Below, piece by piece: positions 1-64,000 of a stretch of 64,000 nt of DNA. This DNA comes from Pedobacter ginsengisoli (GTDB lineage: Bacteria > Bacteroidota > Bacteroidia > Sphingobacteriales > Sphingobacteriaceae), in NCBI RefSeq assembly GCF_002736205.1, contig NZ_CP024091.1, positions 2,232,001 through 2,296,000 on the forward strand. Direction: 5' to 3'. Position 1 is the stretch's first letter. Every line of letters starts with the position of its first letter. A program made the position numbers and the translations under genes. Under the pieces are notes generated by a model, which worked only from the letters and a program-made list of their open reading frames with translations, was not told where the DNA came from and made no database searches.

Positions 1-554
1 TTACCATTGATAAAAATCCTATAAGCAGAATTCCCATTCAGCTGAACATTATCATCGGCATCAACGCTTAGGAACGGAACTTTTCGCATCATTTCCAACA
101 CACTATACGACTTGCTATCGGGGTCTGCCTGTAAGTCATAGGTAATACGGTCAGCTTCTTGCTTAATTAAGGGTCGTGCGGCTACAATCGAAACATCTTT
201 AAGCTGATGGCTTGCAGGGCTGATATGGATTCTCCCTAGATCGAGTATTGGATTATTTGGATCGATTGAAATCTCCAGTGTTTTTGTTTTATACTCAACT
301 GAAGCAAATGTTACCGAAAACCTGCCAGCAACGAGTTGATCAATCAGGAATGAACCATCTATTTTACTGAGCTGAGTTTTTAATACTTCTTTATTGGCAT
401 TTTTTACGGCAACTGTTACAAATGCAGCTTCTTTGCCTGAAATGGAATCGATTAATGATCCTTTTAGGGTATGTATACCGGTTGCAGGTTGTGCAACCGC
501 AGCAAAGAAACCGATAAAAAATATAATGAGAGTGAGTATAATTTTCCGTTCCAT
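1..554 (-). CDS. Outer-membrane beta-barrel protein, N-terminal part (3' end outside window)
   Basis: The reading frame opens with ATG at 554 and runs leftwards off the window after 184 codons without a stop. It starts with a signal peptide (residues 1-22, ending AAVAQ). A carboxypeptidase-regulatory-like beta-sandwich follows at about residues 26-110 (KGSLIDSISGKEAAFVTV, then GSFLIDQLVAG). After it comes a plug-like segment with ADRITYDLQADPDSKSYSV and MMRKVPFLSVD at about residues 135-170. This order is typical of the large Bacteroidota outer-membrane beta-barrel family related to TonB-dependent receptors. The substrate cannot be told, and the barrel itself is not in the window. It is transcribed divergently from the gene at 866. 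Confidence 0.8.
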   Translation of the reverse strand, partial: MERKIILTLIIFFIGFFAAVAQPATGIHTLKGSLIDSISGKEAAFVTVAVKNANKEVLKTQLSKIDGSFLIDQLVAGRFSVTFASVEYKTKTLEISIDPNNPILDLGRIHISPASHQLKDVSIVAARPLIKQEADRITYDLQADPDSKSYSVLEMMRKVPFLSVDADDNVQLNGNSAYRIFING

Positions 555-663
555 AACGATAATGTTTTGAAATTAGATTATCAGTCATGTAATATGTTAC
601 ACAAGGATATGTGTTTTATACTGTACTATGCATTACAAACTACCTAATTGGTCAGATGATAAA

Positions 664-741
664 TCAGCTATTCTTCTTTTTTCCCACTTTATGACCTGCT
701 ACTGCATCCCACAAAAGTTTGAGCACCCCCAGGCGTTCCAT
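664..741 (-). CDS. Possible 25-codon ORF or gene remnant in a divergent intergenic region
   Basis: The region 555-865 (311 bases) separates two divergent genes. On the minus strand an open frame extends from about 813 down to a TGA at 664-666. It is less AT-rich than its surroundings and encodes a plausible C-terminal sequence rich in Leu, Trp and Lys. Its only ATG in frame is at 741, giving 25 residues. Upstream codons remain open for another 24 residues with no usual start apart from one TTG. This could be a small protein, a decayed gene or chance. I see nothing else in the interval except presumed promoters. Confidence 0.2.
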   Translation of the reverse strand: MERLGVLKLLWDAVAGHKVGKKKNS

Positions 742-865
742 CAGGGTTGGTGATTGGAAATGCAATTGGGGATATTGTTTTTTAGGATTAATATTACCCT
801 TTACAAAGTTTATTCATGATAAATTCAATTTACTGACGTTACTAGTATAGTATTATTGAATTATT

Positions 866-1921
866 ATGAAGAAACTGTTTGGTATTATAACACTATTGTC
901 CATTTCTAGCTCCTATACATTATTTGCCCAGACCGGTTTCGAACAGCTGATAAACGCAGGGCCTGCTGATGCCACAAAACTGGTAGATGCTTATTCGAAG
1001 TCTCTTTTTAAAGGCTTTGGATTAGGTATGAACAGTGGGTGGACAAACAGTGCTCAGACCCTTGGACTGTACCATCTTGATCTACGGGTTACTGGAACTG
1101 CTGTAATAGTACCTTCTTCGGCTAAGTCCTTCAACGTTACCAGGATCGGTTTGTCGAGCAACTTGCGTCCGGCCAACCCTAATGATGTTATTACTCCTTC
1201 ATTTAGTGGCAACACCCGATCTAACGGCCCGTTAATGGATGTTTATGACGAGAACAACAACAAATTGGTTTCTTTTGAATTGCCCAGTGGAATGCTGGAG
1301 AATTATGTACCTACACCGCAGGTTCAGTTAACAGTAGGTCTGTTGGCAAATACCGATATAACTATTCGGGCAGCACCAAGGTTCAAGATTGGCCGCAAAA
1401 TAGGTTCGGTTTCTCTAATTGGTTTTGGAATTAAACATAATTTTATGCGCGATTTATCTAAATATGTACCGTTTGATCTCGCATTGGCCTTTAGCTACAA
1501 TAATCTGAAATATAAGAAAGCACTCAGCCTTCAGCCAATTGAAAACTCGGTGCCGCAAGACAACCAACAGTCTACAGACTTTTCCGGACAAGAGATTTTT
1601 GGGAACTTTAACAACTATTTGTTCCAGGCATTGATATCCAAACAGTTTTCGGTGCTTACCCCCTATCTGTCTTTAGGTTACAATGTATCAAGCGCCGATA
1701 TGGGACTGAGCGGAAACTACCCGATAATAAACGGTTATAACGGCGATCAGATTACTTATAAAACATTTTCTAATCCTGTAAGGATTGAGAGAACCTACTT
1801 AAAAGATTTCCGTGTTGATGCGGGTTTTCAGGTTAAGTTTCCTGTGATAAGGCTTTATGCCTCTTATGGTATTTCCGGAAATTATGGTATTGCCAATGCA
1901 GGTATCGGTATCGGCATTTAA
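866..1921 (+). CDS. Secreted DUF6588-like protein of unknown function
   Basis: A 351-residue protein with a clear signal peptide (residues 1-21, ending TLFAQ). The mature part begins with a short helical segment (residues 24-50). Long stretches of alternating hydrophobic and polar residues with many Gly, Asn and Tyr follow, ending in AGIGIGI, so a small outer-membrane beta barrel is likely. The layout resembles the Bacteroidota family DUF6588, whose function is unknown; that assignment is from memory of the family and moderately sure. It stands alone, with 68 bases to the next gene's ATG. Confidence 0.7.
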   Translation: MKKLFGIITLLSISSSYTLFAQTGFEQLINAGPADATKLVDAYSKSLFKGFGLGMNSGWTNSAQTLGLYHLDLRVTGTAVIVPSSAKSFNVTRIGLSSNLRPANPNDVITPSFSGNTRSNGPLMDVYDENNNKLVSFELPSGMLENYVPTPQVQLTVGLLANTDITIRAAPRFKIGRKIGSVSLIGFGIKHNFMRDLSKYVPFDLALAFSYNNLKYKKALSLQPIENSVPQDNQQSTDFSGQEIFGNFNNYLFQALISKQFSVLTPYLSLGYNVSSADMGLSGNYPIINGYNGDQITYKTFSNPVRIERTYLKDFRVDAGFQVKFPVIRLYASYGISGNYGIANAGIGIGI

Positions 1922-1977
1922 TATGCTTATTTGTATAATTTGGAATTGGCGTGACGAAAAACCGGTTATCAAATAAC

Positions 1978-1985
1978 TACTTTTG
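1978..1985 (+). promoter_or_regulatory. Bacteroidota -7 box (TACTTTTG) just before the Bcr/CflA gene
   Basis: TACTTTTG matches the TAnnTTTG consensus of the Bacteroidota primary sigma factor. Only four bases separate it from the ATG at 1990, so the transcript would be leaderless or nearly so. No good TTG/TTTG lies at the expected -33 distance. Confidence 0.4.
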
Positions 1986-1989
1986 TTGC

Positions 1990-3180
1990 ATGACGCAAAA
2001 AAGATACCTGTTCTTAATTTTAATACTTGGTTCATTAACCGCTCTCGGCCCCTTTTCTATCGACATGTACCTGCCAGGTTTTAAAGCAATAGCTAAAGAC
2101 CTGAATACCAGCGAAGCCAGGGTAGCATGGTCATTATCAAGCTATTTTATAGGTATCTCGGCTGGTCAGTTACTTTACGGCCCCCTGTTAGATCGTTTTG
2201 GCAGGAAAAAGCCTTTATTTATTGGCTTACTTATATACATTCTGGCATCTGCCGGATGCGCATTTATTAAAGATATTGACTCGTTTATTGTATTGAGATT
2301 TATCCAGGCAATTGGAAGCTGTGCTGCTACTGTAGCATCAGTAGCTATGGTTCGCGATTTGTTTCCTGTTAGCGAAAATGCCAAGGTATTTGCCTTATTG
2401 ATGTTGGTACTTAGTGTTTCGCCAATGGTTGCACCTACTGTAGGTGGTTATGTTACTGTTGCTTTTGGTTGGCATACGGTTTTTTTCATTTTACTGGGTT
2501 TAGGCTTATTTAATTTAATCGCCAGCTGGCTTTGGTTGCCCGAAAGTTATAAGGCAGACACTACCATGTCTTTAAAGCCTAAACCAATAATAACCAACTT
2601 TATAACGGTGTTACGTGAACCTAAATTTTATACTTATGCGTTTACCGGAGCTATGGCATTTGCAGGCTTATTTGTATACATCACCAGTTCCCCTATCCTT
2701 TTCATGTCGCTATTTAAAGTAAAAGAAGAAACTTACGGGTGGATCTTTGCCTTTCTTTCTGTCGGCTTTATTGGGGCCAGTCAGGTTAATACCCTTATGT
2801 TAAGAAAATATAAAAGTGAACAATTGATATTTGTTGCGTTAATTGGGCAGGTAGTTACAGTTATTGTGTTTTTGATTGGCAGCATTAACGGTTGGTTTGG
2901 CCTTGCCGAGACCATTGGTTTTCTGTTCTTATTCTTATGCTGCTTAGGGGTGGCAAATCCAAATGCTTTAGCCCTATCGCTAGCACCTTTTTCTAAAAAC
3001 GCAGGTAGTGCATCTGCTTTAATGGGTGCACTGCAAATGGGACTTGGAGCTCTTGCATCTGCTTGTATTGGCTTTTTTGAACAAACATCGGCTGTGCCAA
3101 TGGTATTAATTATGACTGTGACTTCTGTAATTGCTTTCGCTGTTTTAGTTATTGGAAGAAGAAATATAAAAGAGGCTTAA
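1990..3180 (+). CDS. Bcr/CflA-type multidrug efflux MFS transporter
   Basis: About 396 residues with twelve predicted membrane helices. The start of the first helix reads LGSLTALGPFSIDMYLPG, the hallmark of the Bcr/CflA subfamily of proton-driven drug exporters. The MFS motif A loop (GQLLYGPLLDRFGRKKP) follows helix 2, and a VSPMVAPTVGG segment in helix 5 fits the drug:H+ antiporter motif C region. I chose ATG 1990 rather than the upstream GTG at 1951. The family begins just before the first helix, and a promoter-like box lies between the two starts. The substrate (bicyclomycin, chloramphenicol or other) cannot be predicted. Confidence 0.92.
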   Translation: MTQKRYLFLILILGSLTALGPFSIDMYLPGFKAIAKDLNTSEARVAWSLSSYFIGISAGQLLYGPLLDRFGRKKPLFIGLLIYILASAGCAFIKDIDSFIVLRFIQAIGSCAATVASVAMVRDLFPVSENAKVFALLMLVLSVSPMVAPTVGGYVTVAFGWHTVFFILLGLGLFNLIASWLWLPESYKADTTMSLKPKPIITNFITVLREPKFYTYAFTGAMAFAGLFVYITSSPILFMSLFKVKEETYGWIFAFLSVGFIGASQVNTLMLRKYKSEQLIFVALIGQVVTVIVFLIGSINGWFGLAETIGFLFLFLCCLGVANPNALALSLAPFSKNAGSASALMGALQMGLGALASACIGFFEQTSAVPMVLIMTVTSVIAFAVLVIGRRNIKEA

Positions 3181-3246
3181 TTTTTTTTGCGGCCCTGCGT
3201 AGGGGTATATGCTGATCATGTTGTCTTACTCTAAAACAAGACAATA

Positions 3247-4329
3247 ATGAACATTAAATCTTCTATAACAGCTTTAGTATTACTAGCTACCTACATGGGC
3301 GCCAATGCCCAAAATCAAATGCCGGGTAAAATGCATATTGGCATTGTATACCCTTTAAGTACCAATGGAACACGCGCTCCTTTAGATACTAATAATCTTT
3401 CATTTAACTTACTTGGTGGTGTATCTGCAGCCGAACGTGGTTTGGCATTTGCCGGACTTTCAAATGTAGTACTAAAAGATACCAAAGGATTTCTGTTTGC
3501 AGGATTTTCTAATCATGTAGTTAAAAATGCAGACGGCGGACAATTTGCAGGCTTCCTTAATACTTATGGCGGCGGCGAGGGAGTTTCGTTTGCAGGCTTT
3601 GCCAATATATCATCAGGAAATGTAAAAGGGGCGCAATTTGCCGGTTTCGCAAACATTACTAAGGATATGAACGGTGCTCAGTTTGCCGGTTTTGCCAATA
3701 TTGCCAAAGATGTATCGGCAACACAGATAGCTGGTTTTATTAATACGGCTAAAGATGTTAAGGGATCTCAGATTGCAGGCTTTATAAACATCGCTAAAAG
3801 AGTTAAAGGTGCACAAATTGCAGGGTTCATTAACATTGCCGAGAGCAGCGACTTCCCAATAGGTATTGTAAATATTATAAAAAACGGCGAGAAAAGTATT
3901 GGGATAAGCACCAATGATAACCTAACTACAATGCTAACTTTAAGATCGGGCGGCAAAGTACTTTATGGGATTTTAGGGGTCGGATACAACTTTAAAAACG
4001 ATAAGGAGGTGTATGCCATTGAGGCTGGCTTAGGGGCTCATTTCTTTTCTTCAAACAGCTTCAGGTTAAACACAGAATTAACATCAATGAGCCTGGAGAG
4101 CTTTAAACATGGAGAATACTTTAGCTCCTCATTTCGTATCCTCCCTGCTTTAAAGATTGCCAGATTTCTGGAAATCTATGCCGGCCCATCTCTTAACTAT
4201 GTAAACACCAATACAGTTGAAGGTAAAGATTTAAATAAACACTACCTATCTAAGTGGGGCAACAAATCGGGCAGGAATTTCCAGGGGCTATATGTAGGCT
4301 ATATGGGTGGCATTCAGGTAATCTTTTAA
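3247..4329 (+). CDS. Secreted protein with 15-residue surface repeats (LA_2272-like)
   Basis: A 360-residue protein with a signal peptide (residues 1-21, ending GANAQ). Residues about 60-210 contain nine copies of a repeat whose core is (F/I)AGF(A/I)N. The later copies have an exact 15-residue period (for example KGAQFAGFANITKDM). This resembles the LA_2272 surface-repeat family named from Leptospira, and a regular beta-solenoid is likely. The C-terminal 140 residues (from ISTNDN) look like a small beta barrel ending in VIF. The gene at 7558 carries the same repeat and the same kind of C-terminal domain, so the two are paralogues. The role is unknown; surface or outer-membrane location is inferred. 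Confidence 0.75.
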   Translation: MNIKSSITALVLLATYMGANAQNQMPGKMHIGIVYPLSTNGTRAPLDTNNLSFNLLGGVSAAERGLAFAGLSNVVLKDTKGFLFAGFSNHVVKNADGGQFAGFLNTYGGGEGVSFAGFANISSGNVKGAQFAGFANITKDMNGAQFAGFANIAKDVSATQIAGFINTAKDVKGSQIAGFINIAKRVKGAQIAGFINIAESSDFPIGIVNIIKNGEKSIGISTNDNLTTMLTLRSGGKVLYGILGVGYNFKNDKEVYAIEAGLGAHFFSSNSFRLNTELTSMSLESFKHGEYFSSSFRILPALKIARFLEIYAGPSLNYVNTNTVEGKDLNKHYLSKWGNKSGRNFQGLYVGYMGGIQVIF

Positions 4330-4392
4330 CGGCATGCAACCTTTAATTGAAATTAACAATCATAATTTATAACACACAAAAACCAAACTACT

Positions 4393-5961
4393 ATGAGAAC
4401 AACAGTCATTGCATCGCTTCAATCATTTTGGCAAGATTTAATCTCTGTGTTCGGGGCAGCACCACTTCCAATTAATGATCTTAATCAGTTACAGAAAAGT
4501 GCTCCTGATTTAATGGTATATGCCTTGCCTGTGGTATTCTTCTGTACGGCTCTTGAATATGGATTTTCTCATTTCGCTGAGCATAAAAGCTATGAAAAGA
4601 AGGAAACTATAGGATCAGTTTTTATTGGCCTCGGCAATTTGGCTGTAAACCTATTAATGAAAGCAGTATTGCTTTATGGAGCCATTTGGATATATAATGC
4701 TTTGCCATGGCGTATGAGTCTGAACTGGTGGACTTTGATTCCTTGTTTTATAGTTTATGATTGCTGCAGTTATTGGTCGCACCGCATTTCACACTTTAAC
4801 AGGTTCTTTTGGGCAACACATGTTGTACACCACTCTGCCGAGCATTACAATTTAACAGTAGCTTTTAGACAAAGCTGGGTACAGCATTTTAAAATCGTCT
4901 TTTTTATACCTGTAGCTTCAATGGGATTTAATCCGGTTATATTATTTGTAGCCAGCCAATTGAGCACATTATATCAATTTTGGGTACATACCGAAGCCAT
5001 TGGAAAATTACATCCTTTTATTGAAAAGTACTTTGGTACTCCATCTAACCACAGGGTTCATCACGGTAGTCAGGATAAATATCTTGACAAGAACTTCGGT
5101 GCTACCTTTATGATCTGGGACCATTTGTTCGGTACTTTTCAATACGAAGAAGAAAAGCCTGTTTATGGTCTTACAACCCCGGTTGATAGTAAAACTAATC
5201 CCTTTATTTTAAATTTTCATGAGTACAGGGATATGATTAAGGATGTTAGGCAAAGTGATGGAATTAAAGAAATACTTTTCTTCATTTTTGCAAGTCCTGG
5301 TAAAATTTACAGACACAAACTTACCAATATTGAAAAGGCAAATGGAACTCCTGTTGTAGATAAAAAAACGCACATTAAAAACAAGAAAATAAAAGCTTTA
5401 AAGTTTGCCGGCATGCTATTGGTAATTATTTTATTGTTAAGCCAGTCGTTAAATACGTTAAGTCAGCCTTCAAAAAAGGTTGATGAGTCTGAACCCCTGG
5501 CCCTGCCTACCCCTAAAGGAGAGAACCTCTTGTTTTTTCTTCAGAGAAACCCAGATGCAAATACGGTAATTTATGAACTCAATTTTAAAAGTACTGGGGT
5601 CCTTGACCCTGAAAACCCTGTAAAAGGATCGTGGATAAGATATACAGAACAAGGTAAATACAAGGAGCTAACTGGCATTGAACGCAGATTTGCTTACGGA
5701 GTTAAATGTAAAGCATTACAAAATGATGAATTTGAGATAAGATTGGTTGCTTACAAAAAGCTGCCCTTGTACCTTAAAAGATCTGAAACAGACAATAAAT
5801 ATAAGATTTACATAAAAGATGAGGGAAAGGATTTATTGCTAAAAAGGGTTTTTGTTAGGGTTAATGGCGGCTCATTCTGGTTCCCGAAAGTGGAGTATAT
5901 TGATTTGATAACAGTAAATAGTGCTTCGGGCATAGAGTTTTTAAAACGAATAGAGATTTAG
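4393..5961 (+). CDS. Fatty acid hydroxylase/sterol desaturase-family membrane protein fused to a DUF4833-like domain
   Basis: 522 residues. Residues 40-260 are a membrane-embedded di-iron hydroxylase of the sterol desaturase superfamily: several hydrophobic helices and the histidine boxes H130xxxH134, H143xxHH147 and H220xxHH224. A further membrane helix lies near residues 343-362. The C-terminal 150 residues (from about 375) look like DUF4833: a beta-rich domain with NTVIYELN, KGSWIRYTE and FAYGVKCK. In known relatives the hydroxylase oxidises a lipid chain or ring using O2; the substrate here is unknown. The fusion is notable. It sits 63 bases after the surface-repeat gene and 43 bases before the sigma factor gene. 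Confidence 0.85.
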   Translation: MRTTVIASLQSFWQDLISVFGAAPLPINDLNQLQKSAPDLMVYALPVVFFCTALEYGFSHFAEHKSYEKKETIGSVFIGLGNLAVNLLMKAVLLYGAIWIYNALPWRMSLNWWTLIPCFIVYDCCSYWSHRISHFNRFFWATHVVHHSAEHYNLTVAFRQSWVQHFKIVFFIPVASMGFNPVILFVASQLSTLYQFWVHTEAIGKLHPFIEKYFGTPSNHRVHHGSQDKYLDKNFGATFMIWDHLFGTFQYEEEKPVYGLTTPVDSKTNPFILNFHEYRDMIKDVRQSDGIKEILFFIFASPGKIYRHKLTNIEKANGTPVVDKKTHIKNKKIKALKFAGMLLVIILLLSQSLNTLSQPSKKVDESEPLALPTPKGENLLFFLQRNPDANTVIYELNFKSTGVLDPENPVKGSWIRYTEQGKYKELTGIERRFAYGVKCKALQNDEFEIRLVAYKKLPLYLKRSETDNKYKIYIKDEGKDLLLKRVFVRVNGGSFWFPKVEYIDLITVNSASGIEFLKRIEI

Positions 5962-6004
5962 GCAGGCTAAGAAAAACTAATATATTTGATTAAGAAACAA
6001 ACCA

Positions 6005-6583
6005 GTGATAAATCAACCCGACACACTGCATCAATATGATGACAAGGCATTTGAACAAATGTTCAAAGCTCATTATAAAGAGCTTCACTCCTACGCTAAT
6101 ATAATGCTTAGAGATCAAGACATTGCAGAAGAAATTGTTCAATCTATGTTTCTTAAATTCTGGGAAAAGAGAGAATTGTTAAACGTACAAACTTCAATAA
6201 AAGCATATCTCTACAAATGTGTTTATAACGATAGCTTAAATTACCTTAAGCATCAAAAAGTTAAAACAAAATATCAGGATTTTACAATTCACACCATGAA
6301 CAATCATCATGAGGCAGCATCATCAAGAGTAGAGCTTAATGAGCTTGAATTTAAGCTGCAAGAAGCATTAAATGAATTACCTGAACATTGCAGAACTATT
6401 TTTCAGATGAGCAGGTTTGAGGAATTAAAATATAGAGAGATAGCTGAACAGCTGGACCTTTCAATTAAAACAGTTGAGAACCAGATGGGGAAAGCTTTAA
6501 AAATATTACGTTTGAAACTAGCCGATTTCATTACACTAATTTTACCAGGCATAATAATGTTTTACAAGGATTTTTTTAATTAA
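6005..6583 (+). CDS. ECF-type RNA polymerase sigma factor
   Basis: 192 residues with sigma-70 region 2 (about 14-60, FEQMFKAHYKELHSYA then DQDIAEEIVQSMFLKFWE) and region 4 (about 118-170, ELPEHCRTIFQMSRFEELK then a helix-turn-helix YREIAEQLDLSIKTVENQ). The start is GTG at 6005; the first in-frame ATG would delete part of region 2. The C terminus carries an unusual hydrophobic tail (FITLILPGIIMFY). The anti-sigma gene follows after 9 bases with an AGAGGA-like ribosome site. The expected role is to direct transcription of this operon when the anti-sigma factor is relieved. Confidence 0.95.
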   Translation: MINQPDTLHQYDDKAFEQMFKAHYKELHSYANIMLRDQDIAEEIVQSMFLKFWEKRELLNVQTSIKAYLYKCVYNDSLNYLKHQKVKTKYQDFTIHTMNNHHEAASSRVELNELEFKLQEALNELPEHCRTIFQMSRFEELKYREIAEQLDLSIKTVENQMGKALKILRLKLADFITLILPGIIMFYKDFFN

Positions 6584-6592
6584 GAGGAACAG

Positions 6593-7558
6593 ATGAACGA
6601 GGAAATATTGATAAAGTTTCTTTTAAAAGAAACAAGTGAAGAAGAAAGTATTGCTGTGCAAAAATGGCTGGATGAAGCTACCTCTAACAGGGCCGAATTT
6701 GCCCGGCTTGAAAGAATCTGGACTGCAAGTAAAAGTTTAAATAGCACAAGTAATGTTGATGAAGAACAGGCATGGATAAAATTTAAAGCGAAGACAACTT
6801 CCAGATCAAATGAGGCTATTGTGAGGCCAATAAAGCAAAACTACTGGTGGTTAAAAATTGCCGCAGTATTGGTTTTGGTTGCCGGAGCATGGATGACGTA
6901 CAATGTTTTTGGCCCTGCAAATTATACAGACCTGATAGCAAGTAACAAGGTAGTTATTGAGCATTTACCTGATGGATCGGAAGTAACCTTAAATAAAAAT
7001 TCGGAAATCAGCTATGCTACAGATTTTAAAGACGACCGCAGTGTTAAACTAAAAAATGGTGATGTATTTTTTAATGTAGCGCACGACAAATCAAAACCGT
7101 TTGTAATAAAAATTAATAAAGTATCCGTAACTGTTGTTGGCACTTCATTTAATGTGAAACATATAAAAGGTGAAACTGAAGTTATTGTAGAAACGGGTAT
7201 TGTAAAAGTGAGCAATGGCAATGAAGTGATAGAACTGCATAAAGGAGAAAAAGTTTTGATCAAAGAGGCATCTCCCAAATTGATTAAAGAAGAAAATACG
7301 GATCGGTTATATGATTATTACCGCAGCGGAAACTTTGTATTTTATAAAACACCGCTTTGGAAGGTAGCAGAGGTTTTAAATGAAGCCTACAATGTAAATG
7401 TTGTTGTAAAAGATGCCAGTATTGCCAATGAAACCTTTAACACCACACTTAAAGCAAGTGCATCATTAGATGATAACCTTGATATAATCCTGCAAACAAT
7501 GCAAAATTTAAGAATAGATCGTAACGAAGGGCAGATAATACTATCTAAAATTAAATAA
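6593..7558 (+). CDS. FecR-family anti-sigma factor
   Basis: 321 residues. The cytoplasmic N terminus (1-83) would bind the sigma factor. One membrane helix lies at about 84-105 (WLKIAAVLVLVAGAWM). A periplasmic FecR domain follows (about 115-215, LPDGSEVTLNKNSEISY and VTVVGTSFNVK), then a DUF4974-type C-terminal domain (about 245-318). In Fec-type surface signalling this protein contacts the STN domain of an outer-membrane partner. Here the next gene overlaps its stop codon (TAATG at 7556-7560) and encodes an STN domain, which makes that gene product the likely partner. Confidence 0.95.
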   Translation: MNEEILIKFLLKETSEEESIAVQKWLDEATSNRAEFARLERIWTASKSLNSTSNVDEEQAWIKFKAKTTSRSNEAIVRPIKQNYWWLKIAAVLVLVAGAWMTYNVFGPANYTDLIASNKVVIEHLPDGSEVTLNKNSEISYATDFKDDRSVKLKNGDVFFNVAHDKSKPFVIKINKVSVTVVGTSFNVKHIKGETEVIVETGIVKVSNGNEVIELHKGEKVLIKEASPKLIKEENTDRLYDYYRSGNFVFYKTPLWKVAEVLNEAYNVNVVVKDASIANETFNTTLKASASLDDNLDIILQTMQNLRIDRNEGQIILSKIK

Positions 7559-9300
7559 TGAGATTAAAAATAATCATAGCCCTATTATTTATAACCGGAT
7601 ATTGTAATGCCCAGTTTTCTGTATCCAACTATATGCGTAATTTGGATAGAAGGGTTGATCTGGATATAAAGCAACAACCGATCTCTGAGGTGCTCAATAA
7701 AATGAGTAAGGTAGGCGACTTCTATTTCTCTTACACTGGGTCTTTGTTTAAACAGGACAGCATAGTAAACATGAAGGTGAAAAACATGCAGGTTAGAGAT
7801 ATACTTGACCGCCTGTTTAATGGAAAAGTAGATTATAAGGAAACCGGAAAATACATTATTCTTCGTTACGCTGCCAATCACCTTACTATAGAGCCTGAAA
7901 ATATTACTAGCGCCGATAAATTATATATTATTAGCGGTTATGTTATTGATACGGAAACAGGTAAAAAAATAAAACAGGCAAGTGTTTACGAAAAGCGACT
8001 ACTGCAATCTACACTTACAGACAATGAGGGGTATTTTAGGCTTCGTTTTAAGGGCGAACATACTGATGTAACCCTTACAGCCAGTAAAGACACATATAGG
8101 GATACTTCGCTAGTTTTTTTAGCAGATATCACAGTTAAACCGGAGGGTTATAAAGATGAAGATTCTGAACAAGGTGGCGAAGTTTTCAATTCCATTGAGA
8201 ATTCAGGAATCAGCAGATTCTTTATTTCTTCAAAACAAAGGATGCAGAGTTTAAACATACCTGATTTCTTTGCAAATACGCCCTTTCAGGCTTCCCTTAC
8301 CCCTGGTTTAAGCACACACGGCATAATGAGTTCGCAGGTGATAAATAAAGTATCGCTGAATGTTTTAGGTGGTTATACTGCGGGAACAGACGGTGTTGAA
8401 GTGGCTGGCCTGTTTAACTTAACCAAAGGAAATGTTAAAAAGTTACAGATAGCCGGGTTATTTAATGGTGTTGGTGGCTCTGTAGATGGTGTGCAGGTGG
8501 CCGGTCTGCTTAATGATGTAAGAACAAATGTTAAAGGTGTGCAGGTGGCAGGATTCTTAAATCATGTAAAAGAGAAGGTCGAGGGTTTTCAGATAGCAGG
8601 TTTTGGTAATGTAGTATCCAAAGAGATGAAGGGTATACAAATTGCCGGTTTTGGAAACCTTACTTCTAAAAACCTTAATGGAATGCAAATAGCCGGCTTT
8701 GGCAATATGACCTCTCAACGAATGAAAGGAACTCAGATAGCGGGTTTCTTTAATTACGCAAAGGAAATGGATGGTTTACAGATTAGTATTGTAAATATTT
8801 CCGGAAAGTCTGATGGTTATAGCATAGGCCTGGTCAACTATGTTCATCATGGCTATCATAAGCTTAGTTTTTCTACCAACGAAACTATTAATGCAAATGC
8901 ATCATTTAAAATGGGCAATGCGAAATTGTACAATATCATATTGGTTGGAAAAAACTTTGCCGATTCTGCTAACATCGAAACTGCAGGCCTGGGCTTTGGC
9001 CATGATTTTATTATCAGCAACAGGTTCTCTGTAGCTGCCGAGATAACTTCTCAGTATTTATACCTGGGTAATTGGGATTATTCAAACTTCCTGCACAGGT
9101 TCCAAACCAATCTCCAAATTCAGCTGGTTAAAGGAATAGCATTATTTGGCGGACCGATATATTCCATTTATCGTTCAGAAGCACCTGAAGGTTCAAGCGG
9201 CAAAGGCTACAAGCAAAATATTGCCCCCGCAAAGCATGATTACATTAGCAAAAGAGCCAAAGGCTGGATTGGTTGGAATGTAGGTATTACAATTATGTAG
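7558..9300 (+). CDS. STN-domain surface-repeat protein, presumed partner of the FecR anti-sigma factor
   Basis: 580 residues. After a signal peptide (1-18, ending CNAQ) comes an STN domain at about 33-100 (IKQQPISEVLNKMSKVGDF, VRDILDRLFNG). A carboxypeptidase-regulatory-like domain lies at about 122-190 (ISGYVIDTETGKKIKQASV). From about 275 to 425 there are eight 15-residue repeats with core (V/I)AG(L/F)xN, then a beta-rich C-terminal domain similar to that of the gene at 3247. No TonB plug or full 22-strand barrel is present, so this is not an ordinary TonB-dependent transducer. Coupling to fecR by a one-base overlap supports a shared signalling role. Its 3' end overlaps the convergent sirtuin gene by 8 bases. 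Confidence 0.82.
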   Translation: MRLKIIIALLFITGYCNAQFSVSNYMRNLDRRVDLDIKQQPISEVLNKMSKVGDFYFSYTGSLFKQDSIVNMKVKNMQVRDILDRLFNGKVDYKETGKYIILRYAANHLTIEPENITSADKLYIISGYVIDTETGKKIKQASVYEKRLLQSTLTDNEGYFRLRFKGEHTDVTLTASKDTYRDTSLVFLADITVKPEGYKDEDSEQGGEVFNSIENSGISRFFISSKQRMQSLNIPDFFANTPFQASLTPGLSTHGIMSSQVINKVSLNVLGGYTAGTDGVEVAGLFNLTKGNVKKLQIAGLFNGVGGSVDGVQVAGLLNDVRTNVKGVQVAGFLNHVKEKVEGFQIAGFGNVVSKEMKGIQIAGFGNLTSKNLNGMQIAGFGNMTSQRMKGTQIAGFFNYAKEMDGLQISIVNISGKSDGYSIGLVNYVHHGYHKLSFSTNETINANASFKMGNAKLYNIILVGKNFADSANIETAGLGFGHDFIISNRFSVAAEITSQYLYLGNWDYSNFLHRFQTNLQIQLVKGIALFGGPIYSIYRSEAPEGSSGKGYKQNIAPAKHDYISKRAKGWIGWNVGITIM

Positions 9301-9982
9301 CAGTTAACATTTTTACAACTTCTGCAACTCCTGCTGTTGCTGCTTTTTCTATCTTAACAATATTCTTATATCGGTCTACCTCAGGTATTTTAGGATCAAT
9401 TATATATTTAACTGTAGTTCGGGGAACAAAGTTTATTAATCCTGCTGCCGGATAAACAGCCAAAGAAGTTCCAATCAACATAAAAACATGTGCTTTTGAA
9501 CAAATTTTAGTAGCGGGACCTATCATAGGTACATCTTCTCCAAACCAAACAACATGAGGTCTTAATTGCGAACCTAGTTCACAGTACGTTCCTGTTTTAA
9601 GTTCCCATCCATTTATGGGATAGGTTAGTTCAGGATTTATGTCTGATTGAGATCGGGTAATTACACCGTGTAAATGGGTAACATTTGACGAGCCTGCTCG
9701 TTCATGCAAATCATCAATGTTTTGGGTAATAATCTGTACATCAAAAAATGCTTCTAGGTCTGCAAGGGCCCTGTGAGCCGCATTTGGTTCGGCTTCCAGC
9801 ACTTGCTTTCTTCTTTGATTATAGAAGTCCTGTACCATTGCAGGATTACGTTTCCAGGCCTCTGGGGTGGCCACATCATACACGTTGTACCCTTCCCATA
9901 GTCCATCGGTATCTCTAAAGGTTTTTAAACCGCTTTCTGCGCTAATGCCTGCCCCTGTTAGCACCACAAGTTTCCTTTTCAT
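9293..9982 (-). CDS. SIR2-family NAD-dependent protein deacylase (sirtuin), class III-like
   Basis: 229 residues, usual length for bacterial sirtuins. The NAD-binding motif GAGISAESGLKTFRD lies at residues 10-24, TQNID at 86-90 and the catalytic His at 105 (HLHG). Y54 and R57 (FYNQRR) match the Tyr-x-x-Arg pair that in SIRT5/CobB-type enzymes favours negatively charged acyl groups such as succinyl-lysine. The usual two CxxC zinc motifs are missing; only isolated cysteines remain (C134, C158), so the zinc ribbon has been lost. It lies 27 bases downstream of a hairpin terminator that ends the B12 operon, so co-transcription is uncertain. Confidence 0.9.
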   Translation of the reverse strand: MKRKLVVLTGAGISAESGLKTFRDTDGLWEGYNVYDVATPEAWKRNPAMVQDFYNQRRKQVLEAEPNAAHRALADLEAFFDVQIITQNIDDLHERAGSSNVTHLHGVITRSQSDINPELTYPINGWELKTGTYCELGSQLRPHVVWFGEDVPMIGPATKICSKAHVFMLIGTSLAVYPAAGLINFVPRTTVKYIIDPKIPEVDRYKNIVKIEKAATAGVAEVVKMLTAT

Positions 9983-10009
9983 AAATATTCTAATTCTTCA
10001 TTAACGTAA

Positions 10010-10036
10010 GAAGGCTGTTCCAAAAGAACAGCCTTC
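10010..10036 (-). terminator. Hairpin terminator after the B12 operon
   Basis: An 11-base perfect stem (GAAGGCTGTTC / GAACAGCCTTC) with a five-base loop lies between the DUF6580 gene and the sirtuin gene. There is no long T-run, so it may be a partial terminator or an RNA-stabilising hairpin. Confidence 0.6.
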
Positions 10037-10065
10037 AATATAATAAATACTTTACTGACAATTAA

Positions 10066-10647
10066 TTATACTGCTGTATTTGCTGACAAGCTTAAACTAG
10101 GATACTTTGCCCTTAAAACTTCAAATGCTCCAAACATGATCGCACCGTATGCCAAAGTTCCATAAAGAAATAGCCTTTCATAAGGTATTGCCGCACCTAA
10201 ACATTTAATATATCCGGCAAATGTAGGTTCGTACAATCCCGGGAAATACATAACTCCAATATCGGCAACTATCCAGTGTACAAGAACTGCCAGTACAGCT
10301 GCACCAAGAAAACTTAATACAGTTACTTTTTTAATGATAAGTTTAGCAACCAAAACCATTAGCACAAACGCAATATATGTCCAGTACCAGCCAGCATAAA
10401 AGAAGCCGTAACCAGATGTTTTTGCAATAAAAATATCGCTTAACAATAAAAGCACCAATGGAAATCCAAATGCTTTGTAATTGTTATTAAAATATGCTCC
10501 TCCAAATAAGGCTATCGCCCCCACGGCAGAGAAATTTGCAATTTCCTTGAAATTATCAGAAAGCGGGGCAGCAACACGAATCAGGCTGATCGCAACAATA
10601 ATTAACAAAAGAATAGCAGTACGTGGATTGAATTTAAATTCCGACAT
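10066..10647 (-). CDS. DUF6580-type polytopic membrane protein, last gene of the B12 operon
   Basis: About 193 residues from the ATG at 10647; the upstream TTG at 10668 is less likely. It has five to six hydrophobic helices, with NFSAVGAIALFGGAYF and FPLVLLLLSD between helices 1 and 3 and a Trp/Tyr-rich turn (GWYWTYIAF). This matches the DUF6580 putative transport family in size and sequence. Its layout resembles small substrate-binding membrane components of ECF-type vitamin transporters. It ends the operon governed by the cobalamin riboswitch, and no BtuCD ABC genes are present in the window, so a role in inner-membrane corrinoid uptake is a reasonable inference, not proven. Confidence 0.7.
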   Translation of the reverse strand: MSEFKFNPRTAILLLIIVAISLIRVAAPLSDNFKEIANFSAVGAIALFGGAYFNNNYKAFGFPLVLLLLSDIFIAKTSGYGFFYAGWYWTYIAFVLMVLVAKLIIKKVTVLSFLGAAVLAVLVHWIVADIGVMYFPGLYEPTFAGYIKCLGAAIPYERLFLYGTLAYGAIMFGAFEVLRAKYPSLSLSANTAV

Positions 10648-10665
10648 ATTTTTAAGATTATAACG

Positions 10666-10673
10666 CAAAGTTA
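10666..10673 (-). promoter_or_regulatory. Possible internal -7 box (TAACTTTG) before the DUF6580 gene
   Basis: TAACTTTG on the minus strand fits TAnnTTTG and lies 18 bases before the ATG at 10647, inside the gap after the preceding lipoprotein gene. It may give the transporter gene riboswitch-independent expression. No -33 match was found. Confidence 0.3.
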
Positions 10674-10691
10674 TATTATTTCCCTTATATT

Positions 10692-11783
10692 TTAATGAAA
10701 CACAAACATTGCCGGAAAATAATATCCTTCGTAAGGAATCTGTTTAGCCAACTTACCCGAAGTAGCATCATAAAAATAAATATTGTTTACTGCGTAGTTA
10801 GCTCCATATCCGTCCTGAACAGTTGTTGTAACAATCTGATTTGTTTTAGCGTAATAACCCAGGTTCTTTTTATAAAAAGATTGCTTATCCGGAGTAGTTA
10901 TAAAAGGCTGATCTAATGAAGCTTTATTTCCTTCTATATACCTATACAACATTTTACCACCGCCAAAAGAAGGCGACTTTAGAAGGAAAACTGTATTTTC
11001 TTTAGTAGATGCTATTATTGGCGATGAAAACCAGGCAAACCATGTGCTTGCAGGCGTAAAAGGCAATTCTACACTATCGGTAGCCAAGGTTAAAGGATCG
11101 GAGTTATAAAGGAATTTTCCTTTTGTATACCATACCTTATTGTTTGGAGTTTGAGCAAAGCCCAGTGAAACATTCTTTATCTTTTTGGCTACTGTGAGGT
11201 CTGCGGCATTGTAAATTACCGCTCCCTCTGATTGAGAAAGTGTATAAACATATTTTCCGGCTTTTAACATATCACCTGTCTGGCCGCTGGTTCCAGCAAG
11301 TTGTGTAGGTGCATCGTAAGTTTTAAGGTTAACTTTAAAAATACCTTTACTGCTGCTTAAAAGTCCATTATTTTCATCAAGCCCCACAAAAGCACGCCAA
11401 TCACTCTGAGGAGATGCAGGAATTCTACCAACTTCTTTAAGTGTCTTAGCATCAGCCACTACAACGGGGCCACCTATTTTACTTACAACATATAGGTTTT
11501 TGTTAAATATGGTTGCAAATTGCATAGTTGAGCTTTTAGGTTCAAAGTCTTTTCCTGGGTTTTCTTTCTGAAAAACACTGTCTTTTAATGAGCCTGAAGC
11601 AGCGTCAAAAAAGCTTACTGAACCTGTACCATGGCCATACCAGCCTTCGTTAATCACAAAAAATCCATTTTCAAATTTTCCTTGTTCTGGTTCTTGAATT
11701 TCTTTGTTATCCTTTTTACAAGAAAATAGTGTTCCGGCTAATACTGTAAGTAAAAGCGTTTTTTTTAAAATAATGTTATTCAT
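10692..11783 (-). CDS. DUF5074-like beta-propeller lipoprotein (third BtuG-like protein)
   Basis: 363 residues with a lipoprotein signal (LAGTLFSC, Cys at 22) followed by charged residues (KKDNKE), as in exported Bacteroidota lipoproteins. The rest is a run of short beta-rich blades with GxFVINEGWYGHGTGSVSFFD near residues 40-60, the same opening block as in the two other propeller genes of this operon. DUF5074/YncE-like propellers next to btuB include BtuG of Bacteroides, a surface lipoprotein that binds B12 very tightly and hands it to BtuB. This copy is the most divergent of the three and has no partner lipoprotein after it. Confidence 0.8.
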   Translation of the reverse strand: MNNIILKKTLLLTVLAGTLFSCKKDNKEIQEPEQGKFENGFFVINEGWYGHGTGSVSFFDAASGSLKDSVFQKENPGKDFEPKSSTMQFATIFNKNLYVVSKIGGPVVVADAKTLKEVGRIPASPQSDWRAFVGLDENNGLLSSSKGIFKVNLKTYDAPTQLAGTSGQTGDMLKAGKYVYTLSQSEGAVIYNAADLTVAKKIKNVSLGFAQTPNNKVWYTKGKFLYNSDPLTLATDSVELPFTPASTWFAWFSSPIIASTKENTVFLLKSPSFGGGKMLYRYIEGNKASLDQPFITTPDKQSFYKKNLGYYAKTNQIVTTTVQDGYGANYAVNNIYFYDATSGKLAKQIPYEGYYFPAMFVFH

Positions 11784-11847
11784 TTAAGAGTTTTGATTTT
11801 TGAGAGCGGCTTATTATAAAATTGATTAAATTATTAATTGGGGGGAT

Positions 11848-12948
11848 TTATTTGGCCAGATTTAAATCAGCAACACCTATTATTTCTGTTGACAGCTCAC
11901 CTAACCAACCAAGATCTGCCTGGATACCTGTTTGAATTTTGATGAAATCTATACCTGCAAGGTGTACCACTTTTCCATCTTTATCAATGGCATTGGCAAT
12001 ATCTATATTATCGCCGCCTACTTTATTGTCGGCATATCCAAATTCAAAAGGTTTACTTGTAATATATGTTGGTGTTTGTGGATTTATATGTGATGAAGGC
12101 AGCAATGCTCCTTTAAGTGTGTATTCGTTTCCTGTTATCCATGACGGAAAAGCCTGAGAAGTACCTGCAATAGTAACTACCCCTGTTTTTCCTTTATTGT
12201 CTTTCCATAATACATTACCGCCTGTGGCTGGTTTTGTATAAGTTACTTCATAATCGCGGATATATCCTTCATTACCAAACTCACTTCCTTTTAGTTCATA
12301 CCAGGTATCATCCGGTTTACCATTTCCATTCTCATCCTGCATTACCCACACCACACCCGGCTCTGCCCAGTTAGCCTGTGCATTACCATAAATAACGATA
12401 TCGTCTTTCTGATTTTCATTAATTACAGTGTGGTCAAAACCTAGCACAATATAGCCTCCCCAGGCACCAAGCGACACTATACCTTCTTTACCTTCAAGGC
12501 TTTTTGCACCTTCAAGTGTTCCTATAGATTTGTTGGTAAACTGTCCTGGAGCAGGTAAATATTCAAATACTTTGGTTACGTAATTATTGCTTCCCGGATT
12601 TGAAGGTACAGTTGGTATGCCTACATTAACCACATACTTATAGTTAAAAGAGCCACTGCTATTGGTAGCAGTGTACTCTACGTTATATATACCTGCTTTT
12701 AGTGGTGTAAAATCGTACGATGAGCCAGTACTGGTAACTTCCCCATCTAATTTCCACTCCTCATCATAAACCTTGTTATTTACATTAAATGCTAAAAATG
12801 CAATCTTTTCGTTAACCCTCCCATTTATGGGGCTATCTTCTATTTTCATTTTAACAACTGGTGCCTGCTCTGCATCCTCGTCTTTTGTACATGCAGATAG
12901 AACACTAATGCTCAATAAAATGAAAAGCAAGTAATATTTAATGTTCAT
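11848..12948 (-). CDS. Partner surface lipoprotein with N-terminal PKD-like domain (B12 operon)
   Basis: About 366 residues from the ATG at 12948 (an ATG at 12972 would put eight residues before the signal peptide). The lipobox LSAC is followed by TKDEDAE. Residues about 30-115 form a PKD/Ig-like beta sandwich. The remaining 240 residues match the lipoprotein at 14139 closely: FEYLPAPGQF, VSLGAWGGYIVLGFDH, then DENGNGKPDDTWYEL, which looks like a calcium-binding loop, and NVLWKDNKGKTG. Related 'cell surface proteins' accompany btuB/btuG in Bacteroides B12 loci. A B12-capture or receptor-lid role is inferred. Confidence 0.75.
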   Translation of the reverse strand: MNIKYYLLFILLSISVLSACTKDEDAEQAPVVKMKIEDSPINGRVNEKIAFLAFNVNNKVYDEEWKLDGEVTSTGSSYDFTPLKAGIYNVEYTATNSSGSFNYKYVVNVGIPTVPSNPGSNNYVTKVFEYLPAPGQFTNKSIGTLEGAKSLEGKEGIVSLGAWGGYIVLGFDHTVINENQKDDIVIYGNAQANWAEPGVVWVMQDENGNGKPDDTWYELKGSEFGNEGYIRDYEVTYTKPATGGNVLWKDNKGKTGVVTIAGTSQAFPSWITGNEYTLKGALLPSSHINPQTPTYITSKPFEFGYADNKVGGDNIDIANAIDKDGKVVHLAGIDFIKIQTGIQADLGWLGELSTEIIGVADLNLAK

Positions 12949-12977
12949 AACAAGGTTATTTAAGCAATACAATATCG

Positions 12978-14087
12978 TTATTTATAGCTATAATTAAATA
13001 CTGCACTTTGAGGCGAACCACCTGTAGCAAACTCAAACTTTATTTTACCATCGGCACCAAAGCAAAAGAACTTACCTGTAGCGGCATAACCATTTGCATC
13101 TCCAACATAAACATCATTGTTTAGTGTATTAACGGTAACACCATAAGGTGTTTTAATCACTGTCTGATCTGTAACAAAATTCCCATTAATTGTACCATTA
13201 GATATGTTAAATGTTTTAAAATATGGATCCAGATAATCGCCAATTACAAAGCCTTTTGTTCCGGTAACATTTAAATATTCTAAACTCACTTCATTAGAAC
13301 TAACTTTTGTATCTGTTACGCTACTTAACTTAACAAGCTGAGCTGGAACATCTGAATAATTTCCTTTTACAATAGTAAACAGATCGCCATTTTCAGTTGC
13401 GCCAATTTTAGTAGGATTAAAACCAACGTTTATATCCAATTTCTTAGTAAATGTATTTAAATCTACTACAGAAACTGATGTATTGTTAGGACTAGGATAG
13501 TAGAAATGATTAGAATTTGTTACGTATAGCTTACCGTTTACAATAGCTAAACCTTCCAATGCGCCACCAACCGAAATTCTCGATTCAATAGTTAAACTTG
13601 CAGTATCAATTTTACTGATATAACCATCATAACCAGAAACATATGCTTTGTTTTTGTAGAACCCTACATAACGTGGCATAAAATCTTTGCTATCATCAAA
13701 GAAAGGAATTCTTTTAATTGATTTTCCTGTTGCAATATTAATAACCTCTATATAAGAATCCTTATTTGTATCCTTAGCTCCGGTAACAACACAATACATT
13801 TTGCTACCGTATTGTTTTAAATCGCTGGCATCAGTACCTAATGGAATTCCATTTTTCTGTTCAAAATAATTCTGAGTTACAGCTTTTGTGGCAATATCAT
13901 AGTAAGTAATAGAGCTGTTATTTGCCTGACCAAAAGATCCCTCGCATAATACATACAAACCATTTGTAGAAACTGGTCGCGGATCTATTGCCGGAAGTTT
14001 ATCTTTTTTACAGGATGCTAATCCTAATACACAGCCAAGAATTGCAAAAAAAGCTGGCTTTCTATAGTTAAGTAATGATTGATTCAT
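12978..14087 (-). CDS. DUF5074/YncE-like beta-propeller lipoprotein (second BtuG-like protein)
   Basis: 369 residues. The lipobox is GLASC (Cys 26), then KKDKLP. The propeller begins with GLYVLCEGSFGQANNSSITY and continues with repeated blades such as SYIEVINIATGKSIKRI and TSVSVVDLNTFTKKLDINV. The family forms seven-bladed propellers, and in BtuG this fold holds cobalamin on the cell surface. It is followed after 29 bases by its partner lipoprotein and preceded by the other partner at 14139, so propellers and partners alternate along the operon. Confidence 0.83.
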   Translation of the reverse strand: MNQSLLNYRKPAFFAILGCVLGLASCKKDKLPAIDPRPVSTNGLYVLCEGSFGQANNSSITYYDIATKAVTQNYFEQKNGIPLGTDASDLKQYGSKMYCVVTGAKDTNKDSYIEVINIATGKSIKRIPFFDDSKDFMPRYVGFYKNKAYVSGYDGYISKIDTASLTIESRISVGGALEGLAIVNGKLYVTNSNHFYYPSPNNTSVSVVDLNTFTKKLDINVGFNPTKIGATENGDLFTIVKGNYSDVPAQLVKLSSVTDTKVSSNEVSLEYLNVTGTKGFVIGDYLDPYFKTFNISNGTINGNFVTDQTVIKTPYGVTVNTLNNDVYVGDANGYAATGKFFCFGADGKIKFEFATGGSPQSAVFNYSYK

Positions 14088-14138
14088 GATTTTTATTGTG
14101 TTTTATGTTATTATTAGTTTTTTATTCTGATATGTTGG

Positions 14139-15053
14139 TTATTTTATATTTAAATCTGCTGCTCCCCCTACTTCTGTAGATATTTCGCCTAGTAAAGTAT
14201 TGCCTTTTTCATTTTGACCGGTATAAACTTTTATAAAATCAACAGCATTAAGGCTTATTGCTTTACCGTTTTTATCAATTGCATTCGACAAGTCGAACGA
14301 GTTATAACGTTTAGTGGCATAATCGTCGCCAGTTGAATAGCTATCTGTATAACCCCATTCAAATGCACTGTTTACAAAAATGCTTCCTATGGTACCCCAT
14401 GTAGATTTCAGTAAGGTACCTTTGAATTTGACACTATCCTGATTTTCAGCAAATAGCGGATAGTAGTTATGATTATGGAATCTGTTCACATCAACACTTC
14501 CTGTCTTTCCTTGGTTATCTTTCCAGGTAACATTTGCAGTCGCCTTTGGGTTATAATAAGTGATTTCATAGTTCTTAATAGTACTTACAGAGCTATGCTC
14601 ACTTCCGGCAAGCTCATACCATTCGTCATCAGGCAAACCATTTCCATTTTTATCCTGACTAACCTGAACAATTCCTGGTTCAGACCATTGTTGTATTGGT
14701 CCTAAAGGATTTCCGTAAATAGCAAGGTCATTGCCTTCATTATTAAGAATAGAATGATCAAAACCAAAAACAATGAAGCCTCCAAAAGCCCCTAAAGATA
14801 CAAGGCTGGTATTTTTAACATCACCTATAATTTTCTGTGCACCATCCGGACTTCCTAATGACTCATTAATAAATTGACCGGGAGCTGGCTGATATTCATA
14901 TATTTTATTAATGAATTTACTGCTGGTACTTGTTACGGGACGCGGAATATAAATGTCTTCATCAACTGCTTTTTCCTTTGAACATGAACTTAAACAAAGC
15001 TGAAAAAGGATAATCGATGAAAGACCAAGAACATTTTTTTGATTGAATCTCAT
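14139..15053 (-). CDS. Partner surface lipoprotein (B12 operon), short form without PKD domain
   Basis: 304 residues. The lipobox is LSSC (Cys 24) followed by SKEKAVDED. From residue 45 it aligns along its full length with the C-terminal part of the protein at 11848: YEYQPAPGQFINESLGS, VSLGAFGGFIVFGFDH, DKNGNGLPDDEWYEL and NVTWKDNQGKTG, ending LGEISTEVGGAADLNIK. The acidic DxNGNGxPDD loop suggests Ca2+ binding. It lies 11 bases after the first propeller gene. The function is unknown; its location argues for a surface corrinoid-binding complex with BtuB. Confidence 0.75.
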   Translation of the reverse strand: MRFNQKNVLGLSSIILFQLCLSSCSKEKAVDEDIYIPRPVTSTSSKFINKIYEYQPAPGQFINESLGSPDGAQKIIGDVKNTSLVSLGAFGGFIVFGFDHSILNNEGNDLAIYGNPLGPIQQWSEPGIVQVSQDKNGNGLPDDEWYELAGSEHSSVSTIKNYEITYYNPKATANVTWKDNQGKTGSVDVNRFHNHNYYPLFAENQDSVKFKGTLLKSTWGTIGSIFVNSAFEWGYTDSYSTGDDYATKRYNSFDLSNAIDKNGKAISLNAVDFIKVYTGQNEKGNTLLGEISTEVGGAADLNIK

Positions 15054-15064
15054 TTTTAATATGG

Positions 15065-16216
15065 TTATTTATATACGAATGCAAAGTGAGCCGGAATATC
15101 TCCGGTAGTAACCGACCATTTCTTTTTCCCCGCCGGATCAAAACAGTAAAGTGTACCCGGCGATACATAATTTCGGGCATCGGTAACTAAAACATCTTTA
15201 GTTATAGGATGAACTGCTATACCATAAGGAATGGTTATTGCTTTATCTGTACCATCGGTTATGAATTGCTTATCTAACAACACCTCGTCTTTAACGTTAA
15301 GCATCCCATAAGTTATTGTGTATTTGGCTTCGTTATAGTTCCATTCAGAGCCATAGTAATAAGCAATATCCCCATCAATAGCAAGGTTATTTACAGCAAT
15401 GTTAAAAGTCTTTTTAACCTGATCTGTTTTAGTATCTATTACAAACATTTTTGAAGGTATATCGTAATAATTCCCTCTTGAGGTTACGTATAGATCACCA
15501 TATTTATCAGCCTTTAACCTATGCAGGTTAATAGCCACGTCAATTTGTTTTGTTACAGTAAATGAGTTCAGATCTATAACAGAAACAGTTCTTTCGTATT
15601 TCTGCGGGCTATACCCGCCTGAATTTGCAACATAAAGCTTTTGGCCAACTACAGCCATTTCTTCAGGTTGTCGGCCTACATCCACTCTTTTTACCTCTGT
15701 TAATGTTGCAGTGTCAATCTGAGCTACAATTCCCTGTGGCGCATTAGGATCCCCTACTGTACCCAGGTATGCGCTCACGTAAGCCTTGCCATTACTAAAT
15801 GTAATGTACCGGCAATTGGTAATGTTAACTTGCTTAATGCGCTTGCCGGTTTTAACATCCAGAACTTCAACTTTATTGGATACATTTACCACCACATAAA
15901 GTTTAGAACCATAAATGGCAATATCGTTTCCAACATCACCTAATCCCTTTACAATTTCCGGATTTACTTCATTATAAATGTTTCGCCTATAAATTCCGGT
16001 AGTATAGTCCAAATAATCCAAAGAGGCCTTATTCATATTCATATTGCCCTCATTTACAATATAAAAACCTTTAACCTGTGCAGACGGATCAGGAGGTAAA
16101 AGGGTCTCCCGCTGTTCAGGAACCGGTTTAAGGTCTTTCCGGCACGATACTGTAAGTCCTAAAAAAGCAACTAGTATTCCTAAACTAATTATATTGAGCA
16201 ATTTGTTCGTTTTCAT
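15065..16216 (-). CDS. BtuG-like beta-propeller surface lipoprotein (first copy, next to btuB)
   Basis: 383 residues. The lipobox is LTVSC (Cys 25) followed by RKDLKP. The propeller has YNCE-type blades: GFYIVNEGNMNMNKASLDYL at about 50-70, then NKVEVLDVKTGKRIKQV, RTVSVIDLNSFTVTKQIDV and a final PGTLYCFDPAGKKKWSV. Of the three propellers this one looks closest to Bacteroides BtuG. It lies only 4 bases downstream of the receptor gene. The expected role is to capture cobalamin outside the cell and deliver it to the BtuB-type receptor. Confidence 0.85.
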   Translation of the reverse strand: MKTNKLLNIISLGILVAFLGLTVSCRKDLKPVPEQRETLLPPDPSAQVKGFYIVNEGNMNMNKASLDYLDYTTGIYRRNIYNEVNPEIVKGLGDVGNDIAIYGSKLYVVVNVSNKVEVLDVKTGKRIKQVNITNCRYITFSNGKAYVSAYLGTVGDPNAPQGIVAQIDTATLTEVKRVDVGRQPEEMAVVGQKLYVANSGGYSPQKYERTVSVIDLNSFTVTKQIDVAINLHRLKADKYGDLYVTSRGNYYDIPSKMFVIDTKTDQVKKTFNIAVNNLAIDGDIAYYYGSEWNYNEAKYTITYGMLNVKDEVLLDKQFITDGTDKAITIPYGIAVHPITKDVLVTDARNYVSPGTLYCFDPAGKKKWSVTTGDIPAHFAFVYK

Positions 16217-16220
16217 CTGC

Positions 16221-18284
16221 CTAATAGTTGTAGTTTAATCCAAAACGATAATAGCGACCAGGCATCGGGAAATTCGTGATTACTTCGTAATCCTGGTTCA
16301 GCAAATTGTTAACCTCGGCAGTAAAACGAACTTCCTTTCTGTTTACTTTTACATTATAATGCAAGGCCATATCGTGTGTATACCAAGGTTGAACGTAGTT
16401 ATATATACTATTTGTACTTTGATTGTAACGCTCTCCTATATAAATGAAACTGTAATTCATAGAAAGGTTTTTGTAGGTTGCACTCGCAAGAAATGATCCA
16501 CTATGTATAGGCGTATACGGAATCAGATCCTTATAGCTTGGTGAAGCATGATCGGAATCAATTGCTTTTTGGTAGGTGTAAGTAAGCCCTGAAGTAAAAC
16601 TTATAGTATTAGTAATTTGCCATACAGATTGTATGTTTACATCTATACCTTTGATTTCGACCTGCCCAAGGTTTTGCATACTCCACCTTGCCTGATTGTT
16701 ACCAGGCACTGCAACTATCTTATTTTTCACATTGTTATAATATGCATCTGCTTGTATAGAGAACTGACTTAAAACTTTATTGTCATATCCTTTTATATAG
16801 GTAAAGCCCAAATCATATTGTTTTGTATACTCTGGTTTTAAAACTATAAACCCGTAATAAGTGTAATAAAGATCGTTGAAGGTTGGCATCCTGAAAATGC
16901 TTTTATAGAATGATCGCAACCTAAACTCTTTCTGATCAAAGGGTTGCCACGATACCATAACTGTAGGCGTTAGCTCATTTCTATCTACGTCGGCAGGGCC
17001 GCTTTGCGTTTTATCGTATTTTAGTGTACTTAATAAATTGGCCTGAATATCAAATTTTGCAAAATGAAACTGGGTAGCCAAAGCAGTTAATATGGTGTTT
17101 CTTACCGGATATGAAAAGCGATAAAGGTCTGCGTTTAAGTCGTTCCGCTGATAATCTGTAGACAATACGACATCCCAATAATTGGTGATTTTTAACTTAT
17201 TGGCTAATGATACATATATTTCTTGCAGATGAAAATTGTTTTCAAGCAATCCATTAACAGTTACCCTATCCGGATCTAGATAACGTAGGTTATCACTTGC
17301 GTATTTGGCTGTTGCCAGCAAACTGTATTTGCCTACATTCTTTTCATAAGAAGATTGTGCGAAAAAGTTCTTATTCCACATCCGTTGTGAAAATGAAAAT
17401 ACATTGTTCACAACTGCACCAGGCAACCCCTGATTGTCTTTATAACCATATAGTTTTACTTTCCATGTACTGCTGTCAGACAGCATTCCATTTAATCCCA
17501 ACTCTAATCGCATGGCTTCAATATCACCATCCTTCCTTACAGCAGTAGTATCATATACGCCATTAGTAGATCGGAACTTATATTTGCCATTGGCATTTTT
17601 ATACTCTGCACTTAAAGAGCTGTAAACATTATTACTTATTTTACTTTGCCATAAAAGCGATGGATCAATAAGGCCAAATGACCCTCCTTTTAATGATGCA
17701 CGAACTTTTTGGGTAGTTCCATCTGAAAAATCAGGTTGTTTCGATTTAAGATACAATGAGTTCGCTGACGCGAAGCCTTTGGCAGATTGGAAAATAGAGC
17801 TCTTTTGTCCGTTGTATAGTTCTATCTCTTCAATATTATCTAATGAAAATTTACCCAGGTCTACCTGTCCGTTTTGTGCATTTCCCAACTGTACACCATC
17901 ATAGAATACGGCAGTATGATTGGTACCCATGCTGCGTACATTAATTGTTTTTAAACCACCAATGCCACCATAGTCTTTAAGCTGTACTCCTGAAAAAAAA
18001 CGAACAGCATCTGCTACAGAAAGGCTGTTTAATTTTTCGAGCTCCGCTCCTGATAGTATTTGTAATGGAGTTGAAGAAGTTTGCCTTTTGCTGATCTTTA
18101 TTTTCTTGATCTGTACCTCTCTAAGCTGATTAATCTGATTTAAAGAATCTGATTCATTTGGTTTTGTTGAGCCTGTTTGGGCAAACGACTGAAGAGACAT
18201 AGTACACATGCCCAGCCATATAATAGCTAGAAAAGTAAAAAAAATAGAGTTTACGCCAAAAACAGCGTTTTTACTTCTTCTCAT
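16221..18284 (-). CDS. btuB: BtuB-type TonB-dependent vitamin B12 receptor
   Basis: 687 residues. The signal peptide ends near residue 36 (LQSFAQ). The plug domain covers about 55-160 (TPLQILSGAELEKLNSLS, VRSMGTNHTAVFYDGVQLG, IEEIELYNGQKSSIFQS). A 22-strand barrel follows, with the last strand GRYYRFGLNYNY ending in an aromatic residue. There is no N-terminal carboxypeptidase-like or STN domain, which fits small-cofactor receptors rather than SusC. The cobalamin riboswitch directly upstream and the BtuG-like gene directly downstream identify B12 or other corrinoids as the substrate. Import needs TonB-ExbBD, not in this window. Confidence 0.93.
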   Translation of the reverse strand: MRRSKNAVFGVNSIFFTFLAIIWLGMCTMSLQSFAQTGSTKPNESDSLNQINQLREVQIKKIKISKRQTSSTPLQILSGAELEKLNSLSVADAVRFFSGVQLKDYGGIGGLKTINVRSMGTNHTAVFYDGVQLGNAQNGQVDLGKFSLDNIEEIELYNGQKSSIFQSAKGFASANSLYLKSKQPDFSDGTTQKVRASLKGGSFGLIDPSLLWQSKISNNVYSSLSAEYKNANGKYKFRSTNGVYDTTAVRKDGDIEAMRLELGLNGMLSDSSTWKVKLYGYKDNQGLPGAVVNNVFSFSQRMWNKNFFAQSSYEKNVGKYSLLATAKYASDNLRYLDPDRVTVNGLLENNFHLQEIYVSLANKLKITNYWDVVLSTDYQRNDLNADLYRFSYPVRNTILTALATQFHFAKFDIQANLLSTLKYDKTQSGPADVDRNELTPTVMVSWQPFDQKEFRLRSFYKSIFRMPTFNDLYYTYYGFIVLKPEYTKQYDLGFTYIKGYDNKVLSQFSIQADAYYNNVKNKIVAVPGNNQARWSMQNLGQVEIKGIDVNIQSVWQITNTISFTSGLTYTYQKAIDSDHASPSYKDLIPYTPIHSGSFLASATYKNLSMNYSFIYIGERYNQSTNSIYNYVQPWYTHDMALHYNVKVNRKEVRFTAEVNNLLNQDYEVITNFPMPGRYYRFGLNYNY

Positions 18285-18390
18285 TTTGTTGTGAGTTTAT
18301 TACCCACAGCAAACAGTTAGATCAAGGAAATGAAATACAATAAATAAGCACTCACTCCAAGCTTCAATCCCCGAAAGCTATGAAATATTA

Positions 18391-18580
18391 CCACTTATGG
18401 CAGGTCTTCTGACTTACTTCCGGTAATTCTGCCTTCCCAATCCTTAATCCCCTTTTTTAAAGGATCAGAAAAAGTGGCCTTGATTTGAACACCGTTATGA
18501 AGCTTACAGCTGCGGGACAGTTACGGATTTACACCGTATTCCCTTTTAATCCCGAATAAAATGCATCGGGAACCAAAAGC
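18391..18580 (-). promoter_or_regulatory. Cobalamin (AdoCbl) riboswitch
   Basis: Read on the minus strand, the leader contains the core blocks of cobalamin riboswitches in order: GGGAA (ending at 18539), an ACGGTGTAAATCCGT hairpin, ACTGTCCCGCAGCTGTAAGC, GGCCACT, GGGAAGGCAGA, then AGTCAGAAGACCTGCC at about 18396-18411. About 105 bases separate it from the btuB start, with no obvious terminator T-run, so control at translation initiation is more likely than transcription termination. The expected effect is repression of the whole 10-18 kb operon when B12 is plentiful. Confidence 0.97.
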
Positions 18581-18584
18581 GATG

Positions 18585-18615
18585 CAAATGTACTTAAATA
18601 AATAGCTTTCAGCAA
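18585..18615 (-). promoter_or_regulatory. Promoter of the B12 operon
   Basis: On the minus strand TACATTTG (18585-18592) matches the Bacteroidota -7 consensus TAnnTTTG, and a TTG (18613-18615) lies 20 bases upstream at the -33 position. The predicted start near 18579 coincides with the 5' edge of the riboswitch. Confidence 0.65.
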
Positions 18616-18629
18616 GCTTAAATGCTTTT

Positions 18630-19313
18630 CTATATTAAATCAAATGCCCTTGCATACTGACAGATTTCGTAATACGAGTTTGTATCTAATTTTTGTTTGA
18701 TGTTTTTTCTGTGGGTTTCTACAGTACTTGGGGAAATAAAAAGCTGCTCTGCAGTTTCTGCAGAGGTTTTCCCTAATGCCATTAAGCTAAGTATTTCGCG
18801 CTCTCTGGAGCTTAATTTTGTAAAATTATGATAGTTATTACGCAGAAAGTTATTCTCATCGAGTAACCGCGAGGCCTTAACAGTCATATGATGCATCGAG
18901 TCAATTGGCAAAGCTATCGTTATTACCAGTAATGGTTTATTTTCGTCGTCTCTTAAGTAGACCTTTACGCTCGACATATGCCAGTGCCAGTCACTAGAAT
19001 CAGAAAAACGAACCTGCTGAAAAAAAGTACATAAATCTTCATCGTTATTTTGTGCTATCAATCCAAGTATCTTAGGCACATAATCCTGAGCATCATCGCC
19101 ATTAAAATACCTAACATAATATTCTTCTGCAGTTATACTGGTAATGTGTTCAAGAGAAACTCCCAGTTGCTGCAATCCTCGTTTAGACATCCAGGCGACC
19201 GACCAGTCTCTGAGGTCGTGCACAATAACAACCCCCGGCAGTTCATCTGATATTACTGAAATTTTAGCTATAGCATCATTAATTTTATTTTGGAGAAGAG
19301 CGTTTTGATTCAT
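18630..19313 (-). CDS. LuxR-type regulator with PAS-like sensor domain
   Basis: 227 residues. The N-terminal 140 residues look like a PAS domain (VVIVHDLRDWSVAWMSKRGLQ... then WHWHMSSVKVYLRD). The C terminus (about 165-225) is a LuxR/GerE helix-turn-helix: KLSSREREILSLMALGKTSA, then STVETHRKNIKQKL. No receiver domain is present, so it is not a classical response regulator; the PAS part may sense a ligand or redox state. It precedes the B12 operon on the same strand, but that operon has its own promoter and riboswitch. Target genes are unknown. Confidence 0.88.
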   Translation of the reverse strand: MNQNALLQNKINDAIAKISVISDELPGVVIVHDLRDWSVAWMSKRGLQQLGVSLEHITSITAEEYYVRYFNGDDAQDYVPKILGLIAQNNDEDLCTFFQQVRFSDSSDWHWHMSSVKVYLRDDENKPLLVITIALPIDSMHHMTVKASRLLDENNFLRNNYHNFTKLSSREREILSLMALGKTSAETAEQLFISPSTVETHRKNIKQKLDTNSYYEICQYARAFDLI

Positions 19314-19511
19314 ATTTCGAAAGCGATAATAGGGATTGTAATTATAAGTTAAATATAAGCCATATTAATATAATAAAGGTAATAAAATACCCAAAAACAG
19401 GTATTGTTTTTATTGTTTTTTTAAGATCATTTTGCATAAAATTTAACTCTGGATAAAAACCGTTCTCAATCCTCTTTTATCCTTATATTTATCATTACAA
19501 TTCTTATTAAG

Positions 19512-20759
19512 ATGATGAAGTTTGCCTCTATTTTTCTAGTAATGATTAGCCTGAATACAATGGCCCAGAAAACAGACACTATGCTATTAGCACAATTGAT
19601 GCATAAAAACCCTGAACTTTTTACCGGAGTATTAAACCATCCTCAAAAAAATCAAATCCAGATCCTTTATACTCAGATTAACAGAAACACAAAGAATAAG
19701 CCCATTTTCAAAACGTATAGCTATAACTTAGATGACCATAGATACTTTTACCCTGCAAGTACGGTTAAACTGGCAGCGGTAATTTTTGCACTTGAAAAGA
19801 TAAATGAGCTTAAAATAACTGGGTTAACAGCTAAAAGTGCGATGATTACTGATAGCTCTTATGTTAAGCAAACAAAGGTACTAACAGATAGTACAGCTAA
19901 AAATAGACTACCTTCTATTGAACATTATATTAAAAAGATATTGCTTACCAGCGACAACGATGCATTTAACCGTTTGTTTGAATTTATTGGTCGCGCTGAA
20001 ATCAATAGCAAACTAAAAAAATACGGTTTCTTCAATAGCCGTATATTAAACCGCCTGGCTATTGGTGATGCAGGTGAGACTGCAAAACATACTAATCCTA
20101 TTAAATTTTACAATCAGGATAAATTAATATACAGCCAGACCGAACAATATGATCCGAAAGAGTATCCTTTATCATTAACAAATACCCTTATGGGTGTTGG
20201 TTACCTGGACAGCACAGATAAACTGGTGAATAAGCCTTTTAATTTGGAGAATAAAAATGCCTTTAGCATTTCCGATCAACAGGCTATGATGCGAAAGTTG
20301 ATATATCCCGAAGCTTTCCCTGCAAAAGAAAGATTTAATTTAACAGCAGACAATTATAAGCTGATCTATACTTATATGAGTAAATTACCCACTGAAAGTG
20401 ATTATCCTGCCTATAAGGCTAACGAATTTTGGCCAACTTATTCAAAAATGCTCTATTACGGCCGCGACAAAAACGCTCAAATTGATCCTAACATCCGCAT
20501 ATTTAATAAATATGGCGACTCTTATGGTTTCATTATTGATAACTCATATTTCGTCGATTTTAAGAACAATATCGAATTCTTTCTTACAGCCGTAGTTCAA
20601 TCTAATGATGATGGTATTTTTAACGACAACAATTACGAATACGACTCCGTTTGCTATCCATTTATGAAAAACCTTGGCCAAACCATCTATAAATACGAAC
20701 TGGAACAGAAACATAAAACGCCACCCGATCTTAAAAAATTCAGGATGAAGTATAATTAG
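19512..20759 (+). CDS. Class A beta-lactamase-like serine hydrolase (exported)
   Basis: 415 residues with a signal peptide (1-18, ending NTMAQ). The serine hydrolase motif S-x-x-K appears as STVK in FYPASTVKLAAV (about residue 80-91), and SDN appears in TSDNDAFNRLFE (about 154-157). The third KTG motif is not canonical; NKYGDSYGF near residue 340 occupies its place. This fits the beta-lactamase2 family of serine hydrolases rather than a proven lactamase. The stop codon abuts, with no gap, the stop of the convergent PPK2 gene. Confidence 0.82.
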   Translation: MMKFASIFLVMISLNTMAQKTDTMLLAQLMHKNPELFTGVLNHPQKNQIQILYTQINRNTKNKPIFKTYSYNLDDHRYFYPASTVKLAAVIFALEKINELKITGLTAKSAMITDSSYVKQTKVLTDSTAKNRLPSIEHYIKKILLTSDNDAFNRLFEFIGRAEINSKLKKYGFFNSRILNRLAIGDAGETAKHTNPIKFYNQDKLIYSQTEQYDPKEYPLSLTNTLMGVGYLDSTDKLVNKPFNLENKNAFSISDQQAMMRKLIYPEAFPAKERFNLTADNYKLIYTYMSKLPTESDYPAYKANEFWPTYSKMLYYGRDKNAQIDPNIRIFNKYGDSYGFIIDNSYFVDFKNNIEFFLTAVVQSNDDGIFNDNNYEYDSVCYPFMKNLGQTIYKYELEQKHKTPPDLKKFRMKYN

Positions 20760-21641
20760 TTATGCTTCGTTAAGCAGCTGCGTTTTTATTTCGTCCAGTT
20801 TCTCCATTTCATCTTTTTCCAGAACCGGGAACTTAAGATTAAGCTTTTTAAATGTTTCTGATAATATATGGCTAATTGCTAATCTGGCGTACCACTTTTG
20901 ATCTGCCGGAATAATATACCACGGAGCATCTTGTGTTGAAGTAGCAGTTATTGCTTCCTCATAAGCAGTCATGTATTGCTTCCATAATTTGCGCTCTTCA
21001 ATATCACCTGAAGAAAATTTCCAATTTTTAGCGGGATCATTTATTCTATCCAGAAACCGTTGTTTTTGCTCTTCTTTAGAAACATACAGGAAAATTTTTA
21101 TGATTGCAGTTCCATTTTCATTTAAGTGTTTTTCAAAATTCCTGATGCTTTCATAACGCTTTTTCCAGAAGGAAGCATTCATATTTTTCACATCCTGATA
21201 TCCTGGAATATTCTCGTTAAGTACATATTCAGGATGCACCTTACAAACCAATACATTTTCATAATGTGACCGGTTATGAATCCCTACCCTTCCCTTTTCC
21301 GGCAAAGCCTTATAATGGCGCCATAAAAAATCGTGATCATATTCCTCTGAGTTTGGAGCCTTAAAACTATAAACCTGGCATCCCTGAGGATTTAAGCCAG
21401 ACATCACATGCTGTATGGCACTATCTTTTCCGGCAGCATCCATCGCCTGAAAAATAATTAACACAGAGCGGGTATTTTCTGCATACAATGTCTCCTGGGC
21501 AGCACTCAGTTTCAATTTAATTTCCTCCAGTCTCTCCTTCCCCTCTTCTTTCTGAAGGTTCCCCTTATAACGGGTATCAAAGTTTTTAAGAGAAATTTTT
21601 ACTCCCGGTGTAGCAAAATACTGTTCTATTTCGTCTTTCAT
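20760..21641 (-). CDS. Polyphosphate kinase 2 family protein (PPK2)
   Basis: 293 residues, one PPK2 domain. The Walker A loop is AMDAAGKDS (66-74), with the catalytic Asp and Lys of PPK2, and NRSHYENVLV (123-132) is the Walker B/lid region. R and K residues in KQRFLDRINDPAKNWKFSSGD match the lid module. The length and the MSGLNPQGCQVYSFKAP block fit the class III-like group, which phosphorylates AMP and ADP using polyphosphate. The cytoplasmic role would be nucleotide regeneration or polyphosphate turnover. It is the only polyphosphate gene in the window. Confidence 0.9.
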   Translation of the reverse strand: MKDEIEQYFATPGVKISLKNFDTRYKGNLQKEEGKERLEEIKLKLSAAQETLYAENTRSVLIIFQAMDAAGKDSAIQHVMSGLNPQGCQVYSFKAPNSEEYDHDFLWRHYKALPEKGRVGIHNRSHYENVLVCKVHPEYVLNENIPGYQDVKNMNASFWKKRYESIRNFEKHLNENGTAIIKIFLYVSKEEQKQRFLDRINDPAKNWKFSSGDIEERKLWKQYMTAYEEAITATSTQDAPWYIIPADQKWYARLAISHILSETFKKLNLKFPVLEKDEMEKLDEIKTQLLNEA

Positions 21642-21993
21642 AATGCCGCATGTTTTTGTTAAATATAAAATAATTTGACCTTTAATTATACCTGGTAATC
21701 TGAATTGTCATGATTAATTTGGATTTCCAATTTATTATCTTTGTTTATGTTTTTTGACGTATAAAGCCTAAATTCATAGTAACGATACATTTCCAGTACT
21801 GTTTTTATGTTCTTATTTTCCTGATTAACAATTGTTTTATAAATCTTTTAACACACTTAATTATACTTTAAATAGAATAAAGCAACTTCAAGTATCAAAT
21901 CAACCAGTTTATTAATTAATTGTGTTTATTTGCACTGCAAGTTTTAACACTATTTAACATTAACAGTTTTACGTTTTTTTTCATCTTTATCAC
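21642..21993. other. 352-base divergent intergenic region, no gene seen
   Basis: Very AT-rich spacer between the divergent PPK2 and PBP1A genes; it must hold both promoters. The only consensus-like element I see is TATCTTTG at 21736-21743 on the plus strand, with a TTTG 14 bases upstream, which is closer than usual. It is followed by a five-codon ORF and lies about 250 bases before the PBP1A start. No RNA structure or repeat is apparent. Confidence 0.5.
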
Positions 21994-24456
21994 ATGTTTA
22001 AAGAAATTCGCAATAAGTATATTCGTTATTCGAGCATAGTTCTTTTTTGTATCATTATCTTCTTTTGTGCACTGCAGCTTAACTTTTTATGGTTATTTGG
22101 TTATTCTCCTTCTAATAAAGATATAAAAGCCCCTACTCTTCGCGTAGGTTCTGAACTATACACGGCCGACGGCAAGTTAATTGGCCGCTATTATAAAGAA
22201 AACCGGACCCCGGTAAACTTTAACGAAATAGCACCTAGTGTAATAAACGCTCTTGTAGCTACTGAAGACGTACGCTTTTACAGCCATATGGGTATCGATT
22301 TCCGTTCCTTATTGTCAAGCGGAATTTCCACCGCAACAGGTGATAAAAGAGGTGCCAGCACAATTACTCAGCAATTAGCAAAAAATCTTTATCGCACACG
22401 ATACAATAAATCACAAGGACTTTTAAGTCATATCCCGCTATTGCGAACAATTATACCAAAACTTAAAGAATGGCTTACTGCTGTAAAACTGGAGTCTAAT
22501 TACTCCAAAAACGACATTATTACAATGTACCTGAACACGGTTTCTTTTGGTAATAATGCTTATGGAATTAAAACAGCTGCACGTGTATACTTTGATAAGC
22601 AAGCAAATGAACTTGATATACCCGAATCAGCTTTGCTAATTGGTATGTTAAAAGGCACTAGTTTATATAACCCTATAAAAAACCCTGAAAGAGCATTAGA
22701 GAGACGTAATGTTGCGCTTGCTCAGATGAATAAATACAACTATATCAATACTGCGCAATTAGACAGTTTTAAAAACAAACCAATAAAGCTTAAAGAGGGC
22801 CGTGTTGATGAAGGTAGCGATGGTGATTCTTACCTGAGAACTGCAGTTGATAAATACCTTGAAAAATGGTGTGAAGAAAATGGATATGACCTTTACGAAG
22901 ACGGTTTAAAAATTTATACCACAATAGACTCCAAACTTCAAAAATATGCCGAAGAAGCGGTTTCAGAGCAAATGAAAACCATTCAGAAAAGATTTTATAA
23001 TGTTTGGGGAAATGAAGATCCATGGGAAGATTCAGAAAAGAAAAAGGTTGATTATCCAGAACGCGCAAAGAAAAACCTACCTATATATGCGCTTCTTCAA
23101 AAGAAATTCAGCAATTCACCCGATTCTATAGAAGCCTATTTCAATAAGAAAAAGAAGATGAAGATCTTTACATGGAAGGGCGACAGGGATACTCTCTTTT
23201 CAACCATGGACTCTATTAGGTATTATGGTAAGATAATGAATACCGGAATGATGACCATGGATCCATTTAATGGAAAGATTAAAGTTTGGGTGGGTGGTAT
23301 TGACCACAAGTTTTTTAAGTACGACCACGTAAACCAAGCCAAGAGACAGGCTGGCTCAACCTTTAAGCCATTCGCTTATTTAGCTGCTTTAGAATCAGGA
23401 ATGAGTCCTTGCGATAAATTCACCGACAAACCTGTTCGCATCTCCTACCAGGAAAATGGGAAAACAGAATATTGGGAACCTAGAAATGCAGACTGGAGCA
23501 ATAGCTATCGCGAAATGTCTCTGCGTTGGGCAATGGCTAAATCAGTAAATACAATTACCGCTCAGGTTACTGAAAAAGTAGGTGCAGAAAATGTGGTAAA
23601 ATGGGCTCATGAATGCGGTATTGATAGCCATCTTGCTTCTGTACCTTCTGTGAGTCTTGGCCCGAATGACGTAACTGTATATGAAATGGTTAAAGCATAC
23701 AGCACCTTTTTAAACGGAGGAATCAGAACTGAGCCTATCCTTGTAGAAAAGGTTACTGATCAGGACGACAATATCATTGAGGAATTTAAACCAAAAACAA
23801 AAAGAACACTTACCGAAGAAATAGCATGGCTAATGCTGTACATGCTTAGAGGTGGTATGGAAGAACCGGGAGGAACTTCGCAAGCACTTTGGGAATGGGA
23901 TCTTTGGAAAAACAACAATCAGATTGGCGGTAAAACCGGAACTTCATCTGACTATGTTGATGCATGGTACATGGGGGTTACAAAAGACCTTGTTACCGGG
24001 GTTTGGGTTGGTTGTGATGAACGTACCGCACACTTCAAGAATGGAGAAACTGGTGAGGGATCTAGAACCGCCCTGCCTATCTTTGCAAAATTCATGGAAA
24101 AGGTATACAAAGACCCAAGTACTGGATATACAATGGGCCCCTTCCCTAAATCAAAAGTCAAAATTACAAGAGATATAGACTGCCCTACGCCAAGATATTC
24201 GGTTGACACGACCAGCACAGATAGTATGGCTGTGGATTCAACTAACTTCGATGTACCTCCTGTTGAAGAAACACAGCCTGTTCAACCAGAAATTGTGGTT
24301 CCTAAACCTGAGGAAAATAAAACGCCGGAGCCGGCTAAACCTCAGCCAGCTGCTGAAGCCCCTCTAACAAAAAAAGAAGAACGTCAGTTAAAGAGAAAAC
24401 AACGTCAGGAAGAAAAGGAAAGGGAAAAAGAAAGAAAGAAAAACGAACAACAGTAG
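21994..24456 (+). CDS. Class A penicillin-binding protein (PBP1A-type glycosyltransferase/transpeptidase)
   Basis: 820 residues. One N-terminal membrane anchor lies at about 12-35. The GT51 glycosyltransferase domain has catalytic E91 in EDVRFYSHMGID and GASTITQQLAKN at about 120-131. The transpeptidase domain has SxxK at S455-K458 (GSTFKP), SVN at 517-519 and KTGT at 647-650, all intact. The C-terminal 70 residues are a low-complexity Pro/Glu then Lys/Arg/Glu tail. It polymerises and cross-links peptidoglycan in the periplasm. The next gene follows after 39 bases and may be co-transcribed. Confidence 0.96.
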   Translation: MFKEIRNKYIRYSSIVLFCIIIFFCALQLNFLWLFGYSPSNKDIKAPTLRVGSELYTADGKLIGRYYKENRTPVNFNEIAPSVINALVATEDVRFYSHMGIDFRSLLSSGISTATGDKRGASTITQQLAKNLYRTRYNKSQGLLSHIPLLRTIIPKLKEWLTAVKLESNYSKNDIITMYLNTVSFGNNAYGIKTAARVYFDKQANELDIPESALLIGMLKGTSLYNPIKNPERALERRNVALAQMNKYNYINTAQLDSFKNKPIKLKEGRVDEGSDGDSYLRTAVDKYLEKWCEENGYDLYEDGLKIYTTIDSKLQKYAEEAVSEQMKTIQKRFYNVWGNEDPWEDSEKKKVDYPERAKKNLPIYALLQKKFSNSPDSIEAYFNKKKKMKIFTWKGDRDTLFSTMDSIRYYGKIMNTGMMTMDPFNGKIKVWVGGIDHKFFKYDHVNQAKRQAGSTFKPFAYLAALESGMSPCDKFTDKPVRISYQENGKTEYWEPRNADWSNSYREMSLRWAMAKSVNTITAQVTEKVGAENVVKWAHECGIDSHLASVPSVSLGPNDVTVYEMVKAYSTFLNGGIRTEPILVEKVTDQDDNIIEEFKPKTKRTLTEEIAWLMLYMLRGGMEEPGGTSQALWEWDLWKNNNQIGGKTGTSSDYVDAWYMGVTKDLVTGVWVGCDERTAHFKNGETGEGSRTALPIFAKFMEKVYKDPSTGYTMGPFPKSKVKITRDIDCPTPRYSVDTTSTDSMAVDSTNFDVPPVEETQPVQPEIVVPKPEENKTPEPAKPQPAAEAPLTKKEERQLKRKQRQEEKEREKERKKNEQQ

Positions 24457-24495
24457 CCCCATATATTTAATAAATTATAACAAAATAGCCATACA

Positions 24496-27400
24496 ATGAT
24501 CATGAACTCTACATTTTTGAGAAGATTAATTCCACTGCTAGTCTTAATAATGATATCTGCTGTTTCAGTTCAGGCCCAATACTTTGGTCAGAATAAGGTC
24601 CGGTATAAAAATGAGAAGTTTAAGGTGCTTCAAACTCCTCATTTCGAGCTCTATTATTATCTTAAAAATGAAAAGATGATTCAGAAATTTGCTCAGGATG
24701 CAGAGACCTGGTATAAAATGCATCAGGAGATTTTTAGAGATACATTCCTTAATAAAAACCCTATTATTCTTTATAACAACCATCCAGACTTCCAACAAAC
24801 TACAGCCTTACAAGGTGAAATTGGTGTAGGTACGGGGGGTGTTACCGAGGCACTTAAAAATAGGGTAATTATGCCGGTAATGGAGCTGAATAACCAAACC
24901 AGACACGTTCTCGGTCACGAGCTGGTCCATGCCTTTCAGTATCATATCCTGCTCGAAAAAGATTCTGTTGGCTTGGAAAACATTAGCCAGATTCCCCTGT
25001 GGATGATTGAGGGTATGGCCGAATATCTTTCTGTAGGCAAAACTGATGCTTTTACTTCAATGTGGATGAGAGATGCATTATTGAACAGAGATATACCTTC
25101 TTTAAAGGATCTTACCAATTCTAATAAATACTTCCCTTATCGCTACGGACAAGCGTTCTGGACTTTCGTAGGCTCAGTTTATGGTGATACTACTATTGTA
25201 CCTTTATTTAAAGCTACCGCAAGATTTGGATACGAGAATGGCTTAAAATATACTTTTGGATACGATGACAATACGTTATCTGGACTATGGAAAAATGCGA
25301 TTGAGACTCATTACCGCCCAATGCTTAAATCTGATAGTTCCCAAATTAAGATAAGCGGAACAAAAATTATTGACAACAAGAATGCAGGAAATATGAATGT
25401 AGCCCCTGCAATCAGTCCTGATGGAAAATACCTGTGCTTCCTTTCAGAAAAGGATTTATTTGGCATTGATCTCTTTTTAGCCGATGCCAAGACAGGAAAA
25501 ATAATGAGAAAGCTAAGTAGCCAGGTAGCTAATTCACACATTGACGACTTTAACTTCCTGGAATCTGCTGGTGCATGGTCCCCAGACAGTAAACAGTTTG
25601 CTTTTAGCATCTTCAGCAAAGGCCGAAACCAGTTGATGGTCATTAATGTGGACAACGGAAGCGTTGCTTTAAGGGCAAACATGTCAAACGTTGAACAATT
25701 TGGAAACCTTACCTGGTCACCAAGTGGCGACGAAATTGCTTTCTCCGGAATGGTTGAAGGACAGAGTGATATTTTCACATACAATATCAAAACAAAAGCT
25801 GTTACCGCAATTACCAATGATTCTTATTCGGATTATGCTCCTAGCTATTCTCCCGATGGAAAGAAACTTGTTTTTTCATCAGACAGGGCTTCTATGATAA
25901 AAAACAGCAGCAATGCGGTTCATCCTATTAACCTTACCATATATGATATTGAAAGTAAATCATTAACTGACATTCCTGTTTTCCCGGGAGCTAACAATTT
26001 AAACGCACAGTTTTCTGGCGATAGCAAAAGGTTATTCTTCTTATCAAACAGAGATGGTTTCAGAAATCTATATGAATACAACCTTGCTGAAAACACCGCA
26101 AAACAACTTACTGACTACTTTACAGGTATTAGTGGGGTTACAGAGTTTTCGCCAGCCATTTCAGTTTCAAGAAACGACGATATTGTTTACAGCTACTACC
26201 GTTATCAAAGGTATACTTTATACAATTCCCCGGTTAGCAATTTCAAATCAAAACCGGTTGACGTTAATGAGGTTAACTTCGATGCGGCGATCCTGCCTCC
26301 AATGGAAAACACAGGTGTCGACATCGTAAACTCTAATCTTGGGAACTTCGAAAAATTCGAAAAAACAGTGGCTGATTCTATGAGGCTGATCCCTTACAAA
26401 CCAAAGTTCAAGCTTGACTATCTTGCTAACAGTGGCGTGGGTGTTTCAACCAGCAGGTTTGGCACAGGTGTTCAAGGCGGTATTGTGGGTATGTTCAGTG
26501 ATATTTTAGGCAAAAACCAAATCGTAGCTAACTTATCTGTAAATGGCGAAATCTATGATTTTGGTGGTCTGGTAGGATATATTAACCAGCAAAGCCGAAT
26601 TAACTGGGGTTTCGCATTATCTCACATCCCATACATTACAGGATTTAGAGACATTGCAGCCGAACAAATTGATCAGAATGATGGTAGCAAACTAAATGTT
26701 ATAAATGATAGAACCAATCTGATAAGGACATTTGAAGATCAGATGCAATTATTTGGAGCCTATCCGTTTAATAAAGTCCATAGATTCGAACTAGGTGGTG
26801 CATTTTCACGTTACAGCTACCGCATTGATAGAATAAGTAACTACTATGATGAAACAGGATCCTATTATCTTGGTTCTGAAAAGAAAAAAATACCAACGGC
26901 CCAGGCTTCTCAGGAATTAGGAATACCATTTAATGCTTTTACCATTTTCCAGGCTAATGCATCTTTTGTTGGTGACAATTCCATTATGGGGGTTACCTCT
27001 CCTCTTGATGGTTTTAGATATAGAGTTGGGGCTGAACAATATTTTGGCGACTATAGTTTCTCTGCCATAACAGTCGATTTAAGGAAGTATGTGCGTGTTA
27101 AACCATTCACATTTGCGGCCAGAACTTACAACTACATTAGAATCGGAAGAGATGGAGAAAATCTATATCCGTTATATGCAGGATATCCATATTTAATAAG
27201 AGGTTACGAAGCAAATTCAATGTATAAGAGCAATAACTTAGGAGGCAACTTCGATATTAATCAGCTTTCTGGAAGTAAGATTGCAGTAATGAACTTCGAA
27301 ATTCGCTTGCCATTTACCGGCCCTAAAAAGCTGGCGCAGATACCTTCTAAATTCTTATTTACCGATCTAAACGTATTCTTTGATGCCGGCCTGGCTTGGG

Positions 27401-27615
27401 ATGAGGATTCAAAAGTATCTTTCAAAAGCCAGCCTAATGGCGTTTTATTGCCAAATGGAAAACCTGCTGAAAGAGTACCAGCCTTAAGTGCGGGTGTATC
27501 TGTTAGGGTAAACGTATTTGGTTACTTTGTACTTGAACCTTACTATGCTTTTCCATTCCAACGTAAAGATGTTAAAGCAGGCGTATTTGGGTTAACATTT
27601 GCTCCTGGTTGGTAA
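24496..27615 (+). CDS. Large exported zincin/TolB-propeller/Omp85-like fusion protein
   Basis: 1039 residues with a signal peptide (about 1-27; the ATG at 24502 is an alternative start). Residues 40-190 form a gluzincin-like domain with HELVH at 141-145 and IEGMAEYLS at 171-179, as in peptidase MA-type zinc proteases. Residues about 290-590 hold TolB/WD40-like blades (AISPDGKYLCFLSEKD, SYSPDGKKLVFSSDRA, FSGDSKRLFFLSNRDG). The last 400 residues look like a bacterial surface antigen barrel (TDLNVFFDAGLAWDED, ending FGLTFAPGW). The protein is probably anchored in the outer membrane with protease and propeller in the periplasm; activity is inferred only. Confidence 0.85.
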   Translation: MIMNSTFLRRLIPLLVLIMISAVSVQAQYFGQNKVRYKNEKFKVLQTPHFELYYYLKNEKMIQKFAQDAETWYKMHQEIFRDTFLNKNPIILYNNHPDFQQTTALQGEIGVGTGGVTEALKNRVIMPVMELNNQTRHVLGHELVHAFQYHILLEKDSVGLENISQIPLWMIEGMAEYLSVGKTDAFTSMWMRDALLNRDIPSLKDLTNSNKYFPYRYGQAFWTFVGSVYGDTTIVPLFKATARFGYENGLKYTFGYDDNTLSGLWKNAIETHYRPMLKSDSSQIKISGTKIIDNKNAGNMNVAPAISPDGKYLCFLSEKDLFGIDLFLADAKTGKIMRKLSSQVANSHIDDFNFLESAGAWSPDSKQFAFSIFSKGRNQLMVINVDNGSVALRANMSNVEQFGNLTWSPSGDEIAFSGMVEGQSDIFTYNIKTKAVTAITNDSYSDYAPSYSPDGKKLVFSSDRASMIKNSSNAVHPINLTIYDIESKSLTDIPVFPGANNLNAQFSGDSKRLFFLSNRDGFRNLYEYNLAENTAKQLTDYFTGISGVTEFSPAISVSRNDDIVYSYYRYQRYTLYNSPVSNFKSKPVDVNEVNFDAAILPPMENTGVDIVNSNLGNFEKFEKTVADSMRLIPYKPKFKLDYLANSGVGVSTSRFGTGVQGGIVGMFSDILGKNQIVANLSVNGEIYDFGGLVGYINQQSRINWGFALSHIPYITGFRDIAAEQIDQNDGSKLNVINDRTNLIRTFEDQMQLFGAYPFNKVHRFELGGAFSRYSYRIDRISNYYDETGSYYLGSEKKKIPTAQASQELGIPFNAFTIFQANASFVGDNSIMGVTSPLDGFRYRVGAEQYFGDYSFSAITVDLRKYVRVKPFTFAARTYNYIRIGRDGENLYPLYAGYPYLIRGYEANSMYKSNNLGGNFDINQLSGSKIAVMNFEIRLPFTGPKKLAQIPSKFLFTDLNVFFDAGLAWDEDSKVSFKSQPNGVLLPNGKPAERVPALSAGVSVRVNVFGYFVLEPYYAFPFQRKDVKAGVFGLTFAPGW

Positions 27616-27635
27616 AAGTTACCTGATAGTATTAC

Positions 27636-27671
27636 AAAAGGCCACATTGAGAATCTTCAATGTGGCCTTTT
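27636..27671. terminator. Bidirectional terminator between convergent genes
   Basis: A perfect 15-base stem (AAAAGGCCACATTGA / TCAATGTGGCCTTTT) with a six-base loop lies between the stop of the fusion-protein gene (27615) and that of the GIY-YIG gene (27676). A- and T-runs on either side allow use on both strands. Confidence 0.88.
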
Positions 27672-27675
27672 AATT

Positions 27676-28026
27676 TCAGGAATACATATTAAATGGCAGG
27701 TTCACCTGATTGATCAGCTTCTTGCTGGAAATGATATGTTCAAAATCTAATCCTATAGTTAAATCAACCCAATCAGGATTACATGACCTAACTACCCGCT
27801 CCTTCTGCATTCTGGTAAATCTACTCATTATCTTAAATCTGCTTAAAGCCTGTGCCTCTGTTTTAAATTCTTCAAAGTACACCAATCTGGTAAGTTGTTG
27901 ACTGCTATCAAAAAACAAGCAAGGCATTTGCTTGTAGAAATCCAAAGTTTTAATTAAATCAGAACTCATTCCAACGTGTAAACTAGTACGGTTTCTGTCT
28001 GTTACAATGTATACGAACTTTTTCAT
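27676..28026 (-). CDS. GIY-YIG-fold protein with altered catalytic residues
   Basis: 116 residues, the size of stand-alone GIY-YIG (UPF0213-like) proteins. KKFVYIVTDRN then SLHVGMSSDL replaces the usual ...YIL/YIG...DLxxR: the second Tyr is lost (HVG) and the conserved Arg after 'DL' is replaced. The block LVYFEEFKTEAQALSRFKIM corresponds to the family's YYExF...AxxREK segment, but the catalytic Glu position reads Phe. The C terminus (NPDWVDLT) matches the family. Nuclease activity is therefore doubtful. It is divergent from an S24-type repressor gene, with shared repeats between them. Confidence 0.75.
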   Translation of the reverse strand: MKKFVYIVTDRNRTSLHVGMSSDLIKTLDFYKQMPCLFFDSSQQLTRLVYFEEFKTEAQALSRFKIMSRFTRMQKERVVRSCNPDWVDLTIGLDFEHIISSKKLINQVNLPFNMYS

Positions 28027-28087
28027 GGCCTTAAGCTTAAATTATTATTAACTAAATTAATTAGTACTCTCTTTGGATATTCAAATA

Positions 28088-28132
28088 AATAATACTAACT
28101 TTATTGGCACAATAATACTAACTATTTTAGTA
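28088..28132. promoter_or_regulatory. Candidate operator: 13-base direct repeats plus a small inverted repeat
   Basis: AATAATACTAACT occurs at 28088-28100 and again at 28111-28123, 23 bases apart (about two helical turns). ACTAA-CTATT-TTAGT (28118-28132) forms an inverted repeat overlapping the second copy. They lie between the divergent GIY-YIG and S24 genes and overlap a promoter-like TTG-N16-TATTTTAG. The repressor encoded next door is the obvious candidate to bind here. Confidence 0.5.
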
Positions 28133-28161
28133 AAAACAAATAAATTTTAAATTTTTATTTT

Positions 28162-28938
28162 ATGTCAAATATTTCATCCAACCTTAAGTACCTAAGAAAG
28201 AAAAAGGGCCATACACAGCAGCAATTCGCTGATGCAATGGAAATTAAAAGATCATTAATTGGCGCTTACGAAGAGGACAGAGCTGAACCAAAATATGACT
28301 TACTAAAAAAAATAGCAGAATATTTTGAACTGACCATCGATGAATTCATCAATGAAAATATTAATGACAGCTGGAAACCTAAACCGAAAAGTCAGGGATC
28401 AAATCTTAGGATATTAAGCATATCTGTCGACAAGGACGACAATGAGAATATTGAAATGGTCCCTGTAAAAGCAAGTGCAGGATATTTAAATGGCTTTGCA
28501 GATCCTCAATACATTAAAGACCTTCCAAAGTTTCAATTGCCATTACCTTTTTTAAAACAAGGAACGTTCAGAGCATTTGAAATTGTTGGCGACTCTATGC
28601 TGCCAATCCAGTCTGGAAGTGTAATACTAGGAGAATATCTCGATAACTGGAACGATGTAAAAACAGGCGAAACATATGTTATTATTAGCAAAAATGAAGG
28701 CGTAGTATATAAAAGGGCCGGCAATCGCTTCAAGGAAAATAAAGAACTAAAGTTAATTTCAGATAATAAAGTGTACGATCCTTACACTATAGCCGCAGAA
28801 GACATTCTCGAAATCTGGAAAGCAAAGGCTTATATCTCATCTACCCTGCCCGACCCTACACCTGAACCTACTATTGAAACATTAACAAATATGATGTCTC
28901 AGATGCAGAAATCTATATCGCAGTTAAACAAAAACTAA
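28162..28938 (+). CDS. XRE-type repressor with S24 (LexA-like) self-cleavage domain
   Basis: 258 residues. The N-terminal helix-turn-helix is of the cI/XRE type (about 5-62, NLKYLRKKKGHTQQQFADAM). The C-terminal peptidase S24 domain has a cleavage site A106-G107 (KASAGYL), nucleophile S145 (GDSMLPI) and general base K184 (VVYKRAGN). All elements needed for RecA-stimulated autocleavage are present, so it could be a damage-responsive repressor; a cI-like regulator without SOS response is also possible. The ATG follows an AT-rich leader carrying direct repeats that may be its own operator. bioF follows after 21 bases. Confidence 0.9.
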   Translation: MSNISSNLKYLRKKKGHTQQQFADAMEIKRSLIGAYEEDRAEPKYDLLKKIAEYFELTIDEFINENINDSWKPKPKSQGSNLRILSISVDKDDNENIEMVPVKASAGYLNGFADPQYIKDLPKFQLPLPFLKQGTFRAFEIVGDSMLPIQSGSVILGEYLDNWNDVKTGETYVIISKNEGVVYKRAGNRFKENKELKLISDNKVYDPYTIAAEDILEIWKAKAYISSTLPDPTPEPTIETLTNMMSQMQKSISQLNKN

Positions 28939-28959
28939 TAAGCTACAGAACAGCATTAA

Positions 28960-30096
28960 ATGAACAAAGCTGAGCAATTCATAAACAGCAGGTTACTCAA
29001 CAGAACGGAAAAAGGTTCACTAAGGAAATTATCTGTAAAGACTTTCCCTATTGATTTTTGCTCTAATGATTACCTGGGCTTTGCAAGGTCACCTCAACTA
29101 AAAGATGCCATCAATGAGACCTTACTGGGTGTACACCGGTACGCGAATGGCTCTGCAGGCTCACGCTTACTTAGCGGCAACCATCTATTTACTGAAGAGA
29201 CTGAAGCATTAATTGCCGACTTCCATCATGCAGAAAGTGGCCTTATCTTTAACTCAGGCTATGATGCAAATGTAGGCCTTATTTCAAGTTTAGCCCAGAG
29301 AGGTGACACCATTATCTCTGATGAATTGATCCATGCAAGTCTTATAGATGGCGCCCGATTAACTCATGCCAATCGCTATTCCTTTAAACATAATAACCTT
29401 ACTGATCTTGAAGCCAAACTAAAAGTGGCTAAAGGAACCGTTTACGTAGCAATAGAAAGTGTTTATTCTATGGATGGTGACCTTGCACCCTTACATGAAA
29501 TAAATAACCTTTGTGAAATGTATGAAGCGAATCTGATTATTGATGAAGCTCATGCATTGGGTGTTTTTGGAAATTACGGACAAGGATTAGTACAGCAAGC
29601 AGGCCTGGAACATAAAGTATTTGCGCGCATTGTAACCTTTGGCAAAGCATTAGGCTGCCATGGGGCAATTGTATTAGGAAGTACAGCATTGCGCAACTAT
29701 CTGATAAATTTTGCACGTTCTTTCATCTACTCTACAGCAGCTCCTATTCATGCTATTGCAGCAATCAGAAGTGCTTATCAAATGCTCACCAAAATAGATT
29801 ATCCCTCTTTAATAGCAGAGAAAATCAGCTTGTATTCAAGCTTATTAAACAGTTCAGGTATTCAAGGCGTTCAGCCAAGCCCAAGTACAATACAAACTAT
29901 TATATATAACAGCAACCAAAAAGCTAAATTTGCTGCCCATACATTACAAAGCAAAGGTATAGATGTTCGCGCTATATTAAGCCCAACAGTTGCTGAAGGC
30001 AAAGAGCGGTTAAGGATATGTCTGCATCTGTTTAATACCGATGAAGAAATTGAAATGCTGGTAAACCAACTCACATTATTAAAAAAACATGAATAA
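28960..30096 (+). CDS. bioF: 8-amino-7-oxononanoate synthase (BioF)
   Basis: 378 residues, normal length. It is a fold-type I PLP enzyme of the alpha-oxoamine synthase family: FCSNDYLGFARSP near the N terminus, GSAGSRLLSGNH, IIDEAHALGVFG (the Asp contacting the PLP ring nitrogen) and the PLP lysine in TFGKALGCHGA. It condenses pimeloyl-CoA/ACP with L-alanine in biotin synthesis. The 8-base overlap with bioD separates it from the related KBL and CqsA enzymes. bioA and bioB are not in the window. Confidence 0.93.
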   Translation: MNKAEQFINSRLLNRTEKGSLRKLSVKTFPIDFCSNDYLGFARSPQLKDAINETLLGVHRYANGSAGSRLLSGNHLFTEETEALIADFHHAESGLIFNSGYDANVGLISSLAQRGDTIISDELIHASLIDGARLTHANRYSFKHNNLTDLEAKLKVAKGTVYVAIESVYSMDGDLAPLHEINNLCEMYEANLIIDEAHALGVFGNYGQGLVQQAGLEHKVFARIVTFGKALGCHGAIVLGSTALRNYLINFARSFIYSTAAPIHAIAAIRSAYQMLTKIDYPSLIAEKISLYSSLLNSSGIQGVQPSPSTIQTIIYNSNQKAKFAAHTLQSKGIDVRAILSPTVAEGKERLRICLHLFNTDEEIEMLVNQLTLLKKHE

Positions 30097-30700
30097 TACA
30101 TATTTCGTTACCGGAATAGGAACCGGTATTGGCAAAACAATTGTAAGCTCAATATTAACAGAAAAACTCCAGGCCGATTACTGGAAACCCATCCAATCAG
30201 GTGATCTGGAAATAAGCGACAGTTTATTTGTTGGAAACATGATCAGCAATACCAAAACAATTATACATCCTGAAAGATACAGGCTAGGTCAGCCACTTTC
30301 TCCGCATTTATCTGCTAAGATTGATGGGGTTCATATTACCACAGATTCTATAAAAAAACCAATAACGGATAATAACCTGATTATTGAAGGAGCTGGCGGC
30401 TTAATGGTGCCTTTGAATGATAAGGAACTGATACTTGACCTGATCAAATCTCTTGAAGCAAAGGTCATTGTTGTTTCTCAGAATTACCTTGGGAGCATTA
30501 ACCATACCTTACTTACTCTTGAAGTACTTAAAGCAAACAAAGTCTCTGTAGAAGGGCTCATATTCAATGGCCATGCAAACCCCGAAACAGAAGATTATAT
30601 TCAGAAATATAGCGGTGCAAGGATAATTGGCAAAGTTCCTTTTATGAGTAGAATAGACAAGGAACATATTGTTAGCGCAGGTCAGCATATTGATTTATAA
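30089..30700 (+). CDS. bioD: Dethiobiotin synthetase (BioD)
   Basis: 203 residues. The P-loop TGIGTGIGKT lies at residues 8-17, followed by KPIQSG and the IIEGAGGLMVPL block typical of BioD. It closes the ureido ring of dethiobiotin using ATP and CO2. The start codon lies inside the end of bioF, indicating translational coupling. A strong terminator follows 12 bases after the stop. Confidence 0.94.
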   Translation: MNNTYFVTGIGTGIGKTIVSSILTEKLQADYWKPIQSGDLEISDSLFVGNMISNTKTIIHPERYRLGQPLSPHLSAKIDGVHITTDSIKKPITDNNLIIEGAGGLMVPLNDKELILDLIKSLEAKVIVVSQNYLGSINHTLLTLEVLKANKVSVEGLIFNGHANPETEDYIQKYSGARIIGKVPFMSRIDKEHIVSAGQHIDL

Positions 30701-30712
30701 AATAAACCGCAT

Positions 30713-30744
30713 AAAAAAAGGGAGCTAAATAGCTCCCTTTTTTT
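30713..30744. terminator. Bidirectional terminator between bioD and rplT
   Basis: A 14-base stem (AAAAAAAGGGAGCT / AGCTCCCTTTTTTT) with loop AAAT. The flanking A- and T-runs serve both the bioFD transcript (+) and the thrS-infC-rpmI-rplT transcript (-). Confidence 0.92.
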
Positions 30745-30761
30745 ATAACCTGAAGTTATAT

Positions 30762-31106
30762 CTATTTTACTGCATCAATTACAGCTTTAAAAGCTTCTGG
30801 ATGGTTCATAGCTAAGTCAGCTAAAACTTTACGGTTTAAACCGATGTTTTTAGCAGCTAATTTACCAATTAACTGAGAGTAAGATATACCGTGTTGACGA
30901 GCTCCAGCGTTGATACGTTGAATCCACAATCCACGAAATTCTCTTTTCTTAACTTTACGGTCACGGTATGCATATTGCAAACCTTTTTCTACCGTATTTT
31001 TAGCAATGGTGAAAACCTTGCTTCTTGATCCCCAATAGCCTTTGGCTAAATTTAGGACTTTTTTCCTTCTTCTTCTCGAAGCTACTGCGTTTACCGAACG
31101 TGGCAT
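30762..31106 (-). CDS. rplT: 50S ribosomal protein L20
   Basis: 114 residues, standard length. It starts [16 protein letters not shown] and contains the conserved KGYWGSRSK and [20 protein letters not shown] blocks of L20, which binds 23S rRNA early in 50S assembly. It is the last gene of the thrS-infC-rpmI-rplT cluster, 74 bases after rpmI. In several bacteria L20 represses its own operon by binding the leader; no such leader structure was identified here. Confidence 0.98.
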
Positions 31107-31180
31107 GTTTTTGTTGTTTTTGATAAACGGTGTTGCGTATTACAGCAAACTTACTACCGGTTACCTGGTTAAAAATTTAA

Positions 31181-31381
31181 TTATTTACCGATTGCAAGCA
31201 TACGTTTAACGTTGCCCATATCAGCATCAGACACCATTGATGTTTGACCTAAGTTACGCTTACGTTTTGTAGACATCTTTGTTAAGATGTGACTTTTGTA
31301 TGCGTTCTTTCTTGCGATTTTACCTGTTCCAGTAAGCGAAAAACGCTTTTTAGCACTGGAATTGGTTTTCATTTTTGGCAT
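31181..31381 (-). CDS. rpmI: 50S ribosomal protein L35
   Basis: 66 residues, usual size, starting [20 protein letters not shown]. It is very basic, with the family signature [16 protein letters not shown]. It lies 26 bases after infC and before rplT, the conserved bacterial order. Confidence 0.97.
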
Positions 31382-31407
31382 AACCTGTTTTTATTTATGT
31401 AATTTAT

Positions 31408-31977
31408 TTATTTCTTAGCAACTTTTGGAGCAAGTGTTAAAAACATACGCTTGCCCTCTAATTTAGGTAGTAACTCTACCTTACCTATATCTTCAAGAGC
31501 CTGAGCAAACTTAAGAAGAAGAATTTCTCCCTGTTCTTTATAAACAATTGCTCTACCTTTAAAGTGAACATAAGCTCTTACTTTCTCACCATTTTCAAGG
31601 AAACTAATAGCATGCTTTAGTTTAAATTGAAAATCATGATCGTTAGTGTTAGGTCCGAATCTAATCTCCTTAATAACAGTTTGTTTAGCGTTAGCCTTAA
31701 TCTCTTTCTGCTTTTTCTTTTGCTCGTAAACGAACTTGCTGTAATCGATTATTCTACATACTGGTGGAACTGCATTTGGAGAAATCTCCACTAAATCCAA
31801 TTCTAACTCATCGGCAAGGGCCAAAGCTTTTGCCAAAGGATAGATCCCCGGTTCAACATTATCTCCAGCTAATCTTACCTCTTGTGCCCTGATAAACTGA
31901 TTAATATTATGTTCTGCTTCTTTTTTCTTAAAAGGAGGACGTGGTCCCCTATTAAATCCTGGTCTGCCTAATGCCAA
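31408..31977 (-). CDS. infC: Translation initiation factor IF-3, TTG start
   Basis: 189 residues with the IF-3 N domain ([16 protein letters not shown], then [20 protein letters not shown]) and C domain ([32 protein letters not shown]). IF-3 prevents 70S formation and checks the start codon. The start here is TTG at 31977: there is no in-frame ATG near the conserved N terminus. IF-3 discriminates against non-AUG starts and in E. coli represses its own AUU-initiated gene, so TTG may serve the same autoregulation. It lies 13 bases after thrS. Confidence 0.96.
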
Positions 31978-31990
31978 ATTTGTATCTTAT

Positions 31991-33916
31991 TTAAACTGTT
32001 ATTTCTTTAATTAATAATTCACTAAACTCTTGCAGGGTCATTTCGCCTAAATCGCCTTCGCCATGTTTCCTTACAGAAACCTTTCCTTCAGCCATTTCCT
32101 TCTCACCAATAATCAACATATAAGGTATTTTTTTAACCTCTGCGTCTCTGATTTTCCTTCCAATCTTCTCATCACGAAAGTCAATCAGCCCGCGAATATC
32201 GGAATTATTTAATTCATCTGAAACTTTTTTTGCATATTCTTCATACTTTTCTGAGATAGGAAGGATAATAAATTGTTCAGGAGAAAGCCATAATGGGAAA
32301 TTACCAGCGCAATGTTCAATCAAAACTGCAATAAAACGCTCAAGGGAACCAAATGGAGCCCTATGGATCATCACTGGTCTGTGCTTTTGATTATCGCTGC
32401 CAGTATATTCCAATTCAAAACGCTCTGGCAAATTATAATCAACCTGAATAGTTCCAAGCTGCCATTTTCTACCCAAAGCATCCTTAACCATAAAATCTAA
32501 TTTCGGGCCATAAAATGCAGCTTCACCATACTCCACAACTGTTGGTAATCCTTTTTCAGCAGCCGCTTCAATAATAGCAGTTTCGGCCAGGTGCCAGTTC
32601 TCGTCACTACCAATATATTTTGTCTTATTTTCAGGATCCCTTAAAGAAACCTGAGCAATATAATCATTGAAACCCAATGATTTAAAGACATATAGTACAA
32701 GATCAATTACCTTTTTAAACTCATCCTTCACCTGATCAGGGCGACAAAACAAATGCGCATCATCCTGAGTAAACCCACGCACCCTTGTTAAGCCGTGCAA
32801 CTCTCCGCTTTGCTCATAACGATATACAGTACCAAACTCAGCAAAACGCAAAGGAAGATCCTTATATGAGCGTGGTTTGGTCTTATAAATCTCGCAATGA
32901 TGCGGACAGTTCATAGGTTTAAGGAAAAACTCCTCTCCCTCCTGTGGTGTCTTTATTGGCTGAAATGCATCTTTACCATATTTTTCGTAGTGGCCCGAAG
33001 TAATGTATAAATTCTTATGGCCAATATGTGGGGTTACAACCTGTTCATACCCTGCTTTACCCTGCGCTTTGGTTAAAAACTGTACCAAACGCTCGCGTAA
33101 TGCTGCACCTTTAGGTAACCACAATGGCAACCCCATGCCTACTTTTTCAGAAAAAGCAAACAATTCAAGTTCTTTACCTAACTTTCTGTGATCTCTTTTC
33201 TTAGCCTCTTCAATCATATGAAGGTATTCAGTAAGCTCACTAGCTTTAGGAAAAGTAACACCATATATACGTGTAAGCTGTTTTTTAGTCTCATCACCAC
33301 GCCAGTATGCACCGGCAACGTTCATTAACTTTACAGCTTTGATAAATCCTGTATTAGGAATATGCGGACCACGACACAGATCGGTAAATTGCCCCTGAGT
33401 ATAAAAAGTAATTTTACCATCTTCAAGGCCATCAATAAGATCTAACTTATATTCATCACCTTTTTCAGTAAAATACTTAACCGCATCAGATTTTGAAACA
33501 GACTCTCTAACAAAAACTTCTTTCTGTTTAGCCAGTTCAATAATTTTTGCTTCAATAGCCTTAAAATCATCTGATGAAAACTCTCTGTCGCCAAAATCTA
33601 CATCGTAGTAAAATCCTGTTTCAATTGCCGGACCAATACCAAACTTTGTACCCGGATACAGTGCTTCCAATGCCTCAGCCATAAGGTGGGCCGATGAATG
33701 CCAGAAAGTAGCTTTTCCTGCAGTATCATTCCATGTTAAAAGTTTTAAAGAAGCATCAGACTCTATTGGTCTCGATGAATCCCAAACTTCGCCGTTTACT
33801 TCGGCAGCTAAAACATTGCGGGCTAAACCCTCAGAAATTGATAATGCGATTTGATGGGCAGTTGTGCCCTTTTCGTACTGACGGCTAGAGCCATCAGGCA
33901 GTGTAATGTTAATCAT
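31991..33916 (-). CDS. thrS: Threonyl-tRNA synthetase
   Basis: 641 residues. In order: TGS domain (1-62), editing domain with [11 protein letters not shown] (HxxxH, about 75-85) and a Cys-containing CRGPHIP motif, class II catalytic core with [25 protein letters not shown] (zinc-binding Cys) and [23 protein letters not shown], then the anticodon-binding domain ([22 protein letters not shown]). It charges tRNA-Thr and edits Ser. It is the first gene of the cluster with infC, rpmI and rplT. Confidence 0.98.
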
Positions 33917-33984
33917 CTACAACTATGATTTAAAAAATTAATAAAATTTGTGTTATAAATCACCTACAATGTGATTCTGAATTA

Positions 33985-33992
33985 CAAAGTTA
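33985..33992 (-). promoter_or_regulatory. Candidate -7 box (TAACTTTG) for the thrS-infC-rpmI-rplT operon
   Basis: TAACTTTG on the minus strand fits TAnnTTTG. It lies about 68 bases before the thrS ATG, right next to the stop of the upstream Fe-S protein gene. No -33 TTG was found at the usual distance. The leader shows no T-box features. Confidence 0.4.
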
Positions 33993-33993
33993 A

Positions 33994-34734
33994 TTAATAT
34001 TCCGTACTTTCTAACCATCCATTTGCCAATACATCAGCTAAATGCATCGTTTTAAGTGGAATATTATTTTTATCTATGTAACCCTGTAAATGCATAAGGC
34101 ATGACAAGTCGGTTGAAATAACATACTCAGCACCTTGCTCCAAAGCATTGTTCACCTTCTGCTCAGCCATTGCCGATGAAATGGCATCAAATTTAACGGC
34201 AAAAGTACCACCAAACCCGCAGCACATATCAGTATCCTTCATTTCTACCATTTCCAAACCATGTACCTTAGATAAAAGTAACCTTGGCTCTTCCTTTATT
34301 TTACATTCTCTAAGTCCACTGCACGAATCATGATAAACAGCTTTGCCGTCCAGTTCTGCTCCAAAGTAATCTCTTTTCAAAACATTTACCAGAAAATCTG
34401 AAAGTTCAAAAATATTGGATTGTATATTTCTACACTTATTGTGCACTATGGTATTGGTAAACAGATCGCTATATCCACTTTTAACCATACCTACACACGA
34501 TGCAGATGGAGCCACAATATAATCTGTTTCCGAAAAATCACTAAGGAACTTATTACCTGTCTCTTTAGCCTGCTCCCAATAACCGGCATTATATGCAGGC
34601 TGTCCGCAGCAGGTCTGGCTAGAATTATAGAATACCTCACAGCCAGCCTTTTCCAGAAGCTTGATCGTATTAAATGCAGTTTCAGGATACAGTTGGTCTA
34701 CAAAACAGGGTACAAATAATTCTATTCTCATCAA
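33994..34734 (-). CDS. LutA/YkgE-type (Fe-S)-binding oxidoreductase subunit
   Basis: 246 residues with two cysteine-rich CCG domains: SSQTCCGQPAYNAGY near residue 40 and DTDMCCGFGGTFAVKF near 170, with further cysteines in SASCVG and HDSCSGLRECK. These bind an iron-sulfur cluster in lactate-utilisation protein LutA and in heterodisulfide-reductase/GlpC relatives. The partners LutB and LutC are not adjacent; the flanking gene is a transporter. A role in lactate or glycolate oxidation is family-based. The start could also be the second ATG at 34731. Confidence 0.87.
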   Translation of the reverse strand: MMRIELFVPCFVDQLYPETAFNTIKLLEKAGCEVFYNSSQTCCGQPAYNAGYWEQAKETGNKFLSDFSETDYIVAPSASCVGMVKSGYSDLFTNTIVHNKCRNIQSNIFELSDFLVNVLKRDYFGAELDGKAVYHDSCSGLRECKIKEEPRLLLSKVHGLEMVEMKDTDMCCGFGGTFAVKFDAISSAMAEQKVNNALEQGAEYVISTDLSCLMHLQGYIDKNNIPLKTMHLADVLANGWLESTEY

Positions 34735-34773
34735 TATTATCTTCTCTATTATTTAAGTTAAAAGGTCATCATT

Positions 34774-36072
34774 TTATAAAACGTGCTTCCTTTCAACACT
34801 TCTTAACACCACCAAAAATACCAAACCTATCACAAAAAATGATGCCAAAGCTATTATGGAGTTTCGCATACTTCCTGTTACTTCCTCAATGTAAGCAAAA
34901 CTAAACAAACCAATCACAATTGCTATCTTCTCCGTTACATCGTAAAAGCTAAAGAATGAGGCCGTATCGGGAGTATTTGCAGGTAAATATTTTGAATATG
35001 TTGATCGCGACAAAGACTGAATTCCACCCATAATCAGACCCGCTACAGCAGCAAGACCATAAAATTGATATTCAGTTGTAATAAAATAGGCACAAATGCA
35101 AAATACAATCCAGATGAGTACAACACAGATCAATACGCGAACATTTCCTATTTTCTTTGCAAAATGAGACATCATCATGGCACCCAATATGGCTACCAAT
35201 TGTATAATTAAAATGGTTATGATCAATTTAGAAGTCCCAAGTTTTAAAGTCTTTTCTCCAAAACCTGCAGCTGCCAGCATAATAGTTTGTACACCCATCG
35301 AATAAAAGAAAAATGCCAGTAAAAACATTTTAAGCACTTTCATATGGCTCAATTGGGACCATACTTTAGACAGTTCCTGAAAACCACTACGTACTACACT
35401 TTTATTAATTGATGAATAATTAGGGCTACCAGCCGGAAGTTTTTTAAACGGAATCTGCGCAAAGGCTATCCACCAGATACCTACAAGCAAAAATGATAGC
35501 CTTGGAGGAAATGATAAATCTGTAATACCAAATAGCTCGTGTTTCAGCACAAAAACAAAACAAATGATCTGTAGCAAAACACTACCTACATAACCATAAG
35601 CAAACCCCTTAGCGCTTACCCTATCCTGCTGATCTATGGTAGCTATTTCTGGCAAATAGGAGTTATTAAACAACACCCCACCTATATATCCCATTGCTGC
35701 TATTGCAAAGCAGATAATACCCAGCTCCAGTGTATCAAGCTTAAAAAAGTACAAACCCATACAGGCCACACTGCCTAAATAAGTAAAGATTTTCATGAAA
35801 ATCTTTTTGTTACCCCTGTAATCAGCAATAGATGAAAGGATGGGTAACAACAAGGCCATTATCAGGTATGCCACAGAAAGCGCATAATTTGATAATGCAG
35901 TATTGGTAAAAGTTCTTCCAAAAAAAGAAACCTTATCCCCATGTTCCTGAGTGGTGGTTATTATGGTATAATAAGCAGGAAAAATGGTAGAGGTGATTAC
36001 TAAATTGTATGAAGAATTGGCCCAGTCAAAAAACGCCCAGGAGCGAATGACTTTTTTGTCGTTTTTTTCCAT
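34774..36072 (-). CDS. UMF1-family MFS transporter (Atg22-like)
   Basis: 432 residues with about twelve membrane helices. The N terminus IRSWAFFDWANSSYNLVITS is the signature of the UMF1/Atg22-like family, and DYRGNKKIFMKIFT after helix 3 corresponds to the MFS motif A loop. GLIMGGIQSLSRSTYSKYLP in the second half is also family-typical. In yeast Atg22 exports vacuolar amino acids; the bacterial substrate is unknown. It lies 39 bases upstream of the LutA-like gene on the same strand and could be co-transcribed with it. Confidence 0.9.
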   Translation of the reverse strand: MEKNDKKVIRSWAFFDWANSSYNLVITSTIFPAYYTIITTTQEHGDKVSFFGRTFTNTALSNYALSVAYLIMALLLPILSSIADYRGNKKIFMKIFTYLGSVACMGLYFFKLDTLELGIICFAIAAMGYIGGVLFNNSYLPEIATIDQQDRVSAKGFAYGYVGSVLLQIICFVFVLKHELFGITDLSFPPRLSFLLVGIWWIAFAQIPFKKLPAGSPNYSSINKSVVRSGFQELSKVWSQLSHMKVLKMFLLAFFFYSMGVQTIMLAAAGFGEKTLKLGTSKLIITILIIQLVAILGAMMMSHFAKKIGNVRVLICVVLIWIVFCICAYFITTEYQFYGLAAVAGLIMGGIQSLSRSTYSKYLPANTPDTASFFSFYDVTEKIAIVIGLFSFAYIEEVTGSMRNSIIALASFFVIGLVFLVVLRSVERKHVL

Positions 36073-36117
36073 GTATTAAATGAGACGCCTAAAATAGCTA
36101 AAAAACAGCATTCAGTA

Positions 36118-36828
36118 TTAATTTACTTTTTCCAATTTGGTTGCTCCCGATTTTTTCTCATCAACTTTTTTTGGATTCCCCTTATAATATACTTCACTCG
36201 ATCCCGAAGTCCTAATTTTCAGATCATTCAATACATTTATATTGGCCTTTCCGGTTCCATCAATATTTATATCATAAATACCTGCTACAAAATCAAATGC
36301 ATTAATAGTCGATGTTCCCTTAGCAGTTAAATTGTGTACACCGGTTTGTCCTGTCAAAGCAAGTTTCCCTACACCATCAATCCTGGTAACCAATTTCGAA
36401 GCACTCAGATCTAGAGAAACATCCGATGCACCTTCAAGTTTCAAATCAACATCAGTTGCATAAATACGTCCATCCCCAACAACTTTAACAGCCCCTACTG
36501 TATTCAGCTTTTTCAATTCACCAATACCTACAGAAACAACTACAGAGTCTGTACCACAATATATTCCATCATCCAGTTTCACCCTAAGTTCCCCACTGCT
36601 CACATCGGTTCTTACCAAATTAACAACATTCGAATCCGCACCAATTTTTATGGCATAAGAACTATCCTGTTTAAGAACAAGTTTAATAGCTCCGGTAACT
36701 TTTATCTGGTCAAAATTCTTTTCAACGGTACCTTTAAATACGCGTTTACCCGAATCCTGTATACATTCAGATGAACACCCTGCCAAAAAAACAGGAATAG
36801 CACAAACAATAGCGATAATTTTTCTCAT
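36118..36828 (-). CDS. Lipoprotein with putative auto-transporter adhesin head GIN domain (DUF2807)
   Basis: About 236 residues from the ATG at 36828; a longer frame from 36879 would overlap recQ and bury the signal peptide. The lipobox is LAGC (Cys 18). The rest is a right-handed beta-helix-like GIN/DUF2807 domain: FDQIKVTGAIKLVLKQDSS, LKLEGASDVSLDLSAS, INAFDFVAGIYDINIDGTG, VRTSGSSEVYYKGNP-like ending. The family is common in Bacteroidota with unknown function, probably at the cell surface. The start lies 4 bases after the recQ stop, implying co-translation. Confidence 0.85.
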   Translation of the reverse strand: MRKIIAIVCAIPVFLAGCSSECIQDSGKRVFKGTVEKNFDQIKVTGAIKLVLKQDSSYAIKIGADSNVVNLVRTDVSSGELRVKLDDGIYCGTDSVVVSVGIGELKKLNTVGAVKVVGDGRIYATDVDLKLEGASDVSLDLSASKLVTRIDGVGKLALTGQTGVHNLTAKGTSTINAFDFVAGIYDINIDGTGKANINVLNDLKIRTSGSSEVYYKGNPKKVDEKKSGATKLEKVN

Positions 36829-36832
36829 AATA

Positions 36833-38725
36833 TTAAAGGTAATAATTTTTCCCATCTGTTTTAATTTTACCGGCGTCAAGCAACTCCCTTATCCTATCCA
36901 ATTTTTCATTTTCATTGCCCACCTTTATAGCGTTTACCAGGTTATCTAAAGTATGGCCCTGACTCTGTAATAATGTAATAATCTCAAAGTCTATTTTGTC
37001 AGATAACTGATCCAGATCTTCCGCTTTTTTCTCAGCAAGGCAGACATCACAAACCCCGCATTTTTCACCATCAGGCTCATCAAAATACCTCAGCAATTGA
37101 ATACTCCGGCATTCAGCCTTAGTAGCATAAGCAAGTACCGCATTGATCTGATCTGTTTGAATCTTCTTTCTCAGTTCAATATATTTAACATCAATATCAA
37201 TATGCAGCAAATCAACCCGGGCACGTATATATTGCAGCTGTGGCTGATCCGTTTGAGGTAAATACGACAATATGCCCTGATCCTGCAAATTGTTTAGCAA
37301 CCTGACCACATCATTAAACGACATCCTTACCTTCTTTGCAATCTCTGATTCCTGAATTTTCACATACTGGTCAAAGGCACCACCGTATGACCTTAAAATA
37401 GCTTTAATAAGCGGATCGTAACCCGCATTTTCTATCTGAAAGCGATAAACATCTTCATTTCCTACTGTAAATAACACCCTCGACGGTAAAAATATATTTT
37501 CGGATAACACAATATACCCATCGCGTTCCAAAAACTTCAGGCCGGCTATTGTCTTAATCACACCTATATTAAACCGTTTACAAAAATCAGCAATATCAAA
37601 GTTAAAGCTTAACCCTTCGCCTGCGCCAAATGCCAATTGAAAGTAATTACCCAGATAATGATAGATCTTTTTAATCTCATCTAACGTAGGGAAACTATTG
37701 GCATATTTAACTTCCAAAGCCATTTGATCTGATTTATTTGACAGCAAAACACCATATGATCTTTTACCATCCCTGCCAGCCCTGCCCGCTTCCTGATAAT
37801 AAGCTTCCAAACTTTCTGGCAAATCCAAATGAACCACAAAACGAACATCTGGCTTATCTATCCCCATTCCAAAAGCATTGGTTGCCACCATTACCCGGGT
37901 AACATTACGCTTCCAGTCTTCCTGCCTTTTAAAGCGGTCATCCTTTTCAACCCCGGCATGATAAAAATCTGCAGCAATGCCATTTCTTTTTAAAAACAAT
38001 GCTATTTCCGAAGTTTCACGCCGGTTCCTCACATATACCAATCCACTGCCCTTTACATTTTTAACAATATCTATCAGTTTTCTGTGTTTATCCTCGTCAT
38101 TTAAAACTACGTAACTCAAATTTTTACGTGCAAAACTCTGCACAAAAACCTTCGCATTTTTAAACGCTAATTTCTCAGCAATATCATTCCTTACGAACTG
38201 GGTAGCCGTAGCCGTTAAAGCCAGAACAGGAACCTCCGGATGAATCTCTCTGATTGCACTAACCAGCAGATATGGCGGCCTGAAATCGTAGCCCCACTGC
38301 GAAACACAATGCGCTTCATCAACAGCAATAAGGTTTACATTCATGTAAGAGATTCTTTCTCTAACCAATTCCGAAAGTAAACGCTCCGGAGAAAGGTAAA
38401 GAAACTTAATATTACCATAAATGCAATTATCTAAAAGGATATCTATTTCTCTTTTCCCCATGCCTGCATAAATAGCCACCGCATTTATGCCCTTTTCTTT
38501 TAGCCCTTCAACCTGATCTTTCATAAGTGCCACCAGGGGCGAAATAACAATACATATCCCATCCATAACCATTGCAGGAACCTGAAAGCAAAGCGATTTG
38601 CCCCCTCCTGTTGGTAATAATGCCAAGGTGTCATTTCCGTTTAAAACCGATGCAATAATTTCATCCTGCGATGGCCTGAAACTATCAAATCCCCAGTATC
38701 GTTTTAATATCTCTGCTTCACTCAT
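36833..38725 (-). CDS. recQ: RecQ-family ATP-dependent DNA helicase
   Basis: 630 residues. Helicase motif I is LLPTGGGKSLCF (37-46), motif II DEAH (136-139) followed by CVSQWGYDFRP, with ALTATAT (III) and QEAGRAGRDG (VI). The zinc-binding region has CRSIQLLRYF...CGVCDVC near residue 540-565. A recognisable HRDC domain is missing, as in the shorter of the two RecQ types many Bacteroidota carry. It unwinds DNA 3' to 5' in recombination and replication repair. A TAGTTTTG box lies 14 bases before the start. Confidence 0.95.
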   Translation of the reverse strand: MSEAEILKRYWGFDSFRPSQDEIIASVLNGNDTLALLPTGGGKSLCFQVPAMVMDGICIVISPLVALMKDQVEGLKEKGINAVAIYAGMGKREIDILLDNCIYGNIKFLYLSPERLLSELVRERISYMNVNLIAVDEAHCVSQWGYDFRPPYLLVSAIREIHPEVPVLALTATATQFVRNDIAEKLAFKNAKVFVQSFARKNLSYVVLNDEDKHRKLIDIVKNVKGSGLVYVRNRRETSEIALFLKRNGIAADFYHAGVEKDDRFKRQEDWKRNVTRVMVATNAFGMGIDKPDVRFVVHLDLPESLEAYYQEAGRAGRDGKRSYGVLLSNKSDQMALEVKYANSFPTLDEIKKIYHYLGNYFQLAFGAGEGLSFNFDIADFCKRFNIGVIKTIAGLKFLERDGYIVLSENIFLPSRVLFTVGNEDVYRFQIENAGYDPLIKAILRSYGGAFDQYVKIQESEIAKKVRMSFNDVVRLLNNLQDQGILSYLPQTDQPQLQYIRARVDLLHIDIDVKYIELRKKIQTDQINAVLAYATKAECRSIQLLRYFDEPDGEKCGVCDVCLAEKKAEDLDQLSDKIDFEIITLLQSQGHTLDNLVNAIKVGNENEKLDRIRELLDAGKIKTDGKNYYL

Positions 38726-38739
38726 AAAAAGGTTAAGTC

Positions 38740-38747
38740 CAAAACTA
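38740..38747 (-). promoter_or_regulatory. Candidate -7 box (TAGTTTTG) of recQ
   Basis: TAGTTTTG on the minus strand fits TAnnTTTG and leaves a 5' leader of about ten bases before the recQ ATG at 38725. Confidence 0.4.
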
Positions 38748-38798
38748 TAAAAATGAACTGATATTACTAAATTGCGTGCTAATTAACACCCGCTGCTT

Positions 38799-41700
38799 AT
38801 GAAAACACCACTACTATTATTATGTTTCCTTACCGGACTTCATTTCAGCTACGCGCAGGAAAAAAAATGGGATATCGAAAAATATCAGGGTCCAACTAAA
38901 ACGTTTAATATCAGCACAGATGAGGGTACCTGGATGAACCTGGACGTAAGTTCCGACGGCAAAGATATAGTGTTTGATCTTTTAGGCGATATTTACACCA
39001 TCCCCGTTACAGGTGGTACTGCTACATTGTTAAGCGGAGGCATTGCCTGGGAAGTTCAGCCTCGTTTTAGCCCAAACGGAAAATACATTTCCTATACAAG
39101 TGATAAAAGCGGAGCAGATAACATCTGGATTATGAACCGCGATGGTTCCAATAAAAGACAAGTTACCAAAGAAACATTCAGACTGCTGAACAATGCTACC
39201 TGGATGCCAAACAGCGATTACCTGATTGCCCGCAAACACTTTACAGGCTATCGTTCTTTAGGTGCCGGAGAAATGTGGATGTACAGCATATATGGTGGCG
39301 AAGGCGTACAATTAACCAAAAGAAAAAACGACCAGCAAGATGCCGGCGAGCCAAATGTATCGCCCGATGGCCGATATTTATATTTTAGCGAAGATGTATC
39401 GCCAGGTCCAAATTTCGAATACAGTAAAGATCCAAATGGTGTAATCTATGCTATCAGACAGCTTGATATGGTTACGGGCAAACTAACAGATCTGATAGAA
39501 CAACCTGGCGGTTCTGCACGTCCTCAAATCTCTCCTGATGGCAAAATGATGGCATACGTAAAACGTGTAAGGCTAAAATCGGTGCTTATTGTACAGAATA
39601 TCAAATCGGGCGAAGAATGGACACTAACAGAAGATCTTACTCACGACCAGCAGGAAACATGGGCAATATTTGGTGTTTATCCTAATTTTGCATGGACACC
39701 AGATTCCAAAAACATCATCTTTTACTCTAAAGGCAAAATCAAAAAAATAGAGCTTAGTTCGCTGGTTATTTCCGACATCCCCTTTAAAGTTACCAGCACA
39801 CAAACCGTACAAGAGTCCCTTCATTTTCCTAAACAGGTATTTAGTGCCGAGTTTAGTTCAAAAATGATCAGACAACTAACTACCTCTCCCGATGGTAAGT
39901 TTGTAGTATTTAATGCCGCAGGCTTTTTATATAAAAAGGAACTGCCAAATGGCACACCTGAAAGAGTGACTAATGGTATTGATTTTGAATTTGAGCCAGA
40001 CATTAGTCCGGATGGAAAATCTGTGATCTTCACTACCTGGAGTGATGAGTTTAAAGGCGCCATTAAAAAAGCTGATCTGAAATCTGGTAAAACAATACCA
40101 CTTACAGAGGAAAAGGGCCTTTATTACTCACCTTCATATTCTACCAAAGGCGATAAAATCGTTTACCGCAAAGGTGTCGGAAATGATGTATTAGGCTATG
40201 CTTACGGCCGTGGAACAGGCATATTTACCATGGCAGCAGATGGATCCGGAAAAACCTTAATATCCGAAAATGGCATAAAACCACAATTCAATAAAGATGA
40301 TACCAGAATCTTTTTTCAGGGAAATGAAGATGGTAAAAAGGCCTTTAAAAGTGTAGACCTAAACGGCGGCAACCCCCGCACGCACTATACCTCTACCTAT
40401 GTTACCCAATTTTGCCCAAGTCCAGATGGCAAATGGATGGCATTTACAGAATTGTTTAATGTATACATTACCCCAATGGTAATTACCGGTTCACCATTAG
40501 ATCTTTCGTCAGCAAACAAAACTATTCCGCTAACCAGGGTTACTAAAGATGCAGGAACTTATTTGCATTGGAGCAACGATGGCAGCAAATTACAGTGGAC
40601 ATTAGGAGAGCAATATTTTAGCCGTGAAATTAAAAACAGCTTTAATTTTGTAGATGGTGCCCCGCAAACAATCCCGCCACCAGATTCTACAGGTATTTCT
40701 ATAGGGCTACGCCTTAAAACCGACGTACCAGATGGCATAACGGCCTTAAAAGGTGCCAGGATAATTACCATGAAAGGCGACGAAGTTATTGAAGAAGGAA
40801 CCATAATAGTAGATCACAACAAGGTTGTTGCCGTAGGCAAAGCAACCGAGGTAAGCATACCGCAAGGCGCCAAAGTAATTGATGTAACCGGCAAAACAAT
40901 AATGCCGGGCATTATAGATGTACATGCACATTTACGGACCAGTCCGGATGGTATTAGTCCGCAGCAAGATTGGTCATACCTTGCCAACCTTGCCTTTGGG
41001 GTAACTACCTCGCACGACCCATCGAGCAATACTGAAATGGTATTTAGCCAATCAGAAATGATCAGATCAGGCCGTATGGTAGGCCCTCGACTATACTCAA
41101 CCGGCTCGATATTATACGGGGCCGATGGCGATTTCAAGGTAGTCATTAACAGTCTGGACGATGCCTTATCTCATCTCAGAAGATTAAAAGCTGTAGGCGC
41201 CTTCTCTGTTAAATCGTACAACCAGCCACGCCGCGATCAGCGCCAGCAGATTTTAGAGGCCGCACGCCAATTAAAAATGGAAGTAGTTCCAGAAGGCGGT
41301 TCTACCTTCTTTACCAACATGAACATGATTTCTGATGGTCATACCGGCATTGAACACAGCATCCCGGTTGCCCCGGTTTATAAAGATGTAGTTTCATTTT
41401 GGAACAATACTAAAGTGGCCTACACACCTACCCTAATTGTTAGTTACGGCAGCCAATGGGGCGAGAATTACTGGTACGACAGAACCAATGTATGGGAAAA
41501 TGAAAGGCTAATGGCATTTACACCCCGCCCAATCATCGATTCACGTTCAAGAAGAAGAACAACCTCTGAATATGGAGATTATGGCCATATTGAAGTTTCA
41601 AAAGCAGTTAAGCAAATTGCTGACGGTGGCACCAAGGTAAACTTAGGTGCACACGGACAAATCCAGGGGCTTGGAGCCCACTGGGAGCTATGGATGCTGG

Positions 41701-42038
41701 TACAGGGCGGTATGACACCTATACAAGCCATCAGGTCGGCAACATTAAATGGTGCCTCCTATTTAGGCATGGAAAAAGAAATAGGTTCATTGGAAAATGG
41801 AAAACTTGCCGATCTGGTAATTATGGATGCCAACCCATTGGACGACATCAGAAACTCAGAAAAAATTAAATACGTAATGGTAAATGGCCGTATTTACGAC
41901 AGTTTATCTATGAATGAAATTGGTGGCCGCGAAAAACTACGTGGCAAACTATGGTTTGAGATGGGTAAAGGTATGGTTTACAGTTTTCCAACAGGAAATG
42001 CCGAAACCTGGACCTTTACCACACCTAATTGTGATTAA
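38799..42038 (+). CDS. Exported TolB-propeller/amidohydrolase fusion
   Basis: 1079 residues with a signal peptide (1-19, ending FSYAQ). Residues about 40-620 carry TolB/WD40-like repeats (SPNGKYISYTSDKSGADNIW, ISPDGKMMAYVKR, ISPDGKSVIFTTW). Residues about 650-1060 form an amidohydrolase: metal-binding HAH at 709-711 (IMPGIIDVHAHLR), His in DGHTGIEHS, and LGAHGQ as a later metal ligand region. Such fusions are common in Bacteroidota and resemble cyclic-dipeptide or imidazolonepropionase-like hydrolases. The substrate is unknown; the location is periplasmic or extracellular. Confidence 0.9.
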   Translation: MKTPLLLLCFLTGLHFSYAQEKKWDIEKYQGPTKTFNISTDEGTWMNLDVSSDGKDIVFDLLGDIYTIPVTGGTATLLSGGIAWEVQPRFSPNGKYISYTSDKSGADNIWIMNRDGSNKRQVTKETFRLLNNATWMPNSDYLIARKHFTGYRSLGAGEMWMYSIYGGEGVQLTKRKNDQQDAGEPNVSPDGRYLYFSEDVSPGPNFEYSKDPNGVIYAIRQLDMVTGKLTDLIEQPGGSARPQISPDGKMMAYVKRVRLKSVLIVQNIKSGEEWTLTEDLTHDQQETWAIFGVYPNFAWTPDSKNIIFYSKGKIKKIELSSLVISDIPFKVTSTQTVQESLHFPKQVFSAEFSSKMIRQLTTSPDGKFVVFNAAGFLYKKELPNGTPERVTNGIDFEFEPDISPDGKSVIFTTWSDEFKGAIKKADLKSGKTIPLTEEKGLYYSPSYSTKGDKIVYRKGVGNDVLGYAYGRGTGIFTMAADGSGKTLISENGIKPQFNKDDTRIFFQGNEDGKKAFKSVDLNGGNPRTHYTSTYVTQFCPSPDGKWMAFTELFNVYITPMVITGSPLDLSSANKTIPLTRVTKDAGTYLHWSNDGSKLQWTLGEQYFSREIKNSFNFVDGAPQTIPPPDSTGISIGLRLKTDVPDGITALKGARIITMKGDEVIEEGTIIVDHNKVVAVGKATEVSIPQGAKVIDVTGKTIMPGIIDVHAHLRTSPDGISPQQDWSYLANLAFGVTTSHDPSSNTEMVFSQSEMIRSGRMVGPRLYSTGSILYGADGDFKVVINSLDDALSHLRRLKAVGAFSVKSYNQPRRDQRQQILEAARQLKMEVVPEGGSTFFTNMNMISDGHTGIEHSIPVAPVYKDVVSFWNNTKVAYTPTLIVSYGSQWGENYWYDRTNVWENERLMAFTPRPIIDSRSRRRTTSEYGDYGHIEVSKAVKQIADGGTKVNLGAHGQIQGLGAHWELWMLVQGGMTPIQAIRSATLNGASYLGMEKEIGSLENGKLADLVIMDANPLDDIRNSEKIKYVMVNGRIYDSLSMNEIGGREKLRGKLWFEMGKGMVYSFPTGNAETWTFTTPNCD

Positions 42039-42045
42039 TAAAAAT

Positions 42046-42072
42046 AACCCGTTACTTATCTAGTAGCGGGTT
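42046..42072. terminator. Terminator between the amidohydrolase and serpin genes
   Basis: Stem AACCCGTTAC / GTAGCGGGTT (one G-U pair on the plus strand) with a seven-base loop. It overlaps the serpin stop codon at 42052 and serves the convergent gene pair. Confidence 0.7.
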
Positions 42073-43299
42073 ACTTAAAATACCGGTAAACAAAATCAAT
42101 CCGGTTTTCATTTCGCGGATAGCATATACAAACGGACGATTGATAAGAACAGCAGATGGTTGCTGCACCGATGTAAGTTGAATTCCTACAGAGGTAACAG
42201 CGGCAGCCTCGGTACCACTTTCATTTACTTCAATAAAAGTTTTGTGTTTCACCTCGTCTATTTGCAACTTACCTGCGGCATTTATTCTTGTAAAATCAGC
42301 AAAGCCATTTTTACCAAAAGCAATCCCCATACCCAGATGCTCTAATTGATCATTCAGCTTAATTTCATAGCTAAATTTAAACTTAGGCATTTTTATTTCC
42401 ATACCGGTTTTTATTAAACCTGTCATCCATCCTTTCCATTTTGCAGGAGTGATGGATCCGGCAAATTCATTGATATTGGCAGTAGCCGATCCTGGTAATA
42501 CAATTACCATACTATATTTTTCATTTCCATAAGGAAGTTCATAAATACTTGCCTCTTGCAAACTCTGGTAATTAACCGAAGCTTTTGCAACCATAAAATC
42601 TGCTTGAACCTTATTATTGGCATCCAGGTTAAAATCTGATTTAGCAGTTTTACTCTTATCGAATTTATATTTCCAGTCGCTTTTAAAGTAAACCGCATTA
42701 ATCAGAAACATTACTATATCACTACTTATATGATCAATTATGCTTGGAATCTTTCCATGTGTTCTATTATTTACCCAGTTGTTAATTTTATCTTTTGCTG
42801 TCGGGCTGCTAAAATCCAGTCCTGCAACTTCGGCATTATAATTATCTGTATTTACTTTAAGAAAGGCAGGTAATGCGGTAAAGTTGTTTGTATACCAGAT
42901 TGAATTGGCAATTTCTAATGTCGCCTTTGGATCTAACTGAGGCAGTTCAGTTACTATTTTATGGTAGTAACTATTTACTTCAGCTTCTGTAAAATCTTTA
43001 AATTCCATAGTATTTCTTATGGCCTCCAGGGTAGATCCATTACTTCCGTTACTTGTCATACCCAATGCAATGCTTACACTTAAAGGCGATAACATTAGGT
43101 TTTTACCGGCTATAGGGCTAGATAAGGTTTCCTTAAACAGTTTAAAAGTAAAAGCATTATCGGCTTCTACCTTTTGCTGCTCCCTTGCAGTTAATATTAA
43201 ATCTTTTCCCTGGTCTAAGGTTTTGTTATCCTTTTTGCAAGATGTGGCTGTGATAATGAAAGCAGCAATGATTAAAAATAATGTGTATTTCTTTTTCAT
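42052..43299 (-). CDS. Lipoprotein serpin (serine/cysteine protease inhibitor)
   Basis: 415 residues. The lipobox is TATSC (Cys 21) followed by KKDNK. The rest is a full serpin fold: NLMLSPLSVSIALGMTSNGS, LEIANSIWY, KINNWVNNRTHGKIP, LINAVYFKSDW, LPYGNEKYSMVIVLP, and the C-terminal NRPFVYAIRE...ILFTGIL. The reactive-loop hinge is intact (ESGTEAAAVT, P17-P8 at 360-369), with small residues throughout, so it should be inhibitory. By counting from P17 the P1-P1' bond falls at about Thr376-Ser377. The anchored location suggests defence against external proteases. Confidence 0.93.
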   Translation of the reverse strand: MKKKYTLFLIIAAFIITATSCKKDNKTLDQGKDLILTAREQQKVEADNAFTFKLFKETLSSPIAGKNLMLSPLSVSIALGMTSNGSNGSTLEAIRNTMEFKDFTEAEVNSYYHKIVTELPQLDPKATLEIANSIWYTNNFTALPAFLKVNTDNYNAEVAGLDFSSPTAKDKINNWVNNRTHGKIPSIIDHISSDIVMFLINAVYFKSDWKYKFDKSKTAKSDFNLDANNKVQADFMVAKASVNYQSLQEASIYELPYGNEKYSMVIVLPGSATANINEFAGSITPAKWKGWMTGLIKTGMEIKMPKFKFSYEIKLNDQLEHLGMGIAFGKNGFADFTRINAAGKLQIDEVKHKTFIEVNESGTEAAAVTSVGIQLTSVQQPSAVLINRPFVYAIREMKTGLILFTGILSNPLLDK

Positions 43300-43333
43300 T
43301 TGGCTAATGATTTGGTTTACTTCCCTATACGTA

Positions 43334-43341
43334 CAAATTTA
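43334..43341 (-). promoter_or_regulatory. Candidate -7 box (TAAATTTG) of the serpin gene
   Basis: TAAATTTG on the minus strand fits TAnnTTTG, 34 bases before the serpin ATG at 43299. No clear -33 element is seen. Confidence 0.4.
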
Positions 43342-43411
43342 TTATTCCGCTACAGTCAGCTTACATTTTTGGTTTATCAGGACTTTTAGATTGATGCTAC
43401 AAGAGCTTTTG

Positions 43412-43501
43412 GTTCGGGGGCGTTGAGAGGGCGTTCAGAGAGCTTTGCTAGGGCCTTGGTAGGGCTAAAGGCCCTAGCAAAGCCCTGTCAGAACCCTAGC
43501 A
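43412..43501. repeat. GC-rich palindromic element in an AT-rich intergenic region
   Basis: The interval 43300-43588 holds the serpin promoter and this conspicuous GC-rich block. It contains an 11-base tandem pair GGCGTT(G/C)AGAG at 43419-43429 and 43430-43440. A perfect 14-base inverted repeat follows, GCTTTGCTAGGGCC (42-55) and GGCCCTAGCAAAGC (70-83) counted from 43400, with a 14-base loop. The composition is unlike the flanking DNA. It looks like an interspersed palindromic (REP-like) element; other copies are not in the window. Confidence 0.65.
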
Positions 43502-43588
43502 CATATTATCAACCGGAAAGTAAAATCACTGCAAATCCCAATATTATTATATCGAATCTATTTATTAGATTTAATAATAAAAAAGGTG

Positions 43589-44371
43589 ATGGAGGTACAA
43601 TCAAGAAGCAAAGCCACTATTATTTCTGATAATATCAGACAGGCCATTAAACGATCTTTACAGGCATTTTTTCAATTCGGATTAGCTAAGGTATCCGGAG
43701 GTAAAAGCAATGCGCTACTCCTGTCTTATGGCCACTTTGAACTTACGCCTTTTATCATTTTTCAGGGTTTTTTAAGCGGAAGCAACCTTTTGCCTAATTT
43801 AAACGGAGGCAATCTTTCTATTTGGGTTGATCCTGAATTAAGAGGAATTATTCCAATTGATGGTTTTGAGCTGCGAGGCAATTTATTACGCTACTTAAAA
43901 AAAGAAAAGAATCTTGATGTTACCCAAAAGTTAGAGATAAAGATAAATACCAACTTTAAAGATACCATAGCTGCATGTTCTCGCACTAATGGCAAGAAAA
44001 ATAGAGTATGGTTAACTCCCGACTTTATTAAATCGGCATTAGAGCTTCATGAAATGGGTATAGCACATAGTGTAGAAGCCTATCAAAACGGGATTCTTGT
44101 TGGTGGCGTAATTGGGTTCGCTATAAATGGGTATTTTATTAGTTTAAGTTCGTTTCATACGGTTGATAATGCCAGCAAAATTGCTTTCTATTATTTACTG
44201 GTTAAACTTAAAAATGATGGCTTTGTGTTGCACCTTACCGGGGCCGCCAATTCGTGGCTAACTCAGTACGGATTGGTTAATGTTCAAAAAGATGAATTCA
44301 GAGTTAGCTTAATGAAGGCAATAGCCACCCCAACTAAGTTTTCAGGAACAGTGCCTGAGTTAACATTTTAA
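43589..44371 (+). CDS. Leucyl/phenylalanyl-tRNA-protein transferase-like protein lacking catalytic residues
   Basis: 260 residues from ATG 43589 (a GTG three bases earlier is the alternative). The sequence follows the Aat (L/F-transferase) fold: RGIIPIDGFE, FKDTIAACS, VWLTPDFIKSALELHEMGIA then HSVEAYQNGILVGG at 160-173, NASKIAFYYLL at 194-204. At the position of the E. coli GESMF glutamate (Glu156) it has Leu186, and at the LIDCQ aspartate and glutamine (Asp186, Gln188) it has His215 and Thr217. The gene is therefore probably a divergent, perhaps non-transferring, paralogue rather than a working N-end-rule enzyme. Confidence 0.8.
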   Translation: MEVQSRSKATIISDNIRQAIKRSLQAFFQFGLAKVSGGKSNALLLSYGHFELTPFIIFQGFLSGSNLLPNLNGGNLSIWVDPELRGIIPIDGFELRGNLLRYLKKEKNLDVTQKLEIKINTNFKDTIAACSRTNGKKNRVWLTPDFIKSALELHEMGIAHSVEAYQNGILVGGVIGFAINGYFISLSSFHTVDNASKIAFYYLLVKLKNDGFVLHLTGAANSWLTQYGLVNVQKDEFRVSLMKAIATPTKFSGTVPELTF

Positions 44372-44388
44372 CAAATATTAAACAATTT

Positions 44389-45582
44389 TTACAAATTCTG
44401 GGCAATTACATAACCATTTGCCCAGGCCCACTGAAAATTATAGCCACCCAGCCATCCGGTTACGTCTATGCATTCGCCACCAAAGTAAAGCCCTGGTATA
44501 TTCTTACATTCAAGCGTTTTAGAAGAAAGTTCATTGGTATCAATGCCGCCCCTCATTACTTCGGCTTTGTCGTATCCCTTATCTCCTGCCGGTTTTACCT
44601 TAAATAAATGGATTGTGGCATGGATAAGCTCAATTTCTGCTTTAGTTAGCGATGCTACCTGCTTTTCTATAGGCAAAAATTTACTCATCGCATCTGTCAG
44701 TTTTTTAGGATAAAAGCGGTTAAATAAGGTCGAAAGCAAAGATTTACCATTCTGTTTTCTTTCCTGATCAATTAGGTTGGTAATATTTTCGCCAGGTAAG
44801 AGGTTTATATTTATCTCTTCGCCACTTCTCCAATACGAAGAGATCTGCAAAATGGCAGGGCCACTAAGCCCCCAATGTGTAAACAAAATATTCTCTTCAA
44901 AAGAGATGCGATGGTTACTTACTTCGCAAAATACACTGTTGCCTGATAGTTGGGCATACCAGTCTTCATCCTTACCCGTTATGGTTAAAGGTACCAGCGC
45001 AGGTGCAGTTTTTATAATGTTTAAGGCATGTTTTCTGGCAAAACGAAGTGCAAAATCTGTTGCCCCCATTTTAGGTATTGGCAAGCCACCGGTAGTTATT
45101 ACAAGTTTAGGGGCTTTTAATATCCGCTGCTTTCCCCCTTTTTCATATTTAACGGTAAAAGAAGAATCATTTATAAATTCTATATCAGCTACCTGCGCAT
45201 TGCAGATAATCTGTTGGTCAAAATCAGCACATACTGTAGTAAATACCTCTACAATATCTTTAGCATTTTTACCATCGGGGAAAAGCTGACCTAATGTTTT
45301 TTCTTTTCCTGTGATGCCATAAGTTTCAAAGAAACTGATGGTATCACTAACAGTCCACTGCGTAAATGCTGATTTGCTGAAGTGTTTATTATCAGATATA
45401 AACTGTTCATCGGTAGCAAACAGGTTGGTATAGTTACACCTTCCGCCTCCCGATATCAGGATTTTAGCCCCTGCTTTATCGCTTTTTTCCAGCAAGATAA
45501 CCTTTTTACCAAGGTATCCTGCCTGTACAGCGCACATCAAACCACACGCTCCGGCTCCAATAATTATAGCATCTGCATCCAT
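44389..45582 (-). CDS. HI0933/BaiN-type FAD-dependent oxidoreductase
   Basis: About 397 residues from the ATG at 45582, which places the dinucleotide-binding motif (DAIIIGAGACGLMC) at the very N terminus. The longer frame from 45645 would run into the divergent purK start. LEKSDKAGAKILISGGGRCNYTN is the diagnostic HI0933 block, and the C-terminal GLYFGGECIDVTGWLGGYNFQ binds the FAD. The family includes BaiN-like enzymes and many uncharacterised flavoproteins; the substrate is unknown. It is a cytoplasmic protein in a probable single-gene unit. Confidence 0.92.
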   Translation of the reverse strand: MDADAIIIGAGACGLMCAVQAGYLGKKVILLEKSDKAGAKILISGGGRCNYTNLFATDEQFISDNKHFSKSAFTQWTVSDTISFFETYGITGKEKTLGQLFPDGKNAKDIVEVFTTVCADFDQQIICNAQVADIEFINDSSFTVKYEKGGKQRILKAPKLVITTGGLPIPKMGATDFALRFARKHALNIIKTAPALVPLTITGKDEDWYAQLSGNSVFCEVSNHRISFEENILFTHWGLSGPAILQISSYWRSGEEININLLPGENITNLIDQERKQNGKSLLSTLFNRFYPKKLTDAMSKFLPIEKQVASLTKAEIELIHATIHLFKVKPAGDKGYDKAEVMRGGIDTNELSSKTLECKNIPGLYFGGECIDVTGWLGGYNFQWAWANGYVIAQNL

Positions 45583-45638
45583 CAATCCGTTTATATTGTT
45601 ATTTTTGTGCAAAATAAGCATAACTTTTTCATATAGAT

Positions 45639-46778
45639 ATGGCAAAACAGATAAGTGATTTAAAATTGGGCATACTTGGAGGCGGACAATTAGGTAGAAT
45701 GCTGATACAAGAGGCTATCAATTATAACTTAACCACTTTAATTTTAGATCCCGATAACGAAGCTCCTTGTAAACATATAGCAAACTATTTTGAATGCGGC
45801 TCAATTACTGATTTCGATACCGTTTATAATTTTGGTAAAAAAGCCGACATCATTACTATTGAAATAGAAAAAGTAAATATTGAGGCACTTGAGCAATTAG
45901 AAAAAGAAGGTAAACATGTTTATCCTCAATCGAGGGTAATTCGTTTAATTCAGGATAAAGGTGTTCAAAAACAGTTTTTTAAAGAGAATGATATTCCTAC
46001 TGCACCGTTTCAATTGGTAAACAGTCAGGAGGATATGTTAAACAGCAGTATTCCTTTTCCTTACATACTTAAACAGCGTAAAGATGGATACGATGGCAAA
46101 GGGGTAATGAAAATAAATAATGCCGCAGATGTTGAAAATGCGTTTGAAGGGCCTTGTTTAATTGAGGAACTTGTAGATTTTGAAAAAGAAATTGCAGTTA
46201 TTGTAGCCAGAAACCCTAACGGAGATGTAAAAACTTTTCCTATGGTTGAAATGGAATTCAATGCAGAAGCGAACCTTGTTGAGTTTCTGATCTCGCCATC
46301 TACATACCCCGAAGCAATACAGGAGCGAGCTGAAGTTATTGCAAAAAACATAGCTTCGTCATTAAATATTACCGGATTACTGGCTGTTGAAATGTTCATT
46401 ACCAGAGATGGCAATATTTTAGTAAATGAACTTGCCCCTCGTCCTCATAATAGTGGTCACCACACCATAGAAGGCAACTATGTATCTCAGTTTGAGCAAC
46501 ATTTAAGGGCAATATTTAACTTACCTTTGGGTGATACCCGCGCAATAAACAATGCGGTGATGATTAACCTGCTTGGCGAAAAGAACCACAATGGGGTAGC
46601 AAAATACCATGGATTAGAAAAAATCATGGCAATTGATGGTGTATATGTACATTTGTATGGAAAAAAATATACCAAGCCTTTCCGTAAAATGGGTCATATT
46701 ACTGTTGTTGATCAAAACCGTGAAAGTGCAATAGAAAAAGCAAATTATATTAAAAATACATTAAAAGTTATTTCCTGA
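45639..46778 (+). CDS. purK: N5-carboxyaminoimidazole ribonucleotide synthase
   Basis: 379 residues, ATP-grasp fold. N-terminal [18 protein letters not shown], then YDGKGVMKI in the ATP-binding loop and [16 protein letters not shown], the PurK signature. It makes N5-CAIR from AIR, bicarbonate and ATP in purine synthesis. The stop overlaps the purE start (TGATG), as in many bacteria. A TAACTTTT box, one mismatch from the -7 consensus, precedes it. Confidence 0.97.
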
Positions 46779-47260
46779 TGAGCGTACAAGTTGGCATTAT
46801 AATGGGCAGCAAATCTGATCTTCATATTATGAAGGATGCTGCTGATGTTTTTAAAGAATTCGGTGTTGAATTCGAAATGACAGTTGTTTCTGCTCACCGC
46901 ACTCCTGAAAGGATGTTTGATTATGCAAAAAATGCTGCTGAACGTGGCTTAAAAGTAATTATTGCCGGTGCAGGTGGTGCAGCACACTTACCTGGAATGG
47001 TAGCTTCTATTACCGTGTTACCGGTAATTGGAGTTCCTGTAAAATCTTCAAATTCTATTGATGGATGGGATTCTATCCTTTCCATTTTACAAATGCCTAA
47101 CGGTATCCCTGTTGCAACTGTAGCACTTAATGCCGCAAAAAATGCTGGCTTACTTGCTGTTCAAATACTTTCTACTGCTGATGCAAGTCTTGCAGTTAAA
47201 ATGCAGGCTTATAAAGATGAGCTTAGAAAGAAGGTAGAAGAAAGTGCTTTGGAGCTTTAG
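46778..47260 (+). CDS. purE: N5-carboxyaminoimidazole ribonucleotide mutase
   Basis: 160 residues, class I Pur[20 protein letters not shown] and [11 protein letters not shown] contain the conserved substrate-binding Ser-Asp and His, and [14 protein letters not shown] follows. It converts N5-CAIR to CAIR directly after PurK. Translationally coupled to purK; an inverted-repeat element follows the stop. Confidence 0.98.
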
Positions 47261-47261
47261 A

Positions 47262-47340
47262 AGTATTTAGTAGTTGGTACTTAGTATTTAGACATTAGTC
47301 GAGTCACGCAACATGTCTAAATACTAAGTACTAAGACTAT
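47262..47340. repeat. AT-rich inverted-repeat element, copy 1
   Basis: A perfect 19-base inverted repeat, GTACTTAGTATTTAGACAT (47277-47295) and its complement (47313-47331), with a 17-base centre, lies between the convergent purE and algH-like genes. Its left arm (AGTATTTAGTAG...GTACTTAGTATTTAGA) and right arm (CATGTCTAA...) recur almost identically at 49505-49645. It may also end transcription of both genes. Confidence 0.75.
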
Positions 47341-47343
47341 ATA

Positions 47344-47907
47344 CTAATTCAAATTAGGATTGCTTGGAAAATTACTAACGTGGGCAAACTTTGGGCCTAA
47401 GTTAATGATCACCTCCCGCCATAAATCCTCTTCATCATCAGAGAAAACCACATCGGCATTGTAAGTATCTGATACAATCCAGGTATTCCCGTTCAGTTCA
47501 TCTTTAAGCTGCTCTACACCCCAGCCAGAATAGCCTATAAAAAACTTAATCTCGCTTGGATCAATTAACTTATTATTGACAAGTATTTTTAACGCCTCGA
47601 AATTACCTCCCCAATAAATACCTTTCGCTATTTCTTCTCCATCATTGAGTTTATTATAACAGCGATGCAAAAAATGAACAGTATCTGTACCTACTGGTCC
47701 GCCAATATATACAGGATAGTCGGCATTTTCGAGTTCAGGAATTAAATCACTTAATACAAGGGCGCTTCTTTGGTTCAATATAAAACCAATAGTTCCCTCA
47801 TTCTCGTGCTCGGTAATTAATACTACAGAGCGTTTAAAATTAGGATCCATTAAAAATGGTTCGGAAATCAATAATTTACCTGCAGATGGTTCTAAGCGAC
47901 TTAACAT
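47344..47907 (-). CDS. YqgE/AlgH family protein (UPF0301)
   Basis: 187 residues, the family's usual length. PSAGKLLISEPFLMDPNFKR at the N terminus, TIGFILNQ, YPVYIGGPVG and KFFIGYSGWGVEQLKDEL match the family closely. The molecular function is unknown; the name comes from an alginate regulator in Pseudomonas. A TAATTTTG -7-like box lies 15 bases before the ATG, back to back with the pdxH promoter. Confidence 0.94.
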   Translation of the reverse strand: MLSRLEPSAGKLLISEPFLMDPNFKRSVVLITEHENEGTIGFILNQRSALVLSDLIPELENADYPVYIGGPVGTDTVHFLHRCYNKLNDGEEIAKGIYWGGNFEALKILVNNKLIDPSEIKFFIGYSGWGVEQLKDELNGNTWIVSDTYNADVVFSDDEEDLWREVIINLGPKFAHVSNFPSNPNLN

Positions 47908-47922
47908 TTTAGAAATTTAAAA

Positions 47923-47951
47923 CAAAATTAACTAAACTAACCCTATTTTTG
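47923..47951. promoter_or_regulatory. Divergent -7 boxes for the algH-like gene and pdxH
   Basis: TAATTTTG on the minus strand (47923-47930) faces the algH-like gene, and TATTTTTG on the plus strand (47944-47951) faces pdxH. Both match TAnnTTTG. The pdxH box ends only three bases before the ATG at 47955, so that mRNA is probably leaderless. Confidence 0.5.
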
Positions 47952-47954
47952 TGT

Positions 47955-48605
47955 ATGGACCTTACTAAAGAAAATATACAAAACCTACGCCAAGATTATC
48001 GCTCGGCAAGCCTTTCTGAAAATGATGTAGACAGCAATCCGATTCTTCAATTTAAAAAATGGTTTCAGGACGCAGTGAATTCACAGCTGTATGAACCAAA
48101 TGTGATGACGCTTGCTACTTCTGACAGATTTGGAAAACCTACCGCAAGGATAGTGTTGCTTAAAGGAATAGATGAGGATGGTTTTGTATTTTACACCAAT
48201 TACGAAAGCAAAAAAGGACATGATATAGTAGAAAACCCACAGGCTGCACTTGTTTTCTTTTGGCCTGAGCTAGAGCGACAAGTTAGGATTGAGGGTATGG
48301 TAAGTAAAGTTAGTGAAGAGGTCTCGTCTGAATATTTTCATTCTCGCCCTGTAGGTAGTCAAATTGGGGCTATGGCTTCTCCTCAAAGTGAAGTAATTAT
48401 CGGTAGGGAATTGTTAGAGCGTAAAGTTGAGCAACTTACTACCCAATATGCCGGACAGGAAATTCCCCGTCCACTGCATTGGGGTGGCTATTTGGTTGAG
48501 CCTACCCACGTAGAATTCTGGCAAGGCAGACCTAGCAGGCTTCATGACAGAATTATTTATGATTTTGTGGAAGGTTCATGGATTATAAATAGATTAGCGC
48601 CGTAA
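47955..48605 (+). CDS. pdxH: Pyridoxamine 5'-phosphate oxidase
   Basis: 216 residues from the ATG at 47955 (the TTG two codons earlier lies inside the presumed promoter). FMN-binding blocks are present: ARIVLLKGIDEDGFVFYTNY, then SKKGHDI, VRIEGMVSKV, HSRPVGSQIGAMASPQS, and the C-terminal EFWQGRPSRLHDRI. It oxidises pyridoxine or pyridoxamine phosphate to pyridoxal phosphate. The next gene starts 10 bases after its stop. Confidence 0.97.
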   Translation: MDLTKENIQNLRQDYRSASLSENDVDSNPILQFKKWFQDAVNSQLYEPNVMTLATSDRFGKPTARIVLLKGIDEDGFVFYTNYESKKGHDIVENPQAALVFFWPELERQVRIEGMVSKVSEEVSSEYFHSRPVGSQIGAMASPQSEVIIGRELLERKVEQLTTQYAGQEIPRPLHWGGYLVEPTHVEFWQGRPSRLHDRIIYDFVEGSWIINRLAP

Positions 48606-48615
48606 AAAAACTTAA

Positions 48616-49506
48616 ATGAAAAGGATCTCAGTAATTGGCTCTGGCACTATGGGCAATGGAATTGCGCATACTTTCGCACAATTCGGTTATCAGGTAAACC
48701 TGATTGACATTAACAATGAAGCGCTTGAAAGGGCTATTAATACAATTGAAAAAAACCTTGGCCGCCAGGTTTCAAAGGGTACAATCACTGAAACACAAAA
48801 GACCGATACGCTTAAAAACATTACTGTATTTACTGATATGCAATCGGGCGTTGCTAATGCAGAGCTTGTTGTTGAAGCTGCCACTGAGAACCTTGATTTA
48901 AAACTAAAAATATTTAGAGATCTGGATTCATTTGCTAATCCTGAAGCTATTTTAGCTAGCAACACATCTTCTATCTCTATCACCAAAATAGCATCTGTTA
49001 CTAATAGAGGCGATAAAGTTATTGGAATGCATTTTATGAATCCGGTACCTGTGATGAAACTTGTTGAGGTAATTCGTGGTTATGCAACCAGTGATGAAAC
49101 CACTACCACAGTAATGGAACTTTCCAAAAAGCTTGAAAAGGCACCTGTTGAAGTAAATGACTACCCGGGTTTTGTTGCCAATAGAATATTAATGCCCATG
49201 ATAAATGAGGCCATTTATACGCTTTATGAGCATGTTGCTGGTGTTGAAGAAATTGATACAGTAATGAAGTTAGGAATGGCTCATCCGATGGGGCCATTGC
49301 AGCTTGCGGATTTTATAGGTTTGGATGTTTGTTTGGCTATATTACGTGTACTGCACGATGGATTTGGAAATCCTAAATATGCCCCCTGCCCTTTGCTGGT
49401 AAACATGGTTGCGGCAGGTAATAAAGGAATTAAATCTGGCGAAGGTTTTTATAATTATGCCGGAGGTGTTAAAGAGGCAAAAGTTGCAGCAAAGTTTAGT
49501 ATATAG
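48616..49506 (+). CDS. 3-hydroxybutyryl-CoA (3-hydroxyacyl-CoA) dehydrogenase
   Basis: 296 residues, monofunctional short form. N-terminal NAD fold with GSGTMGNGIAH (8-18), then LASNTSSISITKIA, GMHFMNPVPVMKLVEVI (catalytic His and conserved Asn-Pro), PGFVANRILMPMINEA and HPMGPLQLADFIGLD in the C-terminal domain. It oxidises 3-hydroxyacyl-CoA with NAD(P), in fatty-acid or butyrate-type metabolism. It is probably co-transcribed with pdxH; no metabolic link between them is evident. Confidence 0.95.
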   Translation: MKRISVIGSGTMGNGIAHTFAQFGYQVNLIDINNEALERAINTIEKNLGRQVSKGTITETQKTDTLKNITVFTDMQSGVANAELVVEAATENLDLKLKIFRDLDSFANPEAILASNTSSISITKIASVTNRGDKVIGMHFMNPVPVMKLVEVIRGYATSDETTTTVMELSKKLEKAPVEVNDYPGFVANRILMPMINEAIYTLYEHVAGVEEIDTVMKLGMAHPMGPLQLADFIGLDVCLAILRVLHDGFGNPKYAPCPLLVNMVAAGNKGIKSGEGFYNYAGGVKEAKVAAKFSI

Positions 49507-49645
49507 TTAGTATTTAGTAGGTAGTACTTAGTATTTAGATTAAAGGAAAGCTACAGAATAGAATTTAATATATCTGATTTTAAATGTATTTTTGGATGTT
49601 TAACACCATGTCTAAGTACTAAATACTAAGTACTAAATACTATAT
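49505..49645. repeat. AT-rich inverted-repeat element, copy 2
   Basis: TAGTATTTAGTA (49508-49519) and TAGTACTTAGTATTTAG (49522-49538) are matched by their complements at 49631-49642 and 49619-49635, enclosing about 80 bases. The arms repeat those of the copy at 47262-47340, including (A/C)CATGTCTAA at the right arm. It fills the gap between the dehydrogenase gene and ruvB, so it is shaped like a non-coding miniature element. Confidence 0.75.
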
Positions 49646-49654
49646 TAAAAATAA

Positions 49655-50677
49655 ATGAACGAAAATCTTGATCCTTCTTCTGAAAACTTATCTCCTATTG
49701 AACGTGATATAGAGAAAGTGCTGCGTCCGCAGGCTTTTGAAGATTTTACAGGTCAGGATAAAATTATGGAAAACCTTAAAATCTTTGTAAAAGCTGCAAA
49801 GTTAAGAGGGGAACCATTAGACCATGTTTTATTACATGGCCCACCGGGATTAGGTAAAACTACACTTTCTCACATCATTGCCAATGAAATGGGAGTGGGA
49901 ATTAAAATAACTTCGGGACCTGTTTTAGATAAACCGGGTGACCTTGCAGGCTTACTTACAAATCTGGATACTGGCGACATTTTATTTATAGATGAAATTC
50001 ATAGGTTAAGTCCTCTTGTTGAAGAATATTTATATTCTGCAATGGAGGATTATAAGATTGACATCATGTTGGAAAGTGGCCCTAATGCCCGTTCTGTACA
50101 AATTAGCCTCAATCCATTTACTTTGGTTGGTGCAACTACCCGTTCTGGTTTGCTAACTGCTCCTTTAAGGGCAAGATTTGGAATTAACTCAAGACTGGCA
50201 TACTACGACGCCAAACTACTTACAACCATAGTTTTAAGGTCATCACATATTTTAAAAACACCCATTACTGAAGAGGGTGCCTATGAAATAGCGCGCAGAA
50301 GCCGTGGTACACCACGTATTGCCAATGCACTATTAAGAAGAACAAGGGATTTTGCCCAGATTAAAGGCGACGGTAAAATTGATACAGAGATTGCCCGCTA
50401 TGCACTTAATGCTTTAAATGTTGATGAACATGGCTTGGACGAGATGGACAATAAAATCCTTACCACCATTATAGATAAGTTTAAAGGTGGCCCTGTTGGC
50501 TTAAAAACGATTGCTACCGCAGTTGGAGATGATGAGGGAACCATTGAGGAGGTTTATGAGCCTTTTTTAATACAAGAAGGCTTTTTAATGCGTACCTCAC
50601 GTGGCCGTGAAGCAACCGAAGCAGCATACAGGCATTTGAATAGAAATTTCCCTGGCCAAACAGGTAAGTTATTCTGA
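49655..50677 (+). CDS. ruvB: Holliday junction branch migration DNA helicase RuvB
   Basis: 340 residues, canonical. [18 protein letters not shown] at the N terminus, Walker [10 protein letters not shown], Walker [12 protein letters not shown], sensor [10 protein letters not shown], and a winged-helix C-terminal domain ([14 protein letters not shown]-like end). It is the AAA+ motor that, with RuvA, drives branch migration. The upstream repeat element supplies or borders its promoter. Confidence 0.98.
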
Positions 50678-50690
50678 TCATTGTGCCTCA

Positions 50691-50900
50691 TTAGCCTTTA
50701 AAAAACAGCCAATAGATTAGTAAAGCGACTACCAAAATGGGAATTATCCATTTCAATACCGGAGCAGCTCCATTTTTATCGTATTCATCTACAGCCTGAC
50801 GTGATGGTCCCGGATCATCCTGGTGTTTTGAATAATTCGTCTCTATTGGCTTATGAGGTTTGTGTGGATCCTCTGAGTGTTTAATTTCTAAATCATCCAT
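50691..50900 (-). CDS. Small tail-anchored membrane protein of unknown function
   Basis: 69 residues from the ATG at 50900 (ten extra residues if translation began at 50930). The first 45 residues are polar, charged and rich in His, Pro and Asp. A single membrane helix (LKWIIPILVVALLIYWLFF) closes the protein. No family is recognised. It is convergent with ruvB (13 bases between stops) and divergent from queG. The charge pattern and position suggest a real gene rather than chance. Confidence 0.65.
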   Translation of the reverse strand: MDDLEIKHSEDPHKPHKPIETNYSKHQDDPGPSRQAVDEYDKNGAAPVLKWIIPILVVALLIYWLFFKG

Positions 50901-50962
50901 AACAGTAAGTTTTAGTTTTCTAATAAACAATTAAAGGACTTAAAGGTTTGATAAGCAAAGAT

Positions 50963-50970
50963 TATCTTTG
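50963..50970 (+). promoter_or_regulatory. Candidate -7 box (TATCTTTG) of queG
   Basis: TATCTTTG fits TAnnTTTG and ends six bases before the queG ATG at 50977, predicting a very short or absent leader. Confidence 0.45.
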
Positions 50971-50976
50971 CATTTT

Positions 50977-51921
50977 ATGAATAGCAATTCAGCAAAATAT
51001 AGCAAAATGATTAAAGATGAAGCCATCAGGTTAGGCTTCATGCAATGCGGTATTGCTAAAGCTGAATTCCTTGAAGATGAAGCACCCAGGCTGGAAAAAT
51101 GGCTTAACAATAATTACCATGGTGAGATGGCTTACATGGAAAATCATTTTGATAAACGCCTTGACCCGAGATTACTTGTTGATGATTCAAAGTCAGTAAT
51201 ATCATTAACACTAAATTACTTCCCTGAAGAACAACAGACCGACCCGGATGCTCCAAAAATATCTAAATATGCTTATGGTACAGATTACCATCTGGTAATT
51301 AAAGACAAGCTTTTTCAGTTACTCAATTTTATTTCAGAGGAGATTGGTGAAGTGAGCGGTAGGGCTTTTGTAGATTCAGCTCCTGTTCTGGACCGTGCCT
51401 GGGCTAAACGTGCGGGTATTGGGTGGATTGGGAAAAACAGTAACCTGATTAGCAAGAAAAGTGGTTCCTTCTTTTTTTTGGCTGAACTTATTGTAGACCT
51501 GGATCTGCAATATGATAATGCTTTTGAGACTGACCATTGTGGAACCTGTACCAAATGTATTGACGCCTGCCCTACTGAAGCCATACTATCACCATTTATT
51601 ATTGATGCCAAGAAGTGTATTTCTTATTTAACTATTGAGTTAAGAGAAGAAATACCTAGCACTTTTAATGATAAAATGGACAACTGGATGTTCGGTTGTG
51701 ATATTTGCCAGGACGTGTGCCCGTGGAACAGATTTTCGGCACCTCATTCTGAGCCACAGTTTCAGCCTAATGAAAAACTCTTAAATATGAAAAGAGAAGA
51801 CTGGCTTGATATTACTGAAGATGTATTTAAAAGTATATTTAAAAATTCAGCTGTTAAAAGAACCAAATTCAAAGGTCTAACGAGGAATATAGACTTTATA
51901 AAAAAACTGCCTGATAATTAA
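50977..51921 (+). CDS. queG: Epoxyqueuosine reductase
   Basis: 314 residues from ATG 50977. Family blocks: [62 protein letters not shown] (catalytic Asp) and GKNSNLI. Two [4Fe-4S] motifs follow: [16 protein letters not shown] and [12 protein letters not shown]. It needs cobalamin to reduce epoxyqueuosine in tRNA, which makes it a B12 consumer in the same window as the B12 uptake operon. No HEAT-repeat extension is present (short form). Confidence 0.96.
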
Positions 51922-51940
51922 TCGAGGCAGTTTCTTTTTT
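51904..51940. terminator. Terminator at the 3' end of queG
   Basis: Nine-base stem AAACTGCCT (51904-51912) / AGGCAGTTT (51925-51933) followed by CTTTTTT. The left arm overlaps the last queG codons and the convergent exonuclease gene ends just beyond. Confidence 0.8.
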
Positions 51941-52895
51941 ATTTTCCGAACTTCATTTTTAGCTGTTCCAGCATATCGTTGGTAACCTCAACTGCAGGTT
52001 TTTCTTTCTTAGGCTGGGGTTTATTAAATACAGGTCTTGGCTGATTTGGATTGGTGGGTTTATTTGGATTGGCAGGCTTATTTGCTGCTTTCTTTTTGTT
52101 CCATCTGTCCCATATTTCGCTTAACTTTTTCTTGGTGTATAATGGAAAATCGCCTTGTTTCATCCAGGCATAATAACTTGGCTCAGTATCAAAAACCTGT
52201 TCAACAGTTTTACCTTTATGTTTTCCAAAGTTAAAAGTCTCTTCGTCATTTTCATTAAAAACCATGCGGCCAGCAAAATCAACAGGCTTATTCAGGTTTG
52301 TAAAGGTATGTAGTGCATCTACATTGTTCTGTACCGGTTTTGATAAATTACCTTGTTTATCTTCAAAATCAGTATCCTTGTAACGCTCAATCTGGGCTAA
52401 TAAAACGTGGTAAGTTGCAGTAATATCAGCTTCTGCAGAGTGTGCGTTTACAATATCTTTATCGCAGTAAAATTTATATGCAGCACGCAAAGTACGCTGC
52501 TCCATTTGATGAAATATATTCTGAACATCTACAAATTTCCTGTCAGACATATCAAAATCTACTCCTGCCCTTAAAAATTCTTCAAGTAAAACCGGAATAT
52601 CAAATCTATTTGAGTTATATCCAGCTAAATCAGCATCTCCAATAAAATCAGAAAGCTCTTGTGCTACACCTTTAAATGTTGGCTCGTTGGCAATATCCTT
52701 ATCATAAATTCCATGAATCAATGATGATTGTAATGGAATAGGCATTTCAGGGTTTATGCGAAGTGTTTTAATCTGTTCAGAGCCATCTGGCATAGCTTTT
52801 AATATGGCAATTTCTACTATACGATCGGCACCAACATTAACCCCGGTGGTTTCCAAATCAAAAAAAGCAAGCGGACGATTTAAATTTAATTTCAT
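51939..52895 (-). CDS. DnaQ-like DEDDh 3'-5' exonuclease
   Basis: 318 residues from ATG 52895; earlier starts (52904, 52919) add residues outside the fold. The exonuclease motifs are FFDLETTG (Exo I), YNSNRFDIPVLLEEF (Exo II) and NAHSAEADITATYHVL (Exo III, His-x4-Asp). A second small domain at about 205-255 (FNFGKHKGKTVEQVFDTEPS) is common in Bacteroidota homologues, followed by a Pro/Asn/Lys-rich linker. It is related to the DNA polymerase III epsilon subunit but likely a stand-alone repair or RNA-processing nuclease. Confidence 0.9.
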   Translation of the reverse strand: MKLNLNRPLAFFDLETTGVNVGADRIVEIAILKAMPDGSEQIKTLRINPEMPIPLQSSLIHGIYDKDIANEPTFKGVAQELSDFIGDADLAGYNSNRFDIPVLLEEFLRAGVDFDMSDRKFVDVQNIFHQMEQRTLRAAYKFYCDKDIVNAHSAEADITATYHVLLAQIERYKDTDFEDKQGNLSKPVQNNVDALHTFTNLNKPVDFAGRMVFNENDEETFNFGKHKGKTVEQVFDTEPSYYAWMKQGDFPLYTKKKLSEIWDRWNKKKAANKPANPNKPTNPNQPRPVFNKPQPKKEKPAVEVTNDMLEQLKMKFGK

Positions 52896-53045
52896 TTCTA
52901 ACATTTTGTAGCTGTCCAAAAGTCGTAAAAATCATCCATTAAACCTTAAATTATTTGACAATCCATTAAATTCAGAAACAAATGGTTTTAACTTATTTTT
53001 TTATTTTCTTTGTTGTATCAATCTTAAACATTATTCCGCTCTAAT

Positions 53046-55022
53046 ATGAAACTTCTTTTCATTACTCTTTTATTATCTATTTTTTCTATTGTCTCTACAC
53101 GTGCTCAGGATTTTGAATATGGAAGAATTACAGGAAATGATGTTGACTTAAAAAACACCAGTCTGGACAGCAATGCGAATGCTATGGTTATCAGAGAATT
53201 TGGTACTGCATCTGTACAATTCGATAATGCTACAGGCAAAACTTTTATTGTTTTTGATTATCATGCCCGTATCAAATTATTCAATAAACAAGGATTTGAT
53301 CATGGCAATATCGTAATACCTCTAAATATATATCGCGATGGCGAAGACGAACTTAAAGAGCTAAAAGCTACCACAATAAACTTTGTAAATGGCCAATTAA
53401 TTAAAACTGAACTGGATAAGAAAAAAGTATTTACCGAAAAAAAGAACAAATATGTTTCACTTACCAAATTCACTATGCCTAACCTTATGGAAGGGAGTAT
53501 TATTGAATATAGTTACAAAGTAAACCTGCCAAGTATTTTCAACTTTAAAACATGGGAATTTCAGTCGGACATACCAAAACTACATAGTGAATACATAGCC
53601 TATATTCCTGCAATATATAATTACAATACTTCATTAAGAGGAGCTCAAAAACTAACTAAGCAGGATGCAAAAATAAACAAAGATTGCCTTAGCATTGCTG
53701 GAACTAAGATTGATTGTTCAAAAATGACTTACATAATGACTAATGTACCGGCATTGATTGAAGAGGACTATATGACTGCCCCAACAAATTTCAGGTCGGC
53801 AATTTATTATGAACTTTCTGATTACGTTATGCTCAACGGCGGCAGAAAGAGCATCACCAAAACCTGGAAAGATGTTGATTATGAATTAACTTCCGATAAA
53901 TCTTTTGGTGCTCAAATGAAGCGAAAAGATGTATTTAAAGACATAATGCCTGAAATATTAGGCAAAGAAACCGACGATTTAAATAAAGCAAAAGCTATTT
54001 ATACTTACATCGGCAAGAATATAAAAATGAATGGTTTTATTGGGTTTTATAGTGAAAACAACATAAAAACAGCTCTCGAAAAACATTCTGGAAATACGGG
54101 CGACATAAATTTGGCACTAATAGCAGCATTAAGTGCCGCAAATCTGGATGCAGAAGCCGTTATTTTATCTACAAGGGCAAATGGAGTGGTAAATAACCTC
54201 TACCCTGTGATCAGTGATTTTAATTATGTTGTTGCGAAGGTAAACATTGGTGATAATAGCTATTTATTAGACGCAACCCAACCATTATTACCATTCGGTT
54301 TATTACCGTTGCATTGTATAAATGGAAATGGCAGGGTTATCAATCTAAAAAAACCATCGTATTGGTATGACTTAAAAGCGAGTCAGAAAGAGTCTACAAA
54401 GTATATTTTAGACGCCGAATTGACCACAGAGGGAAAGCTAAAAGGTAAGCTAACCACCTATTCATTAGGATATTCGGCACTAAAAAAACGTCAGCGTATT
54501 GTAGCCGCTAATTCTGCAGATGAATATGTAGAAAAATTAGATGAACAAATGCCCGGAATAAGCATTTTAAAACATTCAATTGAAAACATTGACAGTCTGG
54601 ATTATCCTCTGATTGAGAAGTATGAGATTGAGATGAAGGTTTTTGATAATTTAAATGCTGATCAATCTTACTTTAATCCATTTTTTATTGACCGAATAAG
54701 TAAAAATCCATTCAATTTAAATGAAAGAACCTATCCTGTTGATATGGGAGCTGCAAGTGAAGAAAGGATTACTATGATGATTAAACTACCTGCAAATATT
54801 TCTGTGGTTGATAAACCCAAGGATATGTCGATGGGGCTTTCAGATAATGGGGGTAAATATCTGGCTTCAACAGGTATGCAAGATAATTCATTTATTTTCA
54901 ATCAGATGCTTCAGTTTAATAAACCTATTTATAGCTCTGATGATTATTTGTCGTTAAAAGAGTTTTACAGCCGGATTATACAATCGCAAAAAACTGATAT
55001 CGTATTTAAAAAAACTAAATAA
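53046..55022 (+). CDS. DUF3857/transglutaminase-like protein with degenerate triad
   Basis: 658 residues with a signal peptide (1-20, ending STRAQ). Residues about 55-230 are a DUF3857 domain. A transglutaminase-like core follows, then a DUF3858-like beta-rich end. The catalytic positions are altered: the GDC cysteine is Ile354 (TGDINLALIAAL), the FNH histidine is Tyr394 (DFNYVVAKV), and only Asp409 (LLDATQP) is kept. It should be enzymatically inactive. It overlaps the next gene, a related protein with intact Cys and His, by one base, so the two may form a complex. Confidence 0.88.
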   Translation: MKLLFITLLLSIFSIVSTRAQDFEYGRITGNDVDLKNTSLDSNANAMVIREFGTASVQFDNATGKTFIVFDYHARIKLFNKQGFDHGNIVIPLNIYRDGEDELKELKATTINFVNGQLIKTELDKKKVFTEKKNKYVSLTKFTMPNLMEGSIIEYSYKVNLPSIFNFKTWEFQSDIPKLHSEYIAYIPAIYNYNTSLRGAQKLTKQDAKINKDCLSIAGTKIDCSKMTYIMTNVPALIEEDYMTAPTNFRSAIYYELSDYVMLNGGRKSITKTWKDVDYELTSDKSFGAQMKRKDVFKDIMPEILGKETDDLNKAKAIYTYIGKNIKMNGFIGFYSENNIKTALEKHSGNTGDINLALIAALSAANLDAEAVILSTRANGVVNNLYPVISDFNYVVAKVNIGDNSYLLDATQPLLPFGLLPLHCINGNGRVINLKKPSYWYDLKASQKESTKYILDAELTTEGKLKGKLTTYSLGYSALKKRQRIVAANSADEYVEKLDEQMPGISILKHSIENIDSLDYPLIEKYEIEMKVFDNLNADQSYFNPFFIDRISKNPFNLNERTYPVDMGAASEERITMMIKLPANISVVDKPKDMSMGLSDNGGKYLASTGMQDNSFIFNQMLQFNKPIYSSDDYLSLKEFYSRIIQSQKTDIVFKKTK

Positions 55023-56929
55023 TGTCTAAAAGGTTATTATTCCTTATTTTAATAGTAGTTTCCTTTAAAGGGTTTGCCCAGGAACAGCCAGATTACAACG
55101 TAGAAAATATTTCAGCCGGATTAAAAAGTCGTGCCAGCGCTGTAATCAGAAATATGGAGACTACTGTTGATATGCGTGCTCCCGAGAATGTTATCCTAAA
55201 CATTAAAAAAGTGATCACAGTGCTTAATAAAAATGGAGAGCAGGCAGCAGCCCTTTTCCTTTTTTATAACAAAGCTACTTCTATTAAGGGGGTAAAGGGG
55301 ATTATAATGGATTCTTTTGGAAAACCAACAGGAAAGTTTTCATTAAGCAATTTTCTTGATGAAAGTGCTGTAAGTGATTTTTCTTTATTTGAAGATGCCC
55401 GAATTAAAAGGTATAGTCCAAATGTTTTAACTTATCCCTATACCATATCGTACGAATATGAAATCAGGTTTAAACAAAACCTGATTATTCCGGATTGGTA
55501 TGCAACACCATATTCTGACGTATCTGTTGAAAAAACAAGCTATACTTTTATTTCGAAACCCGATGATAAAATACGTATTAAGGAGTATAATTATAAAGGA
55601 ACTGCAGATATAGTAAAATCTGATAAAGCTACCAGCAGAACATGGAAGGTTACTAACCTAAGTGCAATTAAGCGTGAACCTTATGCTCCTGATCCCGACA
55701 ATTACCTTACTTATGTGAAAATAGCGCCTGAACAGTTTACCTATTATGGCCACAAAGGAAGTTATAGCAATTGGCAGGAACTGGGAAAATGGGTTTACGA
55801 TGATCTTGTAAAAACAAGACAAACCCTTTCTCCGGATATTATACAGGAAATGAATAACCTGGTAAAAGGACTAGACAGCGATAAAGAAAAGGCAAAAAAG
55901 ATTTACGAGTATGTTCAAAAGAAAACAAGATACATCAGTGTACAGGTTGGCATTGGTGGTTTTCAGCCGTTTGAGGCGGCAGAAGTACATCGTGTTTCTT
56001 ATGGCGATTGTAAAGCTCTTGTTAATTATACTCAGAGTTTATTAAAGGCCGTTGGTATTAACAGTCTATATTGTGTGGTTTATGGCGACAATAATAAAAA
56101 GAGTATGGATCCTGATTTTGCCAGTATGGATCAGGGAAATCATATCATTTTATGCGTACCACTTAAAAGTGATACCACCTGGCTGGAATGCACTAGTCAG
56201 GATAGCCCTTTTGGATATTTAGGTAGTTTTACTGATGATCGTGTTGTACTTGCCTGCACAGAAGAGGGTGGCAAACTACTAAAAACGCCGGCATTAACAA
56301 CTGCTGCAAGCTTACTTAAACGGAAAGCGGAGCTAAATCTGGATAAGGAGGGTAATATAAATGGCAAATTGCACACAGATTTTAGTGGTTCGCAATACGA
56401 CAATTATCATCGTATTATTAGCAAGCCTTCTACTGAGCAATTGAAATTGTTAAAAGAAGAATATGATATTGATAACATTGATTTTAGCAATCTTAAACTT
56501 GTACAGAGGAAAGATAGTAACCCTGTAACTTCTGAATCGCTGGATTTGACTATTCAAAAATATGCGCCTAGAACAAACAATAGGATCTATATGGTACTTA
56601 ATGCATTTAACAAAACCAACTCTATTCCTGAAGTTCGAAACAGAACATTACCGGTATATATAAACAGAGGTTTTACAGACGAGGATGAGATAGTCTATAA
56701 CCTTCCTGAAGGATATAATATTGAGGCTAAGCCTAGTGACCGGGAAATTAAATCGCCTTTTGGCAGTTACACGGTAAGCGTTAAAATGGATGGTAAAAAG
56801 CTGATATATAACAGAAAGTTTGTTTTAAATAACGGAACTTATGCCGCTGATAAATACGAAAACCTGATGCAGTTTTTTAGCGATGTAAGTAGTTCAGATA
56901 ACAGTAAGGTTATTTTTAAAGCAGATTAA
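55022..56929 (+). CDS. DUF3857/transglutaminase-like protein with Cys-His-Glu triad
   Basis: 635 residues with a signal peptide (1-19, ending KGFAQ). DUF3857 at about 45-230 and a transglutaminase core at about 290-400 with Cys330 (YGDCKALVNYTQSLL), His374 (GNHIILCVP) and Glu389 in place of the usual Asp (TWLECTSQ). The last 200 residues are beta-rich. Possibly a cell-envelope protease or cross-linking enzyme; the substrate is unknown. It is translationally coupled to the inactive paralogue upstream. Confidence 0.88.
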   Translation: MSKRLLFLILIVVSFKGFAQEQPDYNVENISAGLKSRASAVIRNMETTVDMRAPENVILNIKKVITVLNKNGEQAAALFLFYNKATSIKGVKGIIMDSFGKPTGKFSLSNFLDESAVSDFSLFEDARIKRYSPNVLTYPYTISYEYEIRFKQNLIIPDWYATPYSDVSVEKTSYTFISKPDDKIRIKEYNYKGTADIVKSDKATSRTWKVTNLSAIKREPYAPDPDNYLTYVKIAPEQFTYYGHKGSYSNWQELGKWVYDDLVKTRQTLSPDIIQEMNNLVKGLDSDKEKAKKIYEYVQKKTRYISVQVGIGGFQPFEAAEVHRVSYGDCKALVNYTQSLLKAVGINSLYCVVYGDNNKKSMDPDFASMDQGNHIILCVPLKSDTTWLECTSQDSPFGYLGSFTDDRVVLACTEEGGKLLKTPALTTAASLLKRKAELNLDKEGNINGKLHTDFSGSQYDNYHRIISKPSTEQLKLLKEEYDIDNIDFSNLKLVQRKDSNPVTSESLDLTIQKYAPRTNNRIYMVLNAFNKTNSIPEVRNRTLPVYINRGFTDEDEIVYNLPEGYNIEAKPSDREIKSPFGSYTVSVKMDGKKLIYNRKFVLNNGTYAADKYENLMQFFSDVSSSDNSKVIFKAD

Positions 56930-57045
56930 CTTAGAAATATAATTCCTAATGCTATTCCAATTACCATAATCAAATACATAAGGATTTCGGTAGTTGCAAA
57001 GCGTTTATACTTATTCCAAAAAGAGTCTTGTTTTTGATATGGCAT
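56926..57045 (-). CDS. 39-residue single-span membrane protein
   Basis: ATG at 57045 lies 4 bases after the stop of the NlpC/P60 gene, and the TAA (56926-56928) overlaps the stop of the convergent transglutaminase gene. The product begins MPYQKQDSFWNKYKRFATTE, with aromatic and basic residues, and ends in a hydrophobic helix (MYLIMVIGIALGIIFLS). Tight spacing after nlpC and a coherent membrane-anchor pattern support a real coupled gene. No function is recognised. Confidence 0.6.
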   Translation of the reverse strand: MPYQKQDSFWNKYKRFATTEILMYLIMVIGIALGIIFLS

Positions 57046-57049
57046 AATT

Positions 57050-57565
57050 TTAGTTTTTAAAAGAACCTGCTTTAACCATTGCCTTTTGGTAAGCGGGAAG
57101 AGTTAAATCATCAACCACTACCCCGCGGGTTGTAGATGCATGAACAAAATAAGTGTCGTTAAGATATATACCAACATGATCTACAGCTCCGCCCCCAAAA
57201 GAAAAAAAGATAAGGTCTCCTTCTTTTAATTGACTTATGCTTTTTTCTTTAATTGTTTCGGCCTGATCGCGGGACCTCCTTGGCAAGCTATTACCATATA
57301 TATCCTTTTGTAATAGAAAAGCAAAGCCGGAACAATCAATTCCTCCTTTATCCAGGCCACCTAAACGGTACCTTACACCTGACCATTCATTAATAAAGCG
57401 ATACAATTGCTTGCTTTTTAAATGAGACATGGCATAAGCTATTTTAGATGCCGAATTTGGGTTTGGTTTTACAGTAGGTTTTCTAGAACCGCAGGAAGAC
57501 AATACAATTATCATGAGTACAAATAGTAGGGCCTTAATATTTCCTTTCTGCGTATTCAAAATCAT
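57050..57565 (-). CDS. NlpC/P60 (C40) peptidoglycan endopeptidase lipoprotein
   Basis: 171 residues. The lipobox is LSSC (Cys 25). The NlpC/P60 domain has catalytic Cys78 (GGIDCSGFAF), His130 (AVDHVGIYL) and third residue His142 (YFVHAS); YRLGG precedes the Cys as usual. It cleaves peptide stems of peptidoglycan, acting in the periplasm from a lipid anchor. It starts 5 bases after the mutS stop and is followed 4 bases later by a tiny membrane-protein gene. Confidence 0.95.
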   Translation of the reverse strand: MILNTQKGNIKALLFVLMIIVLSSCGSRKPTVKPNPNSASKIAYAMSHLKSKQLYRFINEWSGVRYRLGGLDKGGIDCSGFAFLLQKDIYGNSLPRRSRDQAETIKEKSISQLKEGDLIFFSFGGGAVDHVGIYLNDTYFVHASTTRGVVVDDLTLPAYQKAMVKAGSFKN

Positions 57566-57570
57566 AGCTT

Positions 57571-60180
57571 TTATTGTTTTATTATGCGTTGTATTTCATC
57601 TAGCTTTAACAGTGCTTCGACCGGAGTTAGTATATTCACATCCAAATTATTCAAGGTATCTCTGATCTTAACTAAAACCGGATCATCAATGGCAAACATC
57701 TGTAACTGATAAGCCTGATTTTGAACCTTCTTAATGCTATCTTTAATACTCTGCCCTTCGGTTCTGTCTATTTCAAGCTTTTTAAGAATCTCATTTGCTC
57801 TATTGATCAGTTTAAGAGGCATACCTGCCATTTTAGCCACATGAATACCAAAACTATGTTCGCTGCCACCCGGTACTAATTTACGGAGGAAAATAACTTT
57901 ATTTGAAGCCTCTTTGATAGATACATTAAAGTTTTTAATGCGGCTCATGGTATTTGCAAGCTCATTTAATTCATGGTAATGGGTTGCAAATAATGTTTTT
58001 GGTCGTGCGGTTGGGTGCGTATGCAAAAACTCTGCAATTGCCCATGCAATAGAAATACCATCATAAGTACTTGTTCCTCTGCCAATTTCATCCAGCAAGA
58101 TAAGACTGTTATCAGAAATATTGTTCAGGATACTCGCGGTTTCATTCATTTCTACCATGAATGTACTTTCGCCCGAAGAAAGGTTATCAGATGCACCTAC
58201 ACGAGTAAATATCTTATCTATCAACCCTATGCTTGCAGCTTTTGCAGGCACAAAACAACCCATTTGGGCCATTAATACAATCAGGCCGGTTTGCCTCAAT
58301 ATTGCCGATTTACCCGACATATTGGGACCAGTAATGATAATGATCTGTTGCGTATCGTTGTCCAAAAACACATCATTGGTAATGTATTCTTCGCCTACAG
58401 GAAGCCTTTTTTCAATTACAGGATGCCTTCCTCCTTTAATATCCAATGCCTTTCCTGTAGTCACTTCAGGCTTTACATAGTGATTTTTAATAGCCAGTTG
58501 TGCAAAGCATAGCAACACATCTAATTGAGCTATTTGAAAAGCATTTAACTGAATCTGTTTAATATATGCTGCTACCTGGTATACCAGCTCATTGTATAAA
58601 CGAATCTCTATCTGCTGTATTTTTTCTTCAGCACCAAGTATTTGTTCTTCGTATTCTTTTAATTCAGGTGTAATGTACCTCTCTGCACTTACGAGTGTTT
58701 GTTTTCTAATCCAATCTGCAGGTACTTTATCTTTATGCGTATGGGTAACCTCTAAATAATAACCAAAAACATTGTTAAAGGCTACTTTTAAAGATGGAAT
58801 GCCAGTAGCAGCAGCCTCCCTTTTCTGTATTTCGACCAGATAATCTTTACCTCCAAAAGCTATTTTTCTAAGTCTGTCCAGATCCTCATCAATACCATCG
58901 GCTATAACACTGCCTTTAATCAATAATGCAGGCGGATCGGGATGCAATTCCCTTTCCAACTTTTCTCTAATGGTTAAACATGGATTCAATTGATCTGCAA
59001 GAACTGAAAGGAAGGGATTCTTTACCTCCTCGGCTATCTTTTTAACAGATTCTATATGATGTAAGGCTTTCTTTAGCTGGCAAAGTTCTCTGGGTCCCAC
59101 TTTTTGCAGTCCTACCTTAGAAATTAGTCTTTCTAAATCACCAATTTGCTTAATATGAGTTAAAAACTCCTCTAAAAGAGATTCCTTTTTAATCAGAAAT
59201 TCTACCACACCTAATCGTTCTTCAATAGGCTTAAGCTCCTTTAATGGCATTATAATCCATTTATGCAGCAAACGTGCACCCATTGGGGTTGATGTCTGAT
59301 CAAGCACTTCGAATAACGTAATGGCATTATCATTGGCAGAACTTACCAGCTCCAGATTTCTGATCGTAAAACGATCCAACCACACATACTTACTTTCTTC
59401 TAAGCGGGATATTGACGAAATGTGCTTTAAGTTGCGATGTTCTGTTTCATTTAAATAATGAAGTACTACCCCTGCCGCAACAGTACCTGTTTGTAGTTTA
59501 TCAACTCCAAATCCTTTTAAGGAAGTTACTTCAAAGTGCTTGGTTAAAATCTCATTAGAATAATCGCTTGTAAATGCCCAATCATCTAAATGAAAAGTAT
59601 AGAACCTATCACCAAAGTTCTCCAGGAACTCCTTCCTTTTACTTTTCTGAAAAACTACCTCATTTGGTTTAAAACCCTGCAAAAGCTTATCAACATATTC
59701 TGCATCGCCTTGAGCTACAAGAAATTCGCCGGTTGAAATATCAGCAAACGATACGCCTATCGAATTTTTATCGAAATAAACCGCAGCCAGATAATTATTA
59801 GATTTTTGGCTTAATATATTGTCATTATAGGCTACCCCTGGTGTAACCAGTTCTGTAACACCTCTTTTTACAATTGTTTTTGTTGTCTTCGGATCCTCCA
59901 GTTGGTCGCAAATAGCTACCCTCTGGCCTGCCCTAACCAACTTTGACAGATAATTATCTAATGAATGATGAGGAAATCCGGCTAACTCTAATGCACCATT
60001 TGGCCCGGTACCTCTTCTGGTAAGTACAATACCTAATATCTGTGCAGTTTTGACAGCGTCCTCGCCAAATGTTTCATAGAAATCGCCAACCCTAAATAAT
60101 AACAATGCTCCCGGATACTTTGCCTTTATAGCATTGTATTGTTGCATTAATGGGGTCTCTTTAGTATTATCTTTAGCCAA
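57571..60180 (-). CDS. mutS: DNA mismatch repair protein MutS
   Basis: 869 residues. The mismatch-recognition Phe-x-Glu is in FRVGDFYETFGEDA. The ATPase has Walker A GPNMSGKSAI (near residue 617), then DEIGRGTSTYDG and ATHYHEL. The C terminus has the usual helix-turn-helix tail. The start is TTG at 60180, preceding AKDNTKETPLMQQYNAIKA; the first ATG would remove 12 conserved residues. It recognises base mismatches and recruits MutL. nlpC and a small membrane-protein gene follow in the same unit. Confidence 0.98.
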   Translation of the reverse strand: MAKDNTKETPLMQQYNAIKAKYPGALLLFRVGDFYETFGEDAVKTAQILGIVLTRRGTGPNGALELAGFPHHSLDNYLSKLVRAGQRVAICDQLEDPKTTKTIVKRGVTELVTPGVAYNDNILSQKSNNYLAAVYFDKNSIGVSFADISTGEFLVAQGDAEYVDKLLQGFKPNEVVFQKSKRKEFLENFGDRFYTFHLDDWAFTSDYSNEILTKHFEVTSLKGFGVDKLQTGTVAAGVVLHYLNETEHRNLKHISSISRLEESKYVWLDRFTIRNLELVSSANDNAITLFEVLDQTSTPMGARLLHKWIIMPLKELKPIEERLGVVEFLIKKESLLEEFLTHIKQIGDLERLISKVGLQKVGPRELCQLKKALHHIESVKKIAEEVKNPFLSVLADQLNPCLTIREKLERELHPDPPALLIKGSVIADGIDEDLDRLRKIAFGGKDYLVEIQKREAAATGIPSLKVAFNNVFGYYLEVTHTHKDKVPADWIRKQTLVSAERYITPELKEYEEQILGAEEKIQQIEIRLYNELVYQVAAYIKQIQLNAFQIAQLDVLLCFAQLAIKNHYVKPEVTTGKALDIKGGRHPVIEKRLPVGEEYITNDVFLDNDTQQIIIITGPNMSGKSAILRQTGLIVLMAQMGCFVPAKAASIGLIDKIFTRVGASDNLSSGESTFMVEMNETASILNNISDNSLILLDEIGRGTSTYDGISIAWAIAEFLHTHPTARPKTLFATHYHELNELANTMSRIKNFNVSIKEASNKVIFLRKLVPGGSEHSFGIHVAKMAGMPLKLINRANEILKKLEIDRTEGQSIKDSIKKVQNQAYQLQMFAIDDPVLVKIRDTLNNLDVNILTPVEALLKLDEIQRIIKQ

Positions 60181-60266
60181 AATGATTCTGTTTACAAAAT
60201 CGTAAAGATACTATCTTGAGGTGTAGGCTTTATGATTTGTTGAAAATTTAAAAAATGTTTATAGGT

Positions 60267-60992
60267 TTAAAGCCTTGCAATATAGGAAAGGAACAAATCC
60301 AATGCTTCTCTTTTTGCTTCGGTAAGATTGAAATCCAGTTTATGGAAAAGATAATCGTCCAAATCAAAGTCATGGCGCACAGGCAAGTCTTTTAATAGCT
60401 CAGCCCTATGACCCAGGCCAAAGGCCAGCGCATCATTAAATTCATCTATAAAGCTTTGAGGAATGGTTTTATTGGCAACCCAGGCAGCATAAACAAATGG
60501 CAGACCAGTAAAGCTCATCCACTCCTGCCCCATATCGTACGCAAAAGCATAATCTGTCTTTTTACCAAAGGTCCTGTCTCCTATTAAAACAATAGCATCA
60601 GTCTTTGCATCTGTATCAGTAGTAAATTCTACATCAAGTTTCCAATAAAATTTCAATAGTACCCTTGCCAGGTTATTTGAGGTTCGTGAGTGGCTATCTA
60701 ATCTTACCGTTTTTATTTTCGAGACTTCTACATCACTAAAAATAAACACGGAATTTACTGCCCCAACAGATCCTATGCAGTAATTTGCAACTATATTGGC
60801 ATTAGGTACATGTGGTATTGCTGCTACAGGAATCAATCCGATATCAACTTGATTATTAATTAATTTAGCCGCACAATCTGAAGGGATATCTAAACTTAGA
60901 TCTATCTTATTTAAAATTCCCGAATGTTCAATTCCGTAAATGAAAGGCTTAGTATTTGTGTAGGAAACTGCAGATATTTTAATATTACTCAA
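60267..60992 (-). CDS. mqnA: Chorismate dehydratase MqnA (menaquinone, futalosine route)
   Basis: 241 residues, periplasmic-binding-protein-like fold. KISAVSYTNTKPFIYGIE at the N terminus, VDIGLIPVAAIPH and DSHSRTSNNLARVLLKFYW are MqnA/MqnD family blocks; position and similarity favour MqnA. It turns chorismate into 3-enolpyruvoyl-benzoate, the first step of the futalosine pathway. mqnE lies two genes upstream in the same operon, with 5 bases between mqnA and the phosphatase gene. Confidence 0.9.
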   Translation of the reverse strand: MSNIKISAVSYTNTKPFIYGIEHSGILNKIDLSLDIPSDCAAKLINNQVDIGLIPVAAIPHVPNANIVANYCIGSVGAVNSVFIFSDVEVSKIKTVRLDSHSRTSNNLARVLLKFYWKLDVEFTTDTDAKTDAIVLIGDRTFGKKTDYAFAYDMGQEWMSFTGLPFVYAAWVANKTIPQSFIDEFNDALAFGLGHRAELLKDLPVRHDFDLDDYLFHKLDFNLTEAKREALDLFLSYIARL

Positions 60993-60997
60993 AGGAA

Positions 60998-61609
60998 TTA
61001 TTTTAAATGGTCGGTATTATTAAACTCAATGATGCTAAATTCATCACCACTAAGTTCAACTTTATAGAGAGTGGTATTTTGGTGAGGGAAATCTCCCATT
61101 TCAGATAATGGTTTATTCATGAGCAAACAAAGCAGCAAGCGCATTGCGCGACCATGCATACAAACCAGGATTAGCTTTTCATCTTTTTTGGACTTGATAA
61201 GCTCTACTGCTTCTTTAAGTCTGGCCAGAACCTGATTAGGACTTTCCCCGCCTTCAAAATGCGCATCATAATCTCCTTCATCCCAGGCTTTAACTATTGC
61301 TTTAAATGCAGCAATTGCATTATCATCATTTGGCTTTCCTTCCCATTTACCCCAGGCAAGCTCATCTAATCCTGCAACCTGTTCCCATGAAATTCCGGCA
61401 TCAATAAATCCCTGAACTGTTTGATGGGTTCGTTTTAATGTTGAGGTATAGACCTTTTCAAATGGCACATCTTTATACATGGCATAAAACGAAGCAGCCT
61501 GGTTTCGTCCGGTATCATTAAGATCACTGTTTATCCCCCTGCCCTGTACAATTCCTAGTTTATTTAATTCTGTTTCACCGTGCCTGATGATGTATATTTC
61601 CTTATCCAT
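60998..61609 (-). CDS. Histidine phosphatase-family protein
   Basis: 203 residues. The catalytic R9-H10-G11 is in YIIRHGETELN, and a second His lies in LVCMHGRAMRLLL. The phosphoglycerate mutase-like fold is complete. Its start overlaps the mqnE stop by one base (TAATG) and mqnA follows after 5 bases, so it is fixed between two menaquinone genes. Its substrate is unknown; a phosphatase step is not part of the textbook futalosine route. Confidence 0.92.
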   Translation of the reverse strand: MDKEIYIIRHGETELNKLGIVQGRGINSDLNDTGRNQAASFYAMYKDVPFEKVYTSTLKRTHQTVQGFIDAGISWEQVAGLDELAWGKWEGKPNDDNAIAAFKAIVKAWDEGDYDAHFEGGESPNQVLARLKEAVELIKSKKDEKLILVCMHGRAMRLLLCLLMNKPLSEMGDFPHQNTTLYKVELSGDEFSIIEFNNTDHLK

Positions 61610-62802
61610 TAGTTAATTACTGGTAATTTGTAGTATTGAGGTTTCACTTCATCCTCAAAAACGAAATCCGTGTAATCTGTTACAACATTGTATAAAGTGT
61701 CTCTTTCTATAGGTTTGCGTTTTACCTGTTTAATGAGATTTACAAGATCCTGAGTACTCATTGCTGGATTTTGCTCTTCGGCACCGGCCATAGAGTAAAT
61801 TTTTGTGGTATCATCAAGTGTACCATCAATATCATCAACCCCAAAGTTCAACGAAAGCTGGGCAGTTTGCCTGCTAATCATTGCCCAGTAAGCTTTGATA
61901 TGATCAAAGTTATCCATATAAATACGGGCAATAGCGTAGTTCCGAAGGTCTTCGATCACGGATACTTCCGGAACATGACTCATCTGATTATGCTGGTTCC
62001 TAAATTTAAGCGGAATAAAAGTTTGGAATCCACCTGTTTTATCTTGCAGCTGACGTAATTGCTCCATATGATCTACACGGTGTTCGTATTTTTCAATATG
62101 ACCATATAACATTGTTGCATTAGAACGCATTCCAAGTTTATGCCATTCTTCGTGTATTGCAAGCCACTGCTCGCCTGTACATTTATCTTTGGAAATAAGA
62201 TCTCTTACCTCGGGATGGAAGATCTCTGCTCCTCCTCCGGGTATTGATTCGAGCCCTGCCTCCTTCATTAACTTCATGCCTGTGGCATAGTCAATTTTAG
62301 CTTTTTTAAAAATATAATGATATTCTACAGGCGTTAATGCTTTAACATGAAGCTCAGGGCGGTGCTTTTTTATTGCACTGAACAGTGCTGAATAAAAAGC
62401 AACATCGTATTGTGGCAATACCCCACCAACTATATGAACTTCGGTGACCGGCTCATTGTCGTATTTTTTTACAACGTCAAGCATTTCTTCCATTGTTAGT
62501 GCCCAACCTTCTTCCTTCTGCTTTATCAAACGGGAATATGAACAGAACTTACAATCGTAAACACAAAGGTTAGTTGGTTCTAAATGAAAATTACGATTAA
62601 AATAGGTGTTATCACCATGTTTTCGTTCTCTTATGTGATTAGCTAAAGTACCAAGATAACCAAGTTCAGCATGCTCATAAAGGTAAACACCCTCGTCAAA
62701 AGTAATTCTTTCCTGATTTTGTACCTTTTGTGCAATTGCTTTAAGTGCCTCAGACAGATCTGGATCGTTTAAAATCAAAGTTAGTTTTGAAGTAGTATCC
62801 AT
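61609..62802 (-). CDS. mqnE: Aminofutalosine synthase MqnE (radical SAM)
   Basis: 397 residues. The radical SAM cluster motif is C80xxxC84xxC87 (TNLCVYDCKFCSYSR), with family blocks EVHIVGGVLPQ, IPGGGAEIFHPEVR, NATMLYGHIEKYEHRVDHM and FIPLKFRNQHN. It joins 3-enolpyruvoyl-benzoate with SAM to form aminofutalosine. It is the first gene of the mqnE-phosphatase-mqnA operon. Confidence 0.95.
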   Translation of the reverse strand: MDTTSKLTLILNDPDLSEALKAIAQKVQNQERITFDEGVYLYEHAELGYLGTLANHIRERKHGDNTYFNRNFHLEPTNLCVYDCKFCSYSRLIKQKEEGWALTMEEMLDVVKKYDNEPVTEVHIVGGVLPQYDVAFYSALFSAIKKHRPELHVKALTPVEYHYIFKKAKIDYATGMKLMKEAGLESIPGGGAEIFHPEVRDLISKDKCTGEQWLAIHEEWHKLGMRSNATMLYGHIEKYEHRVDHMEQLRQLQDKTGGFQTFIPLKFRNQHNQMSHVPEVSVIEDLRNYAIARIYMDNFDHIKAYWAMISRQTAQLSLNFGVDDIDGTLDDTTKIYSMAGAEEQNPAMSTQDLVNLIKQVKRKPIERDTLYNVVTDYTDFVFEDEVKPQYYKLPVIN

Positions 62803-62819
62803 TTATAACGTATAATGAA

Positions 62820-62827
62820 CAAAAGTA
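62820..62827 (-). promoter_or_regulatory. Candidate -7 box (TACTTTTG) of the mqnE operon
   Basis: TACTTTTG on the minus strand fits TAnnTTTG, 17 bases before the mqnE ATG at 62802. No -33 element at the usual spacing. Confidence 0.45.
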
Positions 62828-62927
62828 AGATAAAATCAACAGATAACTCCTTTTTAAGGGATTTTACCTGTCAGCATTATGTAAAGAGCTTTAGATAATT
62901 GGTTATTGTTGCTATGAGCTATTACAA

Positions 62928-62953
62928 AAATGGCCGCCCTAAGGCAGCCATTT
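62928..62953 (-). terminator. Terminator of the SusD-like gene
   Basis: On the minus strand AAATGGCTGCC pairs with GGCGGCCATTT (one G-U pair) around a four-base loop, followed by TTTTTG. The mismatch would be C-A on the plus strand, so it works for the SusD transcript. Confidence 0.75.
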
Positions 62954-62974
62954 GAGAGCATAATTATAATTGGT

Positions 62975-64000
62975 TTAGAAATTACCTGGAGTGCCTGTAT
63001 CCCACCATAAGCGCGATGCGATATCGTCTTTACCAGAAGTTAAAAAAGTCGCAGCTTCTGAAACGGCAGCAGCATTACCGGTTCTTTCTGCAGGTACAAA
63101 TACGAGTCTTTTTATCCATTGATCGGCTGTTATTACTCCCCAATCAGGGCTACTGTCATTTTTAGCAACATGCGGTATTTTAGGATATCCTGTCCTTCTA
63201 AAATCTACCCATGCTTCTAAAGTATTGGTAAAAGTAGCTAAGTATTTTTGTGTGATAATTTTTTCCAGTTTCAGTTCATTAGCATCTCCTTCATTCCAGG
63301 CTACGGTAATAGCCGAAAGAGCTGTAAAATTATTTTTACTGTCTTTTGGATCAATATAGTTGATTGGTTTACTCGTTGCATCAGCCAAATAGGTATCAAC
63401 ACCTGCTGCTCCCCAATCTGCAAAAGAAAGGCGTACTCCATTTTCATAGTTTGTTTTAGCATCTCCTGCGTTTGCCCATCCTCTTAATGCCGCTTCAGCT
63501 TTCAAAAAAGCTATTTCAGATGCAGTAAACCCTCTTCTATTTTGCACTGATTTGAAATCTGTACTAATTGTAGAATATGAAACCCTGTCATCTTTAGCAT
63601 TGATGAAAGCTCCGCTACGAATACCTTTAAATTTGTATGCAGGATGGTCAGTAACTAAACTGGCATCGCTTACTTCAGCAAAATATTTGTTCATACGTCC
63701 ATCTTTTAAACCTACCATAAAAGATTCCATGGTTGCACCCATACGAGTATCGTTCCAATCAAAACAGATCATTGAAACAGGCATAACCTCTCCATTTAAC
63801 GAAATCAGGAAATTCTCGGCATTGGTAGTAATTAATCCAACCGGGTCAGCCAGGGCTTTTTCTCCTTGTGTTTTAGCAACTGTAGGGCTAACCTTAACCA
63901 AACGCATAGCTAAACGGAAACGTACCGAATTAAGTAGTTTTAACCATGAAGCGATGTTGCCTTTATAGCTCGGGTCGAATTTGGTAAATCCGGTGTATGA
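62975..64000 (-). CDS. SusD/RagB-like nutrient-binding lipoprotein, C-terminal part
   Basis: The frame is open to the window edge at 64000; about 341 codons are present and the N terminus is missing. FDPSYKGNIASWLKLLNSVR precedes the first internal ATG (63907), showing that the ATG is not the start. Family blocks: RLAMRLVKVSP, GFTASEIAFLKAEAALRGW, KIITQKYLATFTNTLEAWVD then FRRTGYPKI, and VPAERTGN near the end. It fits the SusD-like_2 group. SusD proteins sit on the outer face of SusC transporters and bind glycans or peptides; the partner gene is outside the window. Confidence 0.92.
   Translation of the reverse strand, partial: SYTGFTKFDPSYKGNIASWLKLLNSVRFRLAMRLVKVSPTVAKTQGEKALADPVGLITTNAENFLISLNGEVMPVSMICFDWNDTRMGATMESFMVGLKDGRMNKYFAEVSDASLVTDHPAYKFKGIRSGAFINAKDDRVSYSTISTDFKSVQNRRGFTASEIAFLKAEAALRGWANAGDAKTNYENGVRLSFADWGAAGVDTYLADATSKPINYIDPKDSKNNFTALSAITVAWNEGDANELKLEKIITQKYLATFTNTLEAWVDFRRTGYPKIPHVAKNDSSPDWGVITADQWIKRLVFVPAERTGNAAAVSEAATFLTSGKDDIASRLWWDTGTPGNF

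Follow-up and report, generated by a model that had tools for sequence, protein, structure and literature searches.

We propose that Pedobacter ginsengisoli and other Bacteroidota possess a FecI/FecR circuit that uses a small barrel with a beta-solenoid as its transducer and serves outer-membrane upkeep rather than import, a reading to which we assign a probability of about 0.6. Family models and predicted structures show that the third protein of the module carries STN and carboxypeptidase-like (CarbD) domains N-terminal to a beta-solenoid of 16-residue repeats and an 8-stranded barrel. A role in outer-membrane upkeep, to which comparative sequence evidence points, was not proposed in the original prediction made from this DNA.

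FecR/STN signalling is known from iron-carrier receptors. The window, i.e. the whole stretch of DNA that was analysed, comprises 64,000 nucleotides of P. ginsengisoli (contig NZ_CP024091.1, positions 2,232,001 to 2,296,000), and coordinates below are those of the window unless they refer to residues.

Genes and domains of the predicted operon

The following features were assigned:

3200..3225, + strand, predicted promoter TAGGGGTA-N12-GTTGTC, about 20-22 nt upstream of the LA_2272 ATG at 3247
3247..4329, + strand, LA_2272 repeat protein of the outer membrane, lacking STN, which opens the predicted operon (NF047436, 31.8 bits)
4393..5961, + strand, fatty-acid hydroxylase fused to DUF4833 (PF04116, 92 bits; PF16117, 157.4 bits)
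6005..6583, + strand, FecI-type ECF sigma factor with a GTG start (TIGR02985, 172.1 bits, cut-off 126.4)
6593..7558, + strand, FecR-type anti-sigma factor of 321 aa (PF04773, 66.9 bits; PF16344, 45.6 bits)
7558..9300, + strand, predicted transducer of 580 aa: STN, CarbD, linker, beta-solenoid and 8-stranded outer-membrane barrel
7648..7875, + strand, STN domain, residues 31-106 (PF07660, 29.1 bits, barely above the cut-off of 28.4)
7876..8127, + strand, CarbD-like beta-sandwich, residues 107-190 (CarbopepD_reg_2, PF13715, 32.8, barely above the cut-off of 32.2)
8128..8316, + strand, probably flexible linker of low confidence, residues 191-253 (pLDDT <50 over most of it)
8317..8847, + strand, beta-solenoid, residues 254-430 (VIA Z 18.1, rmsd 1.8 over 181 residues to 3p4g)
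8848..9297, + strand, OmpA-like 8-stranded outer-membrane barrel, residues 431-580 (VIA Z 12-14 to OprF, NspA and OmpA)

The original prediction, a sigma/anti-sigma module coupled to an STN-repeat protein at 6005-9300, is borne out in its gene content: the open reading frames 6005-6583, 6593-7558 and 7558-9300 are present and their families are confirmed. Family models and gene order place a FecI-type ECF sigma factor together with a FecR anti-sigma factor at 6005-7558, with TIGR02985 as the top NCBIfam match of the sigma factor. Sequence analysis of FecR revealed a 19-aa hydrophobic segment starting at residue 89, and the predicted layout has a cytoplasmic N-terminus, a single membrane helix near that residue, and periplasmic FecR and FecR_C domains. 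As had been proposed, the third gene overlaps fecR, the two sharing one base (TAATG).

The proposed fusion of STN to a carboxypeptidase-like domain and eight repeats was likewise recovered, with matches to PF07660, PF13715 and the LA_2272 repeat model NF047436 (40.5 bits against a curated cut-off of 25). The motif [EQ][VI]AGxxN recurs exactly eight times, with a strict 16-residue period, at residues 281-399. In Foldseek, the STN fold matches the PupB signalling domain (NTSD) 9cuv with a probability of 1.00, E 0.17 and rmsd 3.2. CarbD is similar to the N-terminal extension of the SusC receptor 9hfj (Z 8.6), and the carboxypeptidase-like domain is therefore not odd in this setting. The structural domain matches come from VIA-align 2, the whole-model pTM is 0.53, and Foldseek found nothing in the PDB at E <= 0.001 when given the model as a whole; confidence in the solenoid is low N-terminal to about residue 280. 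A Pfam scan of the transducer gave no match to Plug or TonB-receptor barrel models at E <= 0.1. The predicted lack of a plug and a large barrel thus stands, with the amendment that a small 8-stranded barrel is predicted at residues 431-580.

Conservation of the module

Gene order and strand of sigma, FecR and STN/LA_2272 are kept in 79 of the 80 named loci, far beyond chance; in the remaining one (L181), the contig starts just ahead of FecR. The order was also found in 39 of 40 family loci and 13 of 15 phylum loci, the three sets overlapping in some genomes. The phylum set was obtained from 18 loci by removing L198-L200, which carry standalone LA_2272 proteins. Departures include L183, where the STN/LA_2272 protein has no adjacent sigma factor or FecR, L197, where a sigma factor was looked for next to the module and not found, and L082, where the STN/LA_2272 gene is convergent with FecR-sigma. 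The STN domain is retained with FecR in nearly all loci read. A relative of the hydroxylase-DUF4833 protein, entire or partial, occurs in 35 of the 80 named loci and exceeds 450 aa in 27 of them.

In a quick tree, a branch with an SH-aLRT of 98 separates 57 module FecRs from the other FecRs of the P. ginsengisoli genome, which were represented by 26 rows corresponding to 24 distinct genes (two rows were repeated). According to coordinates, frame length and sequence, 26 of the 31 FecR genes in this genome adjoin SusC-type receptor genes, two adjoin a non-receptor STN protein and three have no such neighbour. Unlike those 26, and in line with the original prediction, the module's FecR has an STN partner that is not a TonB receptor. 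As to whether the STN fusion arose once, the FastTree tree needs five label changes, four of them forced by starred branches. Some standalone LA_2272 copies nest among the STN fusions in this tree, so that one origin with subsequent STN losses is possible from the sequences.

Promoter and predicted regulon

By pattern search, the 5.37 Mb P. ginsengisoli genome holds only two exact copies of the promoter. Elsewhere, it was found at <=2 mismatches upstream of 60 of 66 LA_2272 genes (38 exact, all 60 with a spacing of 12), versus 18 of 952 control upstream regions. Fifteen of these control matches have <=1 mismatch; they precede a 226-228 aa DUF6134-type gene (8), a sigma gene (3), a receptor-like gene (3) or a 328-aa gene (1). 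The DUF6134-type gene, for which the domain was confirmed in one case, itself adjoins the module.

Within the genus, 94 genomes match the transducer profile at E <= 1e-40, and 57 of these have the exact site, compared with 1 of the 51 non-matching genomes (Fisher test, relatedness ignored); a profile match may reflect the LA_2272 part alone (G620 reaches only 1.5e-48). There were 91 promoter sites in the genus versus 5 for the reversed pattern. Among 41 chosen genomes, the exact site was found in 13 of 26 with the module and 0 of 15 without it. It was thus absent from 37 of the 94 profile-matching genus genomes and 13 of the 26 module-bearing chosen genomes, the fixed pattern overlooking variants such as GTTGTA in Mucilaginibacter.

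Thirty-four sites, hand-picked and mostly away from the module rather than random, were read; the family references derive from such sites. They precede an OMP_b-brl_2 porin (18), a lipid A acyltransferase (6), a receptor-like gene (4), DUF6268 (3), a sigma gene (1) or LA_2272 (1), and one has no frame within 400 nt. Remote copies thus lie before outer-membrane barrels, lipid A acyltransferase, DUF6268 and STN-less TonB receptors, and the porin and receptor families seen behind sites also adjoin the module in other genomes. No chaperone or Bam genes were recognised behind the sites read. The promoter precedes the sigma gene in L253, L163, L165 and L182, as well as at 5 of 22 sites in other genera (one being the L163 genome); among these 22, six lie before other genes and two before none.

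Across genomes, promoters accordingly predict a regulon that spans genes for outer-membrane proteins and lipid A, with two exact sites in P. ginsengisoli itself. Its lipid A acyltransferase genes have no promoter site (best, 5 mismatches), so that the regulon of this genome comprises just those two sites. A looser pattern gave a third candidate, at genome position 4836264, which lies within a coding frame and was dismissed as a chance match. The M16 peptidases that follow the porin of this genome were also rejected as targets, being absent among the genes listed after porins of other genomes.

Topology and alternative explanations

The original prediction regarded the repeats as a surface structure; they might bind an external ligand and signal through STN to FecR. 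The NCBI family name does say surface repeat, an STN protein is present, and 75 of the 80 named loci have no receptor-like neighbour. The predicted structure, however, places the solenoid N-terminal to an 8-stranded barrel whose loops measure 4, 5, 7 and 26 residues and whose turns measure 4, 4 and 2. The short turns and long last loop indicate that the N-terminal side of the barrel faces the periplasm, and the solenoid with its eight repeats therefore most likely sits there and not on the surface, although we infer the relative orientation of solenoid and barrel from the model. The standalone LA_2272 paralogue at 3247..4329, predicted as a beta-solenoid and 8-stranded barrel (AlphaFold pLDDT 87.8; barrel at residues 213-360, Z 14.7 to OprF 4rlc; best VIA matches of the solenoid with rmsd >9 A), repeats the loop/turn pattern. 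In addition, the bore of an 8-stranded barrel is too narrow for a solenoid to thread through it. The predicted topology does not support the word "surface" in the family name, and we consider external ligand binding by the repeats unlikely.

The circuit could instead serve nutrient import, the transducer lending its STN to a separate STN-less TonB receptor. Receptor-like genes on the same strand and <=3 genes away were found at 5 of 80 named loci (one match, a 232-aa frame at L164, being doubtful), 4 of 40 family loci and 8 of 15 phylum loci, a count that takes in a 777-815 aa receptor type. Among eight receptor-like proteins scanned with Pfam, Plug scored above cut-off in five (L184, L080, L222, L223 and L263) and under it in three (L190, L165 and L262), and none had an STN domain. 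Receptor and DUF4249 gene pairs also carry the promoter. Against this, no receptor-like gene was found adjoining the module in 75 of the 80 named loci, and the sites read lead into barrels, lipid A acyltransferase or DUF6268 in 27 of 34 cases, versus 4 of 34 for receptor-like genes. Several receptor-like genes are preceded by the module promoter and hence look like targets. TonB receptors are not lacking everywhere near the module, and a shared STN is rather improbable. More improbable still, the third gene would be merely a sigma target and the true FecR transducer another STN receptor elsewhere in the genome, where 18 STN matches lie in frames >1,000 aa. In that event, the persistence of STN beside FecR at nearly all loci, the existence of a paralogous LA_2272 target gene lacking STN, and the location of most other FecRs next to a receptor gene would be difficult to account for.

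Proposed mechanism

In the preferred reading, a FecI/FecR circuit for outer-membrane upkeep, the barrel would anchor the transducer in the outer membrane while all N-terminal parts hang in the periplasm. There, STN would reach the STN-like C-terminal domain of FecR and protect FecR from cleavage. If the outer membrane alters in its assembly, its lipid A or the occupancy of the barrel, this contact may shift, upon which FecR would be cut and the sigma factor freed. Comparative genomics predicts that the sigma factor reads TAGGGGTA-N12-GTTGTC and directs transcription of the operon that encodes it (LA_2272 barrel, lipid hydroxylase-DUF4833, sigma, FecR and transducer) together with a small regulon that, across genomes, would include outer-membrane barrels, lipid A acyltransferase, DUF6268 and STN-less TonB receptors. 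The probable function is upkeep of the outer membrane, with positive feedback. At a little under even odds, we further suggest a dedicated Bacteroidota outer-membrane integrity response made of iron-signalling parts, in which the OmpA-like barrel and periplasmic solenoid would signal the condition of the outer membrane to FecR by STN-STN contact, and the sigma factor, once released, would renew the barrels of that membrane along with lipid A acylation and lipid hydroxylation.

Discussion

Cell-surface signalling by TonB-dependent transducers is exemplified by FecA-FecR-FecI, PupB-PupR and FoxA-FoxR (PMC7186176, PMC11637429, PMC9249621). They share with the module a FecI-type sigma factor, a FecR with FecR and FecR_C domains, and an outer-membrane partner with an N-terminal STN. 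The module's partner lacks a plug and a large receptor barrel, having instead a barrel of eight strands and a solenoid that probably lies in the periplasm, and the module is predicted to act on envelope genes rather than on an iron-carrier system. In the TonB-dependent class, STN touches the C-terminal domain of FecR and governs FecR proteolysis, with TonB as the energy source. Dma, a dual membrane-spanning anti-sigma factor with an ECF21-family sigma partner, and a P. vulgatus circuit are also Bacteroidota sigma/anti-sigma circuits with an outer-membrane beta-barrel end; Dma is linked to vesiculation, and the P. vulgatus circuit to envelope stress and longer O-antigen. Their anti-sigma and barrel are joined in one polypeptide (in Dma, by an inner-membrane helix and a disordered tether), whereas the module encodes FecR (321 aa) and the barrel protein (580 aa) in separate genes, which are expected to meet STN to STN, with the solenoid as spacer.

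The LA_2272 repeat model NF047436 matches both the transducer and the upstream paralogue, but compared with plain members of the family, the transducer adds STN, CarbD and a fixed position behind FecR. The sigma-E/RseA stress response of Escherichia coli, which is induced by outer-membrane damage, also has a membrane-bound anti-sigma factor. Its regulon includes genes for outer-membrane proteins and lipid A, and such a regulon is only predicted for the module; the module is built of FecI/FecR rather than RpoE/RseA. No published description of the module was found in the titles and abstracts of the literature searched, which is not proof of its absence in print.

If this is correct, the range of functions served by FecR/STN signalling would extend to a conserved FecR circuit that has a promoter of its own, a small barrel that is no receptor, and a regulon of envelope genes. 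The module would then be a concrete, testable and so far unrecognised outer-membrane circuit of Bacteroidota. It would give LA_2272 repeat proteins and their companions DUF4833, DUF6134, DUF6268 and DUF2807 a first functional setting. Should the integrity response hold, the module would parallel the Dma anti-sigma factors with two proteins, and STN signalling would not be bound to TonB receptors. In many Bacteroidota, a switch usually cued by a nutrient-import receptor would here be paired with a small barrel bearing a tower of repeats.

Results

Genes of the module and conservation of their order

The host chromosome (5.37 Mb) is Pedobacter-like. The module consists of a sigma factor, an anti-sigma factor and a predicted transducer of 580 residues carrying repeats of the LA_2272 family (NF047436). 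The features are as follows.

3200-3225: predicted promoter, TAGGGGTA-N12-GTTGTC, about 20 nt before the LA_2272 start codon
3247-4329: second LA_2272 protein, without STN, upstream of sigma, same strand
4393-5961: fatty-acid hydroxylase-DUF4833 fusion, upstream of sigma, same strand
6005-6583: FecI-type sigma factor
6593-7558: FecR anti-sigma factor
7558-9300: STN-CarbD-LA_2272 protein (predicted transducer)

The overlap of fecR with the transducer gene was confirmed as a single shared base. Since the gaps from the 3247 gene through the transducer gene are 63, 43, 9 and -1 bases, the genes from 3247 onward are likely a single operon. Hydroxylase and DUF4833 are fused at 4393-5961; in some relatives a short gene in this place matches the C-terminal half only (residues 274-508 in locus L119), and 7 of 35 hydroxylase/DUF4833 relatives are shorter than 300 aa.

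The three-gene order, first noticed in one genome, is conserved. Sigma, FecR and STN/LA_2272 genes are adjacent and co-oriented in 79 of 80 named loci (the best 80 of 275 relatives; among named loci the nearest, from Pedobacter sp. B4-66, P. foliorum and P. panaciterrae, show 89-92% identity over the transducer); in the 80th, L181, the contig starts just before FecR. An extra LA_2272 gene without STN accompanies 66 of the 80 (59 upstream, 7 downstream), a DUF2807-like gene 41 and a hydroxylase/DUF4833-like gene 35. The order was also kept in 39 of 40 family-survey loci, the exception (L082) having the fusion protein facing FecR-sigma with one gene between, and in 13 of 15 phylum loci outside the family, where L183 is without sigma and FecR and L197 without sigma. 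These counts are not independent of the named set, because the sets share genomes. In the phylum survey of 395 genomes, the fusion occurs in at least 17 by profile, and in one more (G311) by reading of its protein, across seven families. In another Bacteroidota family, f24, LA_2272 proteins of about 390-530 aa often stand alone; L198 (5644-7218), the single example read end to end, has no STN region.

FecR partners in the genome

A PF16344 search of the genome gave 36 hits, comprising 31 FecR frames and five other, STN-carrying frames. By coordinates, frame length and sequence, with gene-by-gene reading for part of the receptor regions, a SusC-type receptor gene adjoins 26 of the 31 FecR frames, a non-receptor STN protein adjoins two, and three have neither neighbor. 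Three of the 26 receptor genes are split into two frames (L090, L097 and L101, beside the FecRs at 435771, 3890668 and 418588), which we attribute to frameshift, pseudogene or assembly error. The second non-receptor case lies at 3006894, where FecR is directly followed by a 495-aa STN-CarbD protein without a Plug match (L089, 3695-5182); its C-terminal part has no Pfam match, and it is a partner of a different kind. In a quick tree that took in 24 of the genome's 30 other FecRs, 57 module FecRs branch apart from these 24 distinct sequences (SH-aLRT 98). Judged by the receptor that defines TonB transducer systems, the module falls outside them, and the STN partner of its FecR is not a TonB receptor, as the original prediction held.

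Predicted structure of the transducer

The transducer was modeled by AlphaFold2 with 52 sequences (mean pLDDT 78, pTM 0.53). Confidence was about 90 or more over most of residues 311-580, 60-84 over most of STN and CarbD, and low in the linker and solenoid start. STN (31-106) resembles PupB NTSD (E 0.17), PilQ N0 (E 0.036) and DotD (E 0.076), each with Foldseek probability 1.00, and CarbD (107-190) resembles the SusC NTE 9hfj (Z 8.6, 1.5 A over 65 residues, 29% identity). The eight repeats recur exactly every 16 residues. The model shows a beta-solenoid over residues 254-430 (3p4g, Z 18.1, 1.8 A over 181) and an 8-stranded barrel over residues 431-580 (OprF 4rlc, Z 13.8; NspA 1p4t, 13.0; OmpA 1qjp, 12.2).

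An even-stranded barrel has both ends in the periplasm, and the modeled loops (4, 5, 7, 26) and turns (4, 4, 2) are consistent with this. The upstream paralogue was modeled with the same solenoid and barrel (pLDDT 87.8; barrel Z 14.7; loops 3, 7, 6, 23; turns 3, 5, 2), the structural matches of its solenoid all being above 9 A rmsd or of lower Z. The repeats had been taken for a surface sensor. That placement was not supported, as the predicted solenoid is N-terminal to the barrel and the loop and turn lengths fit the periplasm; on the barrel ends and these lengths in both models, the most likely site of the solenoid is the periplasm, where it would form a bridge in the direction of FecR.

A conserved putative promoter motif

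Upstream regions of LA_2272 genes have the common motif TAGGGGTA-N12-GTTGTC, of which a looser pattern is expected 0.04 times in window shuffles. Only two exact copies occur in the genome, the second (1985473, minus strand) preceding a 188-aa OMP_b-brl_2 barrel. A site with at most two mismatches was found in 60 of 66 LA_2272 upstreams (38 exact; all 60 with spacing 12; the other six upstreams weaker) and in 18 of 952 other upstreams. Fifteen of these 18 have at most one mismatch; they lie before sigma (L163, L165, L182) and receptor-like genes (L163, L180, L182), in eight loci before a 226-228 aa DUF6134-type gene adjoining the module, and in L161 before a 328-aa gene.

A search of 145 genomes of the genus gave 91 exact sites, spread over 58 genomes, and five matches to the reversed pattern. 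It is present in 57 of 94 genomes matching the transducer profile (E <= 1e-40), which can match through the LA_2272 part alone (perhaps so in G620), versus 1 of 51 non-matching (Fisher p 7e-14, ignoring genome relatedness). In that one genome, G619, no frame lies within 400 nt of the site; LA_2272-type sequence downstream (L272) is perhaps, with the site, a remnant. Among 41 chosen genomes, the exact site occurs in 13 of 26 with the module and 0 of 15 without, and LA_2272 genes lie behind 12 of the 15 sites found.

Predicted regulon

Thirty-four sites, 32 of them from the 91 in the genus and two from other genera, were picked mostly for their distance from the module. They precede OMP_b-brl_2 porins (18), Lip_A_acyltrans (6), receptor-like genes (4), DUF6268 (3), sigma (1), LA_2272 (1) and nothing (1). 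Three of the receptor-like genes (L222, L223, L263) have Plug over cut-off and a DUF4249 gene following; the fourth (L262) has CarbD only. The site is absent from the lipid A acyltransferase genes of the P. ginsengisoli genome, and the evidence for a link to lipid A therefore comes from six other genomes of the Pedobacter group.

In other genera and families, 22 sites (GTTGTC or GTTGTA) occur in 14 of 28 fusion-bearing genomes, before sigma (5), LA_2272 (4), receptor-like (3), DUF6134 (1), porin (1) and other genes (6), or none (2). The porin directly precedes sigma in G039 (L068), and in L071, L080 and L088 the gene immediately following the transducer is the receptor; thus remote targets in one genus are neighbors in another. 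In two genomes from different families (L277, L280) the site precedes related secreted proteins of 206-217 aa (50% identity) that belong to no assigned family, a possible further regulon member. In two genomes of a single genus (L295, L296) its GTTGTA form lies 9 nt before a 326-aa gene, 73% identical, that looks like a NAD-dependent epimerase. The STN-less TonB receptors look like targets of the module sigma; they could conceivably have a split-transducer role instead.

Discussion

The module probably works like a TonB transducer system. In known systems, the transducer and the anti-sigma are paired through their STN domains until the signal comes, which shields the anti-sigma from proteolysis (PMC7186176; PMC11637429). 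The domains, gene order and promoter conservation are established here. With an OmpA-like barrel replacing the receptor, the same logic would make FecR cleavage depend on the state of the outer membrane itself; positive feedback is predicted from the site ahead of the operon. The architecture is like that of Dma1/Dma2 of B. theta, vesicle-controlling proteins in which a single polypeptide carries both anti-sigma and barrel (PMC13088901), but the present module divides these between two proteins. A similar P. vulgatus pair is induced by an antibacterial toxin, probably via envelope stress, and makes the O-antigen longer (PMC9308784). Because the predicted targets are barrels, a lipid A acyltransferase and a lipid hydroxylase, our findings suggest that the module serves outer-membrane upkeep.
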